A DNA stretch of 64,000 bases from Poseidonibacter antarcticus (GTDB lineage Bacteria; Campylobacterota; Campylobacteria; Campylobacterales; Arcobacteraceae): contig NZ_RCWF01000001.1 of assembly GCF_003667345.1 (NCBI RefSeq), positions 186,001-250,000 on the forward strand, written 5' to 3'. The translations under genes and the position numbers were made by a program. Positions 1-64,000 of this stretch are shown here, piece by piece. Every line of letters begins with the position of its first letter. Positions within the stretch are counted from its first letter, which is position 1. The notes under the pieces are model-generated. The model worked only from the letters and a program-made list of their open reading frames with translations. It was not told the DNA's origin and did no database searches.

Positions 1-125
1 TCAATTAACTTTTCAAGTAAAAAATGAACTCTTTGTATACCTTCTTCTTCAATAACTGCCTCTAAAGCCTCAATCCATTCTTGAGTCTCTAACGGGTTAA
101 TATCTTCTAAATTTAACGATGACAT
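1..125 (-). CDS. aceE: Pyruvate dehydrogenase E1 component, N-terminus (partial)
   Basis: Only the first 41 codons lie in the window; the gene runs off the left edge. The product starts MSSLNLEDINPLETQEW and continues with an acidic helix and HFLLEKLI. This matches the N-terminus of homodimeric (AceE-type) pyruvate dehydrogenase E1, which decarboxylates pyruvate with thiamine diphosphate and passes the acetyl group to lipoyl-E2. The ATG at 123-125 is preceded by AAAGGAGA at 129-136, a strong ribosome site. It is divergent from the lipoyl-attachment genes at 307-1928, which fits because the E2 partner of this enzyme needs lipoate. The call rests on a short segment, so the family is likely but its full architecture is not visible. 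Confidence 0.82.
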   Translation of the reverse strand, partial: MSSLNLEDINPLETQEWIEALEAVIEEEGIQRVHFLLEKLI

Positions 126-306
126 AAATCTCCTTTGAAAAATAATACTTAATTCTTAAAATTATATTAATTATTAATATTAGTTTTTTATTATAATTGA
201 ATCTAAATTATAATAAACTTACACGTTTACTAAAATTCATAATTTTTTTAAACTCTTCTTAAATAGAAGTATTATAAAAATATATAAATTAAACTTAAGG
301 CCTGAA

Positions 307-1020
307 ATGATTTTTAACAATAAATTTAGATTTATTATATCTCAAAATCTTGATGCAAAAGCTAACTCTAGTATAGATTCTGCATTATTTAAAGCTTTTA
401 AAAAAGATAGTTTACCAGTTTTACGGCTATATTCGTGGCAAGATAGCGTTACTTTTGGGCTTTCTCAAAATCCAAGTGATTATGTAACACTATTAGAAGA
501 GTATAAAAATAATTTTGCAAAAAGAATAACAGGAGGTGGAGTATTGTTTCATGGACATGATATTTCATATTCCTTAATAATTCCAACTAGTTATATACAA
601 AACAAGGGAGTAAAAGAAACTTATGAGTTAATTTGTTCTTTTATTCTTGAATTTTATTCTAGTTTTGGTTTAAAAGCCAATTTTGCAAAAGATATAGAAG
701 AGATAATTTTAAGCAAAAATGCATTTTGCCAAGTGGGATTTGAAGCTTATGATATTATAATCAATGGAAAAAAGATTGGTGGAAATGCACAAAAGAGATC
801 AAAAAATGTGATTTTCCAACATGGTTCAATTCCTTTAAAAACTATTGAAAAAAACGAAAGATACGGCTCATCTTTGGAAGATTTCTCTATTAATATAGAT
901 TTTAATCAAGCTAAAGAAGCTTTACAAAAAGCATTTATTAAAACATTTAATGCACAGTTAATAGATTCTAAATTAGATGAAAATGAACAAAAAATATATA
1001 ATGAATTATACGAAGGATAA
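307..1020 (+). CDS. Lipoate-protein ligase / octanoyltransferase (LipM-like)
   Basis: A 237-residue member of the biotin/lipoate A/B ligase fold. Residues 74-78 (TGGGV) with HG at 82-83 form the lipoate-binding loop, and GGNAQKR (158-164) followed by QHGS (171-174) is the second family signature. Cys141 lies just before the GKKIGGNAQ loop, where LipM octanoyltransferases carry their catalytic cysteine; E. coli-type LplA lacks it. I therefore favour transfer of octanoate from ACP to lipoyl domains over ATP-dependent lipoate ligation, but no assay can be read from sequence. lipA follows after 5 bases and aceE is divergent, so the pair likely lipoylates pyruvate dehydrogenase and related complexes. 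TTAAGG at 295-300 serves the ATG. Confidence 0.85.
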   Translation: MIFNNKFRFIISQNLDAKANSSIDSALFKAFKKDSLPVLRLYSWQDSVTFGLSQNPSDYVTLLEEYKNNFAKRITGGGVLFHGHDISYSLIIPTSYIQNKGVKETYELICSFILEFYSSFGLKANFAKDIEEIILSKNAFCQVGFEAYDIIINGKKIGGNAQKRSKNVIFQHGSIPLKTIEKNERYGSSLEDFSINIDFNQAKEALQKAFIKTFNAQLIDSKLDENEQKIYNELYEG

Positions 1021-1025
1021 ATATT

Positions 1026-1928
1026 ATGACAAAAGAAATGACAAGTAACTTTACAACAAGAGAAGTAAAATATAAAAAACCAGAATGGTTAAGAAAAAAA
1101 TTAACACCACATACTCAAATAGAAATGGAAAATCTTTTAAAAGATGTTGGAGGACTTCATACAATATGTCAAGAAGCCAAATGTCCAAATATTAGTGAAT
1201 GTTTTGCAAATAAAAATGCAACTTTTTTAATCTTAGGGGCTATTTGTACAAGAAGATGTACATATTGTAATGTTAAAACAGGATTACCAAGTGGCGTTGA
1301 TGAAACAGAGATTCAAAAAGTTACAACTTCAGTTTTAAGACTTGGTCTTAAATTTGTAGTAATTACAAGCCCTGCTAGAGATGATTTAAAAGATGGTGGA
1401 GCTGAGCAGTTTTATAAAGTTACAAGAGATATTTTAGAAAAAGCACCTGGTACAAAAGTAGAGATTTTGATTCCTGATTTTAAAGGAAAAGAAGATAGTC
1501 TAAAAAGAGTCATTGAGTCAGGTGCAGTAATCATCGGACACAATGTCGAAACAGTTCCTAGTTTGTATAGAATAAGAAGAAATGCAAATTATGAAAGATC
1601 ATTAGAAGTTTTAAGAAAACTTAAAGAACTTGGTGGCGATAAAATAAAAACAAAAACAGCTTTAATGGTAGGACTTGGGGAAACTGAAGAAGAAATGATT
1701 CAAGTATTCAAGGATTTATTAGCAGTTGGTTGTAAATTTTTAAGTATCGGTCAATATTTAGCTCCTACAGGTGAGTATGAAAAAGTAATAGAATATGTAA
1801 AACCTGAACAGTTTAAAAGATATGAAGAATTAGCTTTGGAATTAGGTTTTGATTTTGTAAAAGCAAGCCCATACGCTAGAAGTTCATATATGGCACACGA
1901 ATATATACAAGAAGATTCAAAAATCTAG
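1026..1928 (+). CDS. lipA: Lipoyl synthase
   Basis: A 300-residue radical-SAM enzyme that inserts two sulfurs at C6 and C8 of protein-bound octanoate. It carries both cluster motifs of LipA: the auxiliary-cluster cysteines in CQEAKCPNISEC (CX4CX5C, near residues 48-59) and the radical-SAM CTRRCTYC (CX3CX2C, near 74-81). The C-terminal RSSY, which supplies the serine ligand of the auxiliary cluster, is present as ARSSYMA. Length is normal. The start has AAGGAT overlapping the stop of the preceding LipM-like gene, so the two are translationally close and probably co-transcribed. Confidence 0.97.
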   Translation: MTKEMTSNFTTREVKYKKPEWLRKKLTPHTQIEMENLLKDVGGLHTICQEAKCPNISECFANKNATFLILGAICTRRCTYCNVKTGLPSGVDETEIQKVTTSVLRLGLKFVVITSPARDDLKDGGAEQFYKVTRDILEKAPGTKVEILIPDFKGKEDSLKRVIESGAVIIGHNVETVPSLYRIRRNANYERSLEVLRKLKELGGDKIKTKTALMVGLGETEEEMIQVFKDLLAVGCKFLSIGQYLAPTGEYEKVIEYVKPEQFKRYEELALELGFDFVKASPYARSSYMAHEYIQEDSKI

Positions 1929-1942
1929 GATAAAAAATAAAT

Positions 1943-2686
1943 ATGAAAAAAATAATTAAAGTTATACTTATGATAACGATGTTATCACAACTTAGTTTTC
2001 TAAGTATAAACGCATTTGCATCAGAGCTAAAAACTGTACAAGATAAAATAAAAATTGATATAGTATCTGATGTAGTTTGCCCTTGGTGTGCTATTGGGTA
2101 CACACGATTAACACAAGCTATTAGTGAATTAAAACTAGAAGATAAAGTTGAAATTGCATGGCATCCTTTTGAGCTTAACCCTGATATGCCAAGAGTTGGG
2201 AAAAATGCGGATGAATATCTAAAAAATAAATATGGATTAAGTGAAGATAAACTACAAGAAACTAGAAACAATGTTACTAAACTTGGAAAAGAATCTGGAT
2301 TTAAATTTGATTATTTTAAAGAAATGAGAAAATTAAATACATTTGATTCTCATATATTACTAAGTTATGCGAAACAATTTGGTAAACAAACTGAATTAGA
2401 AATGCGTTTACAAGCTGCATATTTTGGTGAAAGAAAAGATATAAGTAATCGTGATGTTTTATATGCTGAATTAAAAGCAGTCGGTTTAAATGCTGATGAA
2501 GCAATGAAAAGATTAGATAATAAAGAAGCAATTAAACAAATCGAAGATGAAGAGAAATTTTGGCGAGACCAAGGAGTTTATGCTATTCCTACTATAATAT
2601 TTGATAATGAAATTGCACGAGTTGGTGCTAATAAAGTTGAAACATATAAACAAATATTAACAGAATTGATTAATAAAAGAAAATAA
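1943..2686 (+). CDS. Periplasmic DsbA-family (FrnE-like) thiol oxidoreductase
   Basis: A 247-residue thioredoxin-fold protein with a clear Sec signal peptide (basic KK, hydrophobic stretch, cleavage likely after AFA at residues 25-27) and a CPWC active site at Cys46/Cys49. The region after it (HPFELNPDMP, then IPTIIFDNE with the cis-proline) is typical of the FrnE / 2-hydroxychromene-2-carboxylate isomerase-like branch of DsbA proteins. Those are usually cytoplasmic, so the export signal is a point of note. It follows lipA by 14 bases with AGGA before the ATG and may be the last gene of that operon. The substrate is unknown. Confidence 0.85.
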   Translation: MKKIIKVILMITMLSQLSFLSINAFASELKTVQDKIKIDIVSDVVCPWCAIGYTRLTQAISELKLEDKVEIAWHPFELNPDMPRVGKNADEYLKNKYGLSEDKLQETRNNVTKLGKESGFKFDYFKEMRKLNTFDSHILLSYAKQFGKQTELEMRLQAAYFGERKDISNRDVLYAELKAVGLNADEAMKRLDNKEAIKQIEDEEKFWRDQGVYAIPTIIFDNEIARVGANKVETYKQILTELINKRK

Positions 2687-2700
2687 AAAACCATTAGGTT

Positions 2701-2732
2701 AAGTGTCCTATTTATAGGCACTTGCCTTTTTT
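2701..2732 (+). terminator. Rho-independent terminator after the lipA-dsbA-like operon
   Basis: AAGTGTCCTAT (2701-2711) pairs with ATAGGCACTT (2714-2723) with one bulged T, followed by a T run ending near 2732. It lies 15 bases after the stop at 2686. Confidence 0.75.
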
Positions 2733-2787
2733 AAAACTTAAATATGTTAGAATTCATTTTAAATAAATATATTTCAAGGTGTCTTTT

Positions 2788-3180
2788 GTGTCTATTTTTA
2801 CTTTACAAGGTTTAGCTGGCGGTTTTCTAGATGAGGATTTAGAACATTTTAACAAATTTTTTGATGATTGGTGTATCCAATTTGATAGTTATGAAGATGC
2901 TAAAGATATAGTTCAAACTCTTGAAAATGAAGAAGCCATAGATATTGTTGAAATAACACCATTGAGTTATCCAAAATATTTTTTCCCCTCTTTAAAAGGT
3001 ACTATTTACACTACACGACAAATTGAAGATAAAATCATTTGTGTTGTAGAACCATATATGGGTTCTAGTTTTAAACTTGCAATATGCGATCTTAAAACAA
3101 AAGATGTAAGACTAACAAAAACTAACTATAAAAGTATTCCAAGTATTGAAGGTGCTTTTGCTAGTTTTGGTATAAAATAA
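2788..3180 (+). CDS. Hypothetical protein, 130 aa
   Basis: I do not recognise a family. The open frame allows a GTG at 2779, but that codon overlaps the AAGG ribosome site (2776-2779); the in-frame GTG at 2788 has 8-base spacing and is the better start. The protein is soluble and acidic, with no signal or membrane segment. Its first half is rich in Asp/Glu and aromatic residues, the second has several short predicted beta-strands. The next gene starts directly after its stop, so the two are probably translated together and may work together. Confidence 0.7.
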   Translation: MSIFTLQGLAGGFLDEDLEHFNKFFDDWCIQFDSYEDAKDIVQTLENEEAIDIVEITPLSYPKYFFPSLKGTIYTTRQIEDKIICVVEPYMGSSFKLAICDLKTKDVRLTKTNYKSIPSIEGAFASFGIK

Positions 3181-3819
3181 ATGAATTTGGATAAATTAAA
3201 AGATTTAGAATCAGAGTTTTTGGCAATGTATCCAGAAGGTTTTAAAGACGAAACATTTTTCCCAAAAATACAAAAATTTAATCCCCAAAAACTAGAAGAT
3301 TTTGCAAAGAATCAACTAAAAAAAGAAAACTTCTCAAATCCAAATTTACTAATAGAAGGATTTTTTAAAACAGTTCAAAAATCTGTTATGGTTTCATTAT
3401 TTGATAAATTAAAATTAAAAGATGCAATCGCTTCATTGAACTCTTATGAAAAAGATATGCTTAGTATTGAGATATATGAGCTTTTATATGGAAATAAGAA
3501 AGATGGTTTTGAAGGTTTAGTAGAATTTTTAGCTCAATACAACTTGGCAAAATGGACTATTATAAGTGTAGCACCCTACTGTATAAATAGACATAGTGAA
3601 TACTTTATCAAACCAACTACTACAAAAATGGTAATCAAATATTTTGAACTTCAAGATTTAGTGTATAAGCCAAAACCTAGTTTTGAGTTTTACAAAAAAT
3701 ATACAAAAGCTTTGGATGAAATGAAATCAAACTTAGATGATTCACTTACCTTTGATAATGTAGCCTTTACTAGCTTTTTGAAAATAGCTATTGAGTCTGA
3801 TAAGAGTGATATTTCTTAA
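3181..3819 (+). CDS. Hypothetical protein, 212 aa
   Basis: Starts at the base following the upstream stop (TAA then ATG), a sign of translational coupling. The product is a soluble, mostly alpha-helical, lysine-rich protein without recognised motifs, signal peptide or membrane segment. Its C-terminus overlaps the convergent ATPase gene by 4 bases. The function is unknown. Confidence 0.75.
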   Translation: MNLDKLKDLESEFLAMYPEGFKDETFFPKIQKFNPQKLEDFAKNQLKKENFSNPNLLIEGFFKTVQKSVMVSLFDKLKLKDAIASLNSYEKDMLSIEIYELLYGNKKDGFEGLVEFLAQYNLAKWTIISVAPYCINRHSEYFIKPTTTKMVIKYFELQDLVYKPKPSFEFYKKYTKALDEMKSNLDDSLTFDNVAFTSFLKIAIESDKSDIS

Positions 3820-4889
3820 AAATCACCCATTAACTTGTCACTATCACTAAAATAATCTGTCAAATATTGATCTTTGATTTCTAATAAAATCTCTTTATCT
3901 TTAATAGCATCTTCATTTGATGTGATAATAGTTTGAATACCAATTCTATCTAATTGATGAATCGCCGCATAAATACCATTTTCATAAGTATTTTTATCTC
4001 CATGGAAAGGACTATCAAAAGCTACAAATTTGATAAGTTTTTTTTGTGCATAAATTTCAGCTAATGCAGAGGCAAAGATAAAAGATAAAAGCTTTTGTTG
4101 TGTAGCATCATTTAATTCTTCATTATTTCCCACATTTATAGAAAACTCTATATCATTTGAAGTATTTAAATCAATTAAAAAAGTTACCTCTTTTTCTAAT
4201 ACTATTCTTCCATATTTAGAAAATATATTTTTAAATCTATCTATAAAATAGCTGTTGATTAATTTTTTATTCTCTTCAATAACTTTTTGTAAATCACTTT
4301 GTGCAGTTTTTAAAACTGTGGGTTCAATATCTTCTTTTTTGATTAGTTCATCTAGTTCATATTTTTTTCGCAACTTTCGTCCATCAATACCTAAAAATTT
4401 TGATATAAGTGTTTTGTATTCTATTTCATGTGAAGCTTTATTTTTATTTAATATAAATACATTACTTTGATTGTTCTCATCCCTTAAAAAATATGTTATA
4501 TATGTTCTAAATTTGTTTATTGAATAATTAGCTTTATTTTCAAAAAAAGATTTGGCTACACCTATACTGCCTTTTTTATTAAAATCTTTTTCATCCAAAA
4601 GCATTGATTTTTGTTTTGTGATTTTTAATTCGATATTTTTACCACCAACAATAGGTCGTTTAATCGTAATATATCTATTTGAAGCAATTTGAAGTTCAAT
4701 ATAAAAGATATAATCTTTAAAGTGTTCATTGCCTAAAAAGTGTTTATCACCTAATAAACAAAAGTCTATTAGGTTAAAAAGACTAGTTTTCCCAACACCA
4801 TTGTTTGATGAGAGGATAAAATTTATACCTTTATCAAATTCTATGGTTTTAAAATTATCATTGTTTGCATATAATTTTGATATTTTCAT
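3816..4889 (-). CDS. SMC/ABC-type ATPase, DUF2326-like, with short coiled coil
   Basis: A 357-residue protein with an N-terminal P-loop, NNGVGKTSL (29-37), followed by IDFCLLG, and a C-terminal Walker-B-like AFDSPFHGD with a downstream helix ending TIITSNED. This split ATPase head joined by a middle helical section is the Rad50/SMC/RecN plan, but the middle is only about 100 residues. The spacing and the LIDFCLLG and DSPFHG blocks resemble DUF2326 proteins, which occur in ABC three-component defence-like systems. The first glycine of the P-loop is replaced by serine. No partner gene lies on the same strand nearby, so it looks like an orphan. AAGGAT precedes the ATG. Confidence 0.65.
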   Translation of the reverse strand: MKISKLYANNDNFKTIEFDKGINFILSSNNGVGKTSLFNLIDFCLLGDKHFLGNEHFKDYIFYIELQIASNRYITIKRPIVGGKNIELKITKQKSMLLDEKDFNKKGSIGVAKSFFENKANYSINKFRTYITYFLRDENNQSNVFILNKNKASHEIEYKTLISKFLGIDGRKLRKKYELDELIKKEDIEPTVLKTAQSDLQKVIEENKKLINSYFIDRFKNIFSKYGRIVLEKEVTFLIDLNTSNDIEFSINVGNNEELNDATQQKLLSFIFASALAEIYAQKKLIKFVAFDSPFHGDKNTYENGIYAAIHQLDRIGIQTIITSNEDAIKDKEILLEIKDQYLTDYFSDSDKLMGDF

Positions 4890-4911
4890 TTATAATCCTT
4901 GTTTTTATTAA

Positions 4912-6081
4912 TCATTTATTAGAATTTATTACTTCTGTCATATTTTTTATATTCTTTTTAAAATATGGATTCCATGTAAGTCTAGCGAAATACTTGCCCT
5001 CTTCTTGTAATCCCCAAGCAGAATACCAAAGTTCGTCATTTTGGCTATTGTAAATCTTGTCTTGACCATTTCTGAACATTTTATATTCACTATTTTTTCC
5101 ATAAAAGAAATTATCTTTTTTAAATAACACACTTAAATGAGAAAAGTTTGCAATCTTTTGATTAGGAATATAAGAAGGTAAATAAGTGATTCTGCTATCT
5201 TTAAAACCATTTTCTTTTCCAAACCAAACTAGTTGGCTTTTGGGATTTTTAAAATTTTTTGTAAAAATAGACACTATATCTTTTGATGTTATAACACTAT
5301 CATCTTCACTAATAGTTATAAATACTGGTTTTGAAAAACTTTTTTTTTCAAAGCCCTCTTCAACTCTTTTTAGAGTTTGATAATACAAATTTGAAGCATT
5401 CATAGATAAGGATTCATATCGTAAAATATTTTGACTATTGTCATTTTGAAATAACCACGTTTTGAAAAAAGACCCAATTCCTGAAAAAGGTAATAAGGTT
5501 CTTTCATCTGATGCAAAACCAGGAGAAAAAAGTAACAAGCCTGATATTTCTTCTTCATTTTCAAAAGCGTATGAAGTTACAAGATTAGCTCCTGTAGAAA
5601 ATCCACCTAGCCATAATTCATCTACTTCTTTTTCTAATAGTTTTATATGATGATTTACAAGATTTTCCCATTGTTCAAACTCAACGTTTATTAAATCAGC
5701 GGGTTTACTACCATGTCCTGTTAATAACACAGTTCTTACTAAAAATCCTTGTGAAACTAACTCTTGTGCTAAATCCTGAAAATAACCAGGAGAATCACCA
5801 AGTCCATGAACTAACAAAATTCCTTTTGATGCTTTTTGATTAATTGGTTTTTACTCAAATGGTGAATTTAGAAAAAGTTCCAATTCGTGATTTTTTGTTA
5901 AAAAAGCACGATTGTTTTCTAGCCATTTTTTATTTTCATCTATATATTTTGAAAAATCTTCTTGATTAAAGGAAGGAAGTGTTTTTGAAGGAATATATAA
6001 AGGGTTTTCATTTGTAGCGAAACAAAAGTTGAAGATTAGTATTAATAATAGGAAAAGTTTAGTCAATTTTTGTCTTTTCAT
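4912..6081 (-). pseudogene. Secreted alpha/beta hydrolase interrupted by an in-frame stop
   Basis: Two open stretches in the same frame make one protein. The first (6081-5851) is 76 codons with a signal peptide (KLFLLLILIFNFCFA) and ends at TAA (5853-5851). Reading through gives KPINQKASKG and then LLVHGLGDSPGYF, the oxyanion-loop strand of an alpha/beta hydrolase, with the nucleophile elbow GFSTG further on and a normal C-terminus ending at 4912. The downstream part alone would need the TTG at 5817, in the middle of the first core strand, and would have no export signal. I infer a nonsense mutation in a lipase/esterase-like gene of about 389 residues; a sequencing error or stop read-through remain possible. 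Its ATG abuts the TAA of the GNAT gene, so it was the second gene of that operon. Confidence 0.75.
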
Positions 6082-6567
6082 TTAGAATATTAACAACATA
6101 TCATTCCATTGAGCACCACCATGACTTGATTCTGATATACCTTGATGAATAAATCCGAAGCCTTGGTAGAACTTAACAAGGTAATCTTTACAAGTAAGTA
6201 CCATCCCTTTATGTTTGCGATTTTTACTAAACTCAATAAAATATTTAATAAGTGCCGATGCATAACCTTGATTTTGGTATTTAGGATCAACTGCCAATCC
6301 AAATACTGTTTGGTATTCACCTTTGGGGCAATGCAGTTTACTATCTGAATACAATGCATCAGGAAGTTCTGGTGCATTGTTAATACAGCCATTTATATGA
6401 CCTACAACAATATCATCAATTTCTAGTACAAAAAAACACTCAGGAAAAACTGAAAATCGTTTTTGAAATGATTCTAATGACGCAGCTTCAGACGCAGAAA
6501 AACAAATTTTTTCTATTTCTGCCATACGACTAATGTCTTCTTTTATAGCTTGGCGTATTTTGTACAT
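6082..6567 (-). CDS. GNAT family N-acetyltransferase
   Basis: A 161-residue GNAT-fold protein. The acetyl-CoA motif is visible as LAVDPKYQNQGYASALIKYF (V-P-x-Y-x-x-x-G-x-A/G-x-x-L), followed by a strand and YQGFGF, as in arylalkylamine N-acetyltransferase-like members. The substrate cannot be inferred. AAGGAATTTAA precedes the ATG. The hydrolase gene begins immediately after its stop, so they form a two-gene transcript. Confidence 0.87.
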   Translation of the reverse strand: MYKIRQAIKEDISRMAEIEKICFSASEAASLESFQKRFSVFPECFFVLEIDDIVVGHINGCINNAPELPDALYSDSKLHCPKGEYQTVFGLAVDPKYQNQGYASALIKYFIEFSKNRKHKGMVLTCKDYLVKFYQGFGFIHQGISESSHGGAQWNDMLLIF

Positions 6568-6682
6568 TTAAATTCCTTTTTATAATTACGGTATTTTAGC
6601 TTTTTTAGACTTACAAATATTCTTTTTCATACTAGTTTTGGTATTATTCTTATTATAATTAGTTAGTAAAAAGGATAAAAAA

Positions 6683-7150
6683 GTGAAAGTAAATATTCCA
6701 GGAAGAGAAGAGATAGAAATTCAAAACATTGTATTTGATTATAATGGTACGATTGCAATTGACGGTAAACTAATTGAGGGTATTAAAAAAAGTATAAATG
6801 AACTTTCAAACTCTTTTAAATTTTATGTAATTACTGCTGATACTTATGGAAGTGTTGAAAAAGAACTTGTAGATACAAAATGTGAGATTATAAAAATATC
6901 AAAGACATCACAAGATGTTAGTAAGTTAGATTTTATTAAAAGTTTGGGCTCTTCTACTACTTTAAGTGTGGGGAATGGACGAAATGATAAGTTAATGTTA
7001 AAAGAGTCTATTTTGGGTATTGCTATTTTGCAAGATGAGGGTTTATGTACTGAGACATTGTTGAATTCTGATATTTTTGTAAAATCGATTTTTGATGTAT
7101 TCTCTTTTTTGAAAGATGAAAATAGATTAATAGCTACATTAAGGAATTAA
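6683..7150 (+). CDS. HAD-superfamily phosphatase, soluble P-type-ATPase-like
   Basis: A 155-residue HAD protein. Motif I is DYNGT (19-23), with the nucleophile Asp19 followed by Asn in place of the usual second Asp, as in P-type ATPases (DKTGT) and their small soluble relatives. Motif II threonine is in VITAD, a conserved lysine follows, and motif III/IV is GNGRND. There is no cap domain. It starts with GTG at 6683, with AAGGA at 6671-6675. Substrate unknown; it is monocistronic. Confidence 0.82.
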   Translation: MKVNIPGREEIEIQNIVFDYNGTIAIDGKLIEGIKKSINELSNSFKFYVITADTYGSVEKELVDTKCEIIKISKTSQDVSKLDFIKSLGSSTTLSVGNGRNDKLMLKESILGIAILQDEGLCTETLLNSDIFVKSIFDVFSFLKDENRLIATLRN

Positions 7151-7151
7151 T

Positions 7152-7322
7152 CTAAATTATATTTGATATTTGACTTATTCCTTTTACCTTAGTAATATTA
7201 TCAATAGATAAAAGTAATTCATCCCTATCACCCTCTTGTATTACTTGAGTTAGATATTCTGCTATGATTTCTTTATCATCTAAGTATTGTGAAATGTCAA
7301 AATCTGTTAAATTATTTTTCAT
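7152..7322 (-). CDS. Truncated addiction-module antidote protein (HigA-like), 56 aa
   Basis: An ORF too short for many gene callers: ATG at 7322-7320, stop TAG at 7154-7152, with AAGGAT before the start. The product begins MKNNLTDFDISQYLDDKEII and continues AEYL, then KVKGISQISN. This matches the start of the 'probable addiction module antidote' antitoxins, which normally continue for about 40 more residues through the rest of an XRE-type helix-turn-helix. Here it stops within the HTH. No toxin gene is adjacent. I infer a 3'-truncated solitary antitoxin remnant beside the attC-like element. Confidence 0.6.
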   Translation of the reverse strand: MKNNLTDFDISQYLDDKEIIAEYLTQVIQEGDRDELLLSIDNITKVKGISQISNII

Positions 7323-7334
7323 TTATAATCCTTT

Positions 7335-7463
7335 GCTAACGACCGAACTGAAGGACAAGTGATTTCAACCTCTTCGCTAACTTCTTTTTCTTAGCACTAA
7401 ATGATAGTTAGTAAATGAGAAAAAATCCGCTTATCACTTGTTCATTTCCTGTGTTTTGTTATA
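7335..7463 (-). repeat. Imperfect palindrome resembling an integron attC site
   Basis: A ~129-bp nested inverted repeat between the antitoxin remnant and the HEPN-like gene. The outer ends carry CTAAC (7336-7340) and GTTATAG (7458-7464 region). The inner arms ACAAGTGAT (7355-7363) and ATCACTTGT (7433-7441) are perfect complements. A third pair, CTAACT (7376-7381) with AGTTAG (7406-7411), sits near the apex. Read on the minus strand it starts TATAACAAA and ends CGTTAGC, much like Vibrio attC repeats. The size fits attC, but the core sites are imperfect and no integrase is in the window. Confidence 0.45.
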
Positions 7464-7478
7464 GATTTTTTACTATGA

Positions 7479-8300
7479 CTATATAATTTCTTTTATTTTG
7501 ATATATTGACTAGGTTGTTCTGGTGAAACTTTATTTATCAATAATTTGATTATATCTAATAAATTTTCTTCATCTTGCCCAGCAACTATCATTGTTCTAA
7601 GTAAATAACAATATATTGTTTCATTTCCATTTAAGATATATTTTGATTCTCTATGAAATCTATCTTTTGATGGTATATTTCCTGATACCAATTGAAATGA
7701 TATAATATTATTTTGATTATAATCTGTATCAATCATAATTCCTTTATTATTGTTTTTTGTATCGGAGATTAAAATTGTATAACTACTAAGTCTTTTTGCA
7801 GTTATATTATTTATCAATAGTTCAGCTACTTCAATAGCTTTTATTACTTCACTTCTTTTTGGTAATGCATAGTCATGTTCAATCTTATTCCTTAACAATC
7901 TAACTTCTGATATTAAAATTGATGGAGCTAAACCAAGGGCAGTAAATAATTTCAACTGATTTGGCTGAATTTCTTTATCTTCATCAGAAAGAATATTATT
8001 ACAAAAATCAATTATATCTGTTGATAGTTCTTTATCAATATTAAAATGTAAACCTATTAATGTACTTTCAATTAAACAGTCAATACATCTTTTTGCATTT
8101 GATAAAGCATTTATTAATCCTCTAGCATCTTTATTTTTCAAATCTTGTCTTGCAAATTTTAAATATTCTTGTGGACTAAGTGGGAAATCATGAAGTTCAA
8201 AATTTGTAATATCAAGTGTTTCAATTGTTAATCTTGTATAATCAAGGTTAATACTTCTAAATAATTCAATTGGACAAGATACTATATTTTCAGTTTGCAT
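7479..8300 (-). CDS. Hypothetical protein with HEPN-like motif
   Basis: The open frame reaches 8360, but the ATG at 8300 has AAGGAATATAAA in front of it, while the earlier one lies inside a dispersed repeat; I use 8300 (273 residues). The protein is soluble and helical in its first two thirds. LRNKIEHDYALP contains R-x4-H, the signature of HEPN nucleases, in the right context (helix, then HDY). The C-terminal third is beta-rich and not recognised. HEPN proteins are often toxins or phage-defence RNases, so that is a guess from one motif. Its neighbours are repeats and a truncated antitoxin, in a region of accessory DNA. Confidence 0.6.
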   Translation of the reverse strand: MQTENIVSCPIELFRSINLDYTRLTIETLDITNFELHDFPLSPQEYLKFARQDLKNKDARGLINALSNAKRCIDCLIESTLIGLHFNIDKELSTDIIDFCNNILSDEDKEIQPNQLKLFTALGLAPSILISEVRLLRNKIEHDYALPKRSEVIKAIEVAELLINNITAKRLSSYTILISDTKNNNKGIMIDTDYNQNNIISFQLVSGNIPSKDRFHRESKYILNGNETIYCYLLRTMIVAGQDEENLLDIIKLLINKVSPEQPSQYIKIKEII

Positions 8301-8331
8301 TTTATATTCCTTGTATCTATAACTATTTATT

Positions 8332-8440
8332 AAATTCTTGTAGTTACTAATAACTAACAATACCTATTAAATCATTATTGTAACTTTTATCAAACAATTT
8401 AAACATTTATTTTTATTTATTATTAGTCACAAATTGGGCA
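8332..8440. repeat. Dispersed ~110-bp repeat, copy A
   Basis: This segment aligns along its whole length with 9144-9253, at roughly 80% identity by eye. Shared blocks include AATAACTAAC, ATACCTAT, CTTTTATCAAA, TTTATTTTTATT and TTGGGCACA. It lies between the HEPN-like gene and the PH-like membrane gene. Both copies have the same orientation. It carries no ORF of its own. The rest of the stretch from 8441 to 8511 shows nothing I can name. Confidence 0.75.
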
Positions 8441-8511
8441 CACTGAACTTTTCCCTCAGACTAAATTATCGCTCTCCTCGTACTTTTTATCTTCTTGAGT
8501 ATATACTTTTT

Positions 8512-8973
8512 TTAATAGTTCCATTCGAAATCTCCATCTATTTTCTTTTTATCAATTAGTATTTGTCTTATTTTTTTGAACTCTTCATTGCTTACAGGAA
8601 ATAAGTCAAATACAAAGAACCAATAAGTTTTCCATTTATTTTCTTTTTCCCAAAACATTAAACTTCCACCAAAAAAACTTTTTGAAACAGTTGTTTCCAT
8701 TTTTGAATAATTTAGTGTTCTTCTATAAGTTTTTCCAAATATATTTGACTCTTTCATTATTTTATTTTCATAAAAAGTTAAGCTTTTAAAGAATGATAGA
8801 TTAAAAAAATAGAAAATAGAACATATAACTAATAGTATTCCAGAAAAATTTGCAAAATAATTATTTACTACAAAAAATAAAAATAATCCAATTGGTAGAC
8901 CGAATAATAACCATACAAGTAACATAAATATTCTTCCCAATGGATTATATTCTATTCTTAGTAATTGATTCAT
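8512..8973 (-). CDS. Small membrane protein with PH-like domain, 153 aa
   Basis: Two adjacent membrane helices occupy about residues 14-60 (LLVWLLFGLPIGLFLFFVV, then GILLVICSIFYFF), followed by a soluble beta-rich domain with a C-terminal helix (NEEFKKIRQILIDKK). This layout is that of bacterial PH-like (YdbT/YokE-style) or similar small membrane proteins. No catalytic motif is seen. AGGAAAACG precedes the ATG at 8973. It is bracketed by the two copies of the ~110-bp repeat, the arrangement expected of a mobile cassette. Confidence 0.6.
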   Translation of the reverse strand: MNQLLRIEYNPLGRIFMLLVWLLFGLPIGLFLFFVVNNYFANFSGILLVICSIFYFFNLSFFKSLTFYENKIMKESNIFGKTYRRTLNYSKMETTVSKSFFGGSLMFWEKENKWKTYWFFVFDLFPVSNEEFKKIRQILIDKKKIDGDFEWNY

Positions 8974-9143
8974 CGTTTTCCTATTCTTACTTAATGCTGT
9001 TCAAAATCTTTTAATAAGACTATTGAATTCCATATATTGATTACTTTCTGCATAATAATAACGAAAAATACATAAATAATCGATATTATAATTTTAAGAT
9101 AATATTTTAAAATAGAAAACTATATAATACTAATAATTTTATT

Positions 9144-9253
9144 AAATTTTTATAGTTAATAATAACTAACGATACCTATAAAATCACTATTTTAGCTTTT
9201 ATCAAAAATAAAAAAATGTTTATTTTTATTCATACATAGGTACAATTTGGGCA
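9144..9253. repeat. Dispersed ~110-bp repeat, copy B
   Basis: The second copy of the repeat at 8332-8440. It carries an additional short inverted pair, TACCTAT (from 9173) and ATAGGTA (near 9236-9242), which copy A lacks in its 3' arm. It sits in the 413-base gene-free stretch 8974-9386; the remainder of that stretch is A+T-rich with no ORF or clear RNA. Confidence 0.75.
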
Positions 9254-9386
9254 CAGTAAAATGGAAACTGATAAATACAAAGAATTAACATAATAGTAAA
9301 TTTAAATGTTTATTTACTAAATAAAAAAACTATTAATAAACAAAATTCTTCTTTACCACTCTATCCTATTTTTAATTTTAGTAAAT

Positions 9387-10058
9387 CTATAGATAAGGAT
9401 TAGGATTCGTTTTATTTAAAAAATTTTCTCCAATCAAAAAAGGTATATATTCAATGTTATCTGAAGATTTTTGATTCATAAGTTTATATGTAACTTCACC
9501 GTCAGTTTTTTTTTCTAAAAAATCTATTCTGAGTTTTTCTTTTAATTTTAATGTAGAATCAATTATCATTCCATTTTCTACTAAAACCCAAACATGATAA
9601 TTTACATTTTTACTTTTTAATCCTATTAGTTCATTATAAAGATATTCATAAGTTGTTTTATATTCTAATTCCTTATTGAACATCATATCTCCAATAATGA
9701 TTATAGAGGTTATATCACAACTTTTCAAAAACCTATGTATTAAAATAGACATCCCCCCACAATTGATCTGTCGATACTGTTCTTTTATAGTATGAAAAGC
9801 TTCTAGTATTTCTAATCGTCTAGCTTCATCTTCGCTTCCAAAAACTTCATCAAAAGCTAGGAACCCTACAGAACTTGTACCACTTACTTCAGCTAGGGTT
9901 TTTGATATGGCGATTCGCAAGACTAAGTTTGCTAGGTCTACTTCACCACCTGAAAATCTTTCGATTGGGTATTTTTTACCTTCATCATAGATAAAAAAAT
10001 CAAAGTCATTTGATATCTCTATATGTTGGTACTTTCCTTTTGTGATAAGTGCGTACAT
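9387..10058 (-). pseudogene. Chimeric ORF: SbcC/Rad50 C-terminal ATPase half fused to cysteine-hydrolase-like segment
   Basis: Residues 1-98 are the C-terminal head of an SbcC/Rad50-type ATPase: ABC signature FSGGEVDLA (35-43) and Walker B plus D-loop GFLAFDEVFGSED (65-77), ending at EQYRQI. A normal SbcC would continue with a beta-strand and the ISHE switch. Instead, near base 9767, the frame runs into NCGGMSILIHRF and a different protein with YHVWV (His155) and MIIDST (Asp167). Cys100, His155 and Asp167 could be a transglutaminase/papain-like triad. The downstream part could also be translated alone from the ATG at 9752. I infer an illegitimate recombination joining two broken genes. Residue 1 is not a natural start, since homologous sequence continues upstream in frame with FASN. 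Confidence 0.65.
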
Positions 10059-10153
10059 ATTTGAGGCAAAGCTTGATATTCTTGGTGCTATTTTGCGTTT
10101 AGTTTTGTTTTAAACTCTCCTAGGCTTATTTAATATCTTTGATAGTTCTTTTT

Positions 10154-11191
10154 TTATTTACCTACCTCATCCCTATTTTCTTTTTTATATTCTAGTTCTA
10201 ATTCATCATATTTTATATTTAGCTTATCTATTGTTGTTGTTACTGTATTTAGTTCTTCTTGTGCTTTATCTAGGTGTAAGAGCATTGTTTCTAGGTTTTG
10301 GATGTATTCATATTTTTCTTTTAGTTCTTTTTGTTTCTCTAGTGCATTTTGATATGATGTAATATCATATACCTGATTACCTAGTTTTTCTAATTCTTCT
10401 TTATTTTTTAAGCCTTGTGCTTTTATTTTTTCAAGGTGTTCTTCTTCTTTGATTAGGTCTCTTCTTTTGCTTTCTATTAGATTTATGCTTTTTGAGACTT
10501 GGAAGTATTCGTGATTTATTTTAGTAAACTGCTCTTGTGCTTTTTGTTTGTCTTGCTTTAGTTTTTCTAACTCTTCTTTTGCTTTTGCTATTTTTTGTGT
10601 TTGTGTATGTTTTATTATCTCTTCTAATGATTGAAGTACATTATCATATTCATCAAGTAGTGGTCTTGTACATATAGGACAAGCTGTTTCTCGTCCTAAT
10701 TCTTTAATCTTTTCTATTTTTATATTTACTTCTGCTATTAGCTTATCTTTCCTAGCTATTTTCTTTTCTATTGCTTTTTCTTCTTCTAGCTTTTGTTCTA
10801 CTATGTTTTTATACTCTACTATATACGTTTCTAACTCTTTTTCTTTTTTTATTAGATTTGTATGTTCTTTTGTTTGCTCTAATAGTTGCGTAATAGCATC
10901 TTTTGATTTAGTGTATTGTTCTCTTAGGTCTATTTGCTCTGCTTTTAAGTCTTCTCTTCTTGTATTGTCTTCTTTTAACTGCCCTTGTTCTTTTATAATC
11001 TTATGAATCTTTGTATATTCTACTTTTATACTCTCTATACCTCTAAGCTCATTTTGTTTTTGTTTTAAAGTATTTACATCATCATTTAGTTTTGCTTGAT
11101 TTCTTTTATGTACTGTTATACTATTTTTTAGTACTTCACATTGTGAATGATAGTCTTGTTCTTTTTGATTAGTAGGTACATTTGTATTCAT
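10154..11191 (-). pseudogene. SbcC/Rad50-like coiled-coil fragment with zinc hook
   Basis: 345 residues of almost unbroken coiled coil with CPIC at 171-174, the zinc hook that dimerises Rad50/SbcC arms. The N-terminal Walker A head is absent: the ORF starts directly in coiled coil, and the stretch up to 11243 does not code for it. Between this fragment and the ATPase half at 10058 the homology continues but in shifting frames: KKELSKIL in one, EFKTKLNAK in a second and IAPRISSFAS in a third, so at least two or three frameshifts occurred. I read 9767-11191 as the remains of one sbcC-like gene, deleted at its 5' end and broken inside. A working exonuclease subunit is not expected. Confidence 0.75.
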
Positions 11192-11242
11192 TTAAAACCT
11201 TTCTTTAGCTCTATTGTATCGTTATATCTTATTTGCTTATAA

Positions 11243-12037
11243 CTAAAAAGTATTACTATCAAGTTTTTCTCTTTCTAATAGTTCTTTTTCTTTTCTCTCT
11301 TTTTCTTTTTGTTTTTTTATATTTATCTTTTCTAATAGTGCTGATGTAAATATACTTCCTGGTATTGCATAAAAGGCTATTCCTAAAAAGCTTACAAAAA
11401 TTGTAAGTATTCTACCCATTAGTGTAATTGGATACATATCTCCATATCCAACAGTTGTAAATGTAATAATAGACCACCACATAGTTGTACCCATACTAGT
11501 AAAAACCTCAGGCTGTGCATCTTTTTCAAAAAAGTAAACTAATGGAGTGATTGTAATAAGTAATACTATAAGAGCAATAACAATAAAAATAAACTCTTCT
11601 TTTTTCTCTTTTATGATTGATATAACCAAAGCATCAAATTCAGCGAACTTTGTTAGTCTAAATAGTTTAAAAATACGTAAAATTCTAAGAGCTCTTAAAA
11701 AACCAAAATCCATATTAAAAGCTGATAGATAAAAAGGAAGTATTGCTAGTAAATCTATTATCATCATAGGTTTTGTGATATGCCTAATACGCTTGCTAGT
11801 TTCATTAAATCCTGCTGCGTATACTCTACAGATATATTCAAGAGTAAAAAACATAATATTTACAAAATTTATAATATAAAAAATATCATAATAATCAATC
11901 AAGCTTTTTTCTGTTTGCAAAAACATAATAACTATACTAATAAAAATATTTAAAAATATTAAAGATTGGATTAGTATTCCATATTTGTGTCTTCTTGGAT
12001 ATTCAAATATCGTATGTAGTTCTTTTTTGAAATTCAT
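11243..12037 (-). CDS. Voltage-gated potassium channel (Kv type)
   Basis: A 264-residue six-helix ion channel. S4 is seen as RALRILRIFKLFRLTKF (about 115-131) with arginines every third residue, and the pore carries the K+ filter TVGYGD at 195-200. The pore lining helix S6 follows, then a charged lysine/glutamate-rich coiled coil (residues 240-264) that may assemble the tetramer. It sits in the inner membrane and probably sets K+ conductance. The ATG at 12037 and comEC end at 12073 leave 35 bases, so the two may be co-transcribed. Confidence 0.9.
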   Translation of the reverse strand: MNFKKELHTIFEYPRRHKYGILIQSLIFLNIFISIVIMFLQTEKSLIDYYDIFYIINFVNIMFFTLEYICRVYAAGFNETSKRIRHITKPMMIIDLLAILPFYLSAFNMDFGFLRALRILRIFKLFRLTKFAEFDALVISIIKEKKEEFIFIVIALIVLLITITPLVYFFEKDAQPEVFTSMGTTMWWSIITFTTVGYGDMYPITLMGRILTIFVSFLGIAFYAIPGSIFTSALLEKINIKKQKEKERKEKELLEREKLDSNTF

Positions 12038-12072
12038 TTTAACTCTTTTCTATTCTTCATTATATAATAATC

Positions 12073-13314
12073 TTATAAAAATAAATAAATATTAAAAATC
12101 ACCATACTTATATTTAGAATAATAAAAGCACTTTTATAAAATATTGAAAGGAATGATATACATACATAAAAGATAAAGACTTCTAAACTTGTTCCTACTT
12201 CAAATATATAAAAATCACTTGCTAAAAAGAGTTGTAGGTACTTATCAAAGACACTCGCAAAGTTAAATAAATGAGCAAATAACTCCATTGGGTAAAAAAT
12301 TGTAAAAGCCATAGTCATAAAAGGTGAATACAGTTGTTCATATGTAGTAACTTTGAAGAAATAGTGAACAATAGCATTCATTGCAAAATATATCCAAAAA
12401 TTAAAAAGTAAGATTTGTACGACTTTACTTTTTAGGTCTTTAAAGTATTTGATAAATAAAAATATATAAAATACTCCAAACATAGAAAACCATAAAGATA
12501 GTGAAAATATGTATTTAGGAAAAACTGATATTATTATCAAGAAAGCAAATAATAGATTGTTAAATGTGATTAGCTTTATATTTGAACGTAATAAAATTAT
12601 TCCTAAACTCAACATCACAAAAGCTCTAAGAAGTGACGCTACTATATTTGTAAGAAGTAAGTATAAAAATAAAAGACAAAGTGTAAGCAATAACAAATCA
12701 TATTTTTTATTTCTATATGGAAAGTATTTTGTATGAAAGAAACTATAAGGAAAGTAAAAAATCCAATATATCAAAAAAGATAAAACTGCCAAATGAAATC
12801 CTGAAAGTGCTACTAAGTGACTAATCCCATAGTTTGTAAAAACCTCTCTTGTATGTGTAGATAAGGGAATTGCTAAAAATAGTGCTTCAAAGACTTCACT
12901 AATTTGATCATTTGTATGATTTGCTCTTATCTTTTCTACTATTTTGTCTTTGAAGGTTTTATCTTTTTGCAAAATGTCAAAATATATTGTATTAGTAAAA
13001 AAACCTTTTAAGTAATCTACAAAACTTATATTTATTGTTAGTATGCCTACATTAATTAAATCCAACTTTTTAATAGTATGTTGTTTAGGTACGGAAGTGA
13101 AAAATTCTAGATTATTTGTTTTTAATTTTAGTACATCATATTTTTCTTTTTGATATATGTTTATTACTTCTACTTTAGTTTCATAAAGTTCTTCATATAT
13201 TAACTCTTGATATTTACTATACTCAATAGAAAGGCTTATGCTAAATATTACAAATAGCAATCCTAGAAACTTTGATATTGGAGAAATTAATTGTTTTTTA
13301 TCATAAATAATCAT
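12073..13314 (-). CDS. comEC: ComEC/Rec2-family competence protein
   Basis: A 413-residue polytopic membrane protein. The Competence-domain signature is GISHLVALSGFHLAVLSF (residues about 167-184), followed by several membrane helices. The N-terminal part has one helix and a small periplasmic OB-like domain. The C-terminal metallo-beta-lactamase domain of the long ComEC proteins is missing, as in Campylobacterota homologues I recall. ComEC carries single-stranded DNA across the inner membrane in natural transformation. Divergent from the PhoD-like gene, with 72 bases between. Confidence 0.87.
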   Translation of the reverse strand: MIIYDKKQLISPISKFLGLLFVIFSISLSIEYSKYQELIYEELYETKVEVINIYQKEKYDVLKLKTNNLEFFTSVPKQHTIKKLDLINVGILTINISFVDYLKGFFTNTIYFDILQKDKTFKDKIVEKIRANHTNDQISEVFEALFLAIPLSTHTREVFTNYGISHLVALSGFHLAVLSFLIYWIFYFPYSFFHTKYFPYRNKKYDLLLLTLCLLFLYLLLTNIVASLLRAFVMLSLGIILLRSNIKLITFNNLLFAFLIIISVFPKYIFSLSLWFSMFGVFYIFLFIKYFKDLKSKVVQILLFNFWIYFAMNAIVHYFFKVTTYEQLYSPFMTMAFTIFYPMELFAHLFNFASVFDKYLQLFLASDFYIFEVGTSLEVFIFYVCISFLSIFYKSAFIILNISMVIFNIYLFL

Positions 13315-13386
13315 ATAAATTATTATAGTATATTTTATATATGTTATACTATTTAATAATTTTATTATTTATAAGAAGGAACCAAA

Positions 13387-14871
13387 ATGAGTGAGAAATT
13401 AGTATTAGGTCCTTTATTATCTATTGAAAATGATAATAAATATGTTGTGTGTTTTTTAAGTAAAACAAATTTAGACTATTCTATTGTTTTTGATAATGAT
13501 ACTATAGTAAAAGCTAAAAAATTAGCAAATTTAAATAATGGTTATTTCTATAGAGCTGAATATACTATTAAAGCATTGGAAAATTCAAGATATGTAACAT
13601 ATCAAATACAAAATGAGAAAGGATTTCTTAAAGATTTCAATAAAAGAGATTCTTGGAAATTTTATATTCCAGCTAAAAATGAAAAAGCGAAATTTGCTTA
13701 TGCTTCTTGTAATGGTTTTTCTAGCCCTGATTTACTTGCTAAAACAGATGTTCCTTATAAATTATGGGAAAAGTTAGAAAAAAATCATAAAAAAGAGCCT
13801 TTTTCTGTTCTTGTAATGGGCGGAGATCAAGTTTATGCAGATGAATTATGGTCAAAAGTATTAGAGTTAGAAAAATGGACAAAACTGAAAATGAAAGAGA
13901 AGATAAAAAGACGTGCTTCTAAAACTATGATTAAGCAGTTAAAAGATTTTTATGAAAAACTTTATATATCAAAATGGAGTGATAAATCAATGTCTTTGGC
14001 ATTAGCTACTATTCCAACGGTTATGATGTGGGATGATCATGATATTTTTGATGGTTGGGGTTCTTATCCTGATGAGCTTCAAACTTGCGATGTATATAAA
14101 AATATTTTTTCTGTAGCAAAAAAGTATTTTGAGATATTTCAAATAAGAACAATCAAAAACACATCTTTACTTTCTAAAAAAAGAGAACACTATTCATTTG
14201 CATTAAAATTTAGAAACTATCATATTTTAGCACTTGATAATCGTGCTCAAAGAAGTATCTATACTGTTATGGGTAATGATGAATGGAAAGATATAAATAC
14301 ATATTTGGATGAAAATATTTTAAATGATAATTTACTTGTTTTATCAGCGGTTCCTGTTGTTTATAGAGATTTTTCTTGTACGGAAGCTTTAGTCGATTTT
14401 TCTTCATGGCAAGAGGAATTAACAGATGATTTAAAAGATCATTGGAGAGCAAAAGAACATCAAGGTGAAAGAATGCGTCTTATTATGCGACTTTTTATGA
14501 ATATCAAAAAAAGAAAAGAAAATGGTCAAAATACTAGAACAGTGATTTTATCAGGAGATGTTCATGTAGGCTCATTAGGAGTTATAAATGACAAAGAGAA
14601 CAAAGATAAAATACATCAAGTTGTATCATCAGGTATTGTTCACACACCACCTTCTTATATAGAATGGCTTGGAATTTCTGCTGTTACAAATGATAATAAT
14701 GAATTTTTAAATGAAGATAAAACTATTGAGACTTCAATGCTTACACCAATTGGTTCTTCAAAATATCTAAGAGTTAGAAATTTTGTAACTATAAATGAAG
14801 GAACAGATGAAAAACTATGGATAAACTGGATTTGCGATAATAAAGATAAACCTTGTTATGCTTTAAATTAA
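13387..14871 (+). CDS. PhoD-like alkaline phosphatase / metallophosphoesterase
   Basis: A 494-residue PhoD-family protein. The metal-binding blocks are in order: FAYASCN, MGGDQVYADELW, MWDDHDIFDGWG and SGDVHVGSLG. These are the PhoD core motifs for the Fe/Ca centre that hydrolyses phosphomonoesters or diesters. There is no signal peptide, so unlike classic exported PhoD it appears cytoplasmic; several bacterial and fungal relatives share this. An N-terminal beta domain (1-100) precedes the catalytic part. GAAGGA precedes the ATG. Monocistronic with a terminator behind it. Confidence 0.87.
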   Translation: MSEKLVLGPLLSIENDNKYVVCFLSKTNLDYSIVFDNDTIVKAKKLANLNNGYFYRAEYTIKALENSRYVTYQIQNEKGFLKDFNKRDSWKFYIPAKNEKAKFAYASCNGFSSPDLLAKTDVPYKLWEKLEKNHKKEPFSVLVMGGDQVYADELWSKVLELEKWTKLKMKEKIKRRASKTMIKQLKDFYEKLYISKWSDKSMSLALATIPTVMMWDDHDIFDGWGSYPDELQTCDVYKNIFSVAKKYFEIFQIRTIKNTSLLSKKREHYSFALKFRNYHILALDNRAQRSIYTVMGNDEWKDINTYLDENILNDNLLVLSAVPVVYRDFSCTEALVDFSSWQEELTDDLKDHWRAKEHQGERMRLIMRLFMNIKKRKENGQNTRTVILSGDVHVGSLGVINDKENKDKIHQVVSSGIVHTPPSYIEWLGISAVTNDNNEFLNEDKTIETSMLTPIGSSKYLRVRNFVTINEGTDEKLWINWICDNKDKPCYALN

Positions 14872-14874
14872 TTT

Positions 14875-14899
14875 AAAAGAGTAGTTATCTACTCTTTTT
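14875..14899. terminator. Bidirectional terminator between PhoD-like and chemoreceptor genes
   Basis: AAAAGAGTAG (14875-14884), loop TTAT, CTACTCTTTT (14889-14898), then T. The stem is perfect and A/T tracts flank it on both sides, so it can end both convergent transcripts. Confidence 0.85.
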
Positions 14900-16148
14900 A
14901 ATGAAGTAATTCTTTTCCTAAAAATTCTATTTTTCTAGTATCATCAACAATTTGCATTGCTACTTCATTACTTTTTACTGCTACATCTTTTACATCTAAT
15001 GCTACAGAAGCATTATTTTGTACAGCGTGATCAATTGTATTAATTGCATCACTTATTTGATTAATCCCTTTTTCTTGTTCTGAAGATGATGTACTAACAC
15101 TATCAATTAACTCAACAGTTTTATTTATATCTGTAATTAAAGTTTCATACCCCACACTCATTAAACTTGCAATATCTTTCCCATATTTAGTTTTTTCTTG
15201 AAGTATTCCCATTAATCCTTCAATATCTTTTGCAACTTCTGCACTCTTATTTGCAAGATTTCGAACTTCTTGTGCAACTACTGCAAAACCTCTTCCTGCT
15301 TCACCTGCAGTTGCTGCTTCTACTGCTGCATTTAATGAAAGTATATTTGTTTGAAATGCAATCTGCGATATTTGATTTACTGAAGTATATGCTTCAACTG
15401 TTGCACTATAAATATCATCCATTGCTTTATGAGTATCTTTTGATAAAGATGAACCTTTTTGAGATTCATTTTGGACTTTCATACCAATTTGTTGCATCAT
15501 ATTAACTGATTCAACATTATTTCTAACTATTGATGATATCTCAACTACTGCGGCGGCTGTTTCTTCAATAGCAACTGATTGTTCTTGTGAAGATAAAGAT
15601 AAAGCTTCTGCTTTTTGTGTTAAAATCTGAGATTCATTTTCTAAAACAATTCCATTTTTATAACTTTGTGTAGCTTGAACTGTTATTCTTTCTTGTAAAG
15701 AGTTTATTCCTTCAAGTAATTGCTTTAATGCACCACCTGTAAATACACTAGTATCAACTTTATTTAAAAAGTTTTGTTCTTTGTATTCATCTAAAATATT
15801 TAATGTTTCGTTTATACTTACATTTAGTTTTTCAAACATCACATTTAAACTTTTTGCAATATAGTTAAGCTTACTATCATCAGATATAGATGTTATTTTA
15901 TCATTAATATAACCATCTGATATTTTCTCACAGGCAAGCATGATCTCACCATAAACAGTAAGGTTTTTTTGATTTTTTGATTGAAGTAAATCCATAATTG
16001 AACACATCTTTTTTTCTATTTGTGCAAATTCTGCAGATTTTACATTTTCTTTATAATCAATTGAATTTATATCATTTTGAATATAAGCTTCTAAGATATC
16101 TAGTGATTCTAATATCTTTTCTTTATCTTTTCTTTTATTAAAAAACAT
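14898..16148 (-). CDS. Soluble methyl-accepting chemotaxis protein (energy-taxis type)
   Basis: 416 residues without a membrane segment. The highly conserved signalling hairpin tip is present ([20 protein letters not shown], then [15 protein letters not shown]) and the flanking helices form the adaptation region. The N-terminal 120 residues are helical, of HAMP-like character. It lies 8 bases downstream of a single-domain PAS protein, so the pair resembles the split aerotaxis/energy-taxis receptors (Campylobacter CetA/CetB, where CetB is the PAS protein), although CetA is membrane-anchored. I infer signalling to CheA/CheW from a redox or flavin cue. Confidence 0.88.
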
Positions 16149-16156
16149 AATCTATC

Positions 16157-16546
16157 CTAATCTAGAGTTTGATATAAAGAAATAGCCTTATTTACTTCTT
16201 CATCAGTTGGCTTGATTCTTACTGAAATATATCTTACTGAACCATCTAAAGATTTTGATGAATAAACAGTAGCATTAACCCAATAATAACCACCTTTTTT
16301 AGTCTTGTTTTTAACCATTCCATTCCAAATTTTACCTGAACTAACAGTTTCCCAAAGATCTTTGAATGCAGCTTTTGGCATATCTGGATGTCTTACAGTA
16401 TTATGTGGCTTGCCAATAAGTTCTTCTTTTGAATATCCAGCAATTTGACAAAAATCACTATTTGCATATATTATATAACCTTTATGATCTGTTTCAGAAA
16501 CAATCATCGTGTTTTTATCCAATTTTATTTCTTGATTATGACTCAT
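16157..16546 (-). CDS. PAS domain protein, Aer/CetB-like
   Basis: A 129-residue single PAS domain. ETDHKGYIIYANSDFCQIAGY, EELIGKPHNTVRHPDMP and WNGMVKNKTKKGGYYWV are the blocks seen in the FAD-binding PAS of Aer and CetB, including the tryptophan in the IWNG block. It has no output domain, so it must act through a partner, most simply the soluble chemoreceptor encoded immediately downstream. AAAGGCAAATATA precedes the ATG. FAD binding is a family expectation, not seen directly. Confidence 0.88.
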   Translation of the reverse strand: MSHNQEIKLDKNTMIVSETDHKGYIIYANSDFCQIAGYSKEELIGKPHNTVRHPDMPKAAFKDLWETVSSGKIWNGMVKNKTKKGGYYWVNATVYSSKSLDGSVRYISVRIKPTDEEVNKAISLYQTLD

Positions 16547-16612
16547 TATATTTGCCTTTCAAAATTATTTTTATAATTTTAGCACAAGAATATATATAAA
16601 AAATGACAATGG

Positions 16613-17317
16613 TTATTTTATTTTATAACCATTGCCATAAATATTTTCAATAAAGAAATTATCATTATTAATTTTTCTTATAATTTTAGTTCTGAGTCTA
16701 GATAGCATTTGTACGATACTATTTGCTTCAACTTTTTTCTCTGGAAAAATTATTTCCTTTAAATCTTCAGCAGTTAAAAATCTATTCCTATTTTCAAATA
16801 AATGTTTTATTAACAATATTTCATTTTTCGTAAGAGCTAATAATTCTGTTCGATAAGTTAATTCTGTTTTATAATTATCCCAATAAAAACCATTATTCAA
16901 GAAAATTTTATTACTTTTATTTTTATCTTTATTAACAATATGTATTGCTTTTAAAATTGAATTTTTCAATTCATTGATATTAAAAGGTTTAATAATATAA
17001 GAAATTGCTCTTAAATCTATTGCACTTAAAAGATTTATTGTATCACTATGAGCACTAATAAATAAGATTGGTATATATTCGTCTAATTCTCTAATTTCCG
17101 TTGCTAATTGTAATCCATCAATTTTAGGAATATTTATATCTAAAAGTACAATATCAATTGAATTGTTTTTAAATATAGATAAACCTTCTTCTCCATCACT
17201 TGCTGTATAAATATCAGAAAAACTTCTTTTTAATAAAAAAACTACATCTTCTAAAGCTTCTATATCATCTTCTACATATAATAAATTTAACTTATGCATA
17301 TAAATCCTATTTCTCAA
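16613..17317 (-). CDS. OmpR-family response regulator
   Basis: A 234-residue regulator. The receiver domain is intact: acidic pair in YVEDD (about 15-19), phospho-acceptor Asp in VLLDINIP, Ser/Thr in FISAHS and Lys in YIIKPF. The C-terminal half is a winged-helix DNA-binding domain ending GNGYKIK. It overlaps the end of the kinase gene by 11 bases, so the kinase at 17307-19838 is its expected partner. Target genes are not shown by the sequence. Confidence 0.92.
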   Translation of the reverse strand: MRNRIYMHKLNLLYVEDDIEALEDVVFLLKRSFSDIYTASDGEEGLSIFKNNSIDIVLLDINIPKIDGLQLATEIRELDEYIPILFISAHSDTINLLSAIDLRAISYIIKPFNINELKNSILKAIHIVNKDKNKSNKIFLNNGFYWDNYKTELTYRTELLALTKNEILLIKHLFENRNRFLTAEDLKEIIFPEKKVEANSIVQMLSRLRTKIIRKINNDNFFIENIYGNGYKIK

Positions 17318-19838
17318 GTCTAATTATAAAAGTCGTATTATTATCTTCTGATTCTACACTTAAAAGCCCATTCATACTATCTTCTACTAATGTTTTTGCC
17401 ATATAAAGTCCTAACCCTGTGCCTTCTTTTTTAAATTTTGTTGTGAAATATGGTTCAAAGATATTTTCTAAATTCTCTTTTGCTATACCACCACCATTAT
17501 CATTTATAAAAAGTTCAAAATAGCTATTTCTTTCTAAATACTCAATTTTAATACTTTTATTTTCTAAATTTGTATTTTTAAAGTTATCAAGTGCATTATT
17601 TAAAATAATAAGTAGCACTTGAAGATATTCATTTCTATAATTATAAACTTCTACTGCTTTTGGAACAATAATATTTATATCAATTCCTACTGTTCTACTT
17701 TCTAATAATTTTAAACTTTCATAAATAGCAGTATATATAGAAAAAGTATTCTTTTTCTTGTCTGCTTTAAAGAAATTCATAAAATCATCTATAGTATCAG
17801 ACATATATTTGATATTCTTTTGGGCATAAAAAATTTTATTAGTAATTAATTCTTTATTATCATCTTCTTCATAAACAGTTTGAATTATAGATAAACTTAA
17901 ATTTACTCTATTTAAAGGTTGTCTCCATTGATGAGCGATATTTCTAATCATTTCACCCATACTTGCTAATTTTGATTGCTTAAATAGCGTGATATCTTTA
18001 ATTCTATTATTTTCAACTTCTTTTTTTACTCTTTCTTCTAATGTTTTATTTAATTTTTCAATTTCTTTTTTCAATTTATTTTGTTTATATATAAATATAA
18101 ATAAACTAATAAAAAGTAAAATAAAAATAGATATTATATTAAAAATAATACCATAATCAACCTCTTTTGAAAAATGTATTGATATCCAATTGTTAAAAAT
18201 ATCATCTTTTTTCTTTTTAGATATATTATTTAAAGTTTTTTCAATTATACTATTTAGAATTTTTTCATCAATTCTTGTTGCCATTGAAAATGATATTTCT
18301 TTTTTGAGTTTCCCTGCAATTTTTAAATTATAAAAAGATCCCTTTCGAATAGAATATGCAATTGATACTAAAGTATCTGCATAAGCAAAGACCTCAGAAT
18401 TATTAACTTTTTGTAAACCTTCTGATGGTGAATTAACATAAAATAAATTTATTTTGGGATATTCCTCTATCAAAATATCTGCAAATGCTGTATTCTTTAA
18501 AACTGCAATTCTTTTATTAGTAACTTTTTCTAATTTATCAATAAAAATCTCTTCATCCTTAGTTGCAAGAACAAGTGATTGTTCTGCATAAGCTGAAGTA
18601 AAATGCATAAACTTATTTCTATCTTTTGTTTTAATAATCATTGGAATAATATCACATTCTTTAGATTTTATTTTAAAAATAGAGTCTATCCACTTTTCAT
18701 TAGAAATTATTTTCATTTCTACATCTAATCTTTTATTTATAAGAGATATAAGTTCAGCAGTAATTCCTGTATAATTTCCATTTTCTACATTTCCATAAGG
18801 AAGCTTATTAGGAGGAGAACAGATATTAAGTACTTTTTTATTTGCTAGATATTCTTTCTCTTTAGGAGTTAAAAATAATGACTTTGAATTTTTATAAATA
18901 ATATTATTTATATCTAAATTATTTTTAATAAGCCCCATTAACTTATATAAATCATACATTCTTTGAATTTTATTTTTATCTATATTTCCAAATTCTATTT
19001 CTTTATAAAAAGACAACTTTTTTAACTCTTTTCCTTCAAAAATAAGTTCTTCTTTTGTAAGATGTTGATTATTATATTTTTCAAAAATTAAATCTGCACT
19101 TTCTTCAATATTTGAGTATGCATAATTCCAACCTCTTATTGAAGCTTTTTTAAATTTTTCTACTGTTTGAATATCTGATTGGATTAACTCATTATTTGTA
19201 TATAAAAAATCACTATATATATCAAAACCATAATCTTTTGGATTAAATACTCCATATTTTATATTTTTTTTATCTAAATATAACGGTGCTTTCGAAGTGT
19301 AAGCAGATATAATATCAGTTTTATTATTTATAAAATCATTAATATTATGTGTATGTTTTATAATCTTTAAACTTTTAAAATCTACATTTTCTGAAGTAAT
19401 CATTGCTTTTAAAGAAACTTCACTTGAATCTTCAATTGTAGACATTATTCTTTTCCCTGAAAAGTCTGCTATTGTATTTATATTTGAACTTTTTTTTGTT
19501 AAGAAAACTAAAGGACTAGTTTGAAATGTGGCATAAAGTAAAGCCAAATTCTGATGTTTATTTAGTATTTCTAATATTAAATTCTCTCTACCAATAGCAA
19601 AATCAACCTCTTTATTATTTACCATTGAGGGAATATCCATATTCATTTTATATGGAATTATTTCGACATCTAATCCAACTTCTTTATAATAACCTTTTTG
19701 TTTTGCCATATAATAACCAGCAAATTGAAATTGATTTAACCAAGAAAGTTGTAGTTTTATTTTTTTTAAATCTTCTGAAGAAAATAAATAACTATTGAGT
19801 AATAAAAAAAGAAAAAAATATTTTAAAAATTGCTTCAT
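17307..19838 (-). CDS. Hybrid sensor histidine kinase with two substrate-binding-protein sensor domains
   Basis: 843 residues. A signal segment (1-20) is followed by an NMT1/THI5-like periplasmic binding domain (about 23-300, starting LKKIKLQLSWLNQFQFAGYY), a second solute-binding domain of SBP_bac_3 type (about 330-560, starting LNICSPPNKLPYG), a membrane helix (about 570-595), a coiled coil, HisKA with the phospho-accepting His in NIAHQWRQPLNR, and HATPase with DNGGGI and GTGLGLYM. The two sensor domains suggest detection of small nutrients such as pyrimidine precursors or amino acids; the ligand is unknown. It overlaps the response regulator gene by 11 bases. Confidence 0.92.
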   Translation of the reverse strand: MKQFLKYFFLFLLLNSYLFSSEDLKKIKLQLSWLNQFQFAGYYMAKQKGYYKEVGLDVEIIPYKMNMDIPSMVNNKEVDFAIGRENLILEILNKHQNLALLYATFQTSPLVFLTKKSSNINTIADFSGKRIMSTIEDSSEVSLKAMITSENVDFKSLKIIKHTHNINDFINNKTDIISAYTSKAPLYLDKKNIKYGVFNPKDYGFDIYSDFLYTNNELIQSDIQTVEKFKKASIRGWNYAYSNIEESADLIFEKYNNQHLTKEELIFEGKELKKLSFYKEIEFGNIDKNKIQRMYDLYKLMGLIKNNLDINNIIYKNSKSLFLTPKEKEYLANKKVLNICSPPNKLPYGNVENGNYTGITAELISLINKRLDVEMKIISNEKWIDSIFKIKSKECDIIPMIIKTKDRNKFMHFTSAYAEQSLVLATKDEEIFIDKLEKVTNKRIAVLKNTAFADILIEEYPKINLFYVNSPSEGLQKVNNSEVFAYADTLVSIAYSIRKGSFYNLKIAGKLKKEISFSMATRIDEKILNSIIEKTLNNISKKKKDDIFNNWISIHFSKEVDYGIIFNIISIFILLFISLFIFIYKQNKLKKEIEKLNKTLEERVKKEVENNRIKDITLFKQSKLASMGEMIRNIAHQWRQPLNRVNLSLSIIQTVYEEDDNKELITNKIFYAQKNIKYMSDTIDDFMNFFKADKKKNTFSIYTAIYESLKLLESRTVGIDINIIVPKAVEVYNYRNEYLQVLLIILNNALDNFKNTNLENKSIKIEYLERNSYFELFINDNGGGIAKENLENIFEPYFTTKFKKEGTGLGLYMAKTLVEDSMNGLLSVESEDNNTTFIIRLEK

Positions 19839-19862
19839 TATGGATAAATAAAGAAAAAAGCC

Positions 19863-21965
19863 TTAAGCTTTTTTCTTCCAAATTGACATTTGTGAGATTG
19901 AATGTTGGTATTTTCTATTTGTTTCTTTTATTACAAAAGGAACATCTATAGTTTCTAATAGTTCAAAATCTTTTAATTCTGATTTTAAAGTATCTAATGT
20001 AGAAACTTCTTTATTATCTTTGATATATCCACCTAACCAGTTTTCTTTTGGTGTATACTCTTCTAACCACGTGTATGGACTTAAAAGTACTAATAATCCA
20101 TTGTCATTTATTCTTGAAGGAACATCTTCTAAAAACTTTTTAGGATAATATAATCTATCTATTAAATTTGAACAGAAGATTAAATCATAACCTGTATAAA
20201 TATCTTTTAAATTACAAGCATCACCTTGCATAAAAGATACATTTTTTTGAGTTTCTTCTAATCCAAAATCTTCTAAAGACACTATTTTTTCAGTAGAAAT
20301 ATCACCTTCATTTTTTATTCTAAAAGTCAAAGTATCATACTCTTTAAGTTTTACTCCAACATTTATAAAGTTTGCTGAAAAATCAATTCCAGTTACCTCA
20401 TCAAAAGTTTTTGCTAATTCAAAAGTACTTCGTCCTACTGAACAACCTAAGTCTAGTGCTTTATTTGTTTTAATATCTTTTAAATATGGTTTTAATAACT
20501 CAACTGAGTTAACACAGAAGTTTTTAACTCCAAAGTTTTCTTCACCATAGTGGAATTCGCAATATTGTGCTATTGAGTCATCTGTTTCATAAACATTGTC
20601 ATTTAATTTTGTTCTATATTCGTTATCTGATTTCACGTATCTAAATCCTGCGTGTTGGAAGAAATGCTTTCTAAAAGCATATCTAGCTTCTCTTAAGATC
20701 TCATTTCCTAAAGAAATAAAAGATCCACCTTTCATAAGTGCGTGTCTGTCATCAAATGTTGGAGTTGTAAAGTCATCATAAATAGGATGAACTTTAAAAT
20801 CATCAAATGGATACATAGGAGTAATACTCCATTGCCATACATTTCCTACAACATCATAAAACTCTTTATCATCAATTCCAAACTTGTATTTATCAACTGG
20901 TGATTGATTAAATTGTTTTAATCCAATATTTGCGTCTTTTTCTCCTGCATTTACATAATCATATAATCTATAATATTCATCCTCACTAGGAAGTCTTACT
21001 TCATATCCTAATTTTGCACTTTTATATTTACAAAAAGCCTCTGCTTCATATACATTTATATCAACAGGGTAGTTTAATGGTAAAGGTATGATTCTACTAA
21101 TTTCTCGTAAAAAATATTCTCCATTTTCTTTACTCCAAAAAACTGGATGTTTTGCTTGTGAAAAATCTAACCATTCTTTTCCCTCTTTTGAGAATAATTC
21201 AGGTTCATTATATCCACCATCTTTTACAAATTCTAAAAACTCTCCATTTGATACTAAATATTTAGAAGCTTTAAAATCTTTTATATATGATTTATGAAAT
21301 GAAAATTCATTATCCCAACCGTAAAAAATAGGATTTTCTCTATTTTTTTGTATTACAACCTCACCTGCTTTTACATCAAGTAATTCGTTTTGTGGATAAG
21401 TATCACTTTGTTCATTTACGTATTCAAAAATCTCTTCATCTATTAATCTTTTATTATCAAGTTCTCGTAAAAGTACTGATGATGTTTCTATATGAATATT
21501 CTCATGCTCAATTCCCATTAAGATAACCCACATAGGACTTTCCCAGTTAATTGGCATTGTAAACTCTATTGTATCGATTAATTCACATACTGTTTGTTTT
21601 ACTTCTTCTCTATACTCTTTTGCCTCTTTTATACTAGGCCATGCGTAATGTTTTGATTCTAAATCATCCCAAGACATTTCATCTACACCTATTGCAAAAA
21701 TTGCTTCAAAATCTTTATTTACTCTATTTGGTAAAATATTTGCAAGATTTAATTTATTAACAAAAAAAGTTGCTGTATGACCAAAATAAAAAATTAAAGG
21801 ATGTCTTAATCTATTTGGTTGTTTATATATGCATTTTTCATCTTTTAATAAATCAAATAATTTCTCATCTAATGCATACGTTTGTAAAAAATATTCTTTT
21901 ATTTCTTTTCTTTTTTCTTCTATTGTACCTGTGTTTAAATTTATACTGTTTTTTATGTAATCCAT
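19863..21965 (-). CDS. ovoA: 5-histidylcysteine sulfoxide synthase / mercaptohistidine methyltransferase (ovothiol synthase)
   Basis: 700 residues with all three OvoA parts. The N-terminal DinB-like domain has the iron-binding HX3HXE (His154, His158, Glu160) and an upstream His in RHPLIFYFGH. The formylglycine-generating-enzyme-like domain follows (about 200-470; MKGGSFISLG, FRKHFFQHAGFRYV). The C-terminal domain is a SAM methyltransferase (LDLGCSVGRSTF near 520). OvoA joins cysteine to histidine with O2 and, after lyase action, methylates the mercaptohistidine to ovothiol A, an antioxidant thiol. AAGGAAGAAA precedes the ATG. The PLP-dependent lyase step is not encoded next to it. Confidence 0.95.
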   Translation of the reverse strand: MDYIKNSINLNTGTIEEKRKEIKEYFLQTYALDEKLFDLLKDEKCIYKQPNRLRHPLIFYFGHTATFFVNKLNLANILPNRVNKDFEAIFAIGVDEMSWDDLESKHYAWPSIKEAKEYREEVKQTVCELIDTIEFTMPINWESPMWVILMGIEHENIHIETSSVLLRELDNKRLIDEEIFEYVNEQSDTYPQNELLDVKAGEVVIQKNRENPIFYGWDNEFSFHKSYIKDFKASKYLVSNGEFLEFVKDGGYNEPELFSKEGKEWLDFSQAKHPVFWSKENGEYFLREISRIIPLPLNYPVDINVYEAEAFCKYKSAKLGYEVRLPSEDEYYRLYDYVNAGEKDANIGLKQFNQSPVDKYKFGIDDKEFYDVVGNVWQWSITPMYPFDDFKVHPIYDDFTTPTFDDRHALMKGGSFISLGNEILREARYAFRKHFFQHAGFRYVKSDNEYRTKLNDNVYETDDSIAQYCEFHYGEENFGVKNFCVNSVELLKPYLKDIKTNKALDLGCSVGRSTFELAKTFDEVTGIDFSANFINVGVKLKEYDTLTFRIKNEGDISTEKIVSLEDFGLEETQKNVSFMQGDACNLKDIYTGYDLIFCSNLIDRLYYPKKFLEDVPSRINDNGLLVLLSPYTWLEEYTPKENWLGGYIKDNKEVSTLDTLKSELKDFELLETIDVPFVIKETNRKYQHSISQMSIWKKKA

Positions 21966-22014
21966 TTTCTTCCTTGTTAGAAATTAATACATTATAATGG
22001 TGTTTGAATAATAT

Positions 22015-24261
22015 CTAAATTAATTGATCTAAAAAATCTAGACTTTTTATCTTATCAACTTTTAAAAACTCTTTGTATAGACTCAATAGCTGTTTATACT
22101 CATTTTCATCTAATAACTCTAAATGATTTTTTAATCTATTAACTATAATGCTTGTATCTTCATTTAATAAACATCTTGCAATATAATTTTCAATTAAAAG
22201 CATTCCTAATCTTTTTATAGATTTTGTTTTATCTAAAATCAAAATTGCTTCATTTGTAATATTAATAATCTCTTTACATTCTATATCATTTTGATTACAA
22301 TTAAGCATTTTTGATAATACATTTAAAGCTTGATTATGAAGTACTACAGGTATTTCATCTCTATCACCTACAGACTCTTTTAGGATTACACCTAGTTTAC
22401 CAAGTCTAATAGATTTATCAATAATATCAAGGTTTTGTGTATTTGATGTTAAGTACTTTAATCTATAAGCAATGGCCATATTTACAAAAGTTGCTCCATA
22501 TTCAAAAGCTCCTAAAGTGGGAATTGACAAACATTTTTTATAGTTTTGTATTGATAAATCATAAGAACTATCCCATTCAAAATAATTAGCTTTTATATTA
22601 TAGTAATGCCATAAGCAAAGAGGATCGTTATTTTCATTATGTGAGAATATCAACTCTCTTAAACTTTCCAATGAATCTAATCCAACTTCTTTTAGATTCT
22701 CTTTTCTTTGACTTACAATAATCCATGCTTTTCTTTGAAAATATCTAATCTCTATATCACTAGGTTTTTTATTTTTTCCTAGATTTAATTTAAGAGGTAA
22801 ACTAGCGTATGCCTTGTCAAACTGTCCCATTCTTTCATATAAAGAACATATTGTAATAGAGTATTTATTAGGATTGATTTCATACAAATATTGACATAAA
22901 AGTACTGCTTGATGAAAATGACCATTTCGCTCAAATAAGAAAATCAACTTATCCAAAGATTTTATTGATAATTTTCTATAAAAAGAGTTATTATCTTTAT
23001 CAAAAGAATCTAAAGAAGTAGAATCAAACATCTCTCCTGCAATATCAAACCAATAATCATCAATTAGTTTGTATTGTTGTTTTTTATCAATTGCTTCAAT
23101 AAACTTTTCCAAAATTAATATTATTCTTTTTTCATCTAAAACAATATCTTTTACATAATAAAATAAAACCAATAAAGAAATAGGATTAGCAAAATAAACA
23201 ATACAATCTTCAATATGATTTCTTAAATAATAAGAAAGTCTTTTTTGTTCATCTTCTAAATCTTTAAACTTCACCTTATTTGTAAAATATGTTTGCATAG
23301 ATTTTTCTTGTGCTATAAAATTAAAATCATCAAAACTTCTATTTATAAAATTTTGAAAACCAGAGATTAGTTGATTTTTAGAATCTTTTGATTCCTCAAA
23401 AAAGTTTCTTCCACAATACTCAAAAAGTTCAAGTGATATAAAAACTTTTTTATCGCTTCTTTTATTTCCATAATTTTCTAATATTTTTAAAGAACTAAGC
23501 TGCATTAGTGAATAAAGTTTTTGTTCTTTATTTGAAAGTAAAAAATCTATATCACAAGAATTTGATTCATTTTTTGCTTCTTGTTTTGATTTTATTACTA
23601 CTATATTTAAAGCACCTAAAGCTTCTAGTTTTTTTGTTATACTTTGAATCTTATCATTTCTAATATACAAATTTATAATATAAAATCTTGAAATCAATAT
23701 TTTGAGTAAAAGCCGATAAGTCCAGTGTTTTTCACTTTCCAAATCAAAGTTGTATAAGTTTATAGTAGTTTTTTTATCATACAAAGAAAAACCCAGTTCT
23801 AATCTTTTTAATTTTCTAATATCTTTATTAAACCAAGAAGATAAAATAGTTTTAAACTCACTACCCTCTGCGTCTAAAAGTGATGGCATTAGTATTAACC
23901 CAAAAAAGAAAACAAGTACAAATAATAAAGAAATACTATCATTTCCACTCCAAGGAAAAGGCAAGGTAAAAATGATTTTTTTTAGTAAATCTTCATAAAT
24001 AGAAACAGCAATTAATGCAAATAAAATAATCAAAACAGAAAAAGTAGAAATAAAAGTAGAAGAAAATCTTTTCTTTAAAAAATAAATAAATGAATTCCCT
24101 CGAAGTTTATTTAAATCGTTTTCAAACTTTTCTAGAGAATCTTCTTCACAAAAAGTAATATGTATTTCATTTTTCTCTTTATAGATAAGTTTATCGTTTT
24201 TTGTTTTTCTTCTTGTTTCACAAAGTTTAGAAGTATAAATATTACAACTATTTTGACTCAT
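22015..24261 (-). CDS. Large membrane-anchored protein with TPR-like repeats, unknown
   Basis: 748 residues. Two membrane helices near residues 67-125 (FISTFSVLIILFALIAVS and ISLLFVLVFFFGLILMPS) separate a short basic N-terminus from a very long helical cytoplasmic-looking domain. The C-terminal half has TPR-like helices (for example AVLLCQYLYEINPNKYS, DLSIQNYKKCLSIP). No enzyme motif is visible. The start has AGGAGAGA before the ATG and overlaps the end of the GGCT gene by 14 bases, so it belongs to an operon with the GGCT and RraA-like genes. Likely a scaffold; function not recognised. Confidence 0.75.
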   Translation of the reverse strand: MSQNSCNIYTSKLCETRRKTKNDKLIYKEKNEIHITFCEEDSLEKFENDLNKLRGNSFIYFLKKRFSSTFISTFSVLIILFALIAVSIYEDLLKKIIFTLPFPWSGNDSISLLFVLVFFFGLILMPSLLDAEGSEFKTILSSWFNKDIRKLKRLELGFSLYDKKTTINLYNFDLESEKHWTYRLLLKILISRFYIINLYIRNDKIQSITKKLEALGALNIVVIKSKQEAKNESNSCDIDFLLSNKEQKLYSLMQLSSLKILENYGNKRSDKKVFISLELFEYCGRNFFEESKDSKNQLISGFQNFINRSFDDFNFIAQEKSMQTYFTNKVKFKDLEDEQKRLSYYLRNHIEDCIVYFANPISLLVLFYYVKDIVLDEKRIILILEKFIEAIDKKQQYKLIDDYWFDIAGEMFDSTSLDSFDKDNNSFYRKLSIKSLDKLIFLFERNGHFHQAVLLCQYLYEINPNKYSITICSLYERMGQFDKAYASLPLKLNLGKNKKPSDIEIRYFQRKAWIIVSQRKENLKEVGLDSLESLRELIFSHNENNDPLCLWHYYNIKANYFEWDSSYDLSIQNYKKCLSIPTLGAFEYGATFVNMAIAYRLKYLTSNTQNLDIIDKSIRLGKLGVILKESVGDRDEIPVVLHNQALNVLSKMLNCNQNDIECKEIINITNEAILILDKTKSIKRLGMLLIENYIARCLLNEDTSIIVNRLKNHLELLDENEYKQLLSLYKEFLKVDKIKSLDFLDQLI

Positions 24262-24817
24262 TCTCTCCTACTCCTTGTTTTGCAAACTTATTTTGAATAG
24301 GATCACTAAAGGTATAGATACCTTGTTTTAGAGCAAAAGGATAATTTTCTAAGCATTTTGAATACTCAAAAACAAAATCTTGAGAATAAGAAGGAAAAGC
24401 ATTTGTTAAAATATCAATATATTTTGCTGGTATAAAAGTGTTTTCATCACCTTTTTTTGCAATTTTCTCTTTATTTGTAGTCATAAAAGCAATAATATCC
24501 TCATCTAAAGGAATATTTGCATTTGCTGCTTTTATTATTATACAAGTATAGTTTTTTTCTCTAAGCTTTAATAATTCTAATTCTTCATTTGTAATCTTAA
24601 TTATCACCCCATTTGTAGAAGAGTTCGGATTTCTTTCTAAGTTTAAGAAAACACCATTTACATCAACCCCATCAAATTGAATATGTTCAATTGAATTCCA
24701 AACTTTTTCAAAACCTTTAACTATAACAGGAATTAAATCTTCTTGATTTAAATCTCTTTTAAAAGATTTTTGTGCGCTTGCTAGATTTATTAAAGAACCA
24801 TAACCAAAAAGATACAT
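24248..24817 (-). CDS. Gamma-glutamylcyclotransferase-family protein
   Basis: 189 residues of the GGCT/AIG2 fold. The substrate loop FGYGSLI lies at residues 4-10 and the probable catalytic glutamate is in LREKNY, with G-V-x-x-x-I-T before it. Members cleave gamma-glutamyl amino acids or peptides to 5-oxoproline, or act on other gamma-linked amides. The RraA-like gene ends 2 bases before its start, and its stop overlaps the TPR gene. Substrate not determined. Confidence 0.82.
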   Translation of the reverse strand: MYLFGYGSLINLASAQKSFKRDLNQEDLIPVIVKGFEKVWNSIEHIQFDGVDVNGVFLNLERNPNSSTNGVIIKITNEELELLKLREKNYTCIIIKAANANIPLDEDIIAFMTTNKEKIAKKGDENTFIPAKYIDILTNAFPSYSQDFVFEYSKCLENYPFALKQGIYTFSDPIQNKFAKQGVGENESK

Positions 24818-24819
24818 AA

Positions 24820-25299
24820 CTAAATCAACTTTTCTTTTGTAATTACAATTCCATCACAATCAGCATAAATATAATCACCTTCACATATTTCTACATCATC
24901 AATAGATAAAGGAATGTTAATTTGTCCATCTTGCACAGGAATATATTTTTTAGGACAAGTACCAATTGCCATTAATCCAACATTAAAATTTTTTGTATTG
25001 ATTGTATCTCTTACATAGCCATTTACAATAATTCCTGCATATTTATTATCACTTGCAAACTTCATTAAATTATCACCAACAACTGCGTAATATTGTTTAT
25101 CTACATCTACAACTACTATTTTTCCTTCACCTTTTTTATCTCTTAAAAGTGCTGCTAAATCTTTATTGTTTTTATCTAATTTAACTGTAATTACAGAACC
25201 ACTAAATTTTACATTTCCTCCATATGACTTAAAATCAGGTCCTAAAACTTCTGTTTTATCACTAAACTCATCACATAAATCTGCTGTAAAAAATTCCAT
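24820..25299 (-). CDS. rraA: RraA-family protein
   Basis: 159 residues: starts with TADLCDEF, then GKIVVVDVD, YAGIIVNGYVRDT and VGLMAIGTCPKK. This is the RraA/HMG-aldolase-like fold, with the Arg-Asp (VRD) pair that holds the metal-substrate site in the aldolases. E. coli RraA binds and restrains RNase E; related proteins cleave 4-hydroxy-4-methyl-2-oxoglutarate. Campylobacterota generally lack a classical RNase E, so the regulator role is not assured and an aldolase role is open. AAGGATTAAT precedes the ATG. Confidence 0.88.
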   Translation of the reverse strand: MEFFTADLCDEFSDKTEVLGPDFKSYGGNVKFSGSVITVKLDKNNKDLAALLRDKKGEGKIVVVDVDKQYYAVVGDNLMKFASDNKYAGIIVNGYVRDTINTKNFNVGLMAIGTCPKKYIPVQDGQINIPLSIDDVEICEGDYIYADCDGIVITKEKLI

Positions 25300-25424
25300 A
25301 TTAATCCTTGTTTTTGTATTTAAAATGAGTTATAATTATCTCATTTTACTATTAATCTATTCTTATTAACTCACTAAAATTATACAATAAGGTTATAATA
25401 TCTTTTAAGAAAAAGGAAATGACT

Positions 25425-26405
25425 ATGCAAACTATTTATAAATTTATTTTATTTATACCGTTTATACTAATATTTACAGCTTGTAGTCCAAAAAGCTTAA
25501 CTGTTAAAACACTTCATCCATCAAAAATACCAAATGAAAAAATCTATTCTGTAAAAGTAGCAGATTTTATTAATGATGATTTATATCAAAGTTTAAAAAT
25601 TGAAAGTAAATTAAGTAATAAAATAATAAATGGGAAAAAAGTATTTAAAGTTTTAAATACATCAAATAATACAGATGCAATAATCAAAGGATTTGTAGAC
25701 TCTTCACTTGATTATTATACTTTTTACAAAAGTGAGATTGATTATAGTAGATGTAGAACTTATAGATACGATAAGAAAAATAAACATAGAAGATGTGTAG
25801 AATATCATTTACGAACAATTCCTTGTGTACATAGACAATATAATGTACAAACAAATATAAAAGTTTTTAAAACAGCTACAAGTGAAATCATATTCGCTAA
25901 AACTTATAATAAAACTAGAAATATAAATGAATGTTACGAACATCATTATCGTCCATATCATCCAATATTTAATGATAAAAGAGAAATAAATAGAAAACTC
26001 GCAAGTTTAATTGCAGATGATTTTTTAAATGATTTCTCACCACATTATGTGTATTTTGATATTACTATTATTGAAGAATTAGATGAAGAAAATCTAATCT
26101 TTACGGATAATCAAAAAGATAGATTTGAGAAAATAACAGAATTAATGGAAAAAGGAGATCTTGATTTATCTTTTGAAGAGTTAAAGAAATTAGATAATGA
26201 ATTTAATCATAAAAGCTATGAGGTTATTTATAATATTGGATTAATATATGAAGCAAGAGCAAATTTATACGAAGCAAATAAATTGTATAAACAAGCTAAA
26301 ACACTAGTAAAAGATATTGATGATTTAGAATTTATTAATAATGCAATAATAAGAACAGATATAAACCTAGAAGAAAAGATAAAAGCAAAATCACAGTTAC
26401 CATAA
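25425..26405 (+). CDS. Lipoprotein with C-terminal TPR-like region
   Basis: The ATG at 25419 sits too close to AAGGAA; the in-frame ATG at 25425 has 7-base spacing and is used (326 residues). A lipoprotein signal ends in the lipobox FTAC. The mature part has a region with LHPSKIPNEKIYSVKVADF and INGKKVFKVL that recalls CsgG/LpoB-type outer membrane lipoproteins, and a cysteine-rich section (Cys in DYSRCRTY, RRCVEYH, IPCVHR, NECYEH). The last 100 residues are TPR-like helices (YNIGLIYEARANLYEANKLY). Function unknown, location outer membrane or periplasm. Confidence 0.7.
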   Translation: MQTIYKFILFIPFILIFTACSPKSLTVKTLHPSKIPNEKIYSVKVADFINDDLYQSLKIESKLSNKIINGKKVFKVLNTSNNTDAIIKGFVDSSLDYYTFYKSEIDYSRCRTYRYDKKNKHRRCVEYHLRTIPCVHRQYNVQTNIKVFKTATSEIIFAKTYNKTRNINECYEHHYRPYHPIFNDKREINRKLASLIADDFLNDFSPHYVYFDITIIEELDEENLIFTDNQKDRFEKITELMEKGDLDLSFEELKKLDNEFNHKSYEVIYNIGLIYEARANLYEANKLYKQAKTLVKDIDDLEFINNAIIRTDINLEEKIKAKSQLP

Positions 26406-26507
26406 GTATTTTATTTTATAAAGAATTAGAAAATATTTAAGAAAAACTCTAAAATTACACTTAATTGTTATATACTTTATTATAACTTATTTAAGGAAAT
26501 AATTTTA

Positions 26508-28631
26508 ATGGATATAAATAGTATAAAATCAAAACTGCTGATACTTCTTTTTCTCAGTATTTCACTTTCTTTTTTTATTTTAGGTTTTTACAATACAAAA
26601 AATGCCTATGATTCAGAACATAATTTAATTGAACAAAAAGAACTTAATTTATCACAAGAAACATCAAAATATATTAATAGTTATTTAGAATCAAAGATTA
26701 ATATCATTGAAGCTGTTGCAGAAGAAATTCCTACAACAAATCTAAATATAAATAATAAACAAATAGTTCAGAAACTTTTACTTGCAAAAAAAGCAGGGAA
26801 ATTTGTTGATTCATATATTGGATTTGAAAAAAATGGAGATTTACTACTTTCTGATGGGTCGTATTTAAATATTCAAAAAGATAACTTTGATTCAAGAATT
26901 AGACCTTGGTATAAAAAAGCCATTTTACTTGGAAAATCTGGAGCATCAAAACCATATATTGATGTTTCAACTAAGAAACTTGTTGTAACTGTGTTTACAC
27001 CATTAGAAAAAAATGGAAAGTTCATTGGAGTAGTAGGATCTGATATTTTTCTAGATACAGTTGTTAATACAATTTTAGATGTAAAAATTGGAAATACAGG
27101 TTTTGCATTTTTAGTTGATGAAAAAGGAACAATTCTAATTCATAAAAATAAAAAACTTTTAAATAAAAAAAGTGATTTATACAATCATATTAAAACAGAT
27201 AAGAACAGTGATTTTGGTGAAGCACAAGAAAATAATATAGCAAAACTTTTAGCCTATAGTAAAATTCCTATGACTAACTGGTCTTTAGTTATACAGCTTG
27301 ATAAAGAAACTATTTTTGAAGATATTAATGCTGAACTAATAAAAGAAGTAATTTTATATATAATTTTACTTGCGTTAATTCTTTTAATATTATTTTTCTC
27401 TTTATTAAAAATTTTAGCTCCTTTGAAAACTTTAGAAAATGGTCTTTATTCATTCTTTAGTTATTTAAAAGGTGATCAAAAAGAAGTTTCTAAACTTAAT
27501 ATTACAACAAATGATGAATTTGGAAAGATGTCAACTGTAATTAATAAAGAGATTGAATTAGTTAGTAAAAATTTTAATAACGATAAAGAACTAATTGATA
27601 ATGTAAAAAAAGTTGTTAATAGAATTAAAGAAGGGAAACTTGATTGTTATGTTGAAAAAGAAACTTCTAATACATCATTAAATGAATTAAAGAATATCTT
27701 AAATGAAATGATTGAAACAATTGGGAAAGATGTTGATAAAGATATCAATTCAATCTTGGTATCACTTGAACAATATTCAGAATTAAACTTTGTGGAAGAT
27801 ATTAAAAATCCTAGTGGGAAGATAGCTAATGGTTTAAATAACTTGTCTAACATCATTAATAAGATGTTAGCTGAAAATAAATCAAATGGTTTATCACTTG
27901 AAGAAAGTTCAAAAGTATTACTTCAAAATGTAGATATTTTACATAAATCTTCTACTGCTACTGCAGTTTCATTAGAAGAAACAGCAGCTTCAGTTGAAGA
28001 AATAACAGGTACTATTACGAATAATACAAATAGAATATCTCAGATGGCTAAACATTCACAAGATTTATCTACATCAATTAGTAAAGGACAAGACCTAGCT
28101 AATCTAACTGTTATTTCAATGGATGAAATAAATGAACAAACTCAAGCTATTGCTGATGCAATCACAGTAATTGACCAAATTGCATTCCAAACAAATATTC
28201 TTTCACTAAATGCAGCAGTAGAAGCTGCAACAGCTGGTGAAGCTGGCAAAGGTTTTGCAGTAGTTGCAGCTGAAGTACGAAATCTTGCATCAAGAAGTTC
28301 TGAAGCAGCTAAAGAAATAAAGAATTTAGTTGAGCATGCAACGAATAAGACAAATTCTGGCAAAAAAATTGCTGATGATATGATTTTAGGATATACAACA
28401 CTAAATGAAAATCTTATAAAAACAACAGAAGTTATTCAATATATTTCAGATGCTTCAAAAGAGCAAAAAATGAGTATTGAACAAATTAATGATGTAATAA
28501 CTAAACTCGATCAACAAACACAAAAAAATGCTTCTGTTGCAACACAAACTCAACAAATTGCAATAAATACTTCAAGTATTGCAAAAAAAATATTAGATAA
28601 TGTAAATGAAAAGAAGTTTAGAATTAATTAA
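26508..28631 (+). CDS. Methyl-accepting chemotaxis protein with periplasmic Cache domain
   Basis: 707 residues. Membrane helix 1 (about 9-28), a dCache-type sensor (about 35-275; [27 protein letters not shown] and VGSDIFLD are the typical blocks), membrane helix 2 (about 278-302), HAMP-like helices, then the chemoreceptor signalling hairpin with [20 protein letters not shown] and [20 protein letters not shown]. dCache receptors often bind amino or carboxylic acids; the FxxRxRPWY block is compatible with such ligands, but none can be named. A hairpin follows the stop. Monocistronic. Confidence 0.93.
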
Positions 28632-28633
28632 AT

Positions 28634-28660
28634 TTAAGTAGAGGTGATTTCTCTACTTAA
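28634..28660 (+). terminator. Hairpin after the Cache chemoreceptor gene
   Basis: TTAAGTAGAG (28634-28643), 7-base loop, CTCTACTTAA (28651-28660): a perfect 10-bp stem just after the stop. The T run expected downstream is weak, so termination is probable rather than certain. Confidence 0.6.
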
Positions 28661-28817
28661 TAACTAATATATAATTTATAAACAACTATAATCTCACTTT
28701 TATTTCATTTGCTTTTAAAAATATACTTTTTACTTCTTCTAATAAAATTCTAACCACAATTCAGTTACTATAATTACCTAAAATAAGCTAATAAAAAAAT
28801 AATTAGGGTATGAATAT

Positions 28818-29225
28818 ATGAAAGTAGTTACAGGAGTTGTAGGTAACGATATACATGTAGTTGCAAATAGACTTATAGATATATCATTACAAGCACGTGG
28901 ATTTGAAGTATTTAACTTAGGTGTTAATACTTATTTAGAAGAGTTCATAGATGCAGTAATCGAAACAAATGCAGATGTTTTATTAATCTCTTCACTAAAT
29001 GGTGAAGCTGAGGGTTGGTGTAGAGAACTTAAAATCTTAAAATCAAAATATAAAAACCTTGATGGTGTTGTATTTATGTTAGGTGGAAACCTAAGTGTTG
29101 GTGAAGGAAATGAAGCAGAAATCGTTCCTAAATTCAAAAATTATGGTTTTGACTTAGTATTTCACCAAGTTGATTTAAATACAGGACTTGATAATCTAGA
29201 AAAATACTTGAAGGAGAAAAGATAA
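28818..29225 (+). CDS. glmS: Glutamate mutase (methylaspartate mutase) sigma subunit
   Basis: 135 residues, the B12-binding subunit of adenosylcobalamin-dependent glutamate mutase (also called MutS/MamA; not the glucosamine synthase of the same symbol). It aligns with the clostridial subunit: VVGNDIHVVANRLID gives the cobalt-ligating His13 and its partner Asp11, then GFEVFNLGV, SSLNGEAEG, and GGNLSVGEGN. The third position of the DxHxxG motif is Ala16 instead of Gly. The first of four genes in one run; the next starts on its last base region (1-base overlap). No cobalamin-riboswitch features are seen in the 186-base leader. Confidence 0.93.
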   Translation: MKVVTGVVGNDIHVVANRLIDISLQARGFEVFNLGVNTYLEEFIDAVIETNADVLLISSLNGEAEGWCRELKILKSKYKNLDGVVFMLGGNLSVGEGNEAEIVPKFKNYGFDLVFHQVDLNTGLDNLEKYLKEKR

Positions 29226-30592
29226 TGAGTTTACTTCAAGAAGAACGAGATATTATTATCCAAAATAAATATGCAGATAACTTTGATTTTGCAGAAATTG
29301 AAGATTTTGTAAGAAATGCTTCAAAAGATTTATTTATTTCACATAACTTTAAAAATACTAATAAAATGCTAGTACAACCTCGTGGCGGTTTTCCTACATA
29401 TCAAAAGCAGTATGATTTATATGAATTTTTTGTAAATGCAAATGTTGATGTACTTCCACTTACAATAGATTCAAATACAAGATTAAATGACTATGCAACA
29501 TCTGCTAAAATGCTAAAACTTTCAGAAGAAAATGAAGTTGATATGTTAAATGGTTATCCTCTTGTAAATCACGGTTATAAAACTACTAGAAAAATGATTA
29601 CTCATTTTAATAAGCCTGTATCACTTAGACATGGAACTCCTGATGCTAGACTTTTAATAGAAACTGCTATTGCTTCTGGAATATTTGAAATTGAAGGTGG
29701 TCCAATTACTTACCTTTTACCCTACTCTAAAAACTTTCCTCTAGATAAGGCTTTTTTATATTGGAAATATGTTGAGCGTGTTTGTGCTAATTATTCAAAA
29801 TTAAATGAACCAATTAATAGAGAATCATTTGGTCCATTAACAGCAACACTTGTTCCTCCTTGTATAACAATTGTAATTCAATTACTTGAAATGCTACTTT
29901 CACTTGAAGAAGGGGTTAAATCATTCTCTGTATCTTTTTCTCAAAGTGGTTCTATGAATCAAGATATTGTAACAGGTGCAGTTATACGAAAAATGGCTAA
30001 GCATTATGCTGAAGAAATTGGCTGTGGTGATGCATCAGTTCATTTAGTTTATCATCAATGGATGGGAGCATTCCCTACAGATAAAAACTTTGCAGAGTGT
30101 TTAATTAATACTTCAACTGTAATTGCTGCTATGGTTGGTGCTGATAAGATTATTACAAAAACTAGAGATGAAGCTTCAGGAATTCCTACAAAAGAATCAA
30201 ATGCAAAAACAGTTGCAAATACTCAATACACGCTTAGAATGCTAAATGGTTTACCAAATATAGTAGACAAAGAAGAAGAAGAAATTTTAACACAAGAAGT
30301 ACAATCTATAATGGAAGCAGTTTTCAATGACCCTGCTGATACATTATGGAGAAAAGTATTTAACTCTATAAAAAATGGAACAATTGATGTTCCTTTCTCT
30401 CCACATATTATTAATCATAATGAAGTAGTAACAGTAAGAGATAAAAATAAGAACATCAGAATTATCAAAAAAGGTAAGTTACCAATTAGTGATCGATGTT
30501 TTGAATATGAAAAAAAACAATGTGATTTAAATAAAGATGCATCATCAATAGTAAATGATATTATCCATGATATAGGAATTATGCAATGGTAG
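29225..30592 (+). CDS. glmE: Glutamate mutase (methylaspartate mutase) epsilon subunit
   Basis: 455 residues, the catalytic TIM-barrel subunit that rearranges L-glutamate to (2S,3S)-3-methylaspartate. Residues known to hold glutamate in the Clostridium cochlearium enzyme have matching counterparts: Arg53 (QPRGG), Arg86 (NTRLND), Arg135 (SLRHGTPDAR), Glu157 (EGGP), Tyr163 and Tyr167. The spacing between them is kept to within one residue, so glutamate is the likely true substrate. LNGYPLVNHGYKTTR is the family signature. AAGGAG lies before the ATG. It overlaps glmL by 7 bases. Confidence 0.95.
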   Translation: MSLLQEERDIIIQNKYADNFDFAEIEDFVRNASKDLFISHNFKNTNKMLVQPRGGFPTYQKQYDLYEFFVNANVDVLPLTIDSNTRLNDYATSAKMLKLSEENEVDMLNGYPLVNHGYKTTRKMITHFNKPVSLRHGTPDARLLIETAIASGIFEIEGGPITYLLPYSKNFPLDKAFLYWKYVERVCANYSKLNEPINRESFGPLTATLVPPCITIVIQLLEMLLSLEEGVKSFSVSFSQSGSMNQDIVTGAVIRKMAKHYAEEIGCGDASVHLVYHQWMGAFPTDKNFAECLINTSTVIAAMVGADKIITKTRDEASGIPTKESNAKTVANTQYTLRMLNGLPNIVDKEEEEILTQEVQSIMEAVFNDPADTLWRKVFNSIKNGTIDVPFSPHIINHNEVVTVRDKNKNIRIIKKGKLPISDRCFEYEKKQCDLNKDASSIVNDIIHDIGIMQW

Positions 30593-31770
30593 AAAATAAA
30601 CTTTTAATAGATATAGGAAGTACATACTTTAAAGTAGCAAGTAATAATAACGTAGAACAATATTTTAGAGATTTCAATAAAGATATTTATGATGATCTAA
30701 TATCAAAATGTTCTAATAAAATAGAAGGTTTCAAAAAAGATGAAGTATTTATTTGCTCATCTGCAAATGGTGGGTTATCTACACTTATTATTGGAGTTAC
30801 CAACTCTTTTTCACTAAAATTTGCTAAAAATATAGCTTATAATTCAGGTATTAATATTATTGATACTGTTTTATACCAAGATATAGAAAAAGCATCAGTT
30901 CCAAGTGATTTAATTGATGTTGTTATAATTGTAGGTGGAATAAATAGTGTAAAAGATATTTTCAAAAAAGATTTATTTGAATATTTAAAAAATATAAATT
31001 ATTCAAATATAGTATTTGCAGGATCTATAAAAGATGCACAATATTTAAGTAATGAACTTGAGAACTTAGTAGTAATTGATAATATAATTGACAATAAGCT
31101 TCATGTAGTTGAAGAACCTTTAAAAGAATACTTAACTAACCTTTATCAAGCTGATATTGTAGGAAAAGAAGATATTAAACATCTTTATGACTTAACATCA
31201 AACCAAATTTATTCGACTCCGTATATTGTAAATAAAACACTACCTATGATTGATTCTAAATTTGCGGCTGTTAATCCTTTTATATTAATAGATATTGGAG
31301 GAGCTACTACAGATATTCATTATTCAAAAGATTTATCTTCTGACAATATTGTAACTTCCAATGAGTATGATAGATTAGTATTTAAAAAACTTGGGGTTTT
31401 TAAATCACGAGAATCACTTATCTTTGCAGCAAAAAATAATGAATTTGTATATGAATTACTAGAACATTTAAAAGTTACAGAAAATATTTTTAATGAAAAT
31501 AATGAAAAAAGTCTTAGAATATTAATGCAACTAGCTATTTTTTTAGTGTTATATAAAGTATCTGAAGTTCATCCTTTATATATTAAGTTGAAATTAGAGC
31601 TATTAAAGTCTGTAGTTTTAACAGGTGGTATTACAAAAGTTTTAACTTTTGATGAAGTTGAAGATATTATTGCATTTTTCTATAAAAAAATATTAAATAG
31701 TGAAGTTCATCCTTCAATTGTCCTAGATTCAAATTATGATATTTGGACTCTTGGAATTACTCAAAAATAA
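30586..31770 (+). CDS. glmL: GlmL/MutL-family ATPase of glutamate mutase
   Basis: 394 residues of the actin/Hsp70-like fold. Phosphate-1 is LLIDIGSTYFK near the N-terminus, and phosphate-2 is LIDIGGATTDIHYS near residue 235. This family is always next to glutamate mutase genes and is thought to reactivate the enzyme by exchanging damaged cobalamin. ATAGGAATT precedes the ATG inside the end of glmE, showing translational coupling. Note the homologue is about 70 residues shorter than clostridial GlmL, probably at loops. Confidence 0.88.
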   Translation: MVENKLLIDIGSTYFKVASNNNVEQYFRDFNKDIYDDLISKCSNKIEGFKKDEVFICSSANGGLSTLIIGVTNSFSLKFAKNIAYNSGINIIDTVLYQDIEKASVPSDLIDVVIIVGGINSVKDIFKKDLFEYLKNINYSNIVFAGSIKDAQYLSNELENLVVIDNIIDNKLHVVEEPLKEYLTNLYQADIVGKEDIKHLYDLTSNQIYSTPYIVNKTLPMIDSKFAAVNPFILIDIGGATTDIHYSKDLSSDNIVTSNEYDRLVFKKLGVFKSRESLIFAAKNNEFVYELLEHLKVTENIFNENNEKSLRILMQLAIFLVLYKVSEVHPLYIKLKLELLKSVVLTGGITKVLTFDEVEDIIAFFYKKILNSEVHPSIVLDSNYDIWTLGITQK

Positions 31771-31780
31771 AGGAAATAAT

Positions 31781-33352
31781 ATGTCAATAAATTGTATAAG
31801 AACATTAATTGAAGAAGCTAATGTAACTCATCCAAATAAAACAGCAATAATATTTGGGCAAGAAAAATTAACTTATAGTGAACTATTTGTCAAAGTTAAT
31901 CAAATTGCTTATTATTTAGATGAATTAAACATGCCAAGTAAAAGTAGAATTGGCGTTTACTCGAATAAAGGATGTGATCAAGTAATTGCTATGCTTGCAA
32001 TTCTTTCAACTGATTATATTCTAGTTCCTTTAACAAAACTTTTAAAACCCGAACAAGTTGAGTATATAATCAATGATTGTAATATTGAGTGTATTATTAC
32101 AGATAAAGTTAAGATTAAATCAATTGAAGAGATTAAATTTACAGGTTCAATTATTTCATATGAAACTACACATAAAGATTTAGCATCTTTTAAAGAAATT
32201 TATAAATACTATAATAAACCTTATAAGTGTAATATTTCAGGTCATCAAAATGCTGCGATTACTTATTCATTTGGAATGAGTGGAAGTCCAAAAGGTATTG
32301 TAATATCACATAGAAATTTTATAGATTCAGCACGTGTTGTATCTCAATATTTACATTTAAAAGAAACTGATATAATTTCTGGATTATTAGTTTTTAATCT
32401 AGATTATGGATTAAATCAAATCTTTTGCTCATTATATAAAAGAGCAACATTAGCATTACATACTTTTGTATTACCTAATGACTTTTTTAATCATATTATC
32501 AATGATAAAATAACAGTTCTACCACTTATGCCTGTTACAATTTCTGATATGTTTGATGAGGAAGAAATTAAACTCCCTAGTAGTGAGCTTTTAAATAATG
32601 TTAGAATTATTACTTCTTCAGGTGGAAATGTTACAAATAAAATGATTAGAGATATTGAGAAATACTTCACTAATGCAAAATTCTACTCAATGCATGGACT
32701 AACAGAAGCTTTTAGATCAACATACTTAGACCCAAGTCAACTAAAAATTAGACCAGATTCAATAGGAAAAGCTATTCCTGATGTTGAACTATATGTAATC
32801 GATGAAGAAGGTAATGAATGCCCTCCAAGAGTTGTGGGTGAATTAATTCATAGAGGTGGATATATTTATCAGGGATATTGGAAGGGTAAAAAAGAAACAA
32901 AAGAAAGATTTAAATCTGCACAAATTCTAAAAAAAATTATTAATCTTGAAGGTGATTTAATTGATGAAATTGTAGTTGCAACAGGAGATTATGTATATAA
33001 AGATGAAGAAGGATATCTTTATTTTGTATCACGTGGTGATAATATGATTAAAACAAGAGGTTTTAGAGTAAGTCCTTATGAAATAGAATCAGTAGTAGCT
33101 CGAAAGATTAAAGAAATTGAACAATGTGCAGTATTTTCAATTGAAAATGAAGATATTGAAGAAGAAATAGTTTTAGTATATACTTCAAAAAATGAGTTAA
33201 GTTCAAAAGAAATTATATTTGAATTAAAAAAACATTTAGCTTCATATATGATCCCATTAAAAATAATCTATAAAAAATCTTTACCACTTATTCCTTGGAA
33301 TAAAAACAAGGTAAATATAGACGAATTAAAAAAAGAATTATTTCTAAAATAA
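31781..33352 (+). CDS. Adenylate-forming acyl/amino-acyl ligase, exosortase-A-ligase-like
   Basis: 523 residues; the ATG at 31781 has AAAGGAAATAAT before it (an earlier in-frame ATG at 31736 lies inside glmL). The AMP-ligase motifs are in order: A3 as SFGMSGSPKGIVISH, A5 as HGLTEAFRSTYL, A7 as TGDYVYKDEEGYLYF, A8 as TRGFRVSPYEIESVV, and a C-terminal NKNKV lysine. HGLTEAFRSTYL, RPDSIGKAIP and FNLDYGLNQ resemble the acyl ligases associated with exosortase A, a group related in plan to VinN, which activates 3-methylaspartate for vicenistatin. Position behind glutamate mutase suggests 3-methylaspartate as substrate. No carrier protein or decarboxylase is adjacent. Substrate is inference. Confidence 0.85.
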   Translation: MSINCIRTLIEEANVTHPNKTAIIFGQEKLTYSELFVKVNQIAYYLDELNMPSKSRIGVYSNKGCDQVIAMLAILSTDYILVPLTKLLKPEQVEYIINDCNIECIITDKVKIKSIEEIKFTGSIISYETTHKDLASFKEIYKYYNKPYKCNISGHQNAAITYSFGMSGSPKGIVISHRNFIDSARVVSQYLHLKETDIISGLLVFNLDYGLNQIFCSLYKRATLALHTFVLPNDFFNHIINDKITVLPLMPVTISDMFDEEEIKLPSSELLNNVRIITSSGGNVTNKMIRDIEKYFTNAKFYSMHGLTEAFRSTYLDPSQLKIRPDSIGKAIPDVELYVIDEEGNECPPRVVGELIHRGGYIYQGYWKGKKETKERFKSAQILKKIINLEGDLIDEIVVATGDYVYKDEEGYLYFVSRGDNMIKTRGFRVSPYEIESVVARKIKEIEQCAVFSIENEDIEEEIVLVYTSKNELSSKEIIFELKKHLASYMIPLKIIYKKSLPLIPWNKNKVNIDELKKELFLK

Positions 33353-33380
33353 TAGCTAGTTAAAACTAGTTATTATTTTA
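33351..33380. terminator. Bidirectional terminator after the glutamate mutase operon
   Basis: AATAGCTAGTT (33351-33361), AAA loop, AACTAGTTATT (33365-33375) with a T-rich tail on the plus side and A-rich sequence on the other. It lies between two convergent genes. Confidence 0.7.
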
Positions 33381-34217
33381 TTCAAATTCTATTTTATTTA
33401 TGCCCTTATTTTTTGCTGTATACACAGCTGAATTTGCTTTTTTTATCATTTCATTAACATTTTTACATTCATTTAAAAATGAAACTCCTATGCTAACAGG
33501 AATAGGAATATTTCTTAAAGGATGATAGATTTTTTTTGATTTAATATCTTCAATTAATTCATTAAGTTTTTCTAGAATATGATTTTTTGTAATAAAACAT
33601 AAAATCAAAAATTTTTCTTCTGTATATCTATAAACTTCACCATTTAAAATTTTTGCATGTTCTTTTAATTTCTGAGATAAATATATTAAACCTTTATCTC
33701 CCACTTCATAAGCAAATTCATCATTTATTCTTCTAAATCTACTTACATCAATAAAAATAACACATAAAAAAGAGGAGTTACTTTGTCTAGAAAAAACTTC
33801 TAGATCGTCTTCCATCTTTCTTCTATTAAATACTTTTGTTAAATGATCTCTATTCATTTCATCTTTTAAAAGTTCTTTCTCTTTTAATAACTCTTCAATT
33901 AAATTATCTTTATAGTTTTCTTCTAAGTTTGTATTTTTTTGTTCGATTACTTTGCCTAAAAAGAATTCAAAGCAATCTTTATGACTAGAATAATCTATTC
34001 TCTTACATTCAATAACTAAAGAAGGATCTTCTTTTGATAATCCATTTGTAATTGTTAAGGTATCAAATTGTCTTATTGAATATTCAATATTATTATCAAC
34101 AATTTTTGGTTCAAGAAGTATTTTTTTCCAATATTTACTATTTGGCTTATTGAAACTAAGTGCCTTTTTTAATAAAATATCTTCAAATAACTCTTTTGAG
34201 ACTGAAAATTTTTGCAT
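33378..34217 (-). CDS. Degenerate GGDEF-domain protein
   Basis: 279 residues. An N-terminal helical domain (1-125) is followed by a GGDEF-fold domain: DHLTKVFNRRKMEDDL, FIDVSRFRRINDEFAYEVGD (the metal/guanine region) and SIGVSFL are well conserved. The active-site loop reads RYTEEKF where RYGGDEF is expected, so the two glycines that bind the substrate are lost and cyclase activity is unlikely. It may bind GTP or c-di-GMP as a sensor or regulate a partner. Convergent with the mutase operon. AAGTAAATAT precedes the ATG, a weak ribosome site. Confidence 0.85.
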   Translation of the reverse strand: MQKFSVSKELFEDILLKKALSFNKPNSKYWKKILLEPKIVDNNIEYSIRQFDTLTITNGLSKEDPSLVIECKRIDYSSHKDCFEFFLGKVIEQKNTNLEENYKDNLIEELLKEKELLKDEMNRDHLTKVFNRRKMEDDLEVFSRQSNSSFLCVIFIDVSRFRRINDEFAYEVGDKGLIYLSQKLKEHAKILNGEVYRYTEEKFLILCFITKNHILEKLNELIEDIKSKKIYHPLRNIPIPVSIGVSFLNECKNVNEMIKKANSAVYTAKNKGINKIEFE

Positions 34218-34397
34218 ATATTTACTTTCTAAAATAGTTTAGTGAAACTATATCAAGTAATTACTTAGCTCTGACTATATAAAAATATTCATCAAAGTTC
34301 AATAATATCTTTAAATTAAAGAAAAAAATATTTTTTTAATAAATAGAATAATAATAAAATGATACAATCATTAAATTTAATTTAGAGGTTACTATTA

Positions 34398-35675
34398 ATG
34401 AAAAAAATCAAAATAATTTCAAATATTCTTTTACTATCAACACTCCTTTTATTCACTGCTTGTTCGCATAAAAACACATTAATACAAGTAAATAAAAGTG
34501 ATTTAGAAAAAACAAGTAATACTGCAAATAATAATTTTATGAATCAAGATAAAGAGACAAATAAACTATTAAAAAAATATTTCACACCATGGAATCAAAA
34601 CAAAGTATCATACTCATTAAGAGAAGCAACATGGGGATTTTCATATAAAAATAAAACAATTTATTTAGAAAATCATAGAAAAGCTAGTAAAGAATGGTTT
34701 GATAAACAAATAGAAAACTCAAATTTTGATAAATACAATAGTGAATTAAAAAAAGCAATTACTATAAAAAACACAAATATTAGAGTTTTACCAACTGATT
34801 CACCAATGTTTTACAATCCAACTAAGCCAGGTGAAGGTTTTCCATTTGATTACAATCAAAACTCATCAATAAAAATAAATACACCTATTTTTATATCGCA
34901 TTATTCAAAAGATAAAGCATGGGCTTATATGCAATCAGGAACTGTTGGAGGATGGATTCATATAAATGATATTGCCTTTGTAGATGAAGAGTTTATAAAT
35001 GAATTTAAAACAAATGATTATAGTGTAGCAGTAGCCGAAAAATTTCCAATTTATGATAATATTTTTAGAGAATACGTAAAAGTAGCTACGATCTTTCCAA
35101 AGTTCCAAGACTATTATATTATCGCAAAAAAAGATTTTAATAATAATGCAATAATCACATATATAAAAATCAATCCTTCATATGTTCAATCTTTACCTAT
35201 AAAATTTAACACAGAAAATAGAATAAAAATAGCAAAAGCACTTCTTGATGAGCCTTATGGTTGGGGTGGATTATTAAATAATAGAGATTGTTCTAGTTTC
35301 ACTCAAGATTATTTCGCTCCATTTGGGAAGTTCTTATCAAGAAATTCAAGAGCTCAAAGTAAAAATGGTACATATCACGACCTTTCAAAATTCTCAAATG
35401 AAAAGAAAAAAGAGTATATAAAGAAAAATGGTGTTCCCTACTCAACTCTTGTATATTTAAGAGGTCATATTATGTTATATATTGGAATTAAAGAAAATGA
35501 ACCTATTGTTATACATAATATGTGGAGTGTAAGACTTAAAAATATATGGGGAGAAAAATACCGTCATATTGTAGGAAAAGCATCAATGACAACACTAGAA
35601 CCAGGAAAAGACTTAAAAGACTTTGATAAAGAAAATAGTATTTTACGTAAAATTCAAGGTATTGTGATTTTATAA
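34398..35675 (+). CDS. NlpC/P60 lipoprotein with SH3 domains
   Basis: 425 residues with a lipoprotein signal (lipobox FTAC at about 20-23). Two SH3-like segments (about 130-260; RVLPTDSPMF, WAYMQSG..GGWIH) precede the NlpC/P60 peptidase: YGWGGLLNNRDCSSFTQDYF holds the catalytic cysteine, RGHIMLYIG the histidine and HNMWSV the third polar residue. Such enzymes cut D-Glu-meso-DAP bonds in peptidoglycan stems. Expected in the periplasm, tethered to the outer membrane. GAGGTTACTATTA precedes the ATG. Upstream 180 bases (34218-34397) show no other gene. Confidence 0.9.
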   Translation: MKKIKIISNILLLSTLLLFTACSHKNTLIQVNKSDLEKTSNTANNNFMNQDKETNKLLKKYFTPWNQNKVSYSLREATWGFSYKNKTIYLENHRKASKEWFDKQIENSNFDKYNSELKKAITIKNTNIRVLPTDSPMFYNPTKPGEGFPFDYNQNSSIKINTPIFISHYSKDKAWAYMQSGTVGGWIHINDIAFVDEEFINEFKTNDYSVAVAEKFPIYDNIFREYVKVATIFPKFQDYYIIAKKDFNNNAIITYIKINPSYVQSLPIKFNTENRIKIAKALLDEPYGWGGLLNNRDCSSFTQDYFAPFGKFLSRNSRAQSKNGTYHDLSKFSNEKKKEYIKKNGVPYSTLVYLRGHIMLYIGIKENEPIVIHNMWSVRLKNIWGEKYRHIVGKASMTTLEPGKDLKDFDKENSILRKIQGIVIL

Positions 35676-35748
35676 ATAGACATAAAATCCCTACAAAATG
35701 ATTTCTATTAGTGCTAAACTAATATATACATAAAAAAAGGGATTTATT

Positions 35749-37170
35749 ATGAAAGTATTACTAACAGGTTCAAATGGTTATATCGGAAGAAGACTAAAAC
35801 AAAAGCTTTTAGAACAAAAAGATATAAATCTTAGATTATTTGTTAGAGATAAAAAAACTTTATCTTCAAATATTGATAAAAACATTGAAGTTGTAGAAGG
35901 TGATACTTTTGATAAAAAGAAGTTAAAACTTGCTTTGCAAGATGTAGATATTGCTTACTATTTGATTCACTCTTTAAATAATAAAAACTATAAAGACCTA
36001 GATAAACTTTCAGCACAAAACTTTATAAATATTGCAAAAGAATGCGGTGTTAAAAGAGTTATTTATTTAGGTGGACTTGGTGTTAAAAATGAAAACACAA
36101 GTGAGCATTTATTAAGTAGAATAGAAACAGGGGAAGTTCTTTCATCTTGCAAAGAAGTCCAAACTATTTTTTTAAGAGCTGGAGTTATAATAGGTTCAGG
36201 AAGTACAAGCTTTGAAATTATTAGGAACTTAACAGAAAAATTACCAATAATGACGACGCCAAAATGGGTAGAAACAAAAGCACAACCAATTGGTGTTGAT
36301 GATGTTATTTCATATCTTGAACAATCACTATATATAAAAGAGCAAAAAAACTTAATCGTTGATATTGGAGCTGAACAACTAACTTATAAAGAAATGATGT
36401 TGCAAACAGCAAAGGCTCTTGGTTTAAAAAGAGTTATTATTCCTCTTCCTTTTTTAACTATAAATATCTCTTCATATTGGTTAAATCTTTTTACTCCTGT
36501 GCCTTTTACAGTTGCAAAAGCTTTGATTGAAGGCTTAAAATCAGAAGTTCTAATACAAAATAATCATGCAAAAGAATATTTTCCAAATATAAAACCCATT
36601 AAGTTTATAGAAGCAGTAAAACAAGCAGTTTTAGTAATACAACAAAATCAAGTAATCTCAAGATGGAGTGATAATCTAGGAAAAGACTGGAACAAAGACC
36701 ACTCAAAAGAAATAGCAGATGCAATATTTTATGATAGAAAAGAAATAGATATTAGCACTATCTCAAAAGAAAAAGTTTATGCAAGTTTCATAAGTATTGG
36801 TGGAGAAAATGGTTGGTTTGAGTTTGATTTTCTTTGGGAACTTAGAGGTTTTCTTGATAAAATGATTGGTGGAGTTGGATTAAAAAGAGGAAGAAGAGAT
36901 CAATCAAATCTTAGAATTGGAGATAGCTTAGATTTTTGGAAAGTAGTTGATATAAAAGAGAATGAAAGATTACTTTTATTTGCTCAAATGAAACTACCAG
37001 GAAAAGCATGGCTTGAATTTAAAATAAAAGACAATAAACTAATACAAACAGCATATTATTATCCAAAAGGTCTATTTGGTAGAATATACTGGTATTGCCT
37101 TATTCCTATTCATCATTTTGTATTTAAAAATATGATAGATAATATTGTTAAAAATGCGAAAAAATCATAG
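35749..37170 (+). CDS. SDR-family NAD(P)-binding protein with DUF2867 domain
   Basis: 473 residues. The N-terminal Rossmann domain starts VLLTGSNGYIGRRL (GxxGxxG) and includes VIYLGGLGV, as in atypical SDRs of the YbjT group; the YxxxK dyad is not clearly kept. From about 330 the DUF2867 domain follows (WFEFDFLWELRGFLDKMIGGVGLKRGRR). Members are linked to cofactor-dependent redox or quinone biology; the reaction is unknown. It ends 3 bases before the convergent RND gene. Confidence 0.87.
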   Translation: MKVLLTGSNGYIGRRLKQKLLEQKDINLRLFVRDKKTLSSNIDKNIEVVEGDTFDKKKLKLALQDVDIAYYLIHSLNNKNYKDLDKLSAQNFINIAKECGVKRVIYLGGLGVKNENTSEHLLSRIETGEVLSSCKEVQTIFLRAGVIIGSGSTSFEIIRNLTEKLPIMTTPKWVETKAQPIGVDDVISYLEQSLYIKEQKNLIVDIGAEQLTYKEMMLQTAKALGLKRVIIPLPFLTINISSYWLNLFTPVPFTVAKALIEGLKSEVLIQNNHAKEYFPNIKPIKFIEAVKQAVLVIQQNQVISRWSDNLGKDWNKDHSKEIADAIFYDRKEIDISTISKEKVYASFISIGGENGWFEFDFLWELRGFLDKMIGGVGLKRGRRDQSNLRIGDSLDFWKVVDIKENERLLLFAQMKLPGKAWLEFKIKDNKLIQTAYYYPKGLFGRIYWYCLIPIHHFVFKNMIDNIVKNAKKS

Positions 37171-37172
37171 AA

Positions 37173-40100
37173 CTATTTATTTCTCAAATAAATAATTCTA
37201 TAAATCATAGGTACTAAATATAGATTTAAAATTGTTGCCCATAATATCCCAAATCCTAAAGATATAGCCATTGGTTGTAAAATCAATGCTTGTCCTGAAG
37301 TGAAAAATATAAGCGTAGCTAGACCTAATATAGTTGTAATTGATGTTAATAATATTGGTCTTAATCTCATTTTTGCTAATTCTACCATTTCATCTAATGT
37401 TTTGGCTTTTTTAATAAAATCCATCATAATAATTCCATCATTAACAATAACACCAGCAAGTCCAACAACACCTATTAAACTCGTCATAGAAATATTTATT
37501 CCCATCACGATATGCCCTATTAAAACACCCAAAATAGATAAAGGAATAGTACTTAATATAATCAAAGGTTTAAGCACAGAATCAAACATCCAAACCAAAG
37601 CCATAAAAATAAGAATAATAGCTATTAAAGCAGCTTCTCCCATTTCTTTTTGTACTTTTTCATTTTCTTGTTGCTCACCTTTTATTACTAGTGTAACTTT
37701 TTTTCTAAGCTCATCTATATCACTTTGGATTGCTGTAAATACTTCTGATGATGTAACTTTATCTAATGATGCTGTTACACTTATGATTTGTTCATTATTT
37801 TCTTTAAATATTTGAGAATATGCAGGAACTTTTATAAACTCAACTACATCTTTTAAAAGTACTTTTTCTCCATTGCCTGTACTTATTTCAAATGTATCTA
37901 AACTACTTAAAAGGTCTTTTGATTTACTCTCAAATATAATCTCAACAATTCCTTTGTCATCAAACATTTTAGAATATGTACCTTTAAAATAAAAAGGTCT
38001 TAATTCATTTAAAATATTTTCTTCTGTAATTCCTATATTATTACCATAATTATTTACTTTGAATTTTAATTCATAGTTTCCAATTAATGCATCATCTGCA
38101 ACATTTGAAACTCCAACAGTATTTGAAAGAGCTTGTTTTATTTTGTTTACTGCAAGTGTAACTTCATCTTTTTGACCTGAAACTGCTATTTCAATATCAT
38201 TTTTTACAATTCCTGCTTGTGGTACAAAAATCTTTAATTCATCAAAATTAGATGATGTAAGATCAGCTTTTAAAATATCTTTTAATTGCCCTACTACCTC
38301 TTGTGCTGTAATTGTTCTTATCATATTTGAATCATCATATTTTGGTGATAAATAAGGATTTATATACTCTTCAAAAATATTAGAAGGTGCTCTTTCATGT
38401 AAGTTTACAAATACTTGGAAGTAAAACTCTTCATAATGTGGTTGATTTTTACCATCTAGTTTCATTCCTGTAACAGAACTTACAGAACTTACTACATTTT
38501 TAAAATCAACAGAGTTTAGTATCTGTTTTTCAAGATTAAATACTAATTGTTCAGTTTGTTCAATCTTTTTACCAACTCCTACTGAACCTGTTATATAAAT
38601 TTGTGTTGAATCAAAAGTAGGCATAAACTGAAATTTTTGAGTTTTTAATATCATAATAGAAGAGCCAATAATTGCAACAACCATTATAATAATTGCAATA
38701 TATTTTCCTTTTAATAAAAACTCTAAAATATTTCCATAAAGTTTATAATTAAAATCCCAAACTTTATGAGATTTTCTCTCACCATGACTAACTGTTAATA
38801 ATTCTTGTGCATGCAAAGGAAGAAAGAAAAAAGCTTCAACAAGTGAACTTAAAAGTAAAATAGTAATCATAATAGGAAGTATTTGCATAAACTTGCCTAC
38901 TTCACCTGTCATTAATAAAATTGGTATAAAAGCAAAAATAGTTGTTGCAGTTGCTGTTAAAACAGCAGGAAACATTTCAAGTGCGCCATCTCGCGCTGCT
39001 GTAAATTTATCTTTTCCCATCTCAAGATGTCTATAGATATTTTCACCTACAACAATAGCTTCATCAACTAACATTCCAAGTGCAATTAAAGCTCCTAAAA
39101 GTGAAAGCATATTTAAACTATACCCCATATAATCAGCACCAATAAGTCCAATCATAAAAGAAGTTGGAATACCAATAGCAATAACAATAGCAATTCGTAT
39201 ATTTATAAAGAAAAATAGTGCAATAAATAATAAAATTAAACCAAAGATAATATTTGAAACAACAGTATTAAGTCTATTTTTAATCCATACAGAAGTATCA
39301 ATATAAGTATTAAATTCTAAGTTTTTATACTTTTCATCAAAACCTTTTGCTATTTGCTTAATTTGTTTTACAAGCTCAATAGCATCACCTTCAACACCTT
39401 TATTTATTCCAACTGCAATATTTGTTTTTCCATCAAAATGAGAAATATCTGATACATCAGCTAATGTATATTTTATATCTGCTATATCTCTTAAATAAAG
39501 TGATATACCATTAATCCTGATTAAAGTATTTTTTATCTTTTCTATATTTTTCTCACCATTAAATGTTGATAAATAATAGTGTCGTGAAGTATCTTTTATC
39601 ATACCAATAGGAAAAATAGAACTTAAAGATGAAACAGCATTTATTACATTTAATTTATTTAATCCATAAGCTTCAATTTTTTCATCATCAAATGATATTA
39701 AAAGTTCTTTATCACTTTTACCAAAAACAGTAACTTGTGATAAATCTTTTAATTGCATTACTTTTGATTTTACATCTTCTGCTATATCTAATAAATATTC
39801 TTTAGAAACATCCTCTTTAGAAGAAACTGATATATTTATCAAAGGAAAAGCGTGTTCTATTGCTTTTACAGTTGGCTCATCCATATCTGTAGGCAAATTT
39901 GTTTCGATTTTTGTAATAATATCTTTTACATCATCTACAACTTCTTTTGCTTTATAGCCATCTTTTAAATCAACTTTTATATTAAAACTTCCATTTTTAA
40001 TAGTCGAAGAAATAGTATCAGCACTACTTAATCCTAAAAGTTCATCTTCAATATCAGAAACTGCTATCTTATCAAGTAATTCTGAACTAGCTCCTACATA

Positions 40101-40256
40101 ATATCCATTAATAGATATAGCATCCATAGCTGATGGAGGAAATATTTCTTTAGGAATCTTAAAATAAGAAAAAAATGCAAGTAAAAAAATAAAAAGAAGA
40201 AACATATGATTTAAAATAGGTTTTCTTAATGCAAACTCAATAAGACCTTTTATCAT
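37173..40256 (-). CDS. RND efflux permease (AcrB/HAE1 family)
   Basis: 1027 residues with the usual twelve-helix plan: helix 1 (about 13-30), a large periplasmic loop, helices 2-6 (about 330-480), a second loop, helices 7-12. ALGMLVDEAIVVGENI in helix 4 keeps the proton-relay acidic residues, and VNDGIIMMDFI is the repeat-2 equivalent. These pumps use the proton gradient to expel drugs or lipids through an adaptor and an outer-membrane channel. Neither partner is adjacent: the gene overlaps the ftsL-like gene by 4 bases, in the rsmH operon. The substrate is open. Confidence 0.93.
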   Translation of the reverse strand: MIKGLIEFALRKPILNHMFLLFIFLLAFFSYFKIPKEIFPPSAMDAISINGYYVGASSELLDKIAVSDIEDELLGLSSADTISSTIKNGSFNIKVDLKDGYKAKEVVDDVKDIITKIETNLPTDMDEPTVKAIEHAFPLINISVSSKEDVSKEYLLDIAEDVKSKVMQLKDLSQVTVFGKSDKELLISFDDEKIEAYGLNKLNVINAVSSLSSIFPIGMIKDTSRHYYLSTFNGEKNIEKIKNTLIRINGISLYLRDIADIKYTLADVSDISHFDGKTNIAVGINKGVEGDAIELVKQIKQIAKGFDEKYKNLEFNTYIDTSVWIKNRLNTVVSNIIFGLILLFIALFFFINIRIAIVIAIGIPTSFMIGLIGADYMGYSLNMLSLLGALIALGMLVDEAIVVGENIYRHLEMGKDKFTAARDGALEMFPAVLTATATTIFAFIPILLMTGEVGKFMQILPIMITILLLSSLVEAFFFLPLHAQELLTVSHGERKSHKVWDFNYKLYGNILEFLLKGKYIAIIIMVVAIIGSSIMILKTQKFQFMPTFDSTQIYITGSVGVGKKIEQTEQLVFNLEKQILNSVDFKNVVSSVSSVTGMKLDGKNQPHYEEFYFQVFVNLHERAPSNIFEEYINPYLSPKYDDSNMIRTITAQEVVGQLKDILKADLTSSNFDELKIFVPQAGIVKNDIEIAVSGQKDEVTLAVNKIKQALSNTVGVSNVADDALIGNYELKFKVNNYGNNIGITEENILNELRPFYFKGTYSKMFDDKGIVEIIFESKSKDLLSSLDTFEISTGNGEKVLLKDVVEFIKVPAYSQIFKENNEQIISVTASLDKVTSSEVFTAIQSDIDELRKKVTLVIKGEQQENEKVQKEMGEAALIAIILIFMALVWMFDSVLKPLIILSTIPLSILGVLIGHIVMGINISMTSLIGVVGLAGVIVNDGIIMMDFIKKAKTLDEMVELAKMRLRPILLTSITTILGLATLIFFTSGQALILQPMAISLGFGILWATILNLYLVPMIYRIIYLRNK

Positions 40257-40507
40257 TTTGCATCTTTTAACGGATTAAATAATAAAGAATCAATAATCTG
40301 ATTTTTGAATTTCATATCTTCTAGTTGTTGAGACAAGAACTTATTTTCTTCTTGTAATGAAATATAATGTGCATATAATTTATTAATATCTTTACTAATA
40401 TAATAAATATTATTTCTAAAATATATTTTTGGGAAATATAATATAATAGTTATAAAAAGAATAGAAAAGACAATTATTAATGTATTAATAGCATTTAGTC
40501 TAATCAA
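40253..40507 (-). CDS. ftsL: FtsL-like septal protein
   Basis: 84 residues with a single membrane helix (about 8-27) and a short coiled-coil-like periplasmic tail (YAHYISLQEENKFLSQQLEDM). Sequence is not diagnostic, but this layout directly downstream of rsmH (overlap 8 bases) is that of FtsL/bitopic division proteins in the dcw cluster. FtsL scaffolds FtsB, FtsQ and the FtsWI synthase. No other dcw gene follows; an RND permease does. Confidence 0.6.
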   Translation of the reverse strand: MIRLNAINTLIIVFSILFITIILYFPKIYFRNNIYYISKDINKLYAHYISLQEENKFLSQQLEDMKFKNQIIDSLLFNPLKDAK

Positions 40508-41402
40508 ACTTAAAAATCCTTAATTTAGAACTTCTACTTCTTGGATTTCTTTTAATCTCTTCTTTATTAGGAATAATAGGTTTTTTTGTAAGTATTTTTC
40601 CTAAAGCATGATTATTTCCACATTCACACCTAAAAGCCTCAGGTGGACAAATACAAGACTTAGTCCATTTTTTAAAATAGTTTTTTACAATTCTATCTTC
40701 TAAAGAATGAAAAGAGATAATTGCAACTATACAATTTTTAAGTTTTGCTTTTTCAAGAGAATCAAAGAGACGTTTAAGTACACCTAGTTCATCATTTACT
40801 TCAATTCTTATTCCTTGGAAAGGAAGAGTTGCTGGATGTATTTTACCTTTTGACATTTTTTTTAAAAGTAATTGTGCTATTTCTTTTGCAGATGTAAATG
40901 GTCTGTTATTAACTATTAAGGAAGCAACTTTTTTATATTCTCTTACTTCTCCATACTCTTTAAAAACTCTTTCAAGTTCACTTTGAGGATATGTATTTAC
41001 AACTACTGAAGCATCTAAGCTTTGATTCTGATTCATTCTCATATCTAAAGTTTCACTTTCAAAACCAAAGCCACGTTCTAATTTATCAAGCTGTAAAGAT
41101 GAAACACCTATATCAGCTAACACACCTCTTATATCGAAATCTTTAAAATTATCTAAAACGTGTTCAAAGTTACCTTTATTAAATGTAACTCTTGAAGAAA
41201 AAGCCTCTAATCTTTTAGCACAAAAAGCTAAAGCTTCATCATCTTGATCATTACAAATTAACTTAATATTTTCATTTTGTTCAAGTAATCCATTACTGTG
41301 TCCACCAAACCCTGTCGTACAATCTATTATATAACCCTCTTTTATATTAGAAAAAGCTTCTAGTACTTCATTATATAAAACGGGAACATGTGGTATTTGC
41401 AT
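40500..41402 (-). CDS. rsmH: 16S rRNA (cytosine-1402-N4)-methyltransferase
   Basis: 300 residues. HVPVLYNEVLEAF at the N-terminus, the SAM loop DCTTGFGGHSNGLL, ADIGVSSLQLD, and the late NPRSRSSKLR are family signatures of RsmH (MraW), which N4-methylates C1402 in the ribosomal P site. HSLEDRIVKNYFK is the conserved catalytic-side block. A cysteine set (CICPPEAFRCECG) that may bind zinc is present. The start is at ATG 41402; first gene of the rsmH-ftsL-RND operon. Confidence 0.96.
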   Translation of the reverse strand: MQIPHVPVLYNEVLEAFSNIKEGYIIDCTTGFGGHSNGLLEQNENIKLICNDQDDEALAFCAKRLEAFSSRVTFNKGNFEHVLDNFKDFDIRGVLADIGVSSLQLDKLERGFGFESETLDMRMNQNQSLDASVVVNTYPQSELERVFKEYGEVREYKKVASLIVNNRPFTSAKEIAQLLLKKMSKGKIHPATLPFQGIRIEVNDELGVLKRLFDSLEKAKLKNCIVAIISFHSLEDRIVKNYFKKWTKSCICPPEAFRCECGNNHALGKILTKKPIIPNKEEIKRNPRSRSSKLRIFKFD

Positions 41403-41463
41403 TCAAATAGTCCTTATTAAAATTACAATATAATACCCAAAAATATATTTAAGGCTTTTTAAA

Positions 41464-42042
41464 ATGGTTGATAAGGCTACAGTAAAACAATTAAGTAATC
41501 TATCTTTGACAATGTTTAGAAAAAATTTCTTTGGTATTTATCATGGAGCAATCTCTGCTAAACTAGATCAAGATAATTTTCTTATTAATACAAATGATGC
41601 AATTTTTGATGAGATGACTTCAAGTTCTTTTTGTACTTTAAATCTTAATAAACAAGATTATAGATGGAAAATAGCAAGTATGGAATCGCATATTCATGCA
41701 ACAATATATACAAATATTCATGAAGCAAAATATATTGCATTTGGAATGCCTATTTATACTACATCATATACCTTTGATCATGATTCAATAATTTTTGAAG
41801 ATTTTTTTGGAAAAATGACATTTGGAGAAATCCCAATTTATGATCCAGGGGATTGTGAAACTTGGTATGTAAGAAATGCACTTGAAATTACTAAATACTT
41901 AAAAGAGTCACCAAGTAAAGTAATGGTTATAAAAGGTGTAGGTGCATATGTTTATGATAGAGATATAAATGAATTAGTAAAAAAAATAGCTATTTTAGAG
42001 AATTCTTGTAGACTACTTAGTATAAAAACGTCTTTTTGCTAA
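41464..42042 (+). CDS. Class II aldolase/adducin-like protein, metal ligands lost
   Basis: 192 residues with the class II aldolase fold: FRKNFFGIYHGAISAKLD, MESHIHATIYTN and VMVIKGVGAYVYDRD. In true L-fuculose-phosphate aldolases two zinc histidines follow the E-x-x-x-H-x-x-I-Y block as HTH; here that site reads AFGM, and the late NHG histidine is replaced by KGV. Aldol cleavage is therefore unlikely, and a binding or structural role is more probable. AAGGC lies 8 bases before the ATG. Divergent from rsmH. Confidence 0.75.
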   Translation: MVDKATVKQLSNLSLTMFRKNFFGIYHGAISAKLDQDNFLINTNDAIFDEMTSSSFCTLNLNKQDYRWKIASMESHIHATIYTNIHEAKYIAFGMPIYTTSYTFDHDSIIFEDFFGKMTFGEIPIYDPGDCETWYVRNALEITKYLKESPSKVMVIKGVGAYVYDRDINELVKKIAILENSCRLLSIKTSFC

Positions 42043-42163
42043 AAAATATCTTTAAAAAATTATTTTAAAAATTATTTATTTAGATAAAGCCCCAAATTTA
42101 GCTATTTCAAAGCTTAAATACTATAAAGTTTATCAAATTTTATTTTAATTAAGGAGTTCACCC

Positions 42164-42442
42164 ATGAACAAAGCTGAATTTATTGACACGATAGCTACAA
42201 AAGCTGGTTTATCTAAGAAAGATGCAAAAGGTGCAGTTGATGCTGTATTAGAAACAATTACTGAGACATTAGTAAAAAGAGAATCTGTAAGTTTTATTGG
42301 TTTTGGTACGTTTACAACTGCTGATAGAGCTGCAAGAACTGCTAAAGTTCCAGGAACTGATAAAACAGTTGATGTTCCAGCTACTACTGTTGGAAAATTC
42401 AAAGTTGGGAAAGCATTAAAAGAAGCTATTGCTAAAAAATAA
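42164..42442 (+). CDS. hup: HU-family DNA-binding protein
   Basis: 92 residues. MNKAEFIDTIATKAGLSKKDAKGAVDAVLETI and VSFIGFGTFTTADRAAR are textbook HU, with the DNA-minor-groove arm and its proline in KVPGTDKTVDVPATT. It bends and compacts the nucleoid. AAGGAG lies before the ATG. It is followed by a terminator, so it is monocistronic. Confidence 0.96.
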   Translation: MNKAEFIDTIATKAGLSKKDAKGAVDAVLETITETLVKRESVSFIGFGTFTTADRAARTAKVPGTDKTVDVPATTVGKFKVGKALKEAIAKK

Positions 42443-42467
42443 TTAATTTATATAAATTAATCAACTT

Positions 42468-42500
42468 AAGGAGGGTTTACTTTATGTAAATCCTTTTTTT
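42468..42500 (+). terminator. Terminator after hup
   Basis: AAGGAGGGTTTAC (42468-42480), loop TTTAT, GTAAATCCTT (42486-42495) with G-T pairs, then a run of T. Confidence 0.8.
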
Positions 42501-42582
42501 ATGTCCATTGATATAAATAACTTTAATAAAGAAAAAATTTTAAAGGTTATATAATATCAAAAACTACATATAAAGAATACTT

Positions 42583-43491
42583 ATGATTAAATTTACTCTG
42601 CTATTAATATTTTTATCTATAACTGCTTTTTCTAATACCATAACTCCTATTCCCAACCATTTAAAAATTAATAAAGAAAAAGCCCAGTTAGGTAAATTAT
42701 TATTCAATGATACAAGATTATCTAGAAATGATACTATTTCTTGTGCAAGTTGCCATTTTTTAAAAGAAGGTGGGGATGATAATTTAAAAGTATCTATAGG
42801 AATAAATGGATTAAAAGGTGAACTTAATGCACCAACTGTATTAAATTCTGTTTTTAATTTTAGACAATTTTGGGATGGACGAGCTAAAACACTACAAGAA
42901 CAAGTCTTAGGGCCAATAGAAAATCCAGTGGAAATGGACAATGACTTTAAAATACTTGTTCCAAAATTAAAACAAACAGAATATAAGCAACTTTTTTTAA
43001 ATATATATAAAGAAGGAATTACAAAAGAAAGTATTAGTGATGCAATAAGTGAATATGAAAAAACCTTAATTACACCTAATTCTCCTTTTGATAGATATTT
43101 AAGAGGTGATAAAAATGCTATTACTAAAATTCAAAAAGAAGGCTATGAATTATTTAAAGAAAAAGGTTGTATTTCTTGTCATCACGGTATAAATATCGGT
43201 GGTAACTTATATAGTAAATTTGGGGTTATGATAAATCCAGATATTAAGAATTTAGGAAAGTTTAATCTTACAAAGAATGAGAATGATAAATATTCCTTCA
43301 AAGTTCCTAGTTTAAGGAATATAGAAAAAACTCCACCTTATTTCCATGATGGAAGAGTAAGTGATTTAAATGAGGTAGTAAAATTAATGACTTTATATCA
43401 ACTAGGAAGAGATATATCAGATGCTGAAGTTTTTAAAATAGTTGAATTCTTAAAATCATTAAATGGTGAGATTAAAGTAGGAAAAGAATAA
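42583..43491 (+). CDS. Di-heme cytochrome c peroxidase
   Basis: 302 residues with a signal peptide (residues 1-17) and two CxxCH haem sites: Cys54-Cys57-His58 (SCASCHF) and Cys196-Cys199-His200 (CISCHH). SRNDTISCASCH, FWDGRAKTLQEQ, GPIENPVEM and PPYFHDGRV are the usual CCP/MauG blocks. It sits in the periplasm and probably reduces hydrogen peroxide with electrons from a c-type cytochrome. The next gene begins 2 bases after its stop and may be co-expressed. Confidence 0.94.
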   Translation: MIKFTLLLIFLSITAFSNTITPIPNHLKINKEKAQLGKLLFNDTRLSRNDTISCASCHFLKEGGDDNLKVSIGINGLKGELNAPTVLNSVFNFRQFWDGRAKTLQEQVLGPIENPVEMDNDFKILVPKLKQTEYKQLFLNIYKEGITKESISDAISEYEKTLITPNSPFDRYLRGDKNAITKIQKEGYELFKEKGCISCHHGINIGGNLYSKFGVMINPDIKNLGKFNLTKNENDKYSFKVPSLRNIEKTPPYFHDGRVSDLNEVVKLMTLYQLGRDISDAEVFKIVEFLKSLNGEIKVGKE

Positions 43492-43493
43492 TT

Positions 43494-46340
43494 ATGAAAT
43501 TTACAAAGAAAAGTTTATTCATTTATTTATTAGTTTTCAATTTACTAATATTATTTGGATTATTTACTTACCTTTTTAAAATAGAGAATCATATAAAACA
43601 TTATAATACTTATAAAAAAAATATATCAAATTTAATATTAATTGAAAGAGAATTTAAGCATTTCTTTTTATTAAAAGATCAATTTATAAATTTTGATACT
43701 ATTGTAAATGAAACTAAAGAATTTGAATCAAATTTAAACGCCTTATATTCAAGTAATTTAGAAAAAGATTTTGGTAGTGATATTATAAAAGAACTAAATT
43801 TAACAAAAAGTACTTACGAAAAAAAACTTTTACTTATTGAGGATTATAAATCAATCCAGGCATCAATTTTAAACTCTTTACACTATTTACTTGATTTAAA
43901 TAAAACAATAAAAAACAATAAAAAATATGATATTAAACTTAGAAATGGAGTTGATGATATTATTTTTTTAATTCTTCATAATTATATTAATATATCAAAT
44001 GATTTTCAAAAAGTAAGAAAAAAAATTAAATCATTAGAGAAAGAAAACCCACTATTAGATAACAATCAAATAAAATACTTTTTCATTCATTCAAATAAAA
44101 TGATTTTATTATTAGAGAAGTCTTTTAAAATAACAAGAGATTCTAATAAAATATTATTAGATAAACCTTTAAATGAAATGAATTATAACCTTGATGAAAT
44201 ATATAATAATTACTTAAAACAACAATTGATTATTTCTTTTTTATTCTTTATTTCATCTATTTTAATTATGTTATGTTTAGTAAAAATATATTTGGATACA
44301 TTAAAAATAAAAGATGAATTATTAGCATTTAAATATGCAGTTGAACATAGTGATAATTCTGTAATATTGACAGATTCAAATAGAAAAATTTTATATGTAA
44401 ATGAAATTTTTGAATCAACTACAGGTTATTTAAAAAATGAAATTTTAGGCAAGGATCCAAAGGTTTTATCTTCAGGATTATCAGATAAAACTATTATTAC
44501 AGATTTAAATGAAAAATTAAAAGAAGGTAAAAAATGGAAAGGTGAACTTATAAATAAAAAAAAGGACGGCACAATTTTTTATGAAAAAGCTTCAATTGTT
44601 CCTATATTTATAAATAAAAAACTACGAAATTATCTTGCTATTAAACTTGATATTACAAAATATATAAAACAGCGTGAAGAATTAAAAGAATCTTCAATTG
44701 TATTTGAAAATACTGAAGAAGGTATTGTAATAACAGATGCTAAACAAAATATCTTATTAGTAAATCAAGCCTTCCAAAAAATATCAGGATATACAAAAGA
44801 AGAATTATTAGGCAATAAACCATCATTATTAAAATCATTCAAACATGATAGATTCTTCTACAAAAAAATGTGGCATAATATAAAAGAAAAAGGTTATTGG
44901 AAAGGTAAAATTTATGATCAAGCCAAAGATGGAACCATAATTCCAACATGGTTAAATATTACAGCTGTAAAAGATAAAAATAATAAAATTGTAAAATATA
45001 TTTCAATTCATACAAATTTACAAGATATTATAGATAATCAAGAAAAAGCAGATTATTTAGCATATCATGATAGTCTAACAAACTTACCTAATAGAATAAA
45101 ACTTGAAGAACATTTAGCTCATGTTCTTTCAGTTGCAAAAAGAAATCACCTTGAAATGTCTATTTTATTCTTAGATCTTGATAGATTCAAAATTATCAAT
45201 GACACCTTGGGACATCAAGTAGGAGATATACTCTTACAAAATGTAGCAAAAAGAATTAAAAAAGTATTAAGAGATGTTGATATGGTTGCTAGAATGGGTG
45301 GAGACGAATTTATTATTGTATTAGAAACAGCAAGAGATAAAAAATCAGCTGCTTATGTTTGTCAAAAAATACTTGATACAATAAGAGAACCTATTAAAAT
45401 TGCTGAACATACTTTAAATATAAGTGCAAGTATTGGTATTGCAATGTTCCCTTCAAGTGGTAATAATATTACTACATTGATTAAAAATGCTGATACAGCT
45501 ATGTATCATGCGAAGAAACTAGGTAAAAATAATTACCAATACTATAATAATGAATTATCAATAAATGTACATGATCAATTAAAAATTGAACAAGCTTTAA
45601 AACTTGCACTTCTTAATAATGAATTATATTTAAATTATCAACCTCAATACACTTTAAAAAATAGAAAAATAATATCATTTGAAGCTTTAGTTAGATGGAA
45701 TAGTAAAAAAATCGGATCTATTTCTCCAAATGTATTTATTCCTGTTGCAGAAGATACAGGAATGATTATAGAAATTGGTGAGTATATTTTCGAACAAGCT
45801 TGTAGAGATTTCATTGAATTTAAAAAAGTAAATAAACAACTTCAATATATTGCAATTAATATATCTAGTATTCAATTTAGAGACAAAGATTTTATATCTA
45901 AAATAAAAAATATACTAAAGAAAACAAATATATTATCTTCTCAAATAGAAATAGAAATTACTGAAAGATATATTATGGAATTTAATAAACTAAATATAAC
46001 TATATTAGAAGAATTAAAAACATTAGGATTTAGAATGTCAATTGATGATTTTGGGACAGGTTATTCATCTATGAATTATCTAAGTAAATTACCTATTGAT
46101 ACTATTAAAGTAGATAAATCTTTTGTTGATGATATTCCAATAGATAATAATAATATGCAAATTTCTAAAGCGATTATTGCCTTATCAAAAAGTTTAGGAT
46201 ATAAAACTGTTGCAGAAGGTATAGAAAAAAAAGAACAAGAAGACTATTTATTAAGCTTAGATTGTAATATTGGGCAAGGATATTTATTCTCAAAACCTCT
46301 TGATTTTGGAAATGCTATAAAATTTTTAAAACAAAAATAA
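43494..46340 (+). CDS. Membrane PAS-PAS-GGDEF-EAL protein (c-di-GMP turnover)
   Basis: 948 residues. Membrane helices near 9-27 and 246-268 frame a helical periplasmic sensor domain. Two PAS domains follow (about 275-390 and 400-510), then GGDEF with intact RMGGDEF (about 600) and EAL with FEALVRW (about 728) and the DDFGTGYSS loop with its catalytic acidic residues. Both domains look active, so it may make and degrade c-di-GMP, with one side switched by the sensor. Adjacent to the peroxidase, which suggests a redox cue, but that is guesswork. Confidence 0.94.
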   Translation: MKFTKKSLFIYLLVFNLLILFGLFTYLFKIENHIKHYNTYKKNISNLILIEREFKHFFLLKDQFINFDTIVNETKEFESNLNALYSSNLEKDFGSDIIKELNLTKSTYEKKLLLIEDYKSIQASILNSLHYLLDLNKTIKNNKKYDIKLRNGVDDIIFLILHNYINISNDFQKVRKKIKSLEKENPLLDNNQIKYFFIHSNKMILLLEKSFKITRDSNKILLDKPLNEMNYNLDEIYNNYLKQQLIISFLFFISSILIMLCLVKIYLDTLKIKDELLAFKYAVEHSDNSVILTDSNRKILYVNEIFESTTGYLKNEILGKDPKVLSSGLSDKTIITDLNEKLKEGKKWKGELINKKKDGTIFYEKASIVPIFINKKLRNYLAIKLDITKYIKQREELKESSIVFENTEEGIVITDAKQNILLVNQAFQKISGYTKEELLGNKPSLLKSFKHDRFFYKKMWHNIKEKGYWKGKIYDQAKDGTIIPTWLNITAVKDKNNKIVKYISIHTNLQDIIDNQEKADYLAYHDSLTNLPNRIKLEEHLAHVLSVAKRNHLEMSILFLDLDRFKIINDTLGHQVGDILLQNVAKRIKKVLRDVDMVARMGGDEFIIVLETARDKKSAAYVCQKILDTIREPIKIAEHTLNISASIGIAMFPSSGNNITTLIKNADTAMYHAKKLGKNNYQYYNNELSINVHDQLKIEQALKLALLNNELYLNYQPQYTLKNRKIISFEALVRWNSKKIGSISPNVFIPVAEDTGMIIEIGEYIFEQACRDFIEFKKVNKQLQYIAINISSIQFRDKDFISKIKNILKKTNILSSQIEIEITERYIMEFNKLNITILEELKTLGFRMSIDDFGTGYSSMNYLSKLPIDTIKVDKSFVDDIPIDNNNMQISKAIIALSKSLGYKTVAEGIEKKEQEDYLLSLDCNIGQGYLFSKPLDFGNAIKFLKQK

Positions 46341-46341
46341 A

Positions 46342-46363
46342 AAATATGTAATTTTACATATTT
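46342..46363. terminator. Hairpin between convergent EAL and hrpB genes
   Basis: AAATATGTAA (46342-46351), TT, TTACATATTT (46354-46363), a perfect 10-bp stem that also includes the hrpB stop codon; T/A tracts on both sides. Confidence 0.6.
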
Positions 46364-48891
46364 CTTTTAAGTTTATTTGTAGCAATTGCTTTATAAGGAT
46401 TTTCGGGCCAATAATGTTTTTTATATTTCCCTCTTAACTCTTTTCTAACCTCAACATAAGAGTTTTTCCAAAAGCTTTCTAAATCATATGTTATTTGAAT
46501 AGGTCTTTGTGCTGGACTTAAAAGATGTATTTGTAAAGCCAAAGTATTATTTAAAATTTTAGGTGTTTGTTTTAATCCAAATATTTCTTGAATTTTCACT
46601 TTTAAAATAGGTATTTTAATATCAGAATAATCAATTTTTATATTTGAACCACTTGGAACTTTTATACTATTTGGAAGTAGTTTTTCTATAGTTTGCAAGT
46701 CATTCCAAGGTATTAAAGATGTTAAATAAGAGTAAGTATCTACATTTTTTAGCTGTTTTACTGAAGTTATATTTTGTAAAAAAGGTTCAATATTTTTAAT
46801 ATCTTTTAATAAACCATTTTGTGTAAAATCAGGTAGTTTTATATCTACAGTATTCTTTTGTTCTTCATTTTTAATATGATAATTTATAAAACATACTTTT
46901 GATATTAAATCTTGCGCTTTTTTACTCCAAGATAATAGTTCTAATCCCTCTTTTTTAATCAAATCTATCAATAATAATGGATATTTCTCTTTTTTTATTT
47001 TTAAATTTGGATTTGAATATAGTTCAAGTTTGAAAAAATAAGTAGCAGTTTTTATATCTAAGCTATTTCTTTCTTTTTTATAAGTTACCAAATCAATTTG
47101 TCTTAAATATGAAGAGAAATACTTTTTTATATACTCTAAAGAAATAGAACAAGCGTGAATTATATGAGAGTTTAACTCTTTTGCATTTATTCTTGGAACT
47201 ACTAAATATTCACTATTAAAAAGCATATCTTTATTATTTAGTAGTGCACCTTTTTCATTACTTAGTTTATATTTATTATCATTTTTCTCACGAAGTTTTG
47301 CCAATCTATTTGGATATGCATATAATAAAAGTACGCCTAACATTTCTTTTTCTAATTTTATATTATTTTTCGCAATTTTAGTAATGTCTATTGTTCTTTC
47401 AAGTTTATTATAAAGATATGTACTTTGGTCTAATACTTGTTTTGCTCTATATTTATTAATAAACTCATTATTAAAACTTTTTTCTTTTAAGATTAAATAT
47501 CTTTCATATAAATCACAAGAAGAAAAGCTATTTTTAAAAATGTCATTTTCAAGTAACAAAGAAGCTAATAAACAAGCATCTTTTGCAAAACCCAAATCAT
47601 TTGCTTTAAATATCATATTTGCAAATCGTGGATGAATTCCCAAGGATAAAGATTGCTTTCCATATCTTGTAATATTTCCTTTTGCATCTAACATATCAAT
47701 ATCTTTTAAAAGTTGTTTAGAAGAATCAATTATTTCATCACTTGGAATATCTAATAATTTTAATTCACTTAAATCTTCAACTCCCCAAAGTGTAACATCA
47801 AGTAAAAATGAAGATAAATCAGCTCTTAAAATCTCAGGTTTTGAAGACTCTTTTAATATTCTATTTTTATGCCATAACTTATAACACTTTCCACTACTTA
47901 ATCTTCCAGCTCGCCCTGCTCTTTGTATTGCCGATTGCTTTGAGATAAATGTGTATTCTAAATGATTCATATCATTTGAAGGATTAAATCTTATTTGTTT
48001 TTCTAAGCCAGAATCAATTACAACTTTTATACCTTCAATAGTAAGTGAAGTTTGGGCAATATTCGTTGAAAGAATTACTTTTCTATTTATAGACTTATTT
48101 ATAGCTTTGTCTTGTTCTTCTTTTGTTAGATTTGAATGTAAAGGTAATATTTCGATATTAGTATTTGATAATTTATAATTTAATTTTTCGCTTATATTCC
48201 TGATTTCTTTCATTCCAGCTAAAAAAACTAAAATATCACCCTCATCTTCCTTTATTGATTTTAAAATTAGACTTAATAATATATCATTTAATGCTTCTTG
48301 TGTTGGATGTTTAATATCTTCTTTTAAATAAATATCTTCAATATCAAACATTCTTCCTTTACTTTTTATAACTTCAACATCTCCAAGTAAAGATGCAATT
48401 TTTGAGGAGTTTAGTGTTGCAGACATTAAAAGAATTTTCAAATCATCTCTTAGTAACTCTTGAGATTGTAAAGATAAAGCAAGAGATAAATCAGTATGAA
48501 TACTTCTTTCATGAAATTCATCAAATATAATCATTGCAACATTTTCTAAGGCTTGATCACTTTGTAATTTTCTTGTTAGTATTCCCTCTGTCACTACTAA
48601 TATTTTTGTATCTTTTGAGAAACAAGAATCCATTTTTACTTGATAACCAACTGTTTGCCCAATTTTTTGACCTAGAAGTTTTGCCATTTGAAAAGCTACA
48701 GCTCTTGCTGCTACTCTTCTTGGTTCTAGCATTATGATTATTTTATCTTTTAACCATAATTCATCTAATAAAGAGATTGGAACCATTGTACTTTTACCAG
48801 CACCAGCTGGGGCTTCTAAAATTAATTTATTAGTATTTTTAAGTGTTTCTTGAATTTTAGGAATTACATCATTTATTGGTAATTTTTTCAT
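46354..48891 (-). CDS. hrpB: ATP-dependent helicase HrpB
   Basis: 845 residues of the DEAH/RHA helicase family. Walker A is APAGAGKSTMVP (about 26-37), motif II DEFHER, motif III SATL, motif VI QRAGRAGR. The C-terminal HrpB-specific domain closes with RPIQITYDL and RGKYKKHYWPENP. HrpB is a probable RNA helicase of unsettled role in bacteria. Length is typical. It is followed upstream by a 74-residue gene ending 5 bases before its start. Confidence 0.94.
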   Translation of the reverse strand: MKKLPINDVIPKIQETLKNTNKLILEAPAGAGKSTMVPISLLDELWLKDKIIIMLEPRRVAARAVAFQMAKLLGQKIGQTVGYQVKMDSCFSKDTKILVVTEGILTRKLQSDQALENVAMIIFDEFHERSIHTDLSLALSLQSQELLRDDLKILLMSATLNSSKIASLLGDVEVIKSKGRMFDIEDIYLKEDIKHPTQEALNDILLSLILKSIKEDEGDILVFLAGMKEIRNISEKLNYKLSNTNIEILPLHSNLTKEEQDKAINKSINRKVILSTNIAQTSLTIEGIKVVIDSGLEKQIRFNPSNDMNHLEYTFISKQSAIQRAGRAGRLSSGKCYKLWHKNRILKESSKPEILRADLSSFLLDVTLWGVEDLSELKLLDIPSDEIIDSSKQLLKDIDMLDAKGNITRYGKQSLSLGIHPRFANMIFKANDLGFAKDACLLASLLLENDIFKNSFSSCDLYERYLILKEKSFNNEFINKYRAKQVLDQSTYLYNKLERTIDITKIAKNNIKLEKEMLGVLLLYAYPNRLAKLREKNDNKYKLSNEKGALLNNKDMLFNSEYLVVPRINAKELNSHIIHACSISLEYIKKYFSSYLRQIDLVTYKKERNSLDIKTATYFFKLELYSNPNLKIKKEKYPLLLIDLIKKEGLELLSWSKKAQDLISKVCFINYHIKNEEQKNTVDIKLPDFTQNGLLKDIKNIEPFLQNITSVKQLKNVDTYSYLTSLIPWNDLQTIEKLLPNSIKVPSGSNIKIDYSDIKIPILKVKIQEIFGLKQTPKILNNTLALQIHLLSPAQRPIQITYDLESFWKNSYVEVRKELRGKYKKHYWPENPYKAIATNKLKRNM

Positions 48892-48896
48892 ATATC

Positions 48897-49121
48897 TTAA
48901 AAGTCAACTTTTTTAGAAAGTTTTTTAAGAACTTTTAATTTCTTATTGAATTTATTTATTTCCAAATCATTATCTGATTTTTTAATATTTGACTTAGTTT
49001 TTTTTATTTTTATGGATATAATTCTTTTTAATTTAGCTCTTTTCTCTTTATCTTCGCTACTTTTATCAATAGACTTTTCACAAAACTTTTCTATTTTCTC
49101 AAACAGTTTCCCAATTTTCAT
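48897..49121 (-). CDS. Small lysine-rich hypothetical protein, 74 aa
   Basis: A basic, lysine-rich, largely helical protein with no known motif. Its start overlaps the end of the Na/Pi cotransporter gene by 4 bases and its stop lies 5 bases before hrpB, so it is embedded in that operon. The charge makes nucleic-acid or membrane-surface binding possible; I cannot say more. Confidence 0.6.
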   Translation of the reverse strand: MKIGKLFEKIEKFCEKSIDKSSEDKEKRAKLKRIISIKIKKTKSNIKKSDNDLEINKFNKKLKVLKKLSKKVDF

Positions 49122-50872
49122 AACTCTTCTCCTAATTCTTGTATTTGCTTATCTTCAATCCATAATATTTTTGCTACTTCTATAAGTTTTTTTGAAATAT
49201 TATGTGCATATGCAGAATCATTTATTAAAGATGTTGCCATTGTTGTACTTATTTTATTTTCTCTAATAAAAGTATCTATCCTATTATTACGTAAATCATC
49301 CAATTTCTTTATGTCTTCTTTTAAAACTTCCAAATTTGATAAAACTTCTACATCATCTTTATTATTTCTTAAATCATTAATTATATTAATAGTTTTTGCA
49401 ATATTAATTCTTAAATTGTTATACTCATCTTTTATATATATATTTTCTGATTTTAAATATATTGAAATATTCTTATGTAAGTCCCTAATATCTTTAATTG
49501 CTTCTACAATATCTTTTGAAGCTAGTTTATAAGAATAAATTTTATTTTTATAATTTTCATCCATATTCTCTTGAGCTAAAATTGAAAAATGTATTATATC
49601 TCCGTATAAAGATTTTATTTTATTAGTGTAAAAATCATTAATATCAATATGTATCTGAGTATTTGAGTTTTTTACTACAGAAGAAATATCATGACTACCT
49701 AAATAATTGTGTCTATGAAGATATAATGCATGAGAAATCACTTCAACCGAATTATCATATAAATGTATTGTTTCATTTTTAATAGCCTCTAGAGCAGCAT
49801 CTGGCATTGTAATTACAACATCATCTAGATATAAAGGTTTTAGTATAGATGTTTTTTCATCTTTAAAAAGTGTTTGTAAAAATGTTTCTAGTTTATAAGT
49901 AAAAGGAGCAACAACTAAAACCCCAATAACATTAAATACTGTATGAAATAGTGCTAATTTCATTGCATAATTATCTTCTGATATTGCAATTTTACTTGCT
50001 AAAAAATCAACCATATTAGCTAGTTGATATAAGAAAACAATTGCAATTATTGCGGTTATAATATTAAATATAAAATGTGCAACAGCTAGCCTTTTACCAT
50101 TTGCATTTGAAGAAATTGCAGCAACAACGGCGGTTACAGTAGTACCAATATTTGCACCAATTGCAAGCTCCAATGCATTTATATATAAAATTTGATTTGT
50201 CATTAAAGCTGTTATAATAAGTGCCATTGTTGCAGCACTAGATTGAATAACAACAGTAGCAATAATTCCAATTAAAATATAAACTAATATTCCTAAGCTA
50301 CCCTTCATTGCAAATTGTGATAAATCAATACCATCTTTTAAAGTATCAAAACCATCTTTCATATAAGAAATTCCTAAAAAAACAAAACCTAAACCTAAAA
50401 GTACATTACCCAAACCTTTATAAACTTTATTTTCTGAAAATTTAAAAATCACTCCAAATATAATCATAGGAAAAGCAAAAGCTGCTATTTTTATTTCCAT
50501 TCCAAAACTTGATACAATCCAAGCAGTTGTAGTAGATCCAATATTTGAGCCAAAAATAACTCCAATTGCACCACTTAAAGAAATAAGTCCAGCACTTAAA
50601 AAAGATATTATTATTACCGAAATTAAAGAAGAACTTTGAATAATTGAAGTTGAAAGAAAACCTGTAAATATTGCTTTTGGAATATTATTCGTAGCTTTAG
50701 ATAATATTTTTTCCAATATTCCACCACTAAAAAGTTTAAAACCATCTTCCATAAATATCATTCCAATTAGAAAAATAGCAATTCCTGTTATTATAACTTT
50801 AGCATCATTATTTATATAAAGTATGTAAGCTAATATACATAAGATCAAGGGGTATAAGATTTTTCTTAACAT
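49118..50872 (-). CDS. Na/Pi-cotransporter family protein with PhoU-like C-terminus
   Basis: A TTG start at 50902 is possible, but ATG at 50872 has AAAAGG in front of it and begins the first membrane helix, so I use it (584 residues). Two inverted Na/Pi repeats are seen: QSSSLISVIIISFLSAG with GSNIGSTTTA, and QSSAATMALIITALM with GANIGTTVTA; the QSS motif binds substrate and sodium. The last 220 residues are helical PhoU-like. It imports phosphate with sodium, or regulates this. Confidence 0.92.
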   Translation of the reverse strand: MLRKILYPLILCILAYILYINNDAKVIITGIAIFLIGMIFMEDGFKLFSGGILEKILSKATNNIPKAIFTGFLSTSIIQSSSLISVIIISFLSAGLISLSGAIGVIFGSNIGSTTTAWIVSSFGMEIKIAAFAFPMIIFGVIFKFSENKVYKGLGNVLLGLGFVFLGISYMKDGFDTLKDGIDLSQFAMKGSLGILVYILIGIIATVVIQSSAATMALIITALMTNQILYINALELAIGANIGTTVTAVVAAISSNANGKRLAVAHFIFNIITAIIAIVFLYQLANMVDFLASKIAISEDNYAMKLALFHTVFNVIGVLVVAPFTYKLETFLQTLFKDEKTSILKPLYLDDVVITMPDAALEAIKNETIHLYDNSVEVISHALYLHRHNYLGSHDISSVVKNSNTQIHIDINDFYTNKIKSLYGDIIHFSILAQENMDENYKNKIYSYKLASKDIVEAIKDIRDLHKNISIYLKSENIYIKDEYNNLRINIAKTINIINDLRNNKDDVEVLSNLEVLKEDIKKLDDLRNNRIDTFIRENKISTTMATSLINDSAYAHNISKKLIEVAKILWIEDKQIQELGEEL

Positions 50873-50967
50873 AAAAAAATACCTTTTCTGCAATAATAGC
50901 AAATATTTAGATATAATCGCAATAATATATAAAATAAAAAGGAATTGTTATCGAAACATTTACTTCT

Positions 50968-52257
50968 ATGAACTTAAATTCTCTATTAATCGACGCATTA
51001 AAAGATTTAGAGTATGAAAAAGCAACGGAAATACAACAAAAGTCTATACCTATAGCACTTAAGAAAAAAGACATATTAGCAGCTGCACAAAGTGGTACAG
51101 GTAAAACTGCTGCATTTTTATTACCAATTTTAAATGAGATTCACGAGAATCAAGAAGGTTTAAAAGCAAAGACATTAAGAGCTTTAATTATTGTACCAAC
51201 AAGAGAATTAGCAAATCAAATATCAAAAGTTATTGAAGATTTTTCAAAATATATTTTGATTGAAAAAGCTGTTGTTTATGGTGGAGTTTCATCTACAACA
51301 CAAGCTAAAAAAATAGCACGTGGTTTGGATATCTTAGTAGCAACACCGGGAAGATTACAAGAGCATATTAGAAATAAAACTGTTGATTTATCTTCTGTTA
51401 CAACTTTGGTTGTTGATGAAGTTGATACTATGCTTGATATGGGATTCTTAGCAGATATTGAAGCAATATTTTTAGAAGCTAATCAAAGCAGACAAATTTT
51501 AATGTATTCAGCAACTATGAATCAAAATGTTAAAAAACTTGCAAAAGAGTTTTTAAAAAATCCAGTTGTTATTGAAACTTCATCTCAGCGATCAAGTGTT
51601 AAAAAAATTGTTCAAAGAATAATAGAAGTTGATCCAGATCAAAAAGCTGCATTATTATCTTATATTATTGGTTCAGAAAACTACTCACAAGTTTTAGTTT
51701 TTGTAAATACTAAAAAAGAAGCAGATGGTTTAGTTGAACACTTAAATCTTGATGGTTTACCAGCTTCATGTATTCATGGTGATATTAGACAAACTGCACG
51801 TGCAAAAGCTTTAAGAAAGTTTAGATCAGGTGATAACAGAGTATTAGTAGCAACAGATATTGCAGCACGTGGTATTGATATTCAAATGCTTCCACTTGTT
51901 GTAAATTTTGAACTACCTGAAACTGTTAATGATTATACTCATAGAATTGGAAGAACAGGTCGAGCTGGACAATCTGGTTTAGCTATTACTCTTTTAAGTG
52001 TAAAAGATTATAAAGCTATGAAAGCTATTGAAAAAGAGTTAATCCTTGATTTAGGAAGAGAAGAAGTAGAAGGCTTTGAACCAAGTGAGAAAAAACCTAG
52101 AATCTTTGTTCATAAAAGAAGACCTCTTTCACAAAAAAAAGGTTTAAAAGATAAAAATGGTAAACCAAAACAAACTAGTAAAACTACTAGAAAACCTAAT
52201 CAAAAAGTCTCTAAAAAAACTACAAAAAGAGATGCAAATAGAAACTTTAGAAAATAA
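50968..52257 (+). CDS. DEAD-box RNA helicase (RhlE-like)
   Basis: At least 429 residues: motif I AQSGTGKTAA, motif Ia PTRELANQ, motif II DEVD in VVDEVDTMLD (DEVD, not DEAD), motif III SAT, and HRIGRTGRAGQ; a basic lysine/arginine tail follows. Such enzymes remodel RNA in ribosome assembly or mRNA decay. The ATG at 50968 has no good site: AAAAAGGA at 50935-50943 is ~25 bases away, but only ~7 bases from the in-frame ATC at 50950 (encodes ETFTSM before the ATG). That extension would restore the Phe of the Q motif. The true start may be upstream and noncanonical. Confidence 0.93.
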   Translation: MNLNSLLIDALKDLEYEKATEIQQKSIPIALKKKDILAAAQSGTGKTAAFLLPILNEIHENQEGLKAKTLRALIIVPTRELANQISKVIEDFSKYILIEKAVVYGGVSSTTQAKKIARGLDILVATPGRLQEHIRNKTVDLSSVTTLVVDEVDTMLDMGFLADIEAIFLEANQSRQILMYSATMNQNVKKLAKEFLKNPVVIETSSQRSSVKKIVQRIIEVDPDQKAALLSYIIGSENYSQVLVFVNTKKEADGLVEHLNLDGLPASCIHGDIRQTARAKALRKFRSGDNRVLVATDIAARGIDIQMLPLVVNFELPETVNDYTHRIGRTGRAGQSGLAITLLSVKDYKAMKAIEKELILDLGREEVEGFEPSEKKPRIFVHKRRPLSQKKGLKDKNGKPKQTSKTTRKPNQKVSKKTTKRDANRNFRK

Positions 52258-52265
52258 GATATTTC

Positions 52266-52297
52266 AAGACAAATAAGATTTCTTATTTGTCTTTTTT
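52266..52297. terminator. Bidirectional terminator after the DEAD-box gene
   Basis: AAGACAAATAAG (52266-52277), loop ATTT, CTTATTTGTCTT (52282-52293), a perfect 12-bp stem then T run. It also ends the convergent exonuclease transcript. Confidence 0.88.
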
Positions 52298-52817
52298 AAA
52301 TAACCTTCATACATTTTAATATTTCATAAGTTTTAGAAACATCATAAGTAGCACTATGATATTGCACATCATCAAAATCAATATTATAAAAAATACAAGT
52401 TTCATCTAATTTAGGATTTTTAATATTCCCATTTTTATTTATAGCTTTTACAATATTTTTGTTTTCTTTCATTGTACAAAAATGATTTTGAAATTTAACC
52501 ATTCTATCTAGGTGTCTTAATTCAAAAGAGATATTATGAGCAACTAAAGTATCACTATCTTCACAAAACTGTACAAAATCTAAATCTTCTGTAAAATATG
52601 AAGAATAAGTTTTATCTTTTCTATGTGCTAAAATTAACTCAGGTGTTAATTTATGAACTTCATAAGAATAAGGGTTTACACTGTATCTTGAAAGATAATA
52701 TCTATGAAATTTATCTACAAGTTCATATTTATCTTTTATTTTTTTTAGTTTAACAGCTGCTACTTCTATTACATCACCAATATTTTGTGAATTTGTTTCA
52801 AAATCTAAAATTATCAT
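52296..52817 (-). CDS. DnaQ-like 3'-5' exonuclease
   Basis: 173 residues with the DEDDh plan: Exo I ILDFETNS, Exo II TLVAHNISFELRHL with the acidic residue near it, and Exo III near HSATYDVSKTYEIL. The Exo I Asp-x-Glu is intact. It resembles stand-alone epsilon-like exonucleases and RNase T relatives used in DNA or RNA 3' trimming. The start overlaps the DUF309 stop by 4 bases, so the two are co-translated. Substrate not set. Confidence 0.88.
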   Translation of the reverse strand: MIILDFETNSQNIGDVIEVAAVKLKKIKDKYELVDKFHRYYLSRYSVNPYSYEVHKLTPELILAHRKDKTYSSYFTEDLDFVQFCEDSDTLVAHNISFELRHLDRMVKFQNHFCTMKENKNIVKAINKNGNIKNPKLDETCIFYNIDFDDVQYHSATYDVSKTYEILKCMKVI

Positions 52818-53140
52818 ATTTTTATATTTTCTCTTTTTGTATAAATTAATTTTTGTATTTTTTTGTACTCTATTTTATTTTGTGAATTTATTTCTTCTAT
52901 TAAATTTTCATATTTCTTAAAAATTTGCCATATTTTCTTTGCATGCTCATATCTTTGCATTTTTATTAACTCTAAGAAAGCAATCGCATTTACAAAGGCT
53001 TTTAATATAAAAGATTCTTCTCTTGTATTTTTATCATTTTTATATATACGCCATAAATCTTCACATTTATCATGTGCATTTATAAAATTGTTTTCTTCTA
53101 ATAAAAGGAAAAGTTCTAATAATTCATCTTTTATATTCAT
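52814..53140 (-). CDS. DUF309-like helical protein
   Basis: 108 residues, all alpha-helical. NFINAHDKCEDLWR matches the start of DUF309 (E-x-H-x-x-x-E-x-x-W), and FILKAFVNAIAFLELIKMQRYEHAKKIW fits its second half. The function of that family is unknown. The next gene downstream is an exonuclease overlapping by 4 bases. The 167 bases upstream of its start show no other gene. Confidence 0.75.
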   Translation of the reverse strand: MNIKDELLELFLLLEENNFINAHDKCEDLWRIYKNDKNTREESFILKAFVNAIAFLELIKMQRYEHAKKIWQIFKKYENLIEEINSQNKIEYKKIQKLIYTKRENIKI

Positions 53141-53307
53141 ATGTAACCTATATTATTTAGTTTTATAATTATATCTAAGTAAATTTAAAGTAGATTCCGA
53201 CTTAATACTACTTTGATATTATAAGCTATATAGTTTGTTATAGTCTAGAAAAGCAACTCGTTATAAACAGAGAACAACTCTCGACAAATTATTAGAGGAT
53301 TATTAAG

Positions 53308-53838
53308 TTAAAAACTTATTGTTTCAGTAATTTTAATTCTATTTTTTCTATGATTAGAAAATTTATAATATTCTCTATTTTTATAAATAAAATAATTTTT
53401 ATAACCTACTAAAACTTTCTGTCTTCTATTTTTATGTTGTTTTCTATATCTATTATTCTCATAATTCCTTGAATAATTTGCATTAGAATAAGTATCATTG
53501 TATCTTGAATTATTAGCAACAGAAGCACCAAGTAATCCTCCTACAATTTTAGCAGCAGTTTTACCATTACCTTTACCAATTTGATTTCCAATAATAACTC
53601 CTATAGTTCCACCTACAATTGTATCAAGACCTATATCATTATTATTAGAATAATTATTTGAATAGCCATCATTGTAATCGCTTCTATAATGATTATTTTC
53701 ATAAGAATCATTTTCTTGTCTATATTCATAAACTGGTTCAGAATGTGTTACATAAGCTTTTACATAAGTTGTATGTTGTTTAGCAATAGCAAAAGTAGAG
53801 CATAGTAAAATAGTTAATAATATTTTATTCATTTTCAA
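53308..53838 (-). CDS. Glycine-zipper 2TM-domain protein, secreted or outer-membrane
   Basis: 176 residues with a signal peptide (ends AIAK at about 19). A tyrosine/asparagine-rich region, SNNYSNNND style, precedes a glycine zipper: GGTIGVIIGNQIGKGNGKTAAKIVGG with G every fourth residue, and GLLGASVANNS. The tail is basic and aromatic. Similar to SlyB/17-kDa-antigen type proteins that lie in the outer membrane, but there is no lipobox cysteine. AAAGGAGTTGAAA precedes the ATG. Confidence 0.82.
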   Translation of the reverse strand: MKMNKILLTILLCSTFAIAKQHTTYVKAYVTHSEPVYEYRQENDSYENNHYRSDYNDGYSNNYSNNNDIGLDTIVGGTIGVIIGNQIGKGNGKTAAKIVGGLLGASVANNSRYNDTYSNANYSRNYENNRYRKQHKNRRQKVLVGYKNYFIYKNREYYKFSNHRKNRIKITETISF

Positions 53839-53899
53839 CTCCTTTTAAATTATATAAAAGAAGTATATTTTTAAATAGTGTACTTATTGTGAAGATCTA

Positions 53900-54244
53900 T
53901 TATTTTAGTTTACCAAATATTTTATATTTTTCCCAATATATATCTAAAGCTTTATACAACTTTTTGTCACTAAGTGTAGTTTTTTTCTTAATACCAAATC
54001 TTTTTATAAAAGCTTCAGGCATTATTGTCATATCTTTACTTGGCTTTTTCAAATATCTAAACATAGATTCTTTTACTCTATCTTCACTGCTATATTTCAA
54101 TAAATATCTATAAAAATATTTATCAATTGAAACAGGAAGTTTTCTATGGCATTTTATACAATTATTCTCATATACAGTTTTTTTAGTTTTTGCAGCATTT
54201 AAAAAAGAGACCAAAAGAACTAATGTTAATATTAATTTCACCAT
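53900..54244 (-). CDS. Small monohaem c-type cytochrome-like protein
   Basis: 114 residues. Signal peptide (1-17), one CIKCH haem site (about 31-35), and a probable axial Met in TIMPEAF. It is at the end of the DUF1104-regulator-kinase-cytochrome operon, overlapping the kinase by 7 bases. This link suggests that the two-component system senses or controls a periplasmic redox process. Otherwise not recognised. Confidence 0.75.
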   Translation of the reverse strand: MVKLILTLVLLVSFLNAAKTKKTVYENNCIKCHRKLPVSIDKYFYRYLLKYSSEDRVKESMFRYLKKPSKDMTIMPEAFIKRFGIKKKTTLSDKKLYKALDIYWEKYKIFGKLK

Positions 54245-55425
54245 TTCACCTCTATTTTAGTTCCTTTATCAATTTCTGATTTTACATCAATTTCTAAGTT
54301 ATACTCTTTTGCTATCAAAGATACAATATTAAGTCCTATACCAAAGCCTCCTACACTATTGTCAAAGCGTGAGTATCTTTCAAATAAGTTTGATAAGTTT
54401 TCTTTGTTCATTCCTTTTCCTGTATCTTCTATACTAAAATTATTCTCATTTAAACAAATGGTTATACTCCCAGCTATCTTATTATATTTAATTGCATTTG
54501 AAATTAAATTATCTATTAATTTTGATATTTTCTTAGCATCACAATTTAAATATATATTATTTTCTAAGTTAAGAATAAAATTTATCTTTTTGATGGTTGC
54601 TAAACTTTTAAAATATTCTACCCTTTGCTTTAAAATATTTGTCAAATTTAATTCTTCATTTTGTGAAATTATTTTATTATCCAAAGTAAGAAATGTTAAA
54701 TCTTCATAAATATTAGAAATTGTTTTAGCTCCAATATCAATACGATTAATCTTTCTAGCCAACTTCTCATCTAATGTATCTTTATCAATCATTTCTATAT
54801 TTGTAATAATTGCAGAAATTGGTGTATTTAATTCATGAGTAGTATCTTTTATAAATCTATCTAATAAATGAAGTGCATCACGCATTGGTTTTAAAAATAA
54901 TTTTGAGATAAAATAACCAATCATAAACATAAAACTAAAGGCAATTAAAGAATAAGTAATAATATCTTTTTTAACTTTTATAAACCATACATTATCATCT
55001 GGAACTTCAATAATTACATATTTTGATCCTAAATAATAAGATTCTGGCTCTTTAATAAAATGAATCATTTCATTTGAAATATAAGCAACTTTTTCAAAAT
55101 TTACTGCTTTAGATTTTAAAGTAGAAAATATTAATTTTTTATCGCTATCAAAAATAGCAGAATTGAACTTTTCATCTCTAGGATAATATTTATATTTATC
55201 AAAATTTACATGTAAATCTTTTAATTTAAAAATTAAATCATTTGAATACTCTTGAAGTGCATCTCGTTTTTCTTGTAGCATTAAATCTTTTTGGAATTGA
55301 TAATAAGTAAAAGAAATACCACCAATTATTACAAGAACTAGAAAAGAATATAAAAGACTAAATCCGAGAAGAGTTCTAGCCTCGCTCTTGGTTAAATCGA
55401 TATCCAAGCTTTTTAAGACTAACAA
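54238..55425 (-). CDS. Sensor histidine kinase
   Basis: 395 residues: membrane helix (about 22-45), periplasmic sensor (50-150), second helix (about 155-176), HisKA with His in TTHELNTPISA, and HATPase with NLISNAIKYN, DTGKGM and GGFGIGLNI. The start is unsure: the frame is open from TTG 55425, within the regulator gene; TTG 55407 is another choice. Expected to phosphorylate the regulator encoded just upstream. Its stop overlaps the cytochrome gene start. Confidence 0.93.
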   Translation of the reverse strand: MLVLKSLDIDLTKSEARTLLGFSLLYSFLVLVIIGGISFTYYQFQKDLMLQEKRDALQEYSNDLIFKLKDLHVNFDKYKYYPRDEKFNSAIFDSDKKLIFSTLKSKAVNFEKVAYISNEMIHFIKEPESYYLGSKYVIIEVPDDNVWFIKVKKDIITYSLIAFSFMFMIGYFISKLFLKPMRDALHLLDRFIKDTTHELNTPISAIITNIEMIDKDTLDEKLARKINRIDIGAKTISNIYEDLTFLTLDNKIISQNEELNLTNILKQRVEYFKSLATIKKINFILNLENNIYLNCDAKKISKLIDNLISNAIKYNKIAGSITICLNENNFSIEDTGKGMNKENLSNLFERYSRFDNSVGGFGIGLNIVSLIAKEYNLEIDVKSEIDKGTKIEVKW

Positions 55426-56050
55426 TTTTTTCTTTTCCTAATACTTTTCTAAGATTTTTAATATATGTTCTTAATGAATTGTCACTATACTCTTCATCAT
55501 ATTCCCAAACATAATCATAAATTCTATCATGAACTAAAAGTTCATTTGGATTTTGTAAAAAAAACTTTAAAAGTTTCAACTCTTTAAAATTGAGTTTAAC
55601 AACTTCACCATTACAAAGTAGTTCATTTGATTTAGAATCAAAAGTAATATTTTTATCAATTACTATTAGTTTATTTTTTACAGAAAATTCTCTTTTGATT
55701 ATTGTTTGGACTCTAATTAAAAGTTCTTTTAATGCAAAAGGTTTTCTAATATAATCATCACAACCGCTTTCAAACCCTTTTTCTAAAGAATCCATTGAGT
55801 TTAATGATGTAATATAAATAGCAGGAGTTGTGTTACCTTCATTTCTAATAGTTTTTAAAACTTCAAAACCATTTATTTTAGGAACATTTACATCTAAAAG
55901 CAATAAATCAAAACTATTTTCATAAATAGCAGAAAGAGCATCTTCTCCATCATAAACTGAAACTACTTCATAACCTTCATCTTCAAAATATTCAACAACA
56001 GTTTCATTTAAAGTAAGATCATCTTCTAGTAATAATAATTTTGTTTTCAT
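55376..56050 (-). CDS. OmpR-family response regulator
   Basis: 224 residues. Receiver intact: LLLEDDL (acidic pair), phospho-Asp in LLLLDVNVP, Thr in YITSLNS, Lys in YIRKPF. The winged-helix output domain ends LKKLGYRFNQ. It overlaps the DUF1104 gene by one base and the kinase gene by up to 50, so the three form one transcript. The 10-bp direct repeats in the divergent promoter region (56404-56433) are a possible binding site for autoregulation. Confidence 0.94.
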   Translation of the reverse strand: MKTKLLLLEDDLTLNETVVEYFEDEGYEVVSVYDGEDALSAIYENSFDLLLLDVNVPKINGFEVLKTIRNEGNTTPAIYITSLNSMDSLEKGFESGCDDYIRKPFALKELLIRVQTIIKREFSVKNKLIVIDKNITFDSKSNELLCNGEVVKLNFKELKLLKFFLQNPNELLVHDRIYDYVWEYDEEYSDNSLRTYIKNLRKVLGKEKIVSLKKLGYRFNQERG

Positions 56051-56268
56051 TATTTATTTAACTTTTGTAAATTGTTTTCATAAGTAGTTTTCTCTTTCTC
56101 ACTCATTGTTGATGTCCTAGAATTCAACTCTTGAACAAACTGTTTTTTATTTTCATCTTTTACATAGCCCATTATTGCAATTAATTCTTGTGTACTCATT
56201 TCTGAATAATCCACTTTTGCAAAAGCGAAACTAATCATAAGAAAAAATAATATAAAAATCTTTTTCAT
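56050..56268 (-). CDS. DUF1104 periplasmic protein
   Basis: 72 residues from the ATG at 56268 (an in-frame GTG at 56277 is less likely, as the signal peptide begins MKKIF). A Sec signal (FILFFLMISFAFA) is followed by DYSEMSTQELIAIMG, typical of the DUF1104 family found in Campylobacterota, often beside a two-component system as here. A role as a periplasmic target or sensor partner is likely but unproven. No strong ribosome site is visible before either start. Confidence 0.82.
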   Translation of the reverse strand: MKKIFILFFLMISFAFAKVDYSEMSTQELIAIMGYVKDENKKQFVQELNSRTSTMSEKEKTTYENNLQKLNK

Positions 56269-56403
56269 TACCCGCACTTTTTTTATTTTATTATTATTAT
56301 AACATAATAACTGTGGAATAATTGTTTAATCCCAAGTGTAGCAAAAATAGCATTTTTTTAACAAAAAAATAGCGTTCTCATAGCATTACAATAATATAGA
56401 ATT

Positions 56404-56433
56404 TTTTTTACTGTTTTTTACTGTTTTTTTCAC
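56404..56433. promoter_or_regulatory. 10-bp direct repeats in divergent promoter region
   Basis: TTTTTTACTG (56404-56413), TTTTTTACTG (56414-56423) and a variant TTTTTTTCAC (56424-56433) are in tandem, one helical turn apart. The AAAAATAGC motif also recurs just before (near 56344 and 56366). They lie between the divergent DUF1104 operon and the gene at 56517. OmpR-family regulators bind such direct repeats, so the regulator at 55376-56050 is a candidate. Confidence 0.45.
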
Positions 56434-56516
56434 TTCTTTAATGAAATAGTAAATAAAAAACCTTAGCTATTATGTATAATATATGTAACAAAGCTAGCAG
56501 AAAGTTGGAATTATTT

Positions 56517-57287
56517 ATGACACAATTAGGAAAAGTATTCAATAAAATACCATATTTAGTAAGAGATATAGATAACCCTTATAAAGATATAACATATATT
56601 GAAAATATTATAAACATCTTATTCGAACAATATAATATAAACATAGAAAATTTAGTAAATATTTTTTCAAATAATAGAGACAATTTATTACATTTTCATA
56701 TAGTAATAAAAACAAATATGTCTAAAGAAAATCTTTCCTTTAAATATAAAAAAGAAGATATAGAATTTACTTTTGAAGAATACAAAGAATCAAAAACAAA
56801 AACAAAATATATTAACTCTTTTATGTTTATTGAAACATTCAAACATTTGAATGAAAATAGTTTAGTTACTGTATTTGATGAAATGATTGGATGTAATGGT
56901 AAAAAACTATTTATTTCAGTTCCCAAGGAAAATTTAAAACTATTTCAACCAAGTTCAAAACACTATTATTATAGAAATATTTTAATTCTTAAAAAAGATG
57001 TAATCTGTGATATAGCAGATTCATTTAATATAAATACAAATGAATTATATGATAATTTGCACCCAAATATAATAAAACAAGTTTGTAAAGATTTACATCT
57101 TACCTATAAAAAATTATCTTTTGAGTTAGGTTACAAACCTGATACTATCAATAAAGCAGCATCAACAGGAAAAATAAGTGAACAATTAAATAAGGCAATT
57201 GAACTTTATTTAGAGAATTTAAGATTAAAAGAAGAACTCAAAGATTTTGATCTTATAAAACAAGCACTTCAGAATGTTGTAGTTTAA
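56517..57287 (+). CDS. Hypothetical protein with C-terminal helix-turn-helix-like region
   Basis: 256 residues from ATG 56517 (the frame opens at ATG 56472, but no ribosome site is seen there; neither start is strong). The N-terminal 170 residues are not recognised. The C-terminal region, CKDLHLTYKKLSFELGY then KPDTINKAASTGKISEQL, resembles an XRE-type helix-turn-helix followed by a coiled coil. It is divergent from the DUF1104 operon, with repeats between. A transcription regulator is possible. Confidence 0.6.
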   Translation: MTQLGKVFNKIPYLVRDIDNPYKDITYIENIINILFEQYNINIENLVNIFSNNRDNLLHFHIVIKTNMSKENLSFKYKKEDIEFTFEEYKESKTKTKYINSFMFIETFKHLNENSLVTVFDEMIGCNGKKLFISVPKENLKLFQPSSKHYYYRNILILKKDVICDIADSFNINTNELYDNLHPNIIKQVCKDLHLTYKKLSFELGYKPDTINKAASTGKISEQLNKAIELYLENLRLKEELKDFDLIKQALQNVVV

Positions 57288-57337
57288 GGTTTTATAAATA
57301 TAATTTTACTACAATCAAACAAAAAAAAAGAGTTTGA

Positions 57338-57637
57338 ATGTTTAAAAACCTACTACTATTAACAACTGCTGCTGTACTTTTTACAGGATGTTTTGGTGAT
57401 CCAAAAGAAGAAAAATGGAATTCTTTTATCTATCCAGATAAAAATAATAATAAAAGAAGTCTTAAAAGTCCAATGACTTTCAAAAGCCTACAAGAATGTC
57501 AACAAGAATCAGAAAAACAACTACAAAAATTAAATATCGTAGATGTTGGAACTTATAAATGTGGTCTTAATTGTAGCTTTCATGAAGGCATGAAACTTGA
57601 AGTTTGTGAAAAAATGTTAGCAGCTCCAATAAAATAG
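57338..57637 (+). CDS. Small lipoprotein, 99 aa
   Basis: Signal with the lipobox TGC (FTGCFGD at 15-21). The mature protein is soluble, with further Cys residues (QECQQ, TYKCGLNC, EVCEKM) that could form two disulfides. No known family. AAAAAAGAGTTTGA precedes the ATG. Confidence 0.7.
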   Translation: MFKNLLLLTTAAVLFTGCFGDPKEEKWNSFIYPDKNNNKRSLKSPMTFKSLQECQQESEKQLQKLNIVDVGTYKCGLNCSFHEGMKLEVCEKMLAAPIK

Positions 57638-57721
57638 ATTTTGTAAGTATAAAAAATAATTTAAATAGTTTTTTATTTATTTTATGTTATAAATCTATTC
57701 AATATAAAAATAGGAATATAC

Positions 57722-58378
57722 ATGAAAGAATTAAAGTACTTAAATATATTATATATATCAAATAATTTCACACAAGATATTGCTATAAACTACTTGAATA
57801 TGAGTGCTAAAGAGTTTTATATTTCATATAATTTAGATGAAGCGTCAGATATTTTAAATGATAAAAAAATTGATATTATATTTTCAGAATATAATATCAC
57901 TGAATATTTTAAAGACATTAGAAATAAAAATAAAAAAGTTCAAATTATTATTGCTACGGATTTAATAGAAGATTCACATTTAATTAATGGAATACATTTA
58001 GAACTTGTTAAGTATTTGCAAATACCTATAACAAGGGAAGATTTAATTTTCTCATTAAAAGATTGTGTGCATTTACATGATTCAAATAAATCAAATATAT
58101 TAGATTTAAAAAATAATTATGTTTACGATTATTATAATCAGGTTTTATTAAAAGATGAAAAAATTGTTTTATTATCAAAAAAAGAAAATGACTTTTTTAA
58201 ACTTATGATAAAAAAAATGAACAATACAGTTTCATATGAAGAAATTGATAAAAGCATTTGGGAAGGTTCAATGACTCAAGATGCATTAAGATCTGTCGTA
58301 AAAGAACTAAGAAAAAAAACATATAAAGAATTAATAAAAAATATCTCAGGTATTGGCTATAGATTTAATTTAATTTAA
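57722..58378 (+). CDS. OmpR-like regulator with degenerate receiver
   Basis: 218 residues. The first half has the receiver fold, but the phosphorylation site reads DIIFSEYN: Glu56 takes the place of the Asp. The acidic pair is absent (LYISNN where VEDD is usual) and the conserved Lys is Gln (YLQIPI). The C-terminal winged helix is sound (LLSKKENDFFKLM, YEEIDKSIW, VVKELRKK, GIGYRFN). I infer a phosphorylation-independent, perhaps constitutively folded regulator. It lies 45 bases before an ABC exporter gene, its likely target. Confidence 0.8.
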   Translation: MKELKYLNILYISNNFTQDIAINYLNMSAKEFYISYNLDEASDILNDKKIDIIFSEYNITEYFKDIRNKNKKVQIIIATDLIEDSHLINGIHLELVKYLQIPITREDLIFSLKDCVHLHDSNKSNILDLKNNYVYDYYNQVLLKDEKIVLLSKKENDFFKLMIKKMNNTVSYEEIDKSIWEGSMTQDALRSVVKELRKKTYKELIKNISGIGYRFNLI

Positions 58379-58423
58379 GTTATTTATAGTAAAACTTAAC
58401 TTATTAAATTAAGAAAGACAACT

Positions 58424-60196
58424 ATGAACAATCACATATCATTTAAATATATTTTTAAACTTCTACTAGACAATAAAAAACACTTAATTATTGGTCAAAT
58501 AATTACATTTATTGCTATTTTAATAAGTATTCCAATACCTTTAATGTTACCTATTTTAGTGGATGAAGTATTACTAAAAAAACCTGCTTTTTTTGTAAAT
58601 ACCATAAATGACACTTTTGGTGTAGGAAATGCATTTTATTATATTGCTATTGTAACTCTTGTCGTAATTTTTTTACGATTAATGCATTTCATTTTTACAG
58701 TTGCTATTACAAAAATCTTCACTTATATTTCAAAATATGTTACTTATAAATTAAGGGTAAAAATATTAACTCACTTAAAATTAGTAAATATGAATGAATA
58801 TGAAAGCCTAGGATCTGGTGCTATTTCATCAAATCTTGTAACAGATATAAATACGCTTGATACTTTTATCATTTCAATAGCAAGTAAATTTGTTGCTTCT
58901 GTGTTAACACTAATTGCAGTTGCAATTGTAATAATTGCAATTGACCCAATATTAGGAATGATGATTTTATTTATTCAACCTATTATAATGGTTCTTTCAA
59001 AAAAAATATCTAAAAAAACTGGTAATTTGAAGAAACAAGAAAACCAAGCAATTGAAGAATTTCAAGATAATGTAGGAGAAACATTAGATTTATTTGGGCA
59101 AATAAAAGCTAGTAACAAAGAAGAATATTTTTTTAATAAAGCAATTAAAAAAGCAAAAAATATTCAAATAACATCAAATGAATATAACTATAAAAGTGTT
59201 GCTTATGAAAGATTCTCCTTTACAATATTCTTAATTGCTTTTGAAATATTTAGATCATCTGGACTTATTTTAGTTGAGTATAATAGTTTATCAATTGGTA
59301 TGATGTTTGCAATGTTTGGTTATATTTGGTTTATTATGACACCTGTTCAAGATATATTATCAATACAATACTCATACGCAAGTGCAAATGCCGCAATTAA
59401 TAGAATAAATAAAATTCTAGATTTAGATATAGAGAAAAATGGAAAAGAAATACTTTGTGTAAAAGAAAAAAAGGTAAATATTTCAATAAAAGATTTAACA
59501 TTTTCATACAATGGAGAAAAAAATATATTAAAAAATATCTCATTAGATATAAAAAGTGGTGATAAAGTAGCACTAATTGGAGCAAGTGGTAGTGGGAAAA
59601 CAACTTTAGCTCAAATAATATCAGCTTTTTATTCAAAAAATAGTGGTGATATTTTATATAACAATATAAGTATTGATAAATTAAATAGACAAAGTCTAAG
59701 AGAAAATATCTTTTTAGTACTTCAAATGCCAATACTTTTTAATAATACACTAAGATTTAATATCACAATGGGAAATGAAAATATAGATGATAAACAAATA
59801 TTTGATGCACTAAAAATTGCTCAATTAGATGATGTTGTATTAAAAATGACTCAAGGACTAGACACAATAGTAGGACGCCATGGAATTAGATTAAGTGGAG
59901 GTCAAAGACAAAGACTATCAATTGCTCGAATGATTATAGCCAACCCAAGTGTTGTTATCTTTGATGAATCAACATCTGCACTTGACGTACATACAGAAGC
60001 AAAACTCTTTATAGCTTTAGAAAAGTTTCTAAAAAACAAAACTGTAATAACAATAGCACACAGATTAAGTACAGTTAAAAATGCTAATATGATTTATGTT
60101 TTAGAAGAAGGTACAATTGTACAAAGAGGTAATCATAAAGAATTAGAAGAAAAAGAAGGGCATTATTTAGAGTTTGTTAGAAATCAATTGATTTAA
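58424..60196 (+). CDS. ABC transporter, fused permease and ATPase (exporter type)
   Basis: 590 residues: six membrane helices (about 20-310), then the ATPase with Walker A GASGSGKTTLA, LSGGQRQRLSIARMI signature, Walker B VVIFDESTSALD and the His switch in ITIAHRLS. This is the MsbA/multidrug half-transporter plan that works as a dimer. The Q-loop (VLQMPILFNNTL) is present. Probably regulated by the preceding gene; the substrate (lipid, peptide or drug) is unknown. Monocistronic or with 57722. Confidence 0.93.
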   Translation: MNNHISFKYIFKLLLDNKKHLIIGQIITFIAILISIPIPLMLPILVDEVLLKKPAFFVNTINDTFGVGNAFYYIAIVTLVVIFLRLMHFIFTVAITKIFTYISKYVTYKLRVKILTHLKLVNMNEYESLGSGAISSNLVTDINTLDTFIISIASKFVASVLTLIAVAIVIIAIDPILGMMILFIQPIIMVLSKKISKKTGNLKKQENQAIEEFQDNVGETLDLFGQIKASNKEEYFFNKAIKKAKNIQITSNEYNYKSVAYERFSFTIFLIAFEIFRSSGLILVEYNSLSIGMMFAMFGYIWFIMTPVQDILSIQYSYASANAAINRINKILDLDIEKNGKEILCVKEKKVNISIKDLTFSYNGEKNILKNISLDIKSGDKVALIGASGSGKTTLAQIISAFYSKNSGDILYNNISIDKLNRQSLRENIFLVLQMPILFNNTLRFNITMGNENIDDKQIFDALKIAQLDDVVLKMTQGLDTIVGRHGIRLSGGQRQRLSIARMIIANPSVVIFDESTSALDVHTEAKLFIALEKFLKNKTVITIAHRLSTVKNANMIYVLEEGTIVQRGNHKELEEKEGHYLEFVRNQLI

Positions 60197-60282
60197 ATCA
60201 TTAATTATTGCAAAATCAAATATTTTTAATATACTTTAAAAGAAAATGCTAATATCATACAAATTTAAAATCGGAGTATTAA

Positions 60283-60495
60283 ATGTTTAAACATCTTAAC
60301 AATGAAATAAATCTTATATGTCCTAGATGCGAGAGTACTAATATTTATATTGGACAAAATATGGAAATTGATCCTAAAAAAACAGTGCGATGTAACGATT
60401 GTCATTATTCAGATTTATCTTATAAATTCACTAATGAATATAAAATAGATAATAGTAAAGATAAAAAAAGTAATAAGCACACTTACGTAGAATAA
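60283..60495 (+). CDS. Small zinc-ribbon protein, 70 aa
   Basis: Two CxxC pairs, CPRCESTN (14-21) and CNDCHYSD (about 37-44), with 19 residues between make a zinc ribbon. The C-terminal third is polar and lysine-rich. Similar small proteins may bind nucleic acid or act as chaperone-like adaptors. No partner is near. TCGGAGTATTAA precedes the ATG. Confidence 0.7.
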   Translation: MFKHLNNEINLICPRCESTNIYIGQNMEIDPKKTVRCNDCHYSDLSYKFTNEYKIDNSKDKKSNKHTYVE

Positions 60496-60539
60496 AACTA
60501 ATATTTAATTTAGACACTATAAAATAAACAATGCAAATC

Positions 60540-60588
60540 CACCAATTGTATATTTTTCCATAATTTCACTGAAAAATATACAAAGGTG
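60540..60588. repeat. Long perfect hairpin between convergent genes
   Basis: TTGTATATTTTTC (60546-60558) and GAAAAATATACAA (60571-60583) are exact complements; CACC (60540-60543) and GGTG (60585-60588) extend the stem past a small bulge. The 12-base loop and A/T runs suggest a bidirectional terminator for the zinc-ribbon and crotonase genes, but a mobile-element remnant is not ruled out. Confidence 0.6.
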
Positions 60589-60605
60589 AAGTGGCAAATT
60601 TACAT

Positions 60606-61385
60606 TTATTTATTTTTAAAAATTGCTTTTCTTTTTTCAATAAAAGCATTCATACCTTCATTTTTATCTTCTAGAGAAAAAGTTGAATAAAAAGATTTCC
60701 TTTCACTTTTTAAACCTACTTGTAAACTTGATTCATAAGAGTTATCTATTGATTCTTTTATAAGTTTTACAATAGGTTGGCTCATTAAAGCGATATTTGT
60801 AGCAATTTGGATTGCATCATCAATTACATTGCCTTCTTCACTTATTTTTGCAACAAGTCCATAATCTCTAGCTTCTTGTGCATCTATCATTTCTCCTGTC
60901 AAACACATAAGCATAGCTTTTGATTTTCCAACTGCTCTTGTTAATCTCTGTGTTCCACCAATACCTGGCATTGTTCCAATTTTAACTTCAGGTTGACCAA
61001 ACTTTGCAGTTTCATCACAAATAACAATATCACATAAAAGAGATAGTTCACATCCTCCACCAAGTGCAACACCGCAAACTGCTGCAATTATTGGTTTTGA
61101 ATGATTTTCTAATCCTTTCCATTCTTTTGTAATAAATTCATTGTTATAAGCACTTGCAAAATCCAATGTAACTAGTTCTTTAATATCTGCACCAGCTGCA
61201 AATACTTTATTTCCACCTGTTAAAACAATTGCACCAATTTTTTTATCTTCTTCAAACTTTTTAATTGCATTAGAAACTTCAATTATCAAAGAAGATGATA
61301 AAGCATTCCATTCTTTAGGTCTATTTAAAGTAATTACTCCAACACAATTATTTTTTTCTTCTACTAAAATATATTTGTACTCCAT
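60606..61385 (-). CDS. Enoyl-CoA hydratase/isomerase (crotonase), possibly acryloyl-CoA hydratase (AcuK-like)
   Basis: 259 residues of the crotonase fold. The oxyanion region is FAAGADIKEL (62-71), and both hydratase glutamates are present: Glu113 in GGGCELSLL and Glu133 in GQPEVKIG. It is directly downstream of the DddY gene by 27 bases on the same strand. DMSP cleavage yields acrylate; in several bacteria it is turned to 3-hydroxypropionate by a crotonase-family hydratase (AcuK), which makes this the likely function. A fatty-acid or butyryl-CoA-pathway hydratase cannot be excluded from sequence alone. Confidence 0.9.
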   Translation of the reverse strand: MEYKYILVEEKNNCVGVITLNRPKEWNALSSSLIIEVSNAIKKFEEDKKIGAIVLTGGNKVFAAGADIKELVTLDFASAYNNEFITKEWKGLENHSKPIIAAVCGVALGGGCELSLLCDIVICDETAKFGQPEVKIGTMPGIGGTQRLTRAVGKSKAMLMCLTGEMIDAQEARDYGLVAKISEEGNVIDDAIQIATNIALMSQPIVKLIKESIDNSYESSLQVGLKSERKSFYSTFSLEDKNEGMNAFIEKRKAIFKNK

Positions 61386-61412
61386 TGTCTTCTCCTATAA
61401 TTTAAAAATATA

Positions 61413-62687
61413 TTACCATTTTGTATGTGTTAAATCACATTGAATCATTTCACCTCTATTTGCAGGAGTTCCTGGTTTATTAGCTGATTCACATAGTAAT
61501 GTTGTTCCATAGTCGTTTCTTTTGTCATGAGCATTACTTCTTGCCCAAACTGATACAATCGCTCTTTCTTCAGGTTTTGCTTCACAATTACCATCTATTT
61601 CAAATGCATGTATAGTATTTTCATGAAAGTACATTAATGGATCTTTTACATATGTACTATCATTCCACATTTTATCTTCATTTTTTTGTGATGAGTCAAA
61701 TTGTACTCTTCTCATTTTTGATGTTTCTTTAACTGTTTTTAATAAATGGGAATCTTCTTTTATTGCAAAACTTTTGAATTGTTTTGTACAAGCAGGAACT
61801 CTCATATTATAATATATTTCAGAAATAGCATGATTATGATATGGATAAAAAGTATCAACTGACTGTACTGTCATACCAACTTCTGCACCAACTTTTTCAC
61901 CATTAATCTCATCAACTCGTAATAATCCCCAATGTCCAAATATTTCAGCATATGCATATCCTCCACGAATATTAGTAAAGTTTTTATCATTACGTTTACT
62001 CTCTTGTGCATACATTGGATACCATCCAGCAGCTGCCCATAAGTTTGGTAATGCATTTGCACTTATATCATAGGGAAATACTAATGGCATTTTTACTTCA
62101 TCTCCTGTTACCATTTTATAAAAATTATCAGAGAATGTTTGTCCTAATTTTTTTACTTCTACATTTGTAACATCTTTATCAAAGAATTCTTTAAATGTTT
62201 TTCTTTTTAACCATTGAGCAACAGGTGATTTTTCTTCAATCTCTTTTCCTGGACTATAAATCCAATCAACATCTTCTCTTGCACTAAAACACACTTTAGC
62301 TTTATCTGGATTGTTTATTACTTGATAAATATTTTTTACCATATTTTTCATATCTCGTCTATCCATGATACACATTTTTTTAACACCATTTGTAGAATCA
62401 ATCATTGCTTCATCTGAATTTAAACAATCGCTTTGAGTAGGATTTGTTAATGCCTTAGCATAAGCATTTAAATAAGAAAGCGTTTCATCCCATAATATAT
62501 CCACATATTTTTGCTCATTAGCCGTATATTTAGCTGCTTTTGTTAAACATTTAAATTCCGCATTTTGAATATCATTTTTATCCAAAAAATTTGGTAGTTC
62601 ACTAGCTTGAACATTTAGCATTAAAGATAAGCCTAACAATACTGATACACCTTTTATATATTTATTTCTTAAAACTTTTTTTTTCAT
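61413..62687 (-). CDS. dddY: DMSP lyase, DddY type
   Basis: 424 residues (ATG 62687 has AAGGAG at 62693-62698 with 5-base spacing; the ATG at 62690 is too near). A signal peptide ends at about residue 28 (NVQAS), matching the periplasmic site of DddY. The cupin metal motif HxHxxxExY is complete: His284, His286, Glu290 and Tyr292 (YHNHAISEIYY), with a later His360 (NTIHAFEI). These match the zinc ligands and catalytic tyrosine of DddY. It cleaves dimethylsulfoniopropionate to dimethylsulfide and acrylate. Cys residues are plentiful. It is followed by the crotonase gene, and preceded by 263 bases without a clear gene. Confidence 0.88.
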   Translation of the reverse strand: MKKKVLRNKYIKGVSVLLGLSLMLNVQASELPNFLDKNDIQNAEFKCLTKAAKYTANEQKYVDILWDETLSYLNAYAKALTNPTQSDCLNSDEAMIDSTNGVKKMCIMDRRDMKNMVKNIYQVINNPDKAKVCFSAREDVDWIYSPGKEIEEKSPVAQWLKRKTFKEFFDKDVTNVEVKKLGQTFSDNFYKMVTGDEVKMPLVFPYDISANALPNLWAAAGWYPMYAQESKRNDKNFTNIRGGYAYAEIFGHWGLLRVDEINGEKVGAEVGMTVQSVDTFYPYHNHAISEIYYNMRVPACTKQFKSFAIKEDSHLLKTVKETSKMRRVQFDSSQKNEDKMWNDSTYVKDPLMYFHENTIHAFEIDGNCEAKPEERAIVSVWARSNAHDKRNDYGTTLLCESANKPGTPANRGEMIQCDLTHTKW

Positions 62688-62690
62688 CAT

Positions 62691-62953
62691 CTCTCCTTGA
62701 TTAAATTTGAATTAACAAAACTTTAGCTTATTCATAATATAAAAACAAGAACTTACTTAAAAGAAAGGTAGTACCTAAAAAGATACTATAGATGACTTAT
62801 CTAAAGGTTTAAAGAATACAAATTTAATCAAAAGAAGAGTCAAAAATATTGGGAAAACTTATATTAAAAGAGATTTAAAACTAATTTTGGATACCTTCCA
62901 AAAGAAGCAAAATCTTCTTATGAAAAGTATAATTAATATATAGTATTACATAG
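62691..62953. other. Gene-free stretch between dddY and cupin gene
   Basis: The plus strand from about 62781 keeps an open frame of ~50 codons (GLKNTNLIKRRVKNIGK, then LILDTFQKKQNLLM), but no start codon or ribosome site fits and the reverse strand is empty. It may be the end of a broken gene; I recognise no family. The upstream part probably holds the dddY promoter. Confidence 0.35.
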
Positions 62954-63295
62954 TTAAAGTTTTAGTACTCCTTTAACTCTATTTACAGTGTCTTTTTTAG
63001 ATAAAGTAAGGCGTACTATTGAGTCAGCATTTGCTTTTAAATCATGTTTTACATTTGCTTCTAAAACTACAATATCACCTTTTATTAGATTATAAATATT
63101 ACCATCAACACCAAAATCAATTTCACCTTCAAATATTTCTACACTAATAGGATATCCAGCTTTGTGCTCTTTCATTATTTGGTCTTTTTTAAAAACTATT
63201 CTTATCTCTTTTGATATTTCTGTTTCCATTAAAGGTGTAATTAATACTTTATTTTCATTGTATTCTAAATTTTCTAATATATTTGTTTTTTTCAT
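62954..63295 (-). CDS. Small cupin-domain protein, 113 aa
   Basis: A single cupin barrel: AGYPISVEIFEGEIDF, GDIVVLEANVKHDLKA is motif 2 with its His. Motif 1 lacks the usual HxH (KEHKAGYPIS keeps one His), so metal binding may be weak. Single-domain cupins of this sort can be sensors or isomerases. AAAAAGGAAATAAT precedes the ATG. It is on the same strand as dddY but 263 bases upstream of it, so a shared transcript is doubtful. Confidence 0.8.
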   Translation of the reverse strand: MKKTNILENLEYNENKVLITPLMETEISKEIRIVFKKDQIMKEHKAGYPISVEIFEGEIDFGVDGNIYNLIKGDIVVLEANVKHDLKANADSIVRLTLSKKDTVNRVKGVLKL

Positions 63296-63495
63296 ATTAT
63301 TTCCTTTTTGTATTTATTTAAATAATAGCAAAGTAACTTTAATTCTACCTTTAAGTAGAATATAAAATATAGAAAACATTATTATTATATTTATTATAAA
63401 ACTTATATTCATTTAGTTGTTAAATATCCATTAACTTAGATACAATTGTATATATATAATAAAAATTATTTTAATAATTTAAGGAAACATAAAAT

Positions 63496-64000
63496 ATGAA
63501 AAACATAAAAATACAAGTAAAACTTGCAATTGGTTTTGGAACACTAATTGCTATTATTATGGTATTTGGAGTCTATTCCATAATTGAATTACAAACATTA
63601 TCAAATTTAACACAAAAAATGTATAAACATCCATTTACAGTAAGTGTTGCAGTTAGAGATGTAAATCTTCAAATTGTATCAATAAACAATTCTATGAAAG
63701 ATATCGCTTTAGCTAAAAATCAGGCAGAAATACAAAATGCAATTACTAAAATAAATAGTTATGAAAAAGAAACATTTAAATATTTTGATATTTTAGAAAA
63801 AAGATTTCTCGGTAATAAAGAAAAAGTTAATGAAGCAAGAAATACCTTTACATCATGGAAAACTATTCGTGATGAAATAATTAGTTCTATTAAGAAAGGT
63901 GATAAAAAATATGCTACAAAAATTTCAAAAGAAAAAGATATAGCTCATATAAATTTATTAAATAAAAAAGTTGATTATCTTAAAGATTTTGCAAACACTA
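63496..64000 (+). CDS. Methyl-accepting chemotaxis protein, N-terminus (partial)
   Basis: The gene runs off the right edge; 168 codons are visible. It starts with a membrane helix (about 9-28, IGFGTLIAIIMVFGVYS) and continues with a periplasmic four-helix-bundle domain of the 4HB_MCP type (MYKHPFTVSVAVRDVNLQI is diagnostic). AAGGAA at 63481-63486 is 9 bases before the ATG. The signalling domain lies outside the window, so the call rests on the sensor half. Confidence 0.85.
   Translation, partial: MKNIKIQVKLAIGFGTLIAIIMVFGVYSIIELQTLSNLTQKMYKHPFTVSVAVRDVNLQIVSINNSMKDIALAKNQAEIQNAITKINSYEKETFKYFDILEKRFLGNKEKVNEARNTFTSWKTIRDEIISSIKKGDKKYATKISKEKDIAHINLLNKKVDYLKDFANT

Follow-up and report, generated by a model that had tools for sequence, protein, structure and literature searches.

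Positions 28818 to 33352 of the window, by which the whole stretch of 64,000 nucleotides analyzed here is meant, hold a tight operon made up of mutS, mutE, and glmL together with a gene for an AMP-forming ligase. A fifth gene, which encodes an RraA-like protein and is counted as a member of the same cassette on the basis of its co-occurrence with mutE, lies outside this span, to which the original prediction was confined. The five features are as follows.

24820 to 25299, minus strand: RraA-like protein (PF03737 family), fifth cassette member
28818 to 29225, plus strand: glutamate (methylaspartate) mutase subunit S (mutS), B12-binding (PF02310; NF002612 above cut-off)
29225 to 30592, plus strand: glutamate mutase subunit E (mutE), catalytic (PF06368, 5.9e-117; aligned to GlmE, 6h9e/1cb7)
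30586 to 31770, plus strand: GlmL/MutL-type accessory (reactivation) protein (PF13941, 6e-29; NF040745 below cut-off)
31781 to 33352, plus strand: AMP-forming ligase, predicted to adenylate 3-methylaspartate (PF00501; VinN-like pocket)

The start of mutE overlaps the end of mutS by 1 base, glmL overlaps mutE by 7 bases, and the ligase start lies 10 bases past the GlmL stop (were the alternative ATG at 31736 used, the ligase would overlap GlmL). Such tight packing is common to the relatives, as all three intergenic gaps are shorter than 100 bases in 85 of 88 complete loci. Subunit S passes the cut-off of NF002612 (162.9 bits, cut-off 110) and does not pass TIGR01501, while subunit E passes PF06368 (391 bits, cut-off 26.6) and falls below TIGR01503 (375.1 bits, cut-off 390.1). 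The nearest named family of the ligase is TIGR03098, which is matched below its curated cut-off (422.6 versus 592.35 bits). The coordinates, the overlaps, the 10-base gap, and the family matches all agree with the four-gene mutase and ligase operon that had been predicted from the sequence. A search of nine gammaproteobacterial loci for Rfam riboswitches gave no match.

The side chains R66, R100, R149, E171, Y177, and Y181, which we take from the GlmE structure to be the glutamate contacts of the clostridial enzyme, are all present in 95 of 95 subunit E relatives, and K326 and E330 are likewise kept in every one of the 95. Alignment to 6h9e thus confirms the original prediction that subunit E retains the six glutamate-binding residues. 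The B12 motif of subunit S reads DxHxxA in place of the usual DxHxxG in 89 of 89 relatives, with the Asp and His retained. S, E, and GlmL are supported as a complete glutamate mutase set, for which mutase activity is predicted.

Anaerobic fermentation, the haloarchaeal methylaspartate cycle, and actinomycete antibiotics are the settings in which glutamate mutase is known. The fermentation partner, methylaspartate ammonia-lyase, had been noted as absent from the locus, and this absence extends to the remainder of the genome: the enzyme has no match in the window's genome or in any of 58 mutE-positive Campylobacterales genomes, and it scores over cut-off in one of ten gammaproteobacterial carriers.

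Two further loci lie within the window. Positions 60606 to 63295 (minus strand) carry the DMSP lyase DddY (780 bits, above cut-off) by an enoyl-CoA hydratase and a cupin-like gene, making up a DMSP cleavage locus. Positions 19863 to 21965 (minus strand) encode the ovothiol synthase OvoA, both domains of which score above cut-off, and similar genes are found near the cassette in several Arcobacteraceae.

Distribution of the cassette

Among 399 Campylobacterales genomes, mutE is present in 91 and the ligase is also present in 91. The two genes occur together in 90 genomes, with one genome having mutE only and one having the ligase only, and a pairing of this extent excludes a chance association. 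The S, E, GlmL, and ligase genes are kept as a unit across about seven families in which the neighboring genes differ (26 loci besides the window were inspected, at 20 kb each where the contig was long enough).

The distribution was also followed at the species level (one genome per species, GTDB r220), which gave 204 relatives, the best 80 of which were examined as loci. Among these best 80 of 204, 48 loci were assigned outside Campylobacterota, nearly all of them to marine gammaproteobacteria; the carriers outside the phylum are Colwellia, Thalassotalea, Neptuniibacter, HTCC2143, HTCC2148, Haliea, Granulosicoccaceae, Vibrio hannami, and a few MAGs. Arcobacter and Sulfurimonas types are also found among the best 80. 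The cassette is not special to Campylobacterota. In the ligase tree, Campylobacterota and gammaproteobacteria each form largely one cluster. The gammaproteobacterial ligases are 69–75% identical to that of Arcobacter, as compared to 56–66% for several other Campylobacterota families, and this closer kinship across phyla than within one fits a spread of the cassette by horizontal transfer between the two classes. Consistent with the claim that the arrangement had not been described in Campylobacterota, no earlier description of this gene set was found in the literature searched.

The ligase pocket and its probable substrate

The pocket of the ligase closely resembles that of VinN. Residues D208, Y209, T278, S280, and R312 correspond to D230, F231, T297, S299, and R331 in VinN, and D208, Y209, S280, and R312 are invariant in 107 of 107 ligase relatives. 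In VinN, the side chain of D230 contacts the beta-amino group, while F231 and S299 lie opposite the shortened loop that carries R331 (PMC11253843). The cassette ligase shares this short loop and has a Phe at the position of VinN K330. A 176-residue segment spanning the pocket region finds VinN (3WV4, 3WVN) as its top match among 177,635 PDB sequences, bearing out the earlier expectation of a VinN-like pocket that includes the Asp for the beta-amino group. The AlphaFold model of the ligase (pLDDT 85.8) confirms the fold only, and the whole-fold search carried out with it returned superfamily-level matches that do not single out VinN and are uninformative on specificity.

The proposed relationship to the exosortase-A-associated ligases stands in part. 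The HGLTEAFRSTYL and RPDSIGKAIP blocks are present as described; however, the score below the TIGR03098 cut-off indicates that the cassette ligase is not an equivalog of that family. Among thirteen further family members that were read, the ligase of a Sphingomonas XrtA system shows identical pocket letters (D, Y, T, S, F, R), with no mutase beside it. Consequently, the pocket residues do not prove 3-methylaspartate as the substrate. They indicate a dicarboxylic amino acid, which the enzyme would take as a beta-amino acid, without singling out 3-methylaspartate, and it is the operon partner, the mutase, that points to 3-methylaspartate specifically. Taken in this way, context and residues together give good support to mutase-made 3-methylaspartate as the predicted substrate. 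The pair Y209/S280 had been considered as a mark that separates the cassette from the exosortase ligases, based on four Rhizobium/Burkholderia-type members that carry Ala and Thr, and was rejected because the XrtA ligase in the wider sample has the same letters. Plasmid sequences contain no close relative of the cassette ligase, the best matches being at most about 36% identical.

The Sphingomonas XrtA locus merits separate mention, as its ligase with VinN-like head-group residues lies beside a PLP decarboxylase and an ACP (1903–5708 of the locus read). These residues and partners suggest that chemistry like that of VinN, VinO, and VinL may be at work in the XrtA set, with a dicarboxylic amino acid as the substrate.

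The acyl acceptor and the RraA-like partner

VinN accepts 3-methylaspartate made by a mutase, and the vicenistatin logic requires both a carrier protein and a decarboxylase (PMC11284099). In vin-like Streptomyces loci the ligase, the type III PLP enzyme, GlmS, and GlmE are consecutive. It had been proposed that the same logic operates here, wherein the ligase would load 3-methylaspartate on a dedicated free carrier, followed by PLP-dependent decarboxylation and transfer to an assembly line encoded elsewhere. The VinN-like pocket, the pairing with the mutase, and the vin-like clusters are in keeping with this proposal, but the carrier and tailoring genes that it places elsewhere were not found. 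Nine of the 36 mutE-positive genomes surveyed, six of these nine being closed, contain only one carrier protein gene, which is presumably that of fatty acid synthesis. The two extra ACPs in the window's genome both belong to an aryl-polyene-like cluster with ketosynthases and an aromatic ammonia-lyase. The search of this genome for a VinO-type (type III PLP) decarboxylase gave only LysA (511 bits), the sole TIGR03099-like gene of note, and an arginine-decarboxylase-like gene. Furthermore, no carrier or decarboxylase genes of this kind recur around the cassette in 27 plus 80 loci. The survey of 36 genomes rejects a dedicated carrier protein as a general requirement, the dedicated-carrier vicenistatin logic is largely refuted in that role, and its operation here is considered improbable. 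Since several genomes have no dedicated carrier protein and the acceptor must exist in every genome that has the cassette, the candidates for taking up the acyl group are CoA, the housekeeping ACP, and an amine.

Direct transfer to an amine is a sub-case of the route preferred here, in which the ligase would join 3-methylaspartate to a free amine or to ammonia to form a carrier-free small metabolite. ANL enzymes that synthesize amide bonds, McbA among them, are known (PMC10804368) and appear in the fold matches of the ligase model, and genomes that lack a dedicated carrier protein would be accommodated. A Methylobacter plasmid (NZ_CP091425.1, 2862–7221 of the locus read) also couples glutamate mutase with an AsnA-like enzyme. 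On the other side, no kinship in sequence between the ligase and known amide synthetases came to light, and direct amide formation is regarded as possible but rather unlikely.

In the Methylobacter locus, an asparagine synthetase A-like gene comes first, then a gene for a B12-binding protein and an unnamed gene, with glutamate mutase E in divergent orientation; the set is possibly a 3-methylasparagine route. On a plasmid of Streptomyces sp. NBC_01003 (5456–11472 of the locus read), glutamate mutase S and E adjoin aspartate kinase and aspartate-semialdehyde dehydrogenase, a set that would be another way of activating the same carboxylate.

With CoA as the acceptor, the product could also enter the methylaspartate cycle. 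Loss of ammonia from 3-methylaspartyl-CoA would give mesaconyl-CoA, and its hydration followed by cleavage would yield glyoxylate and propionyl-CoA. In favor of this route, 3-methylaspartyl-4-CoA is the amino counterpart of beta-methylmalyl-CoA. Also in its favor, another locus of the window's genome (2203–9633 of that locus) contains a cluster, common in Arcobacteraceae, in which a mesaconyl-CoA hydratase-like protein is encoded together with CitE-type lyases, a class I fumarase, and a fusion of a ligase with CitE. The hydratase, however, is found in 13 mutase-free Arcobacteraceae and in just 6 of 64 mutase-positive genomes outside that family; it follows the family and not the mutase, and is thus not coupled to the cassette. 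This co-occurrence test rejects the mesaconyl-CoA route as a common function and leaves it very improbable.

The RraA-like gene follows the mutase. It is present in 89 of 91 mutE-positive and 12 of 308 mutE-negative Campylobacterales genomes, and within Arcobacteraceae in 27 of 27 and 5 of 20, respectively, although the Fisher test on these counts ignores kinship among the genomes. Unsupervised clustering of the genes around the Campylobacterales loci identifies it as the sole further gene that recurs across six families. In 46 of the 53 loci having both genes, it lies at most 400 bases from mutS in the opposite orientation. In the window, a pair of genes intervenes between it and mutS, while in most relatives RraA and mutS are divergent and adjacent.

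The sequence of the cassette RraA sets it apart as a subfamily, marked by near-invariant N93, Y95, and C115. It has R97-D98 in 76 of 76 sequences where the E. coli RraA reads R97-Q98, and at E. coli position 101 it has Gln, Asn, or another residue where the active TtRraA has an acid (Glu), which makes its catalytic activity unsure. No RNase E/G was found in the window's genome; consequently, RraA cannot regulate RNase E there, and this role was ruled out for that genome. RraA relatives in which the motif is complete are presumed class II pyruvate aldolases, a class of enzyme that decarboxylates oxaloacetate (PMC5065237). An AspC-type aminotransferase (461 bits to a solved aspartate aminotransferase of this type) adjoins RraA convergently in 21 of the 48 loci outside Campylobacterota, with outer flanks that vary.

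The aminotransferase, the RraA fold, and the precedent for oxaloacetate decarboxylation would suit a supply of isoleucine, in which transamination of 3-methylaspartate gives 3-methyloxaloacetate, which RraA would decarboxylate to 2-oxobutyrate, with the ligase as a side branch. This scheme leaves the ligase, the most tightly linked gene, unexplained. The genome also encodes a threonine deaminase (493 bits), so that a new isoleucine route would be redundant, and the scheme is given little credence here.

Proposed pathway and comparison with known systems

The conservation of this cassette, almost always without the fermentation enzyme and nearly always with RraA, points to an undescribed metabolic pathway, which is probably a self-contained route from glutamate through 3-methylaspartate to its adenylate. 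First, glutamate mutase (S and E, with GlmL keeping it active) would rearrange L-glutamate to (2S,3S)-3-methylaspartate, in an equilibrium that favors glutamate. Next, the ligase would adenylate the carboxylate adjoining the methyl-bearing carbon, a regiochemistry that, like the substrate, we infer. The substrate would be read as a beta-amino acid in the manner of VinN, with Asp208 serving the amino group and Arg312 the alpha-carboxylate, while Tyr209 and Ser280 would face the short loop. Adenylation would pull the mutase forward, substituting for the ammonia-lyase, and CoA or the housekeeping ACP may then receive the acyl group, unless it is transferred straight to an amine. RraA, which has the class II aldolase/oxaloacetate-decarboxylase fold, may work on the keto-acid side, probably on 3-methyloxaloacetate. 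Where the aspartate aminotransferase is in the island, as in many gammaproteobacteria, it would act together with RraA on the corresponding keto acid, whether as a step of the route or for removal of this keto acid.

More tentatively, the self-contained cassette may have been exchanged between Campylobacterota and marine gammaproteobacteria, may make a 3-methylaspartate conjugate with no need of a dedicated carrier protein, and may have recruited a distinct RraA subfamily as a metabolic enzyme of that route. Such a conjugate might be a metabolite, as an amide or a CoA ester, or even a modification of a protein by analogy with EF-P beta-lysylation, which combines a mutase with an adenylating ligase. 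Both the partnership with RraA and the occurrence in two classes are newly recognized here. If the proposal is correct, the cassette represents an undescribed B12-dependent pathway that couples glutamate mutase to ATP-driven activation and is conserved in roughly 200 species-level genomes. A member of the RraA family would gain a metabolic context apart from the control of RNase E, and a large uncharacterized ligase family (TIGR03098 and its kin) would gain a specific and testable substrate.

The closest known system is the starter-unit module of vicenistatin (VinH, VinI, VinN, VinL, and VinO). Both systems pair an AMP ligase with the S and E subunits of glutamate mutase and have no ammonia-lyase, and the two ligases have in common the head-group residues (Asp, an aromatic residue, Ser, and Arg) and the short loop. 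In contrast to the vicenistatin module, the cassette has no dedicated carrier, type III PLP decarboxylase, or adjoining PKS; it adds GlmL, RraA, and often AspC, and a Phe replaces K330. Clostridial glutamate fermentation by the methylaspartate pathway shares relatives of S, E, and GlmL and the six glutamate-binding residues, whereas the cassette has a ligase where the ammonia-lyase would be. The XrtA-associated ligases of TIGR03098 are the nearest family, sharing the HGLTEAFRSTYL and RPDSIGKAIP blocks and, in at least one XrtA member, the same pocket letters; the cassette ligase differs in scoring below the family cut-off and in having glutamate mutase beside it rather than an exosortase, decarboxylase, and ACP. 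Finally, the cassette RraA shares with the RraA/HMG-CHA aldolases (PF03737) the fold family and the R97-D98 portion of the catalytic motif, and is distinguished from them by Gln or Asn at the next acid position and by the near-fixed N93, Y95, and C115.
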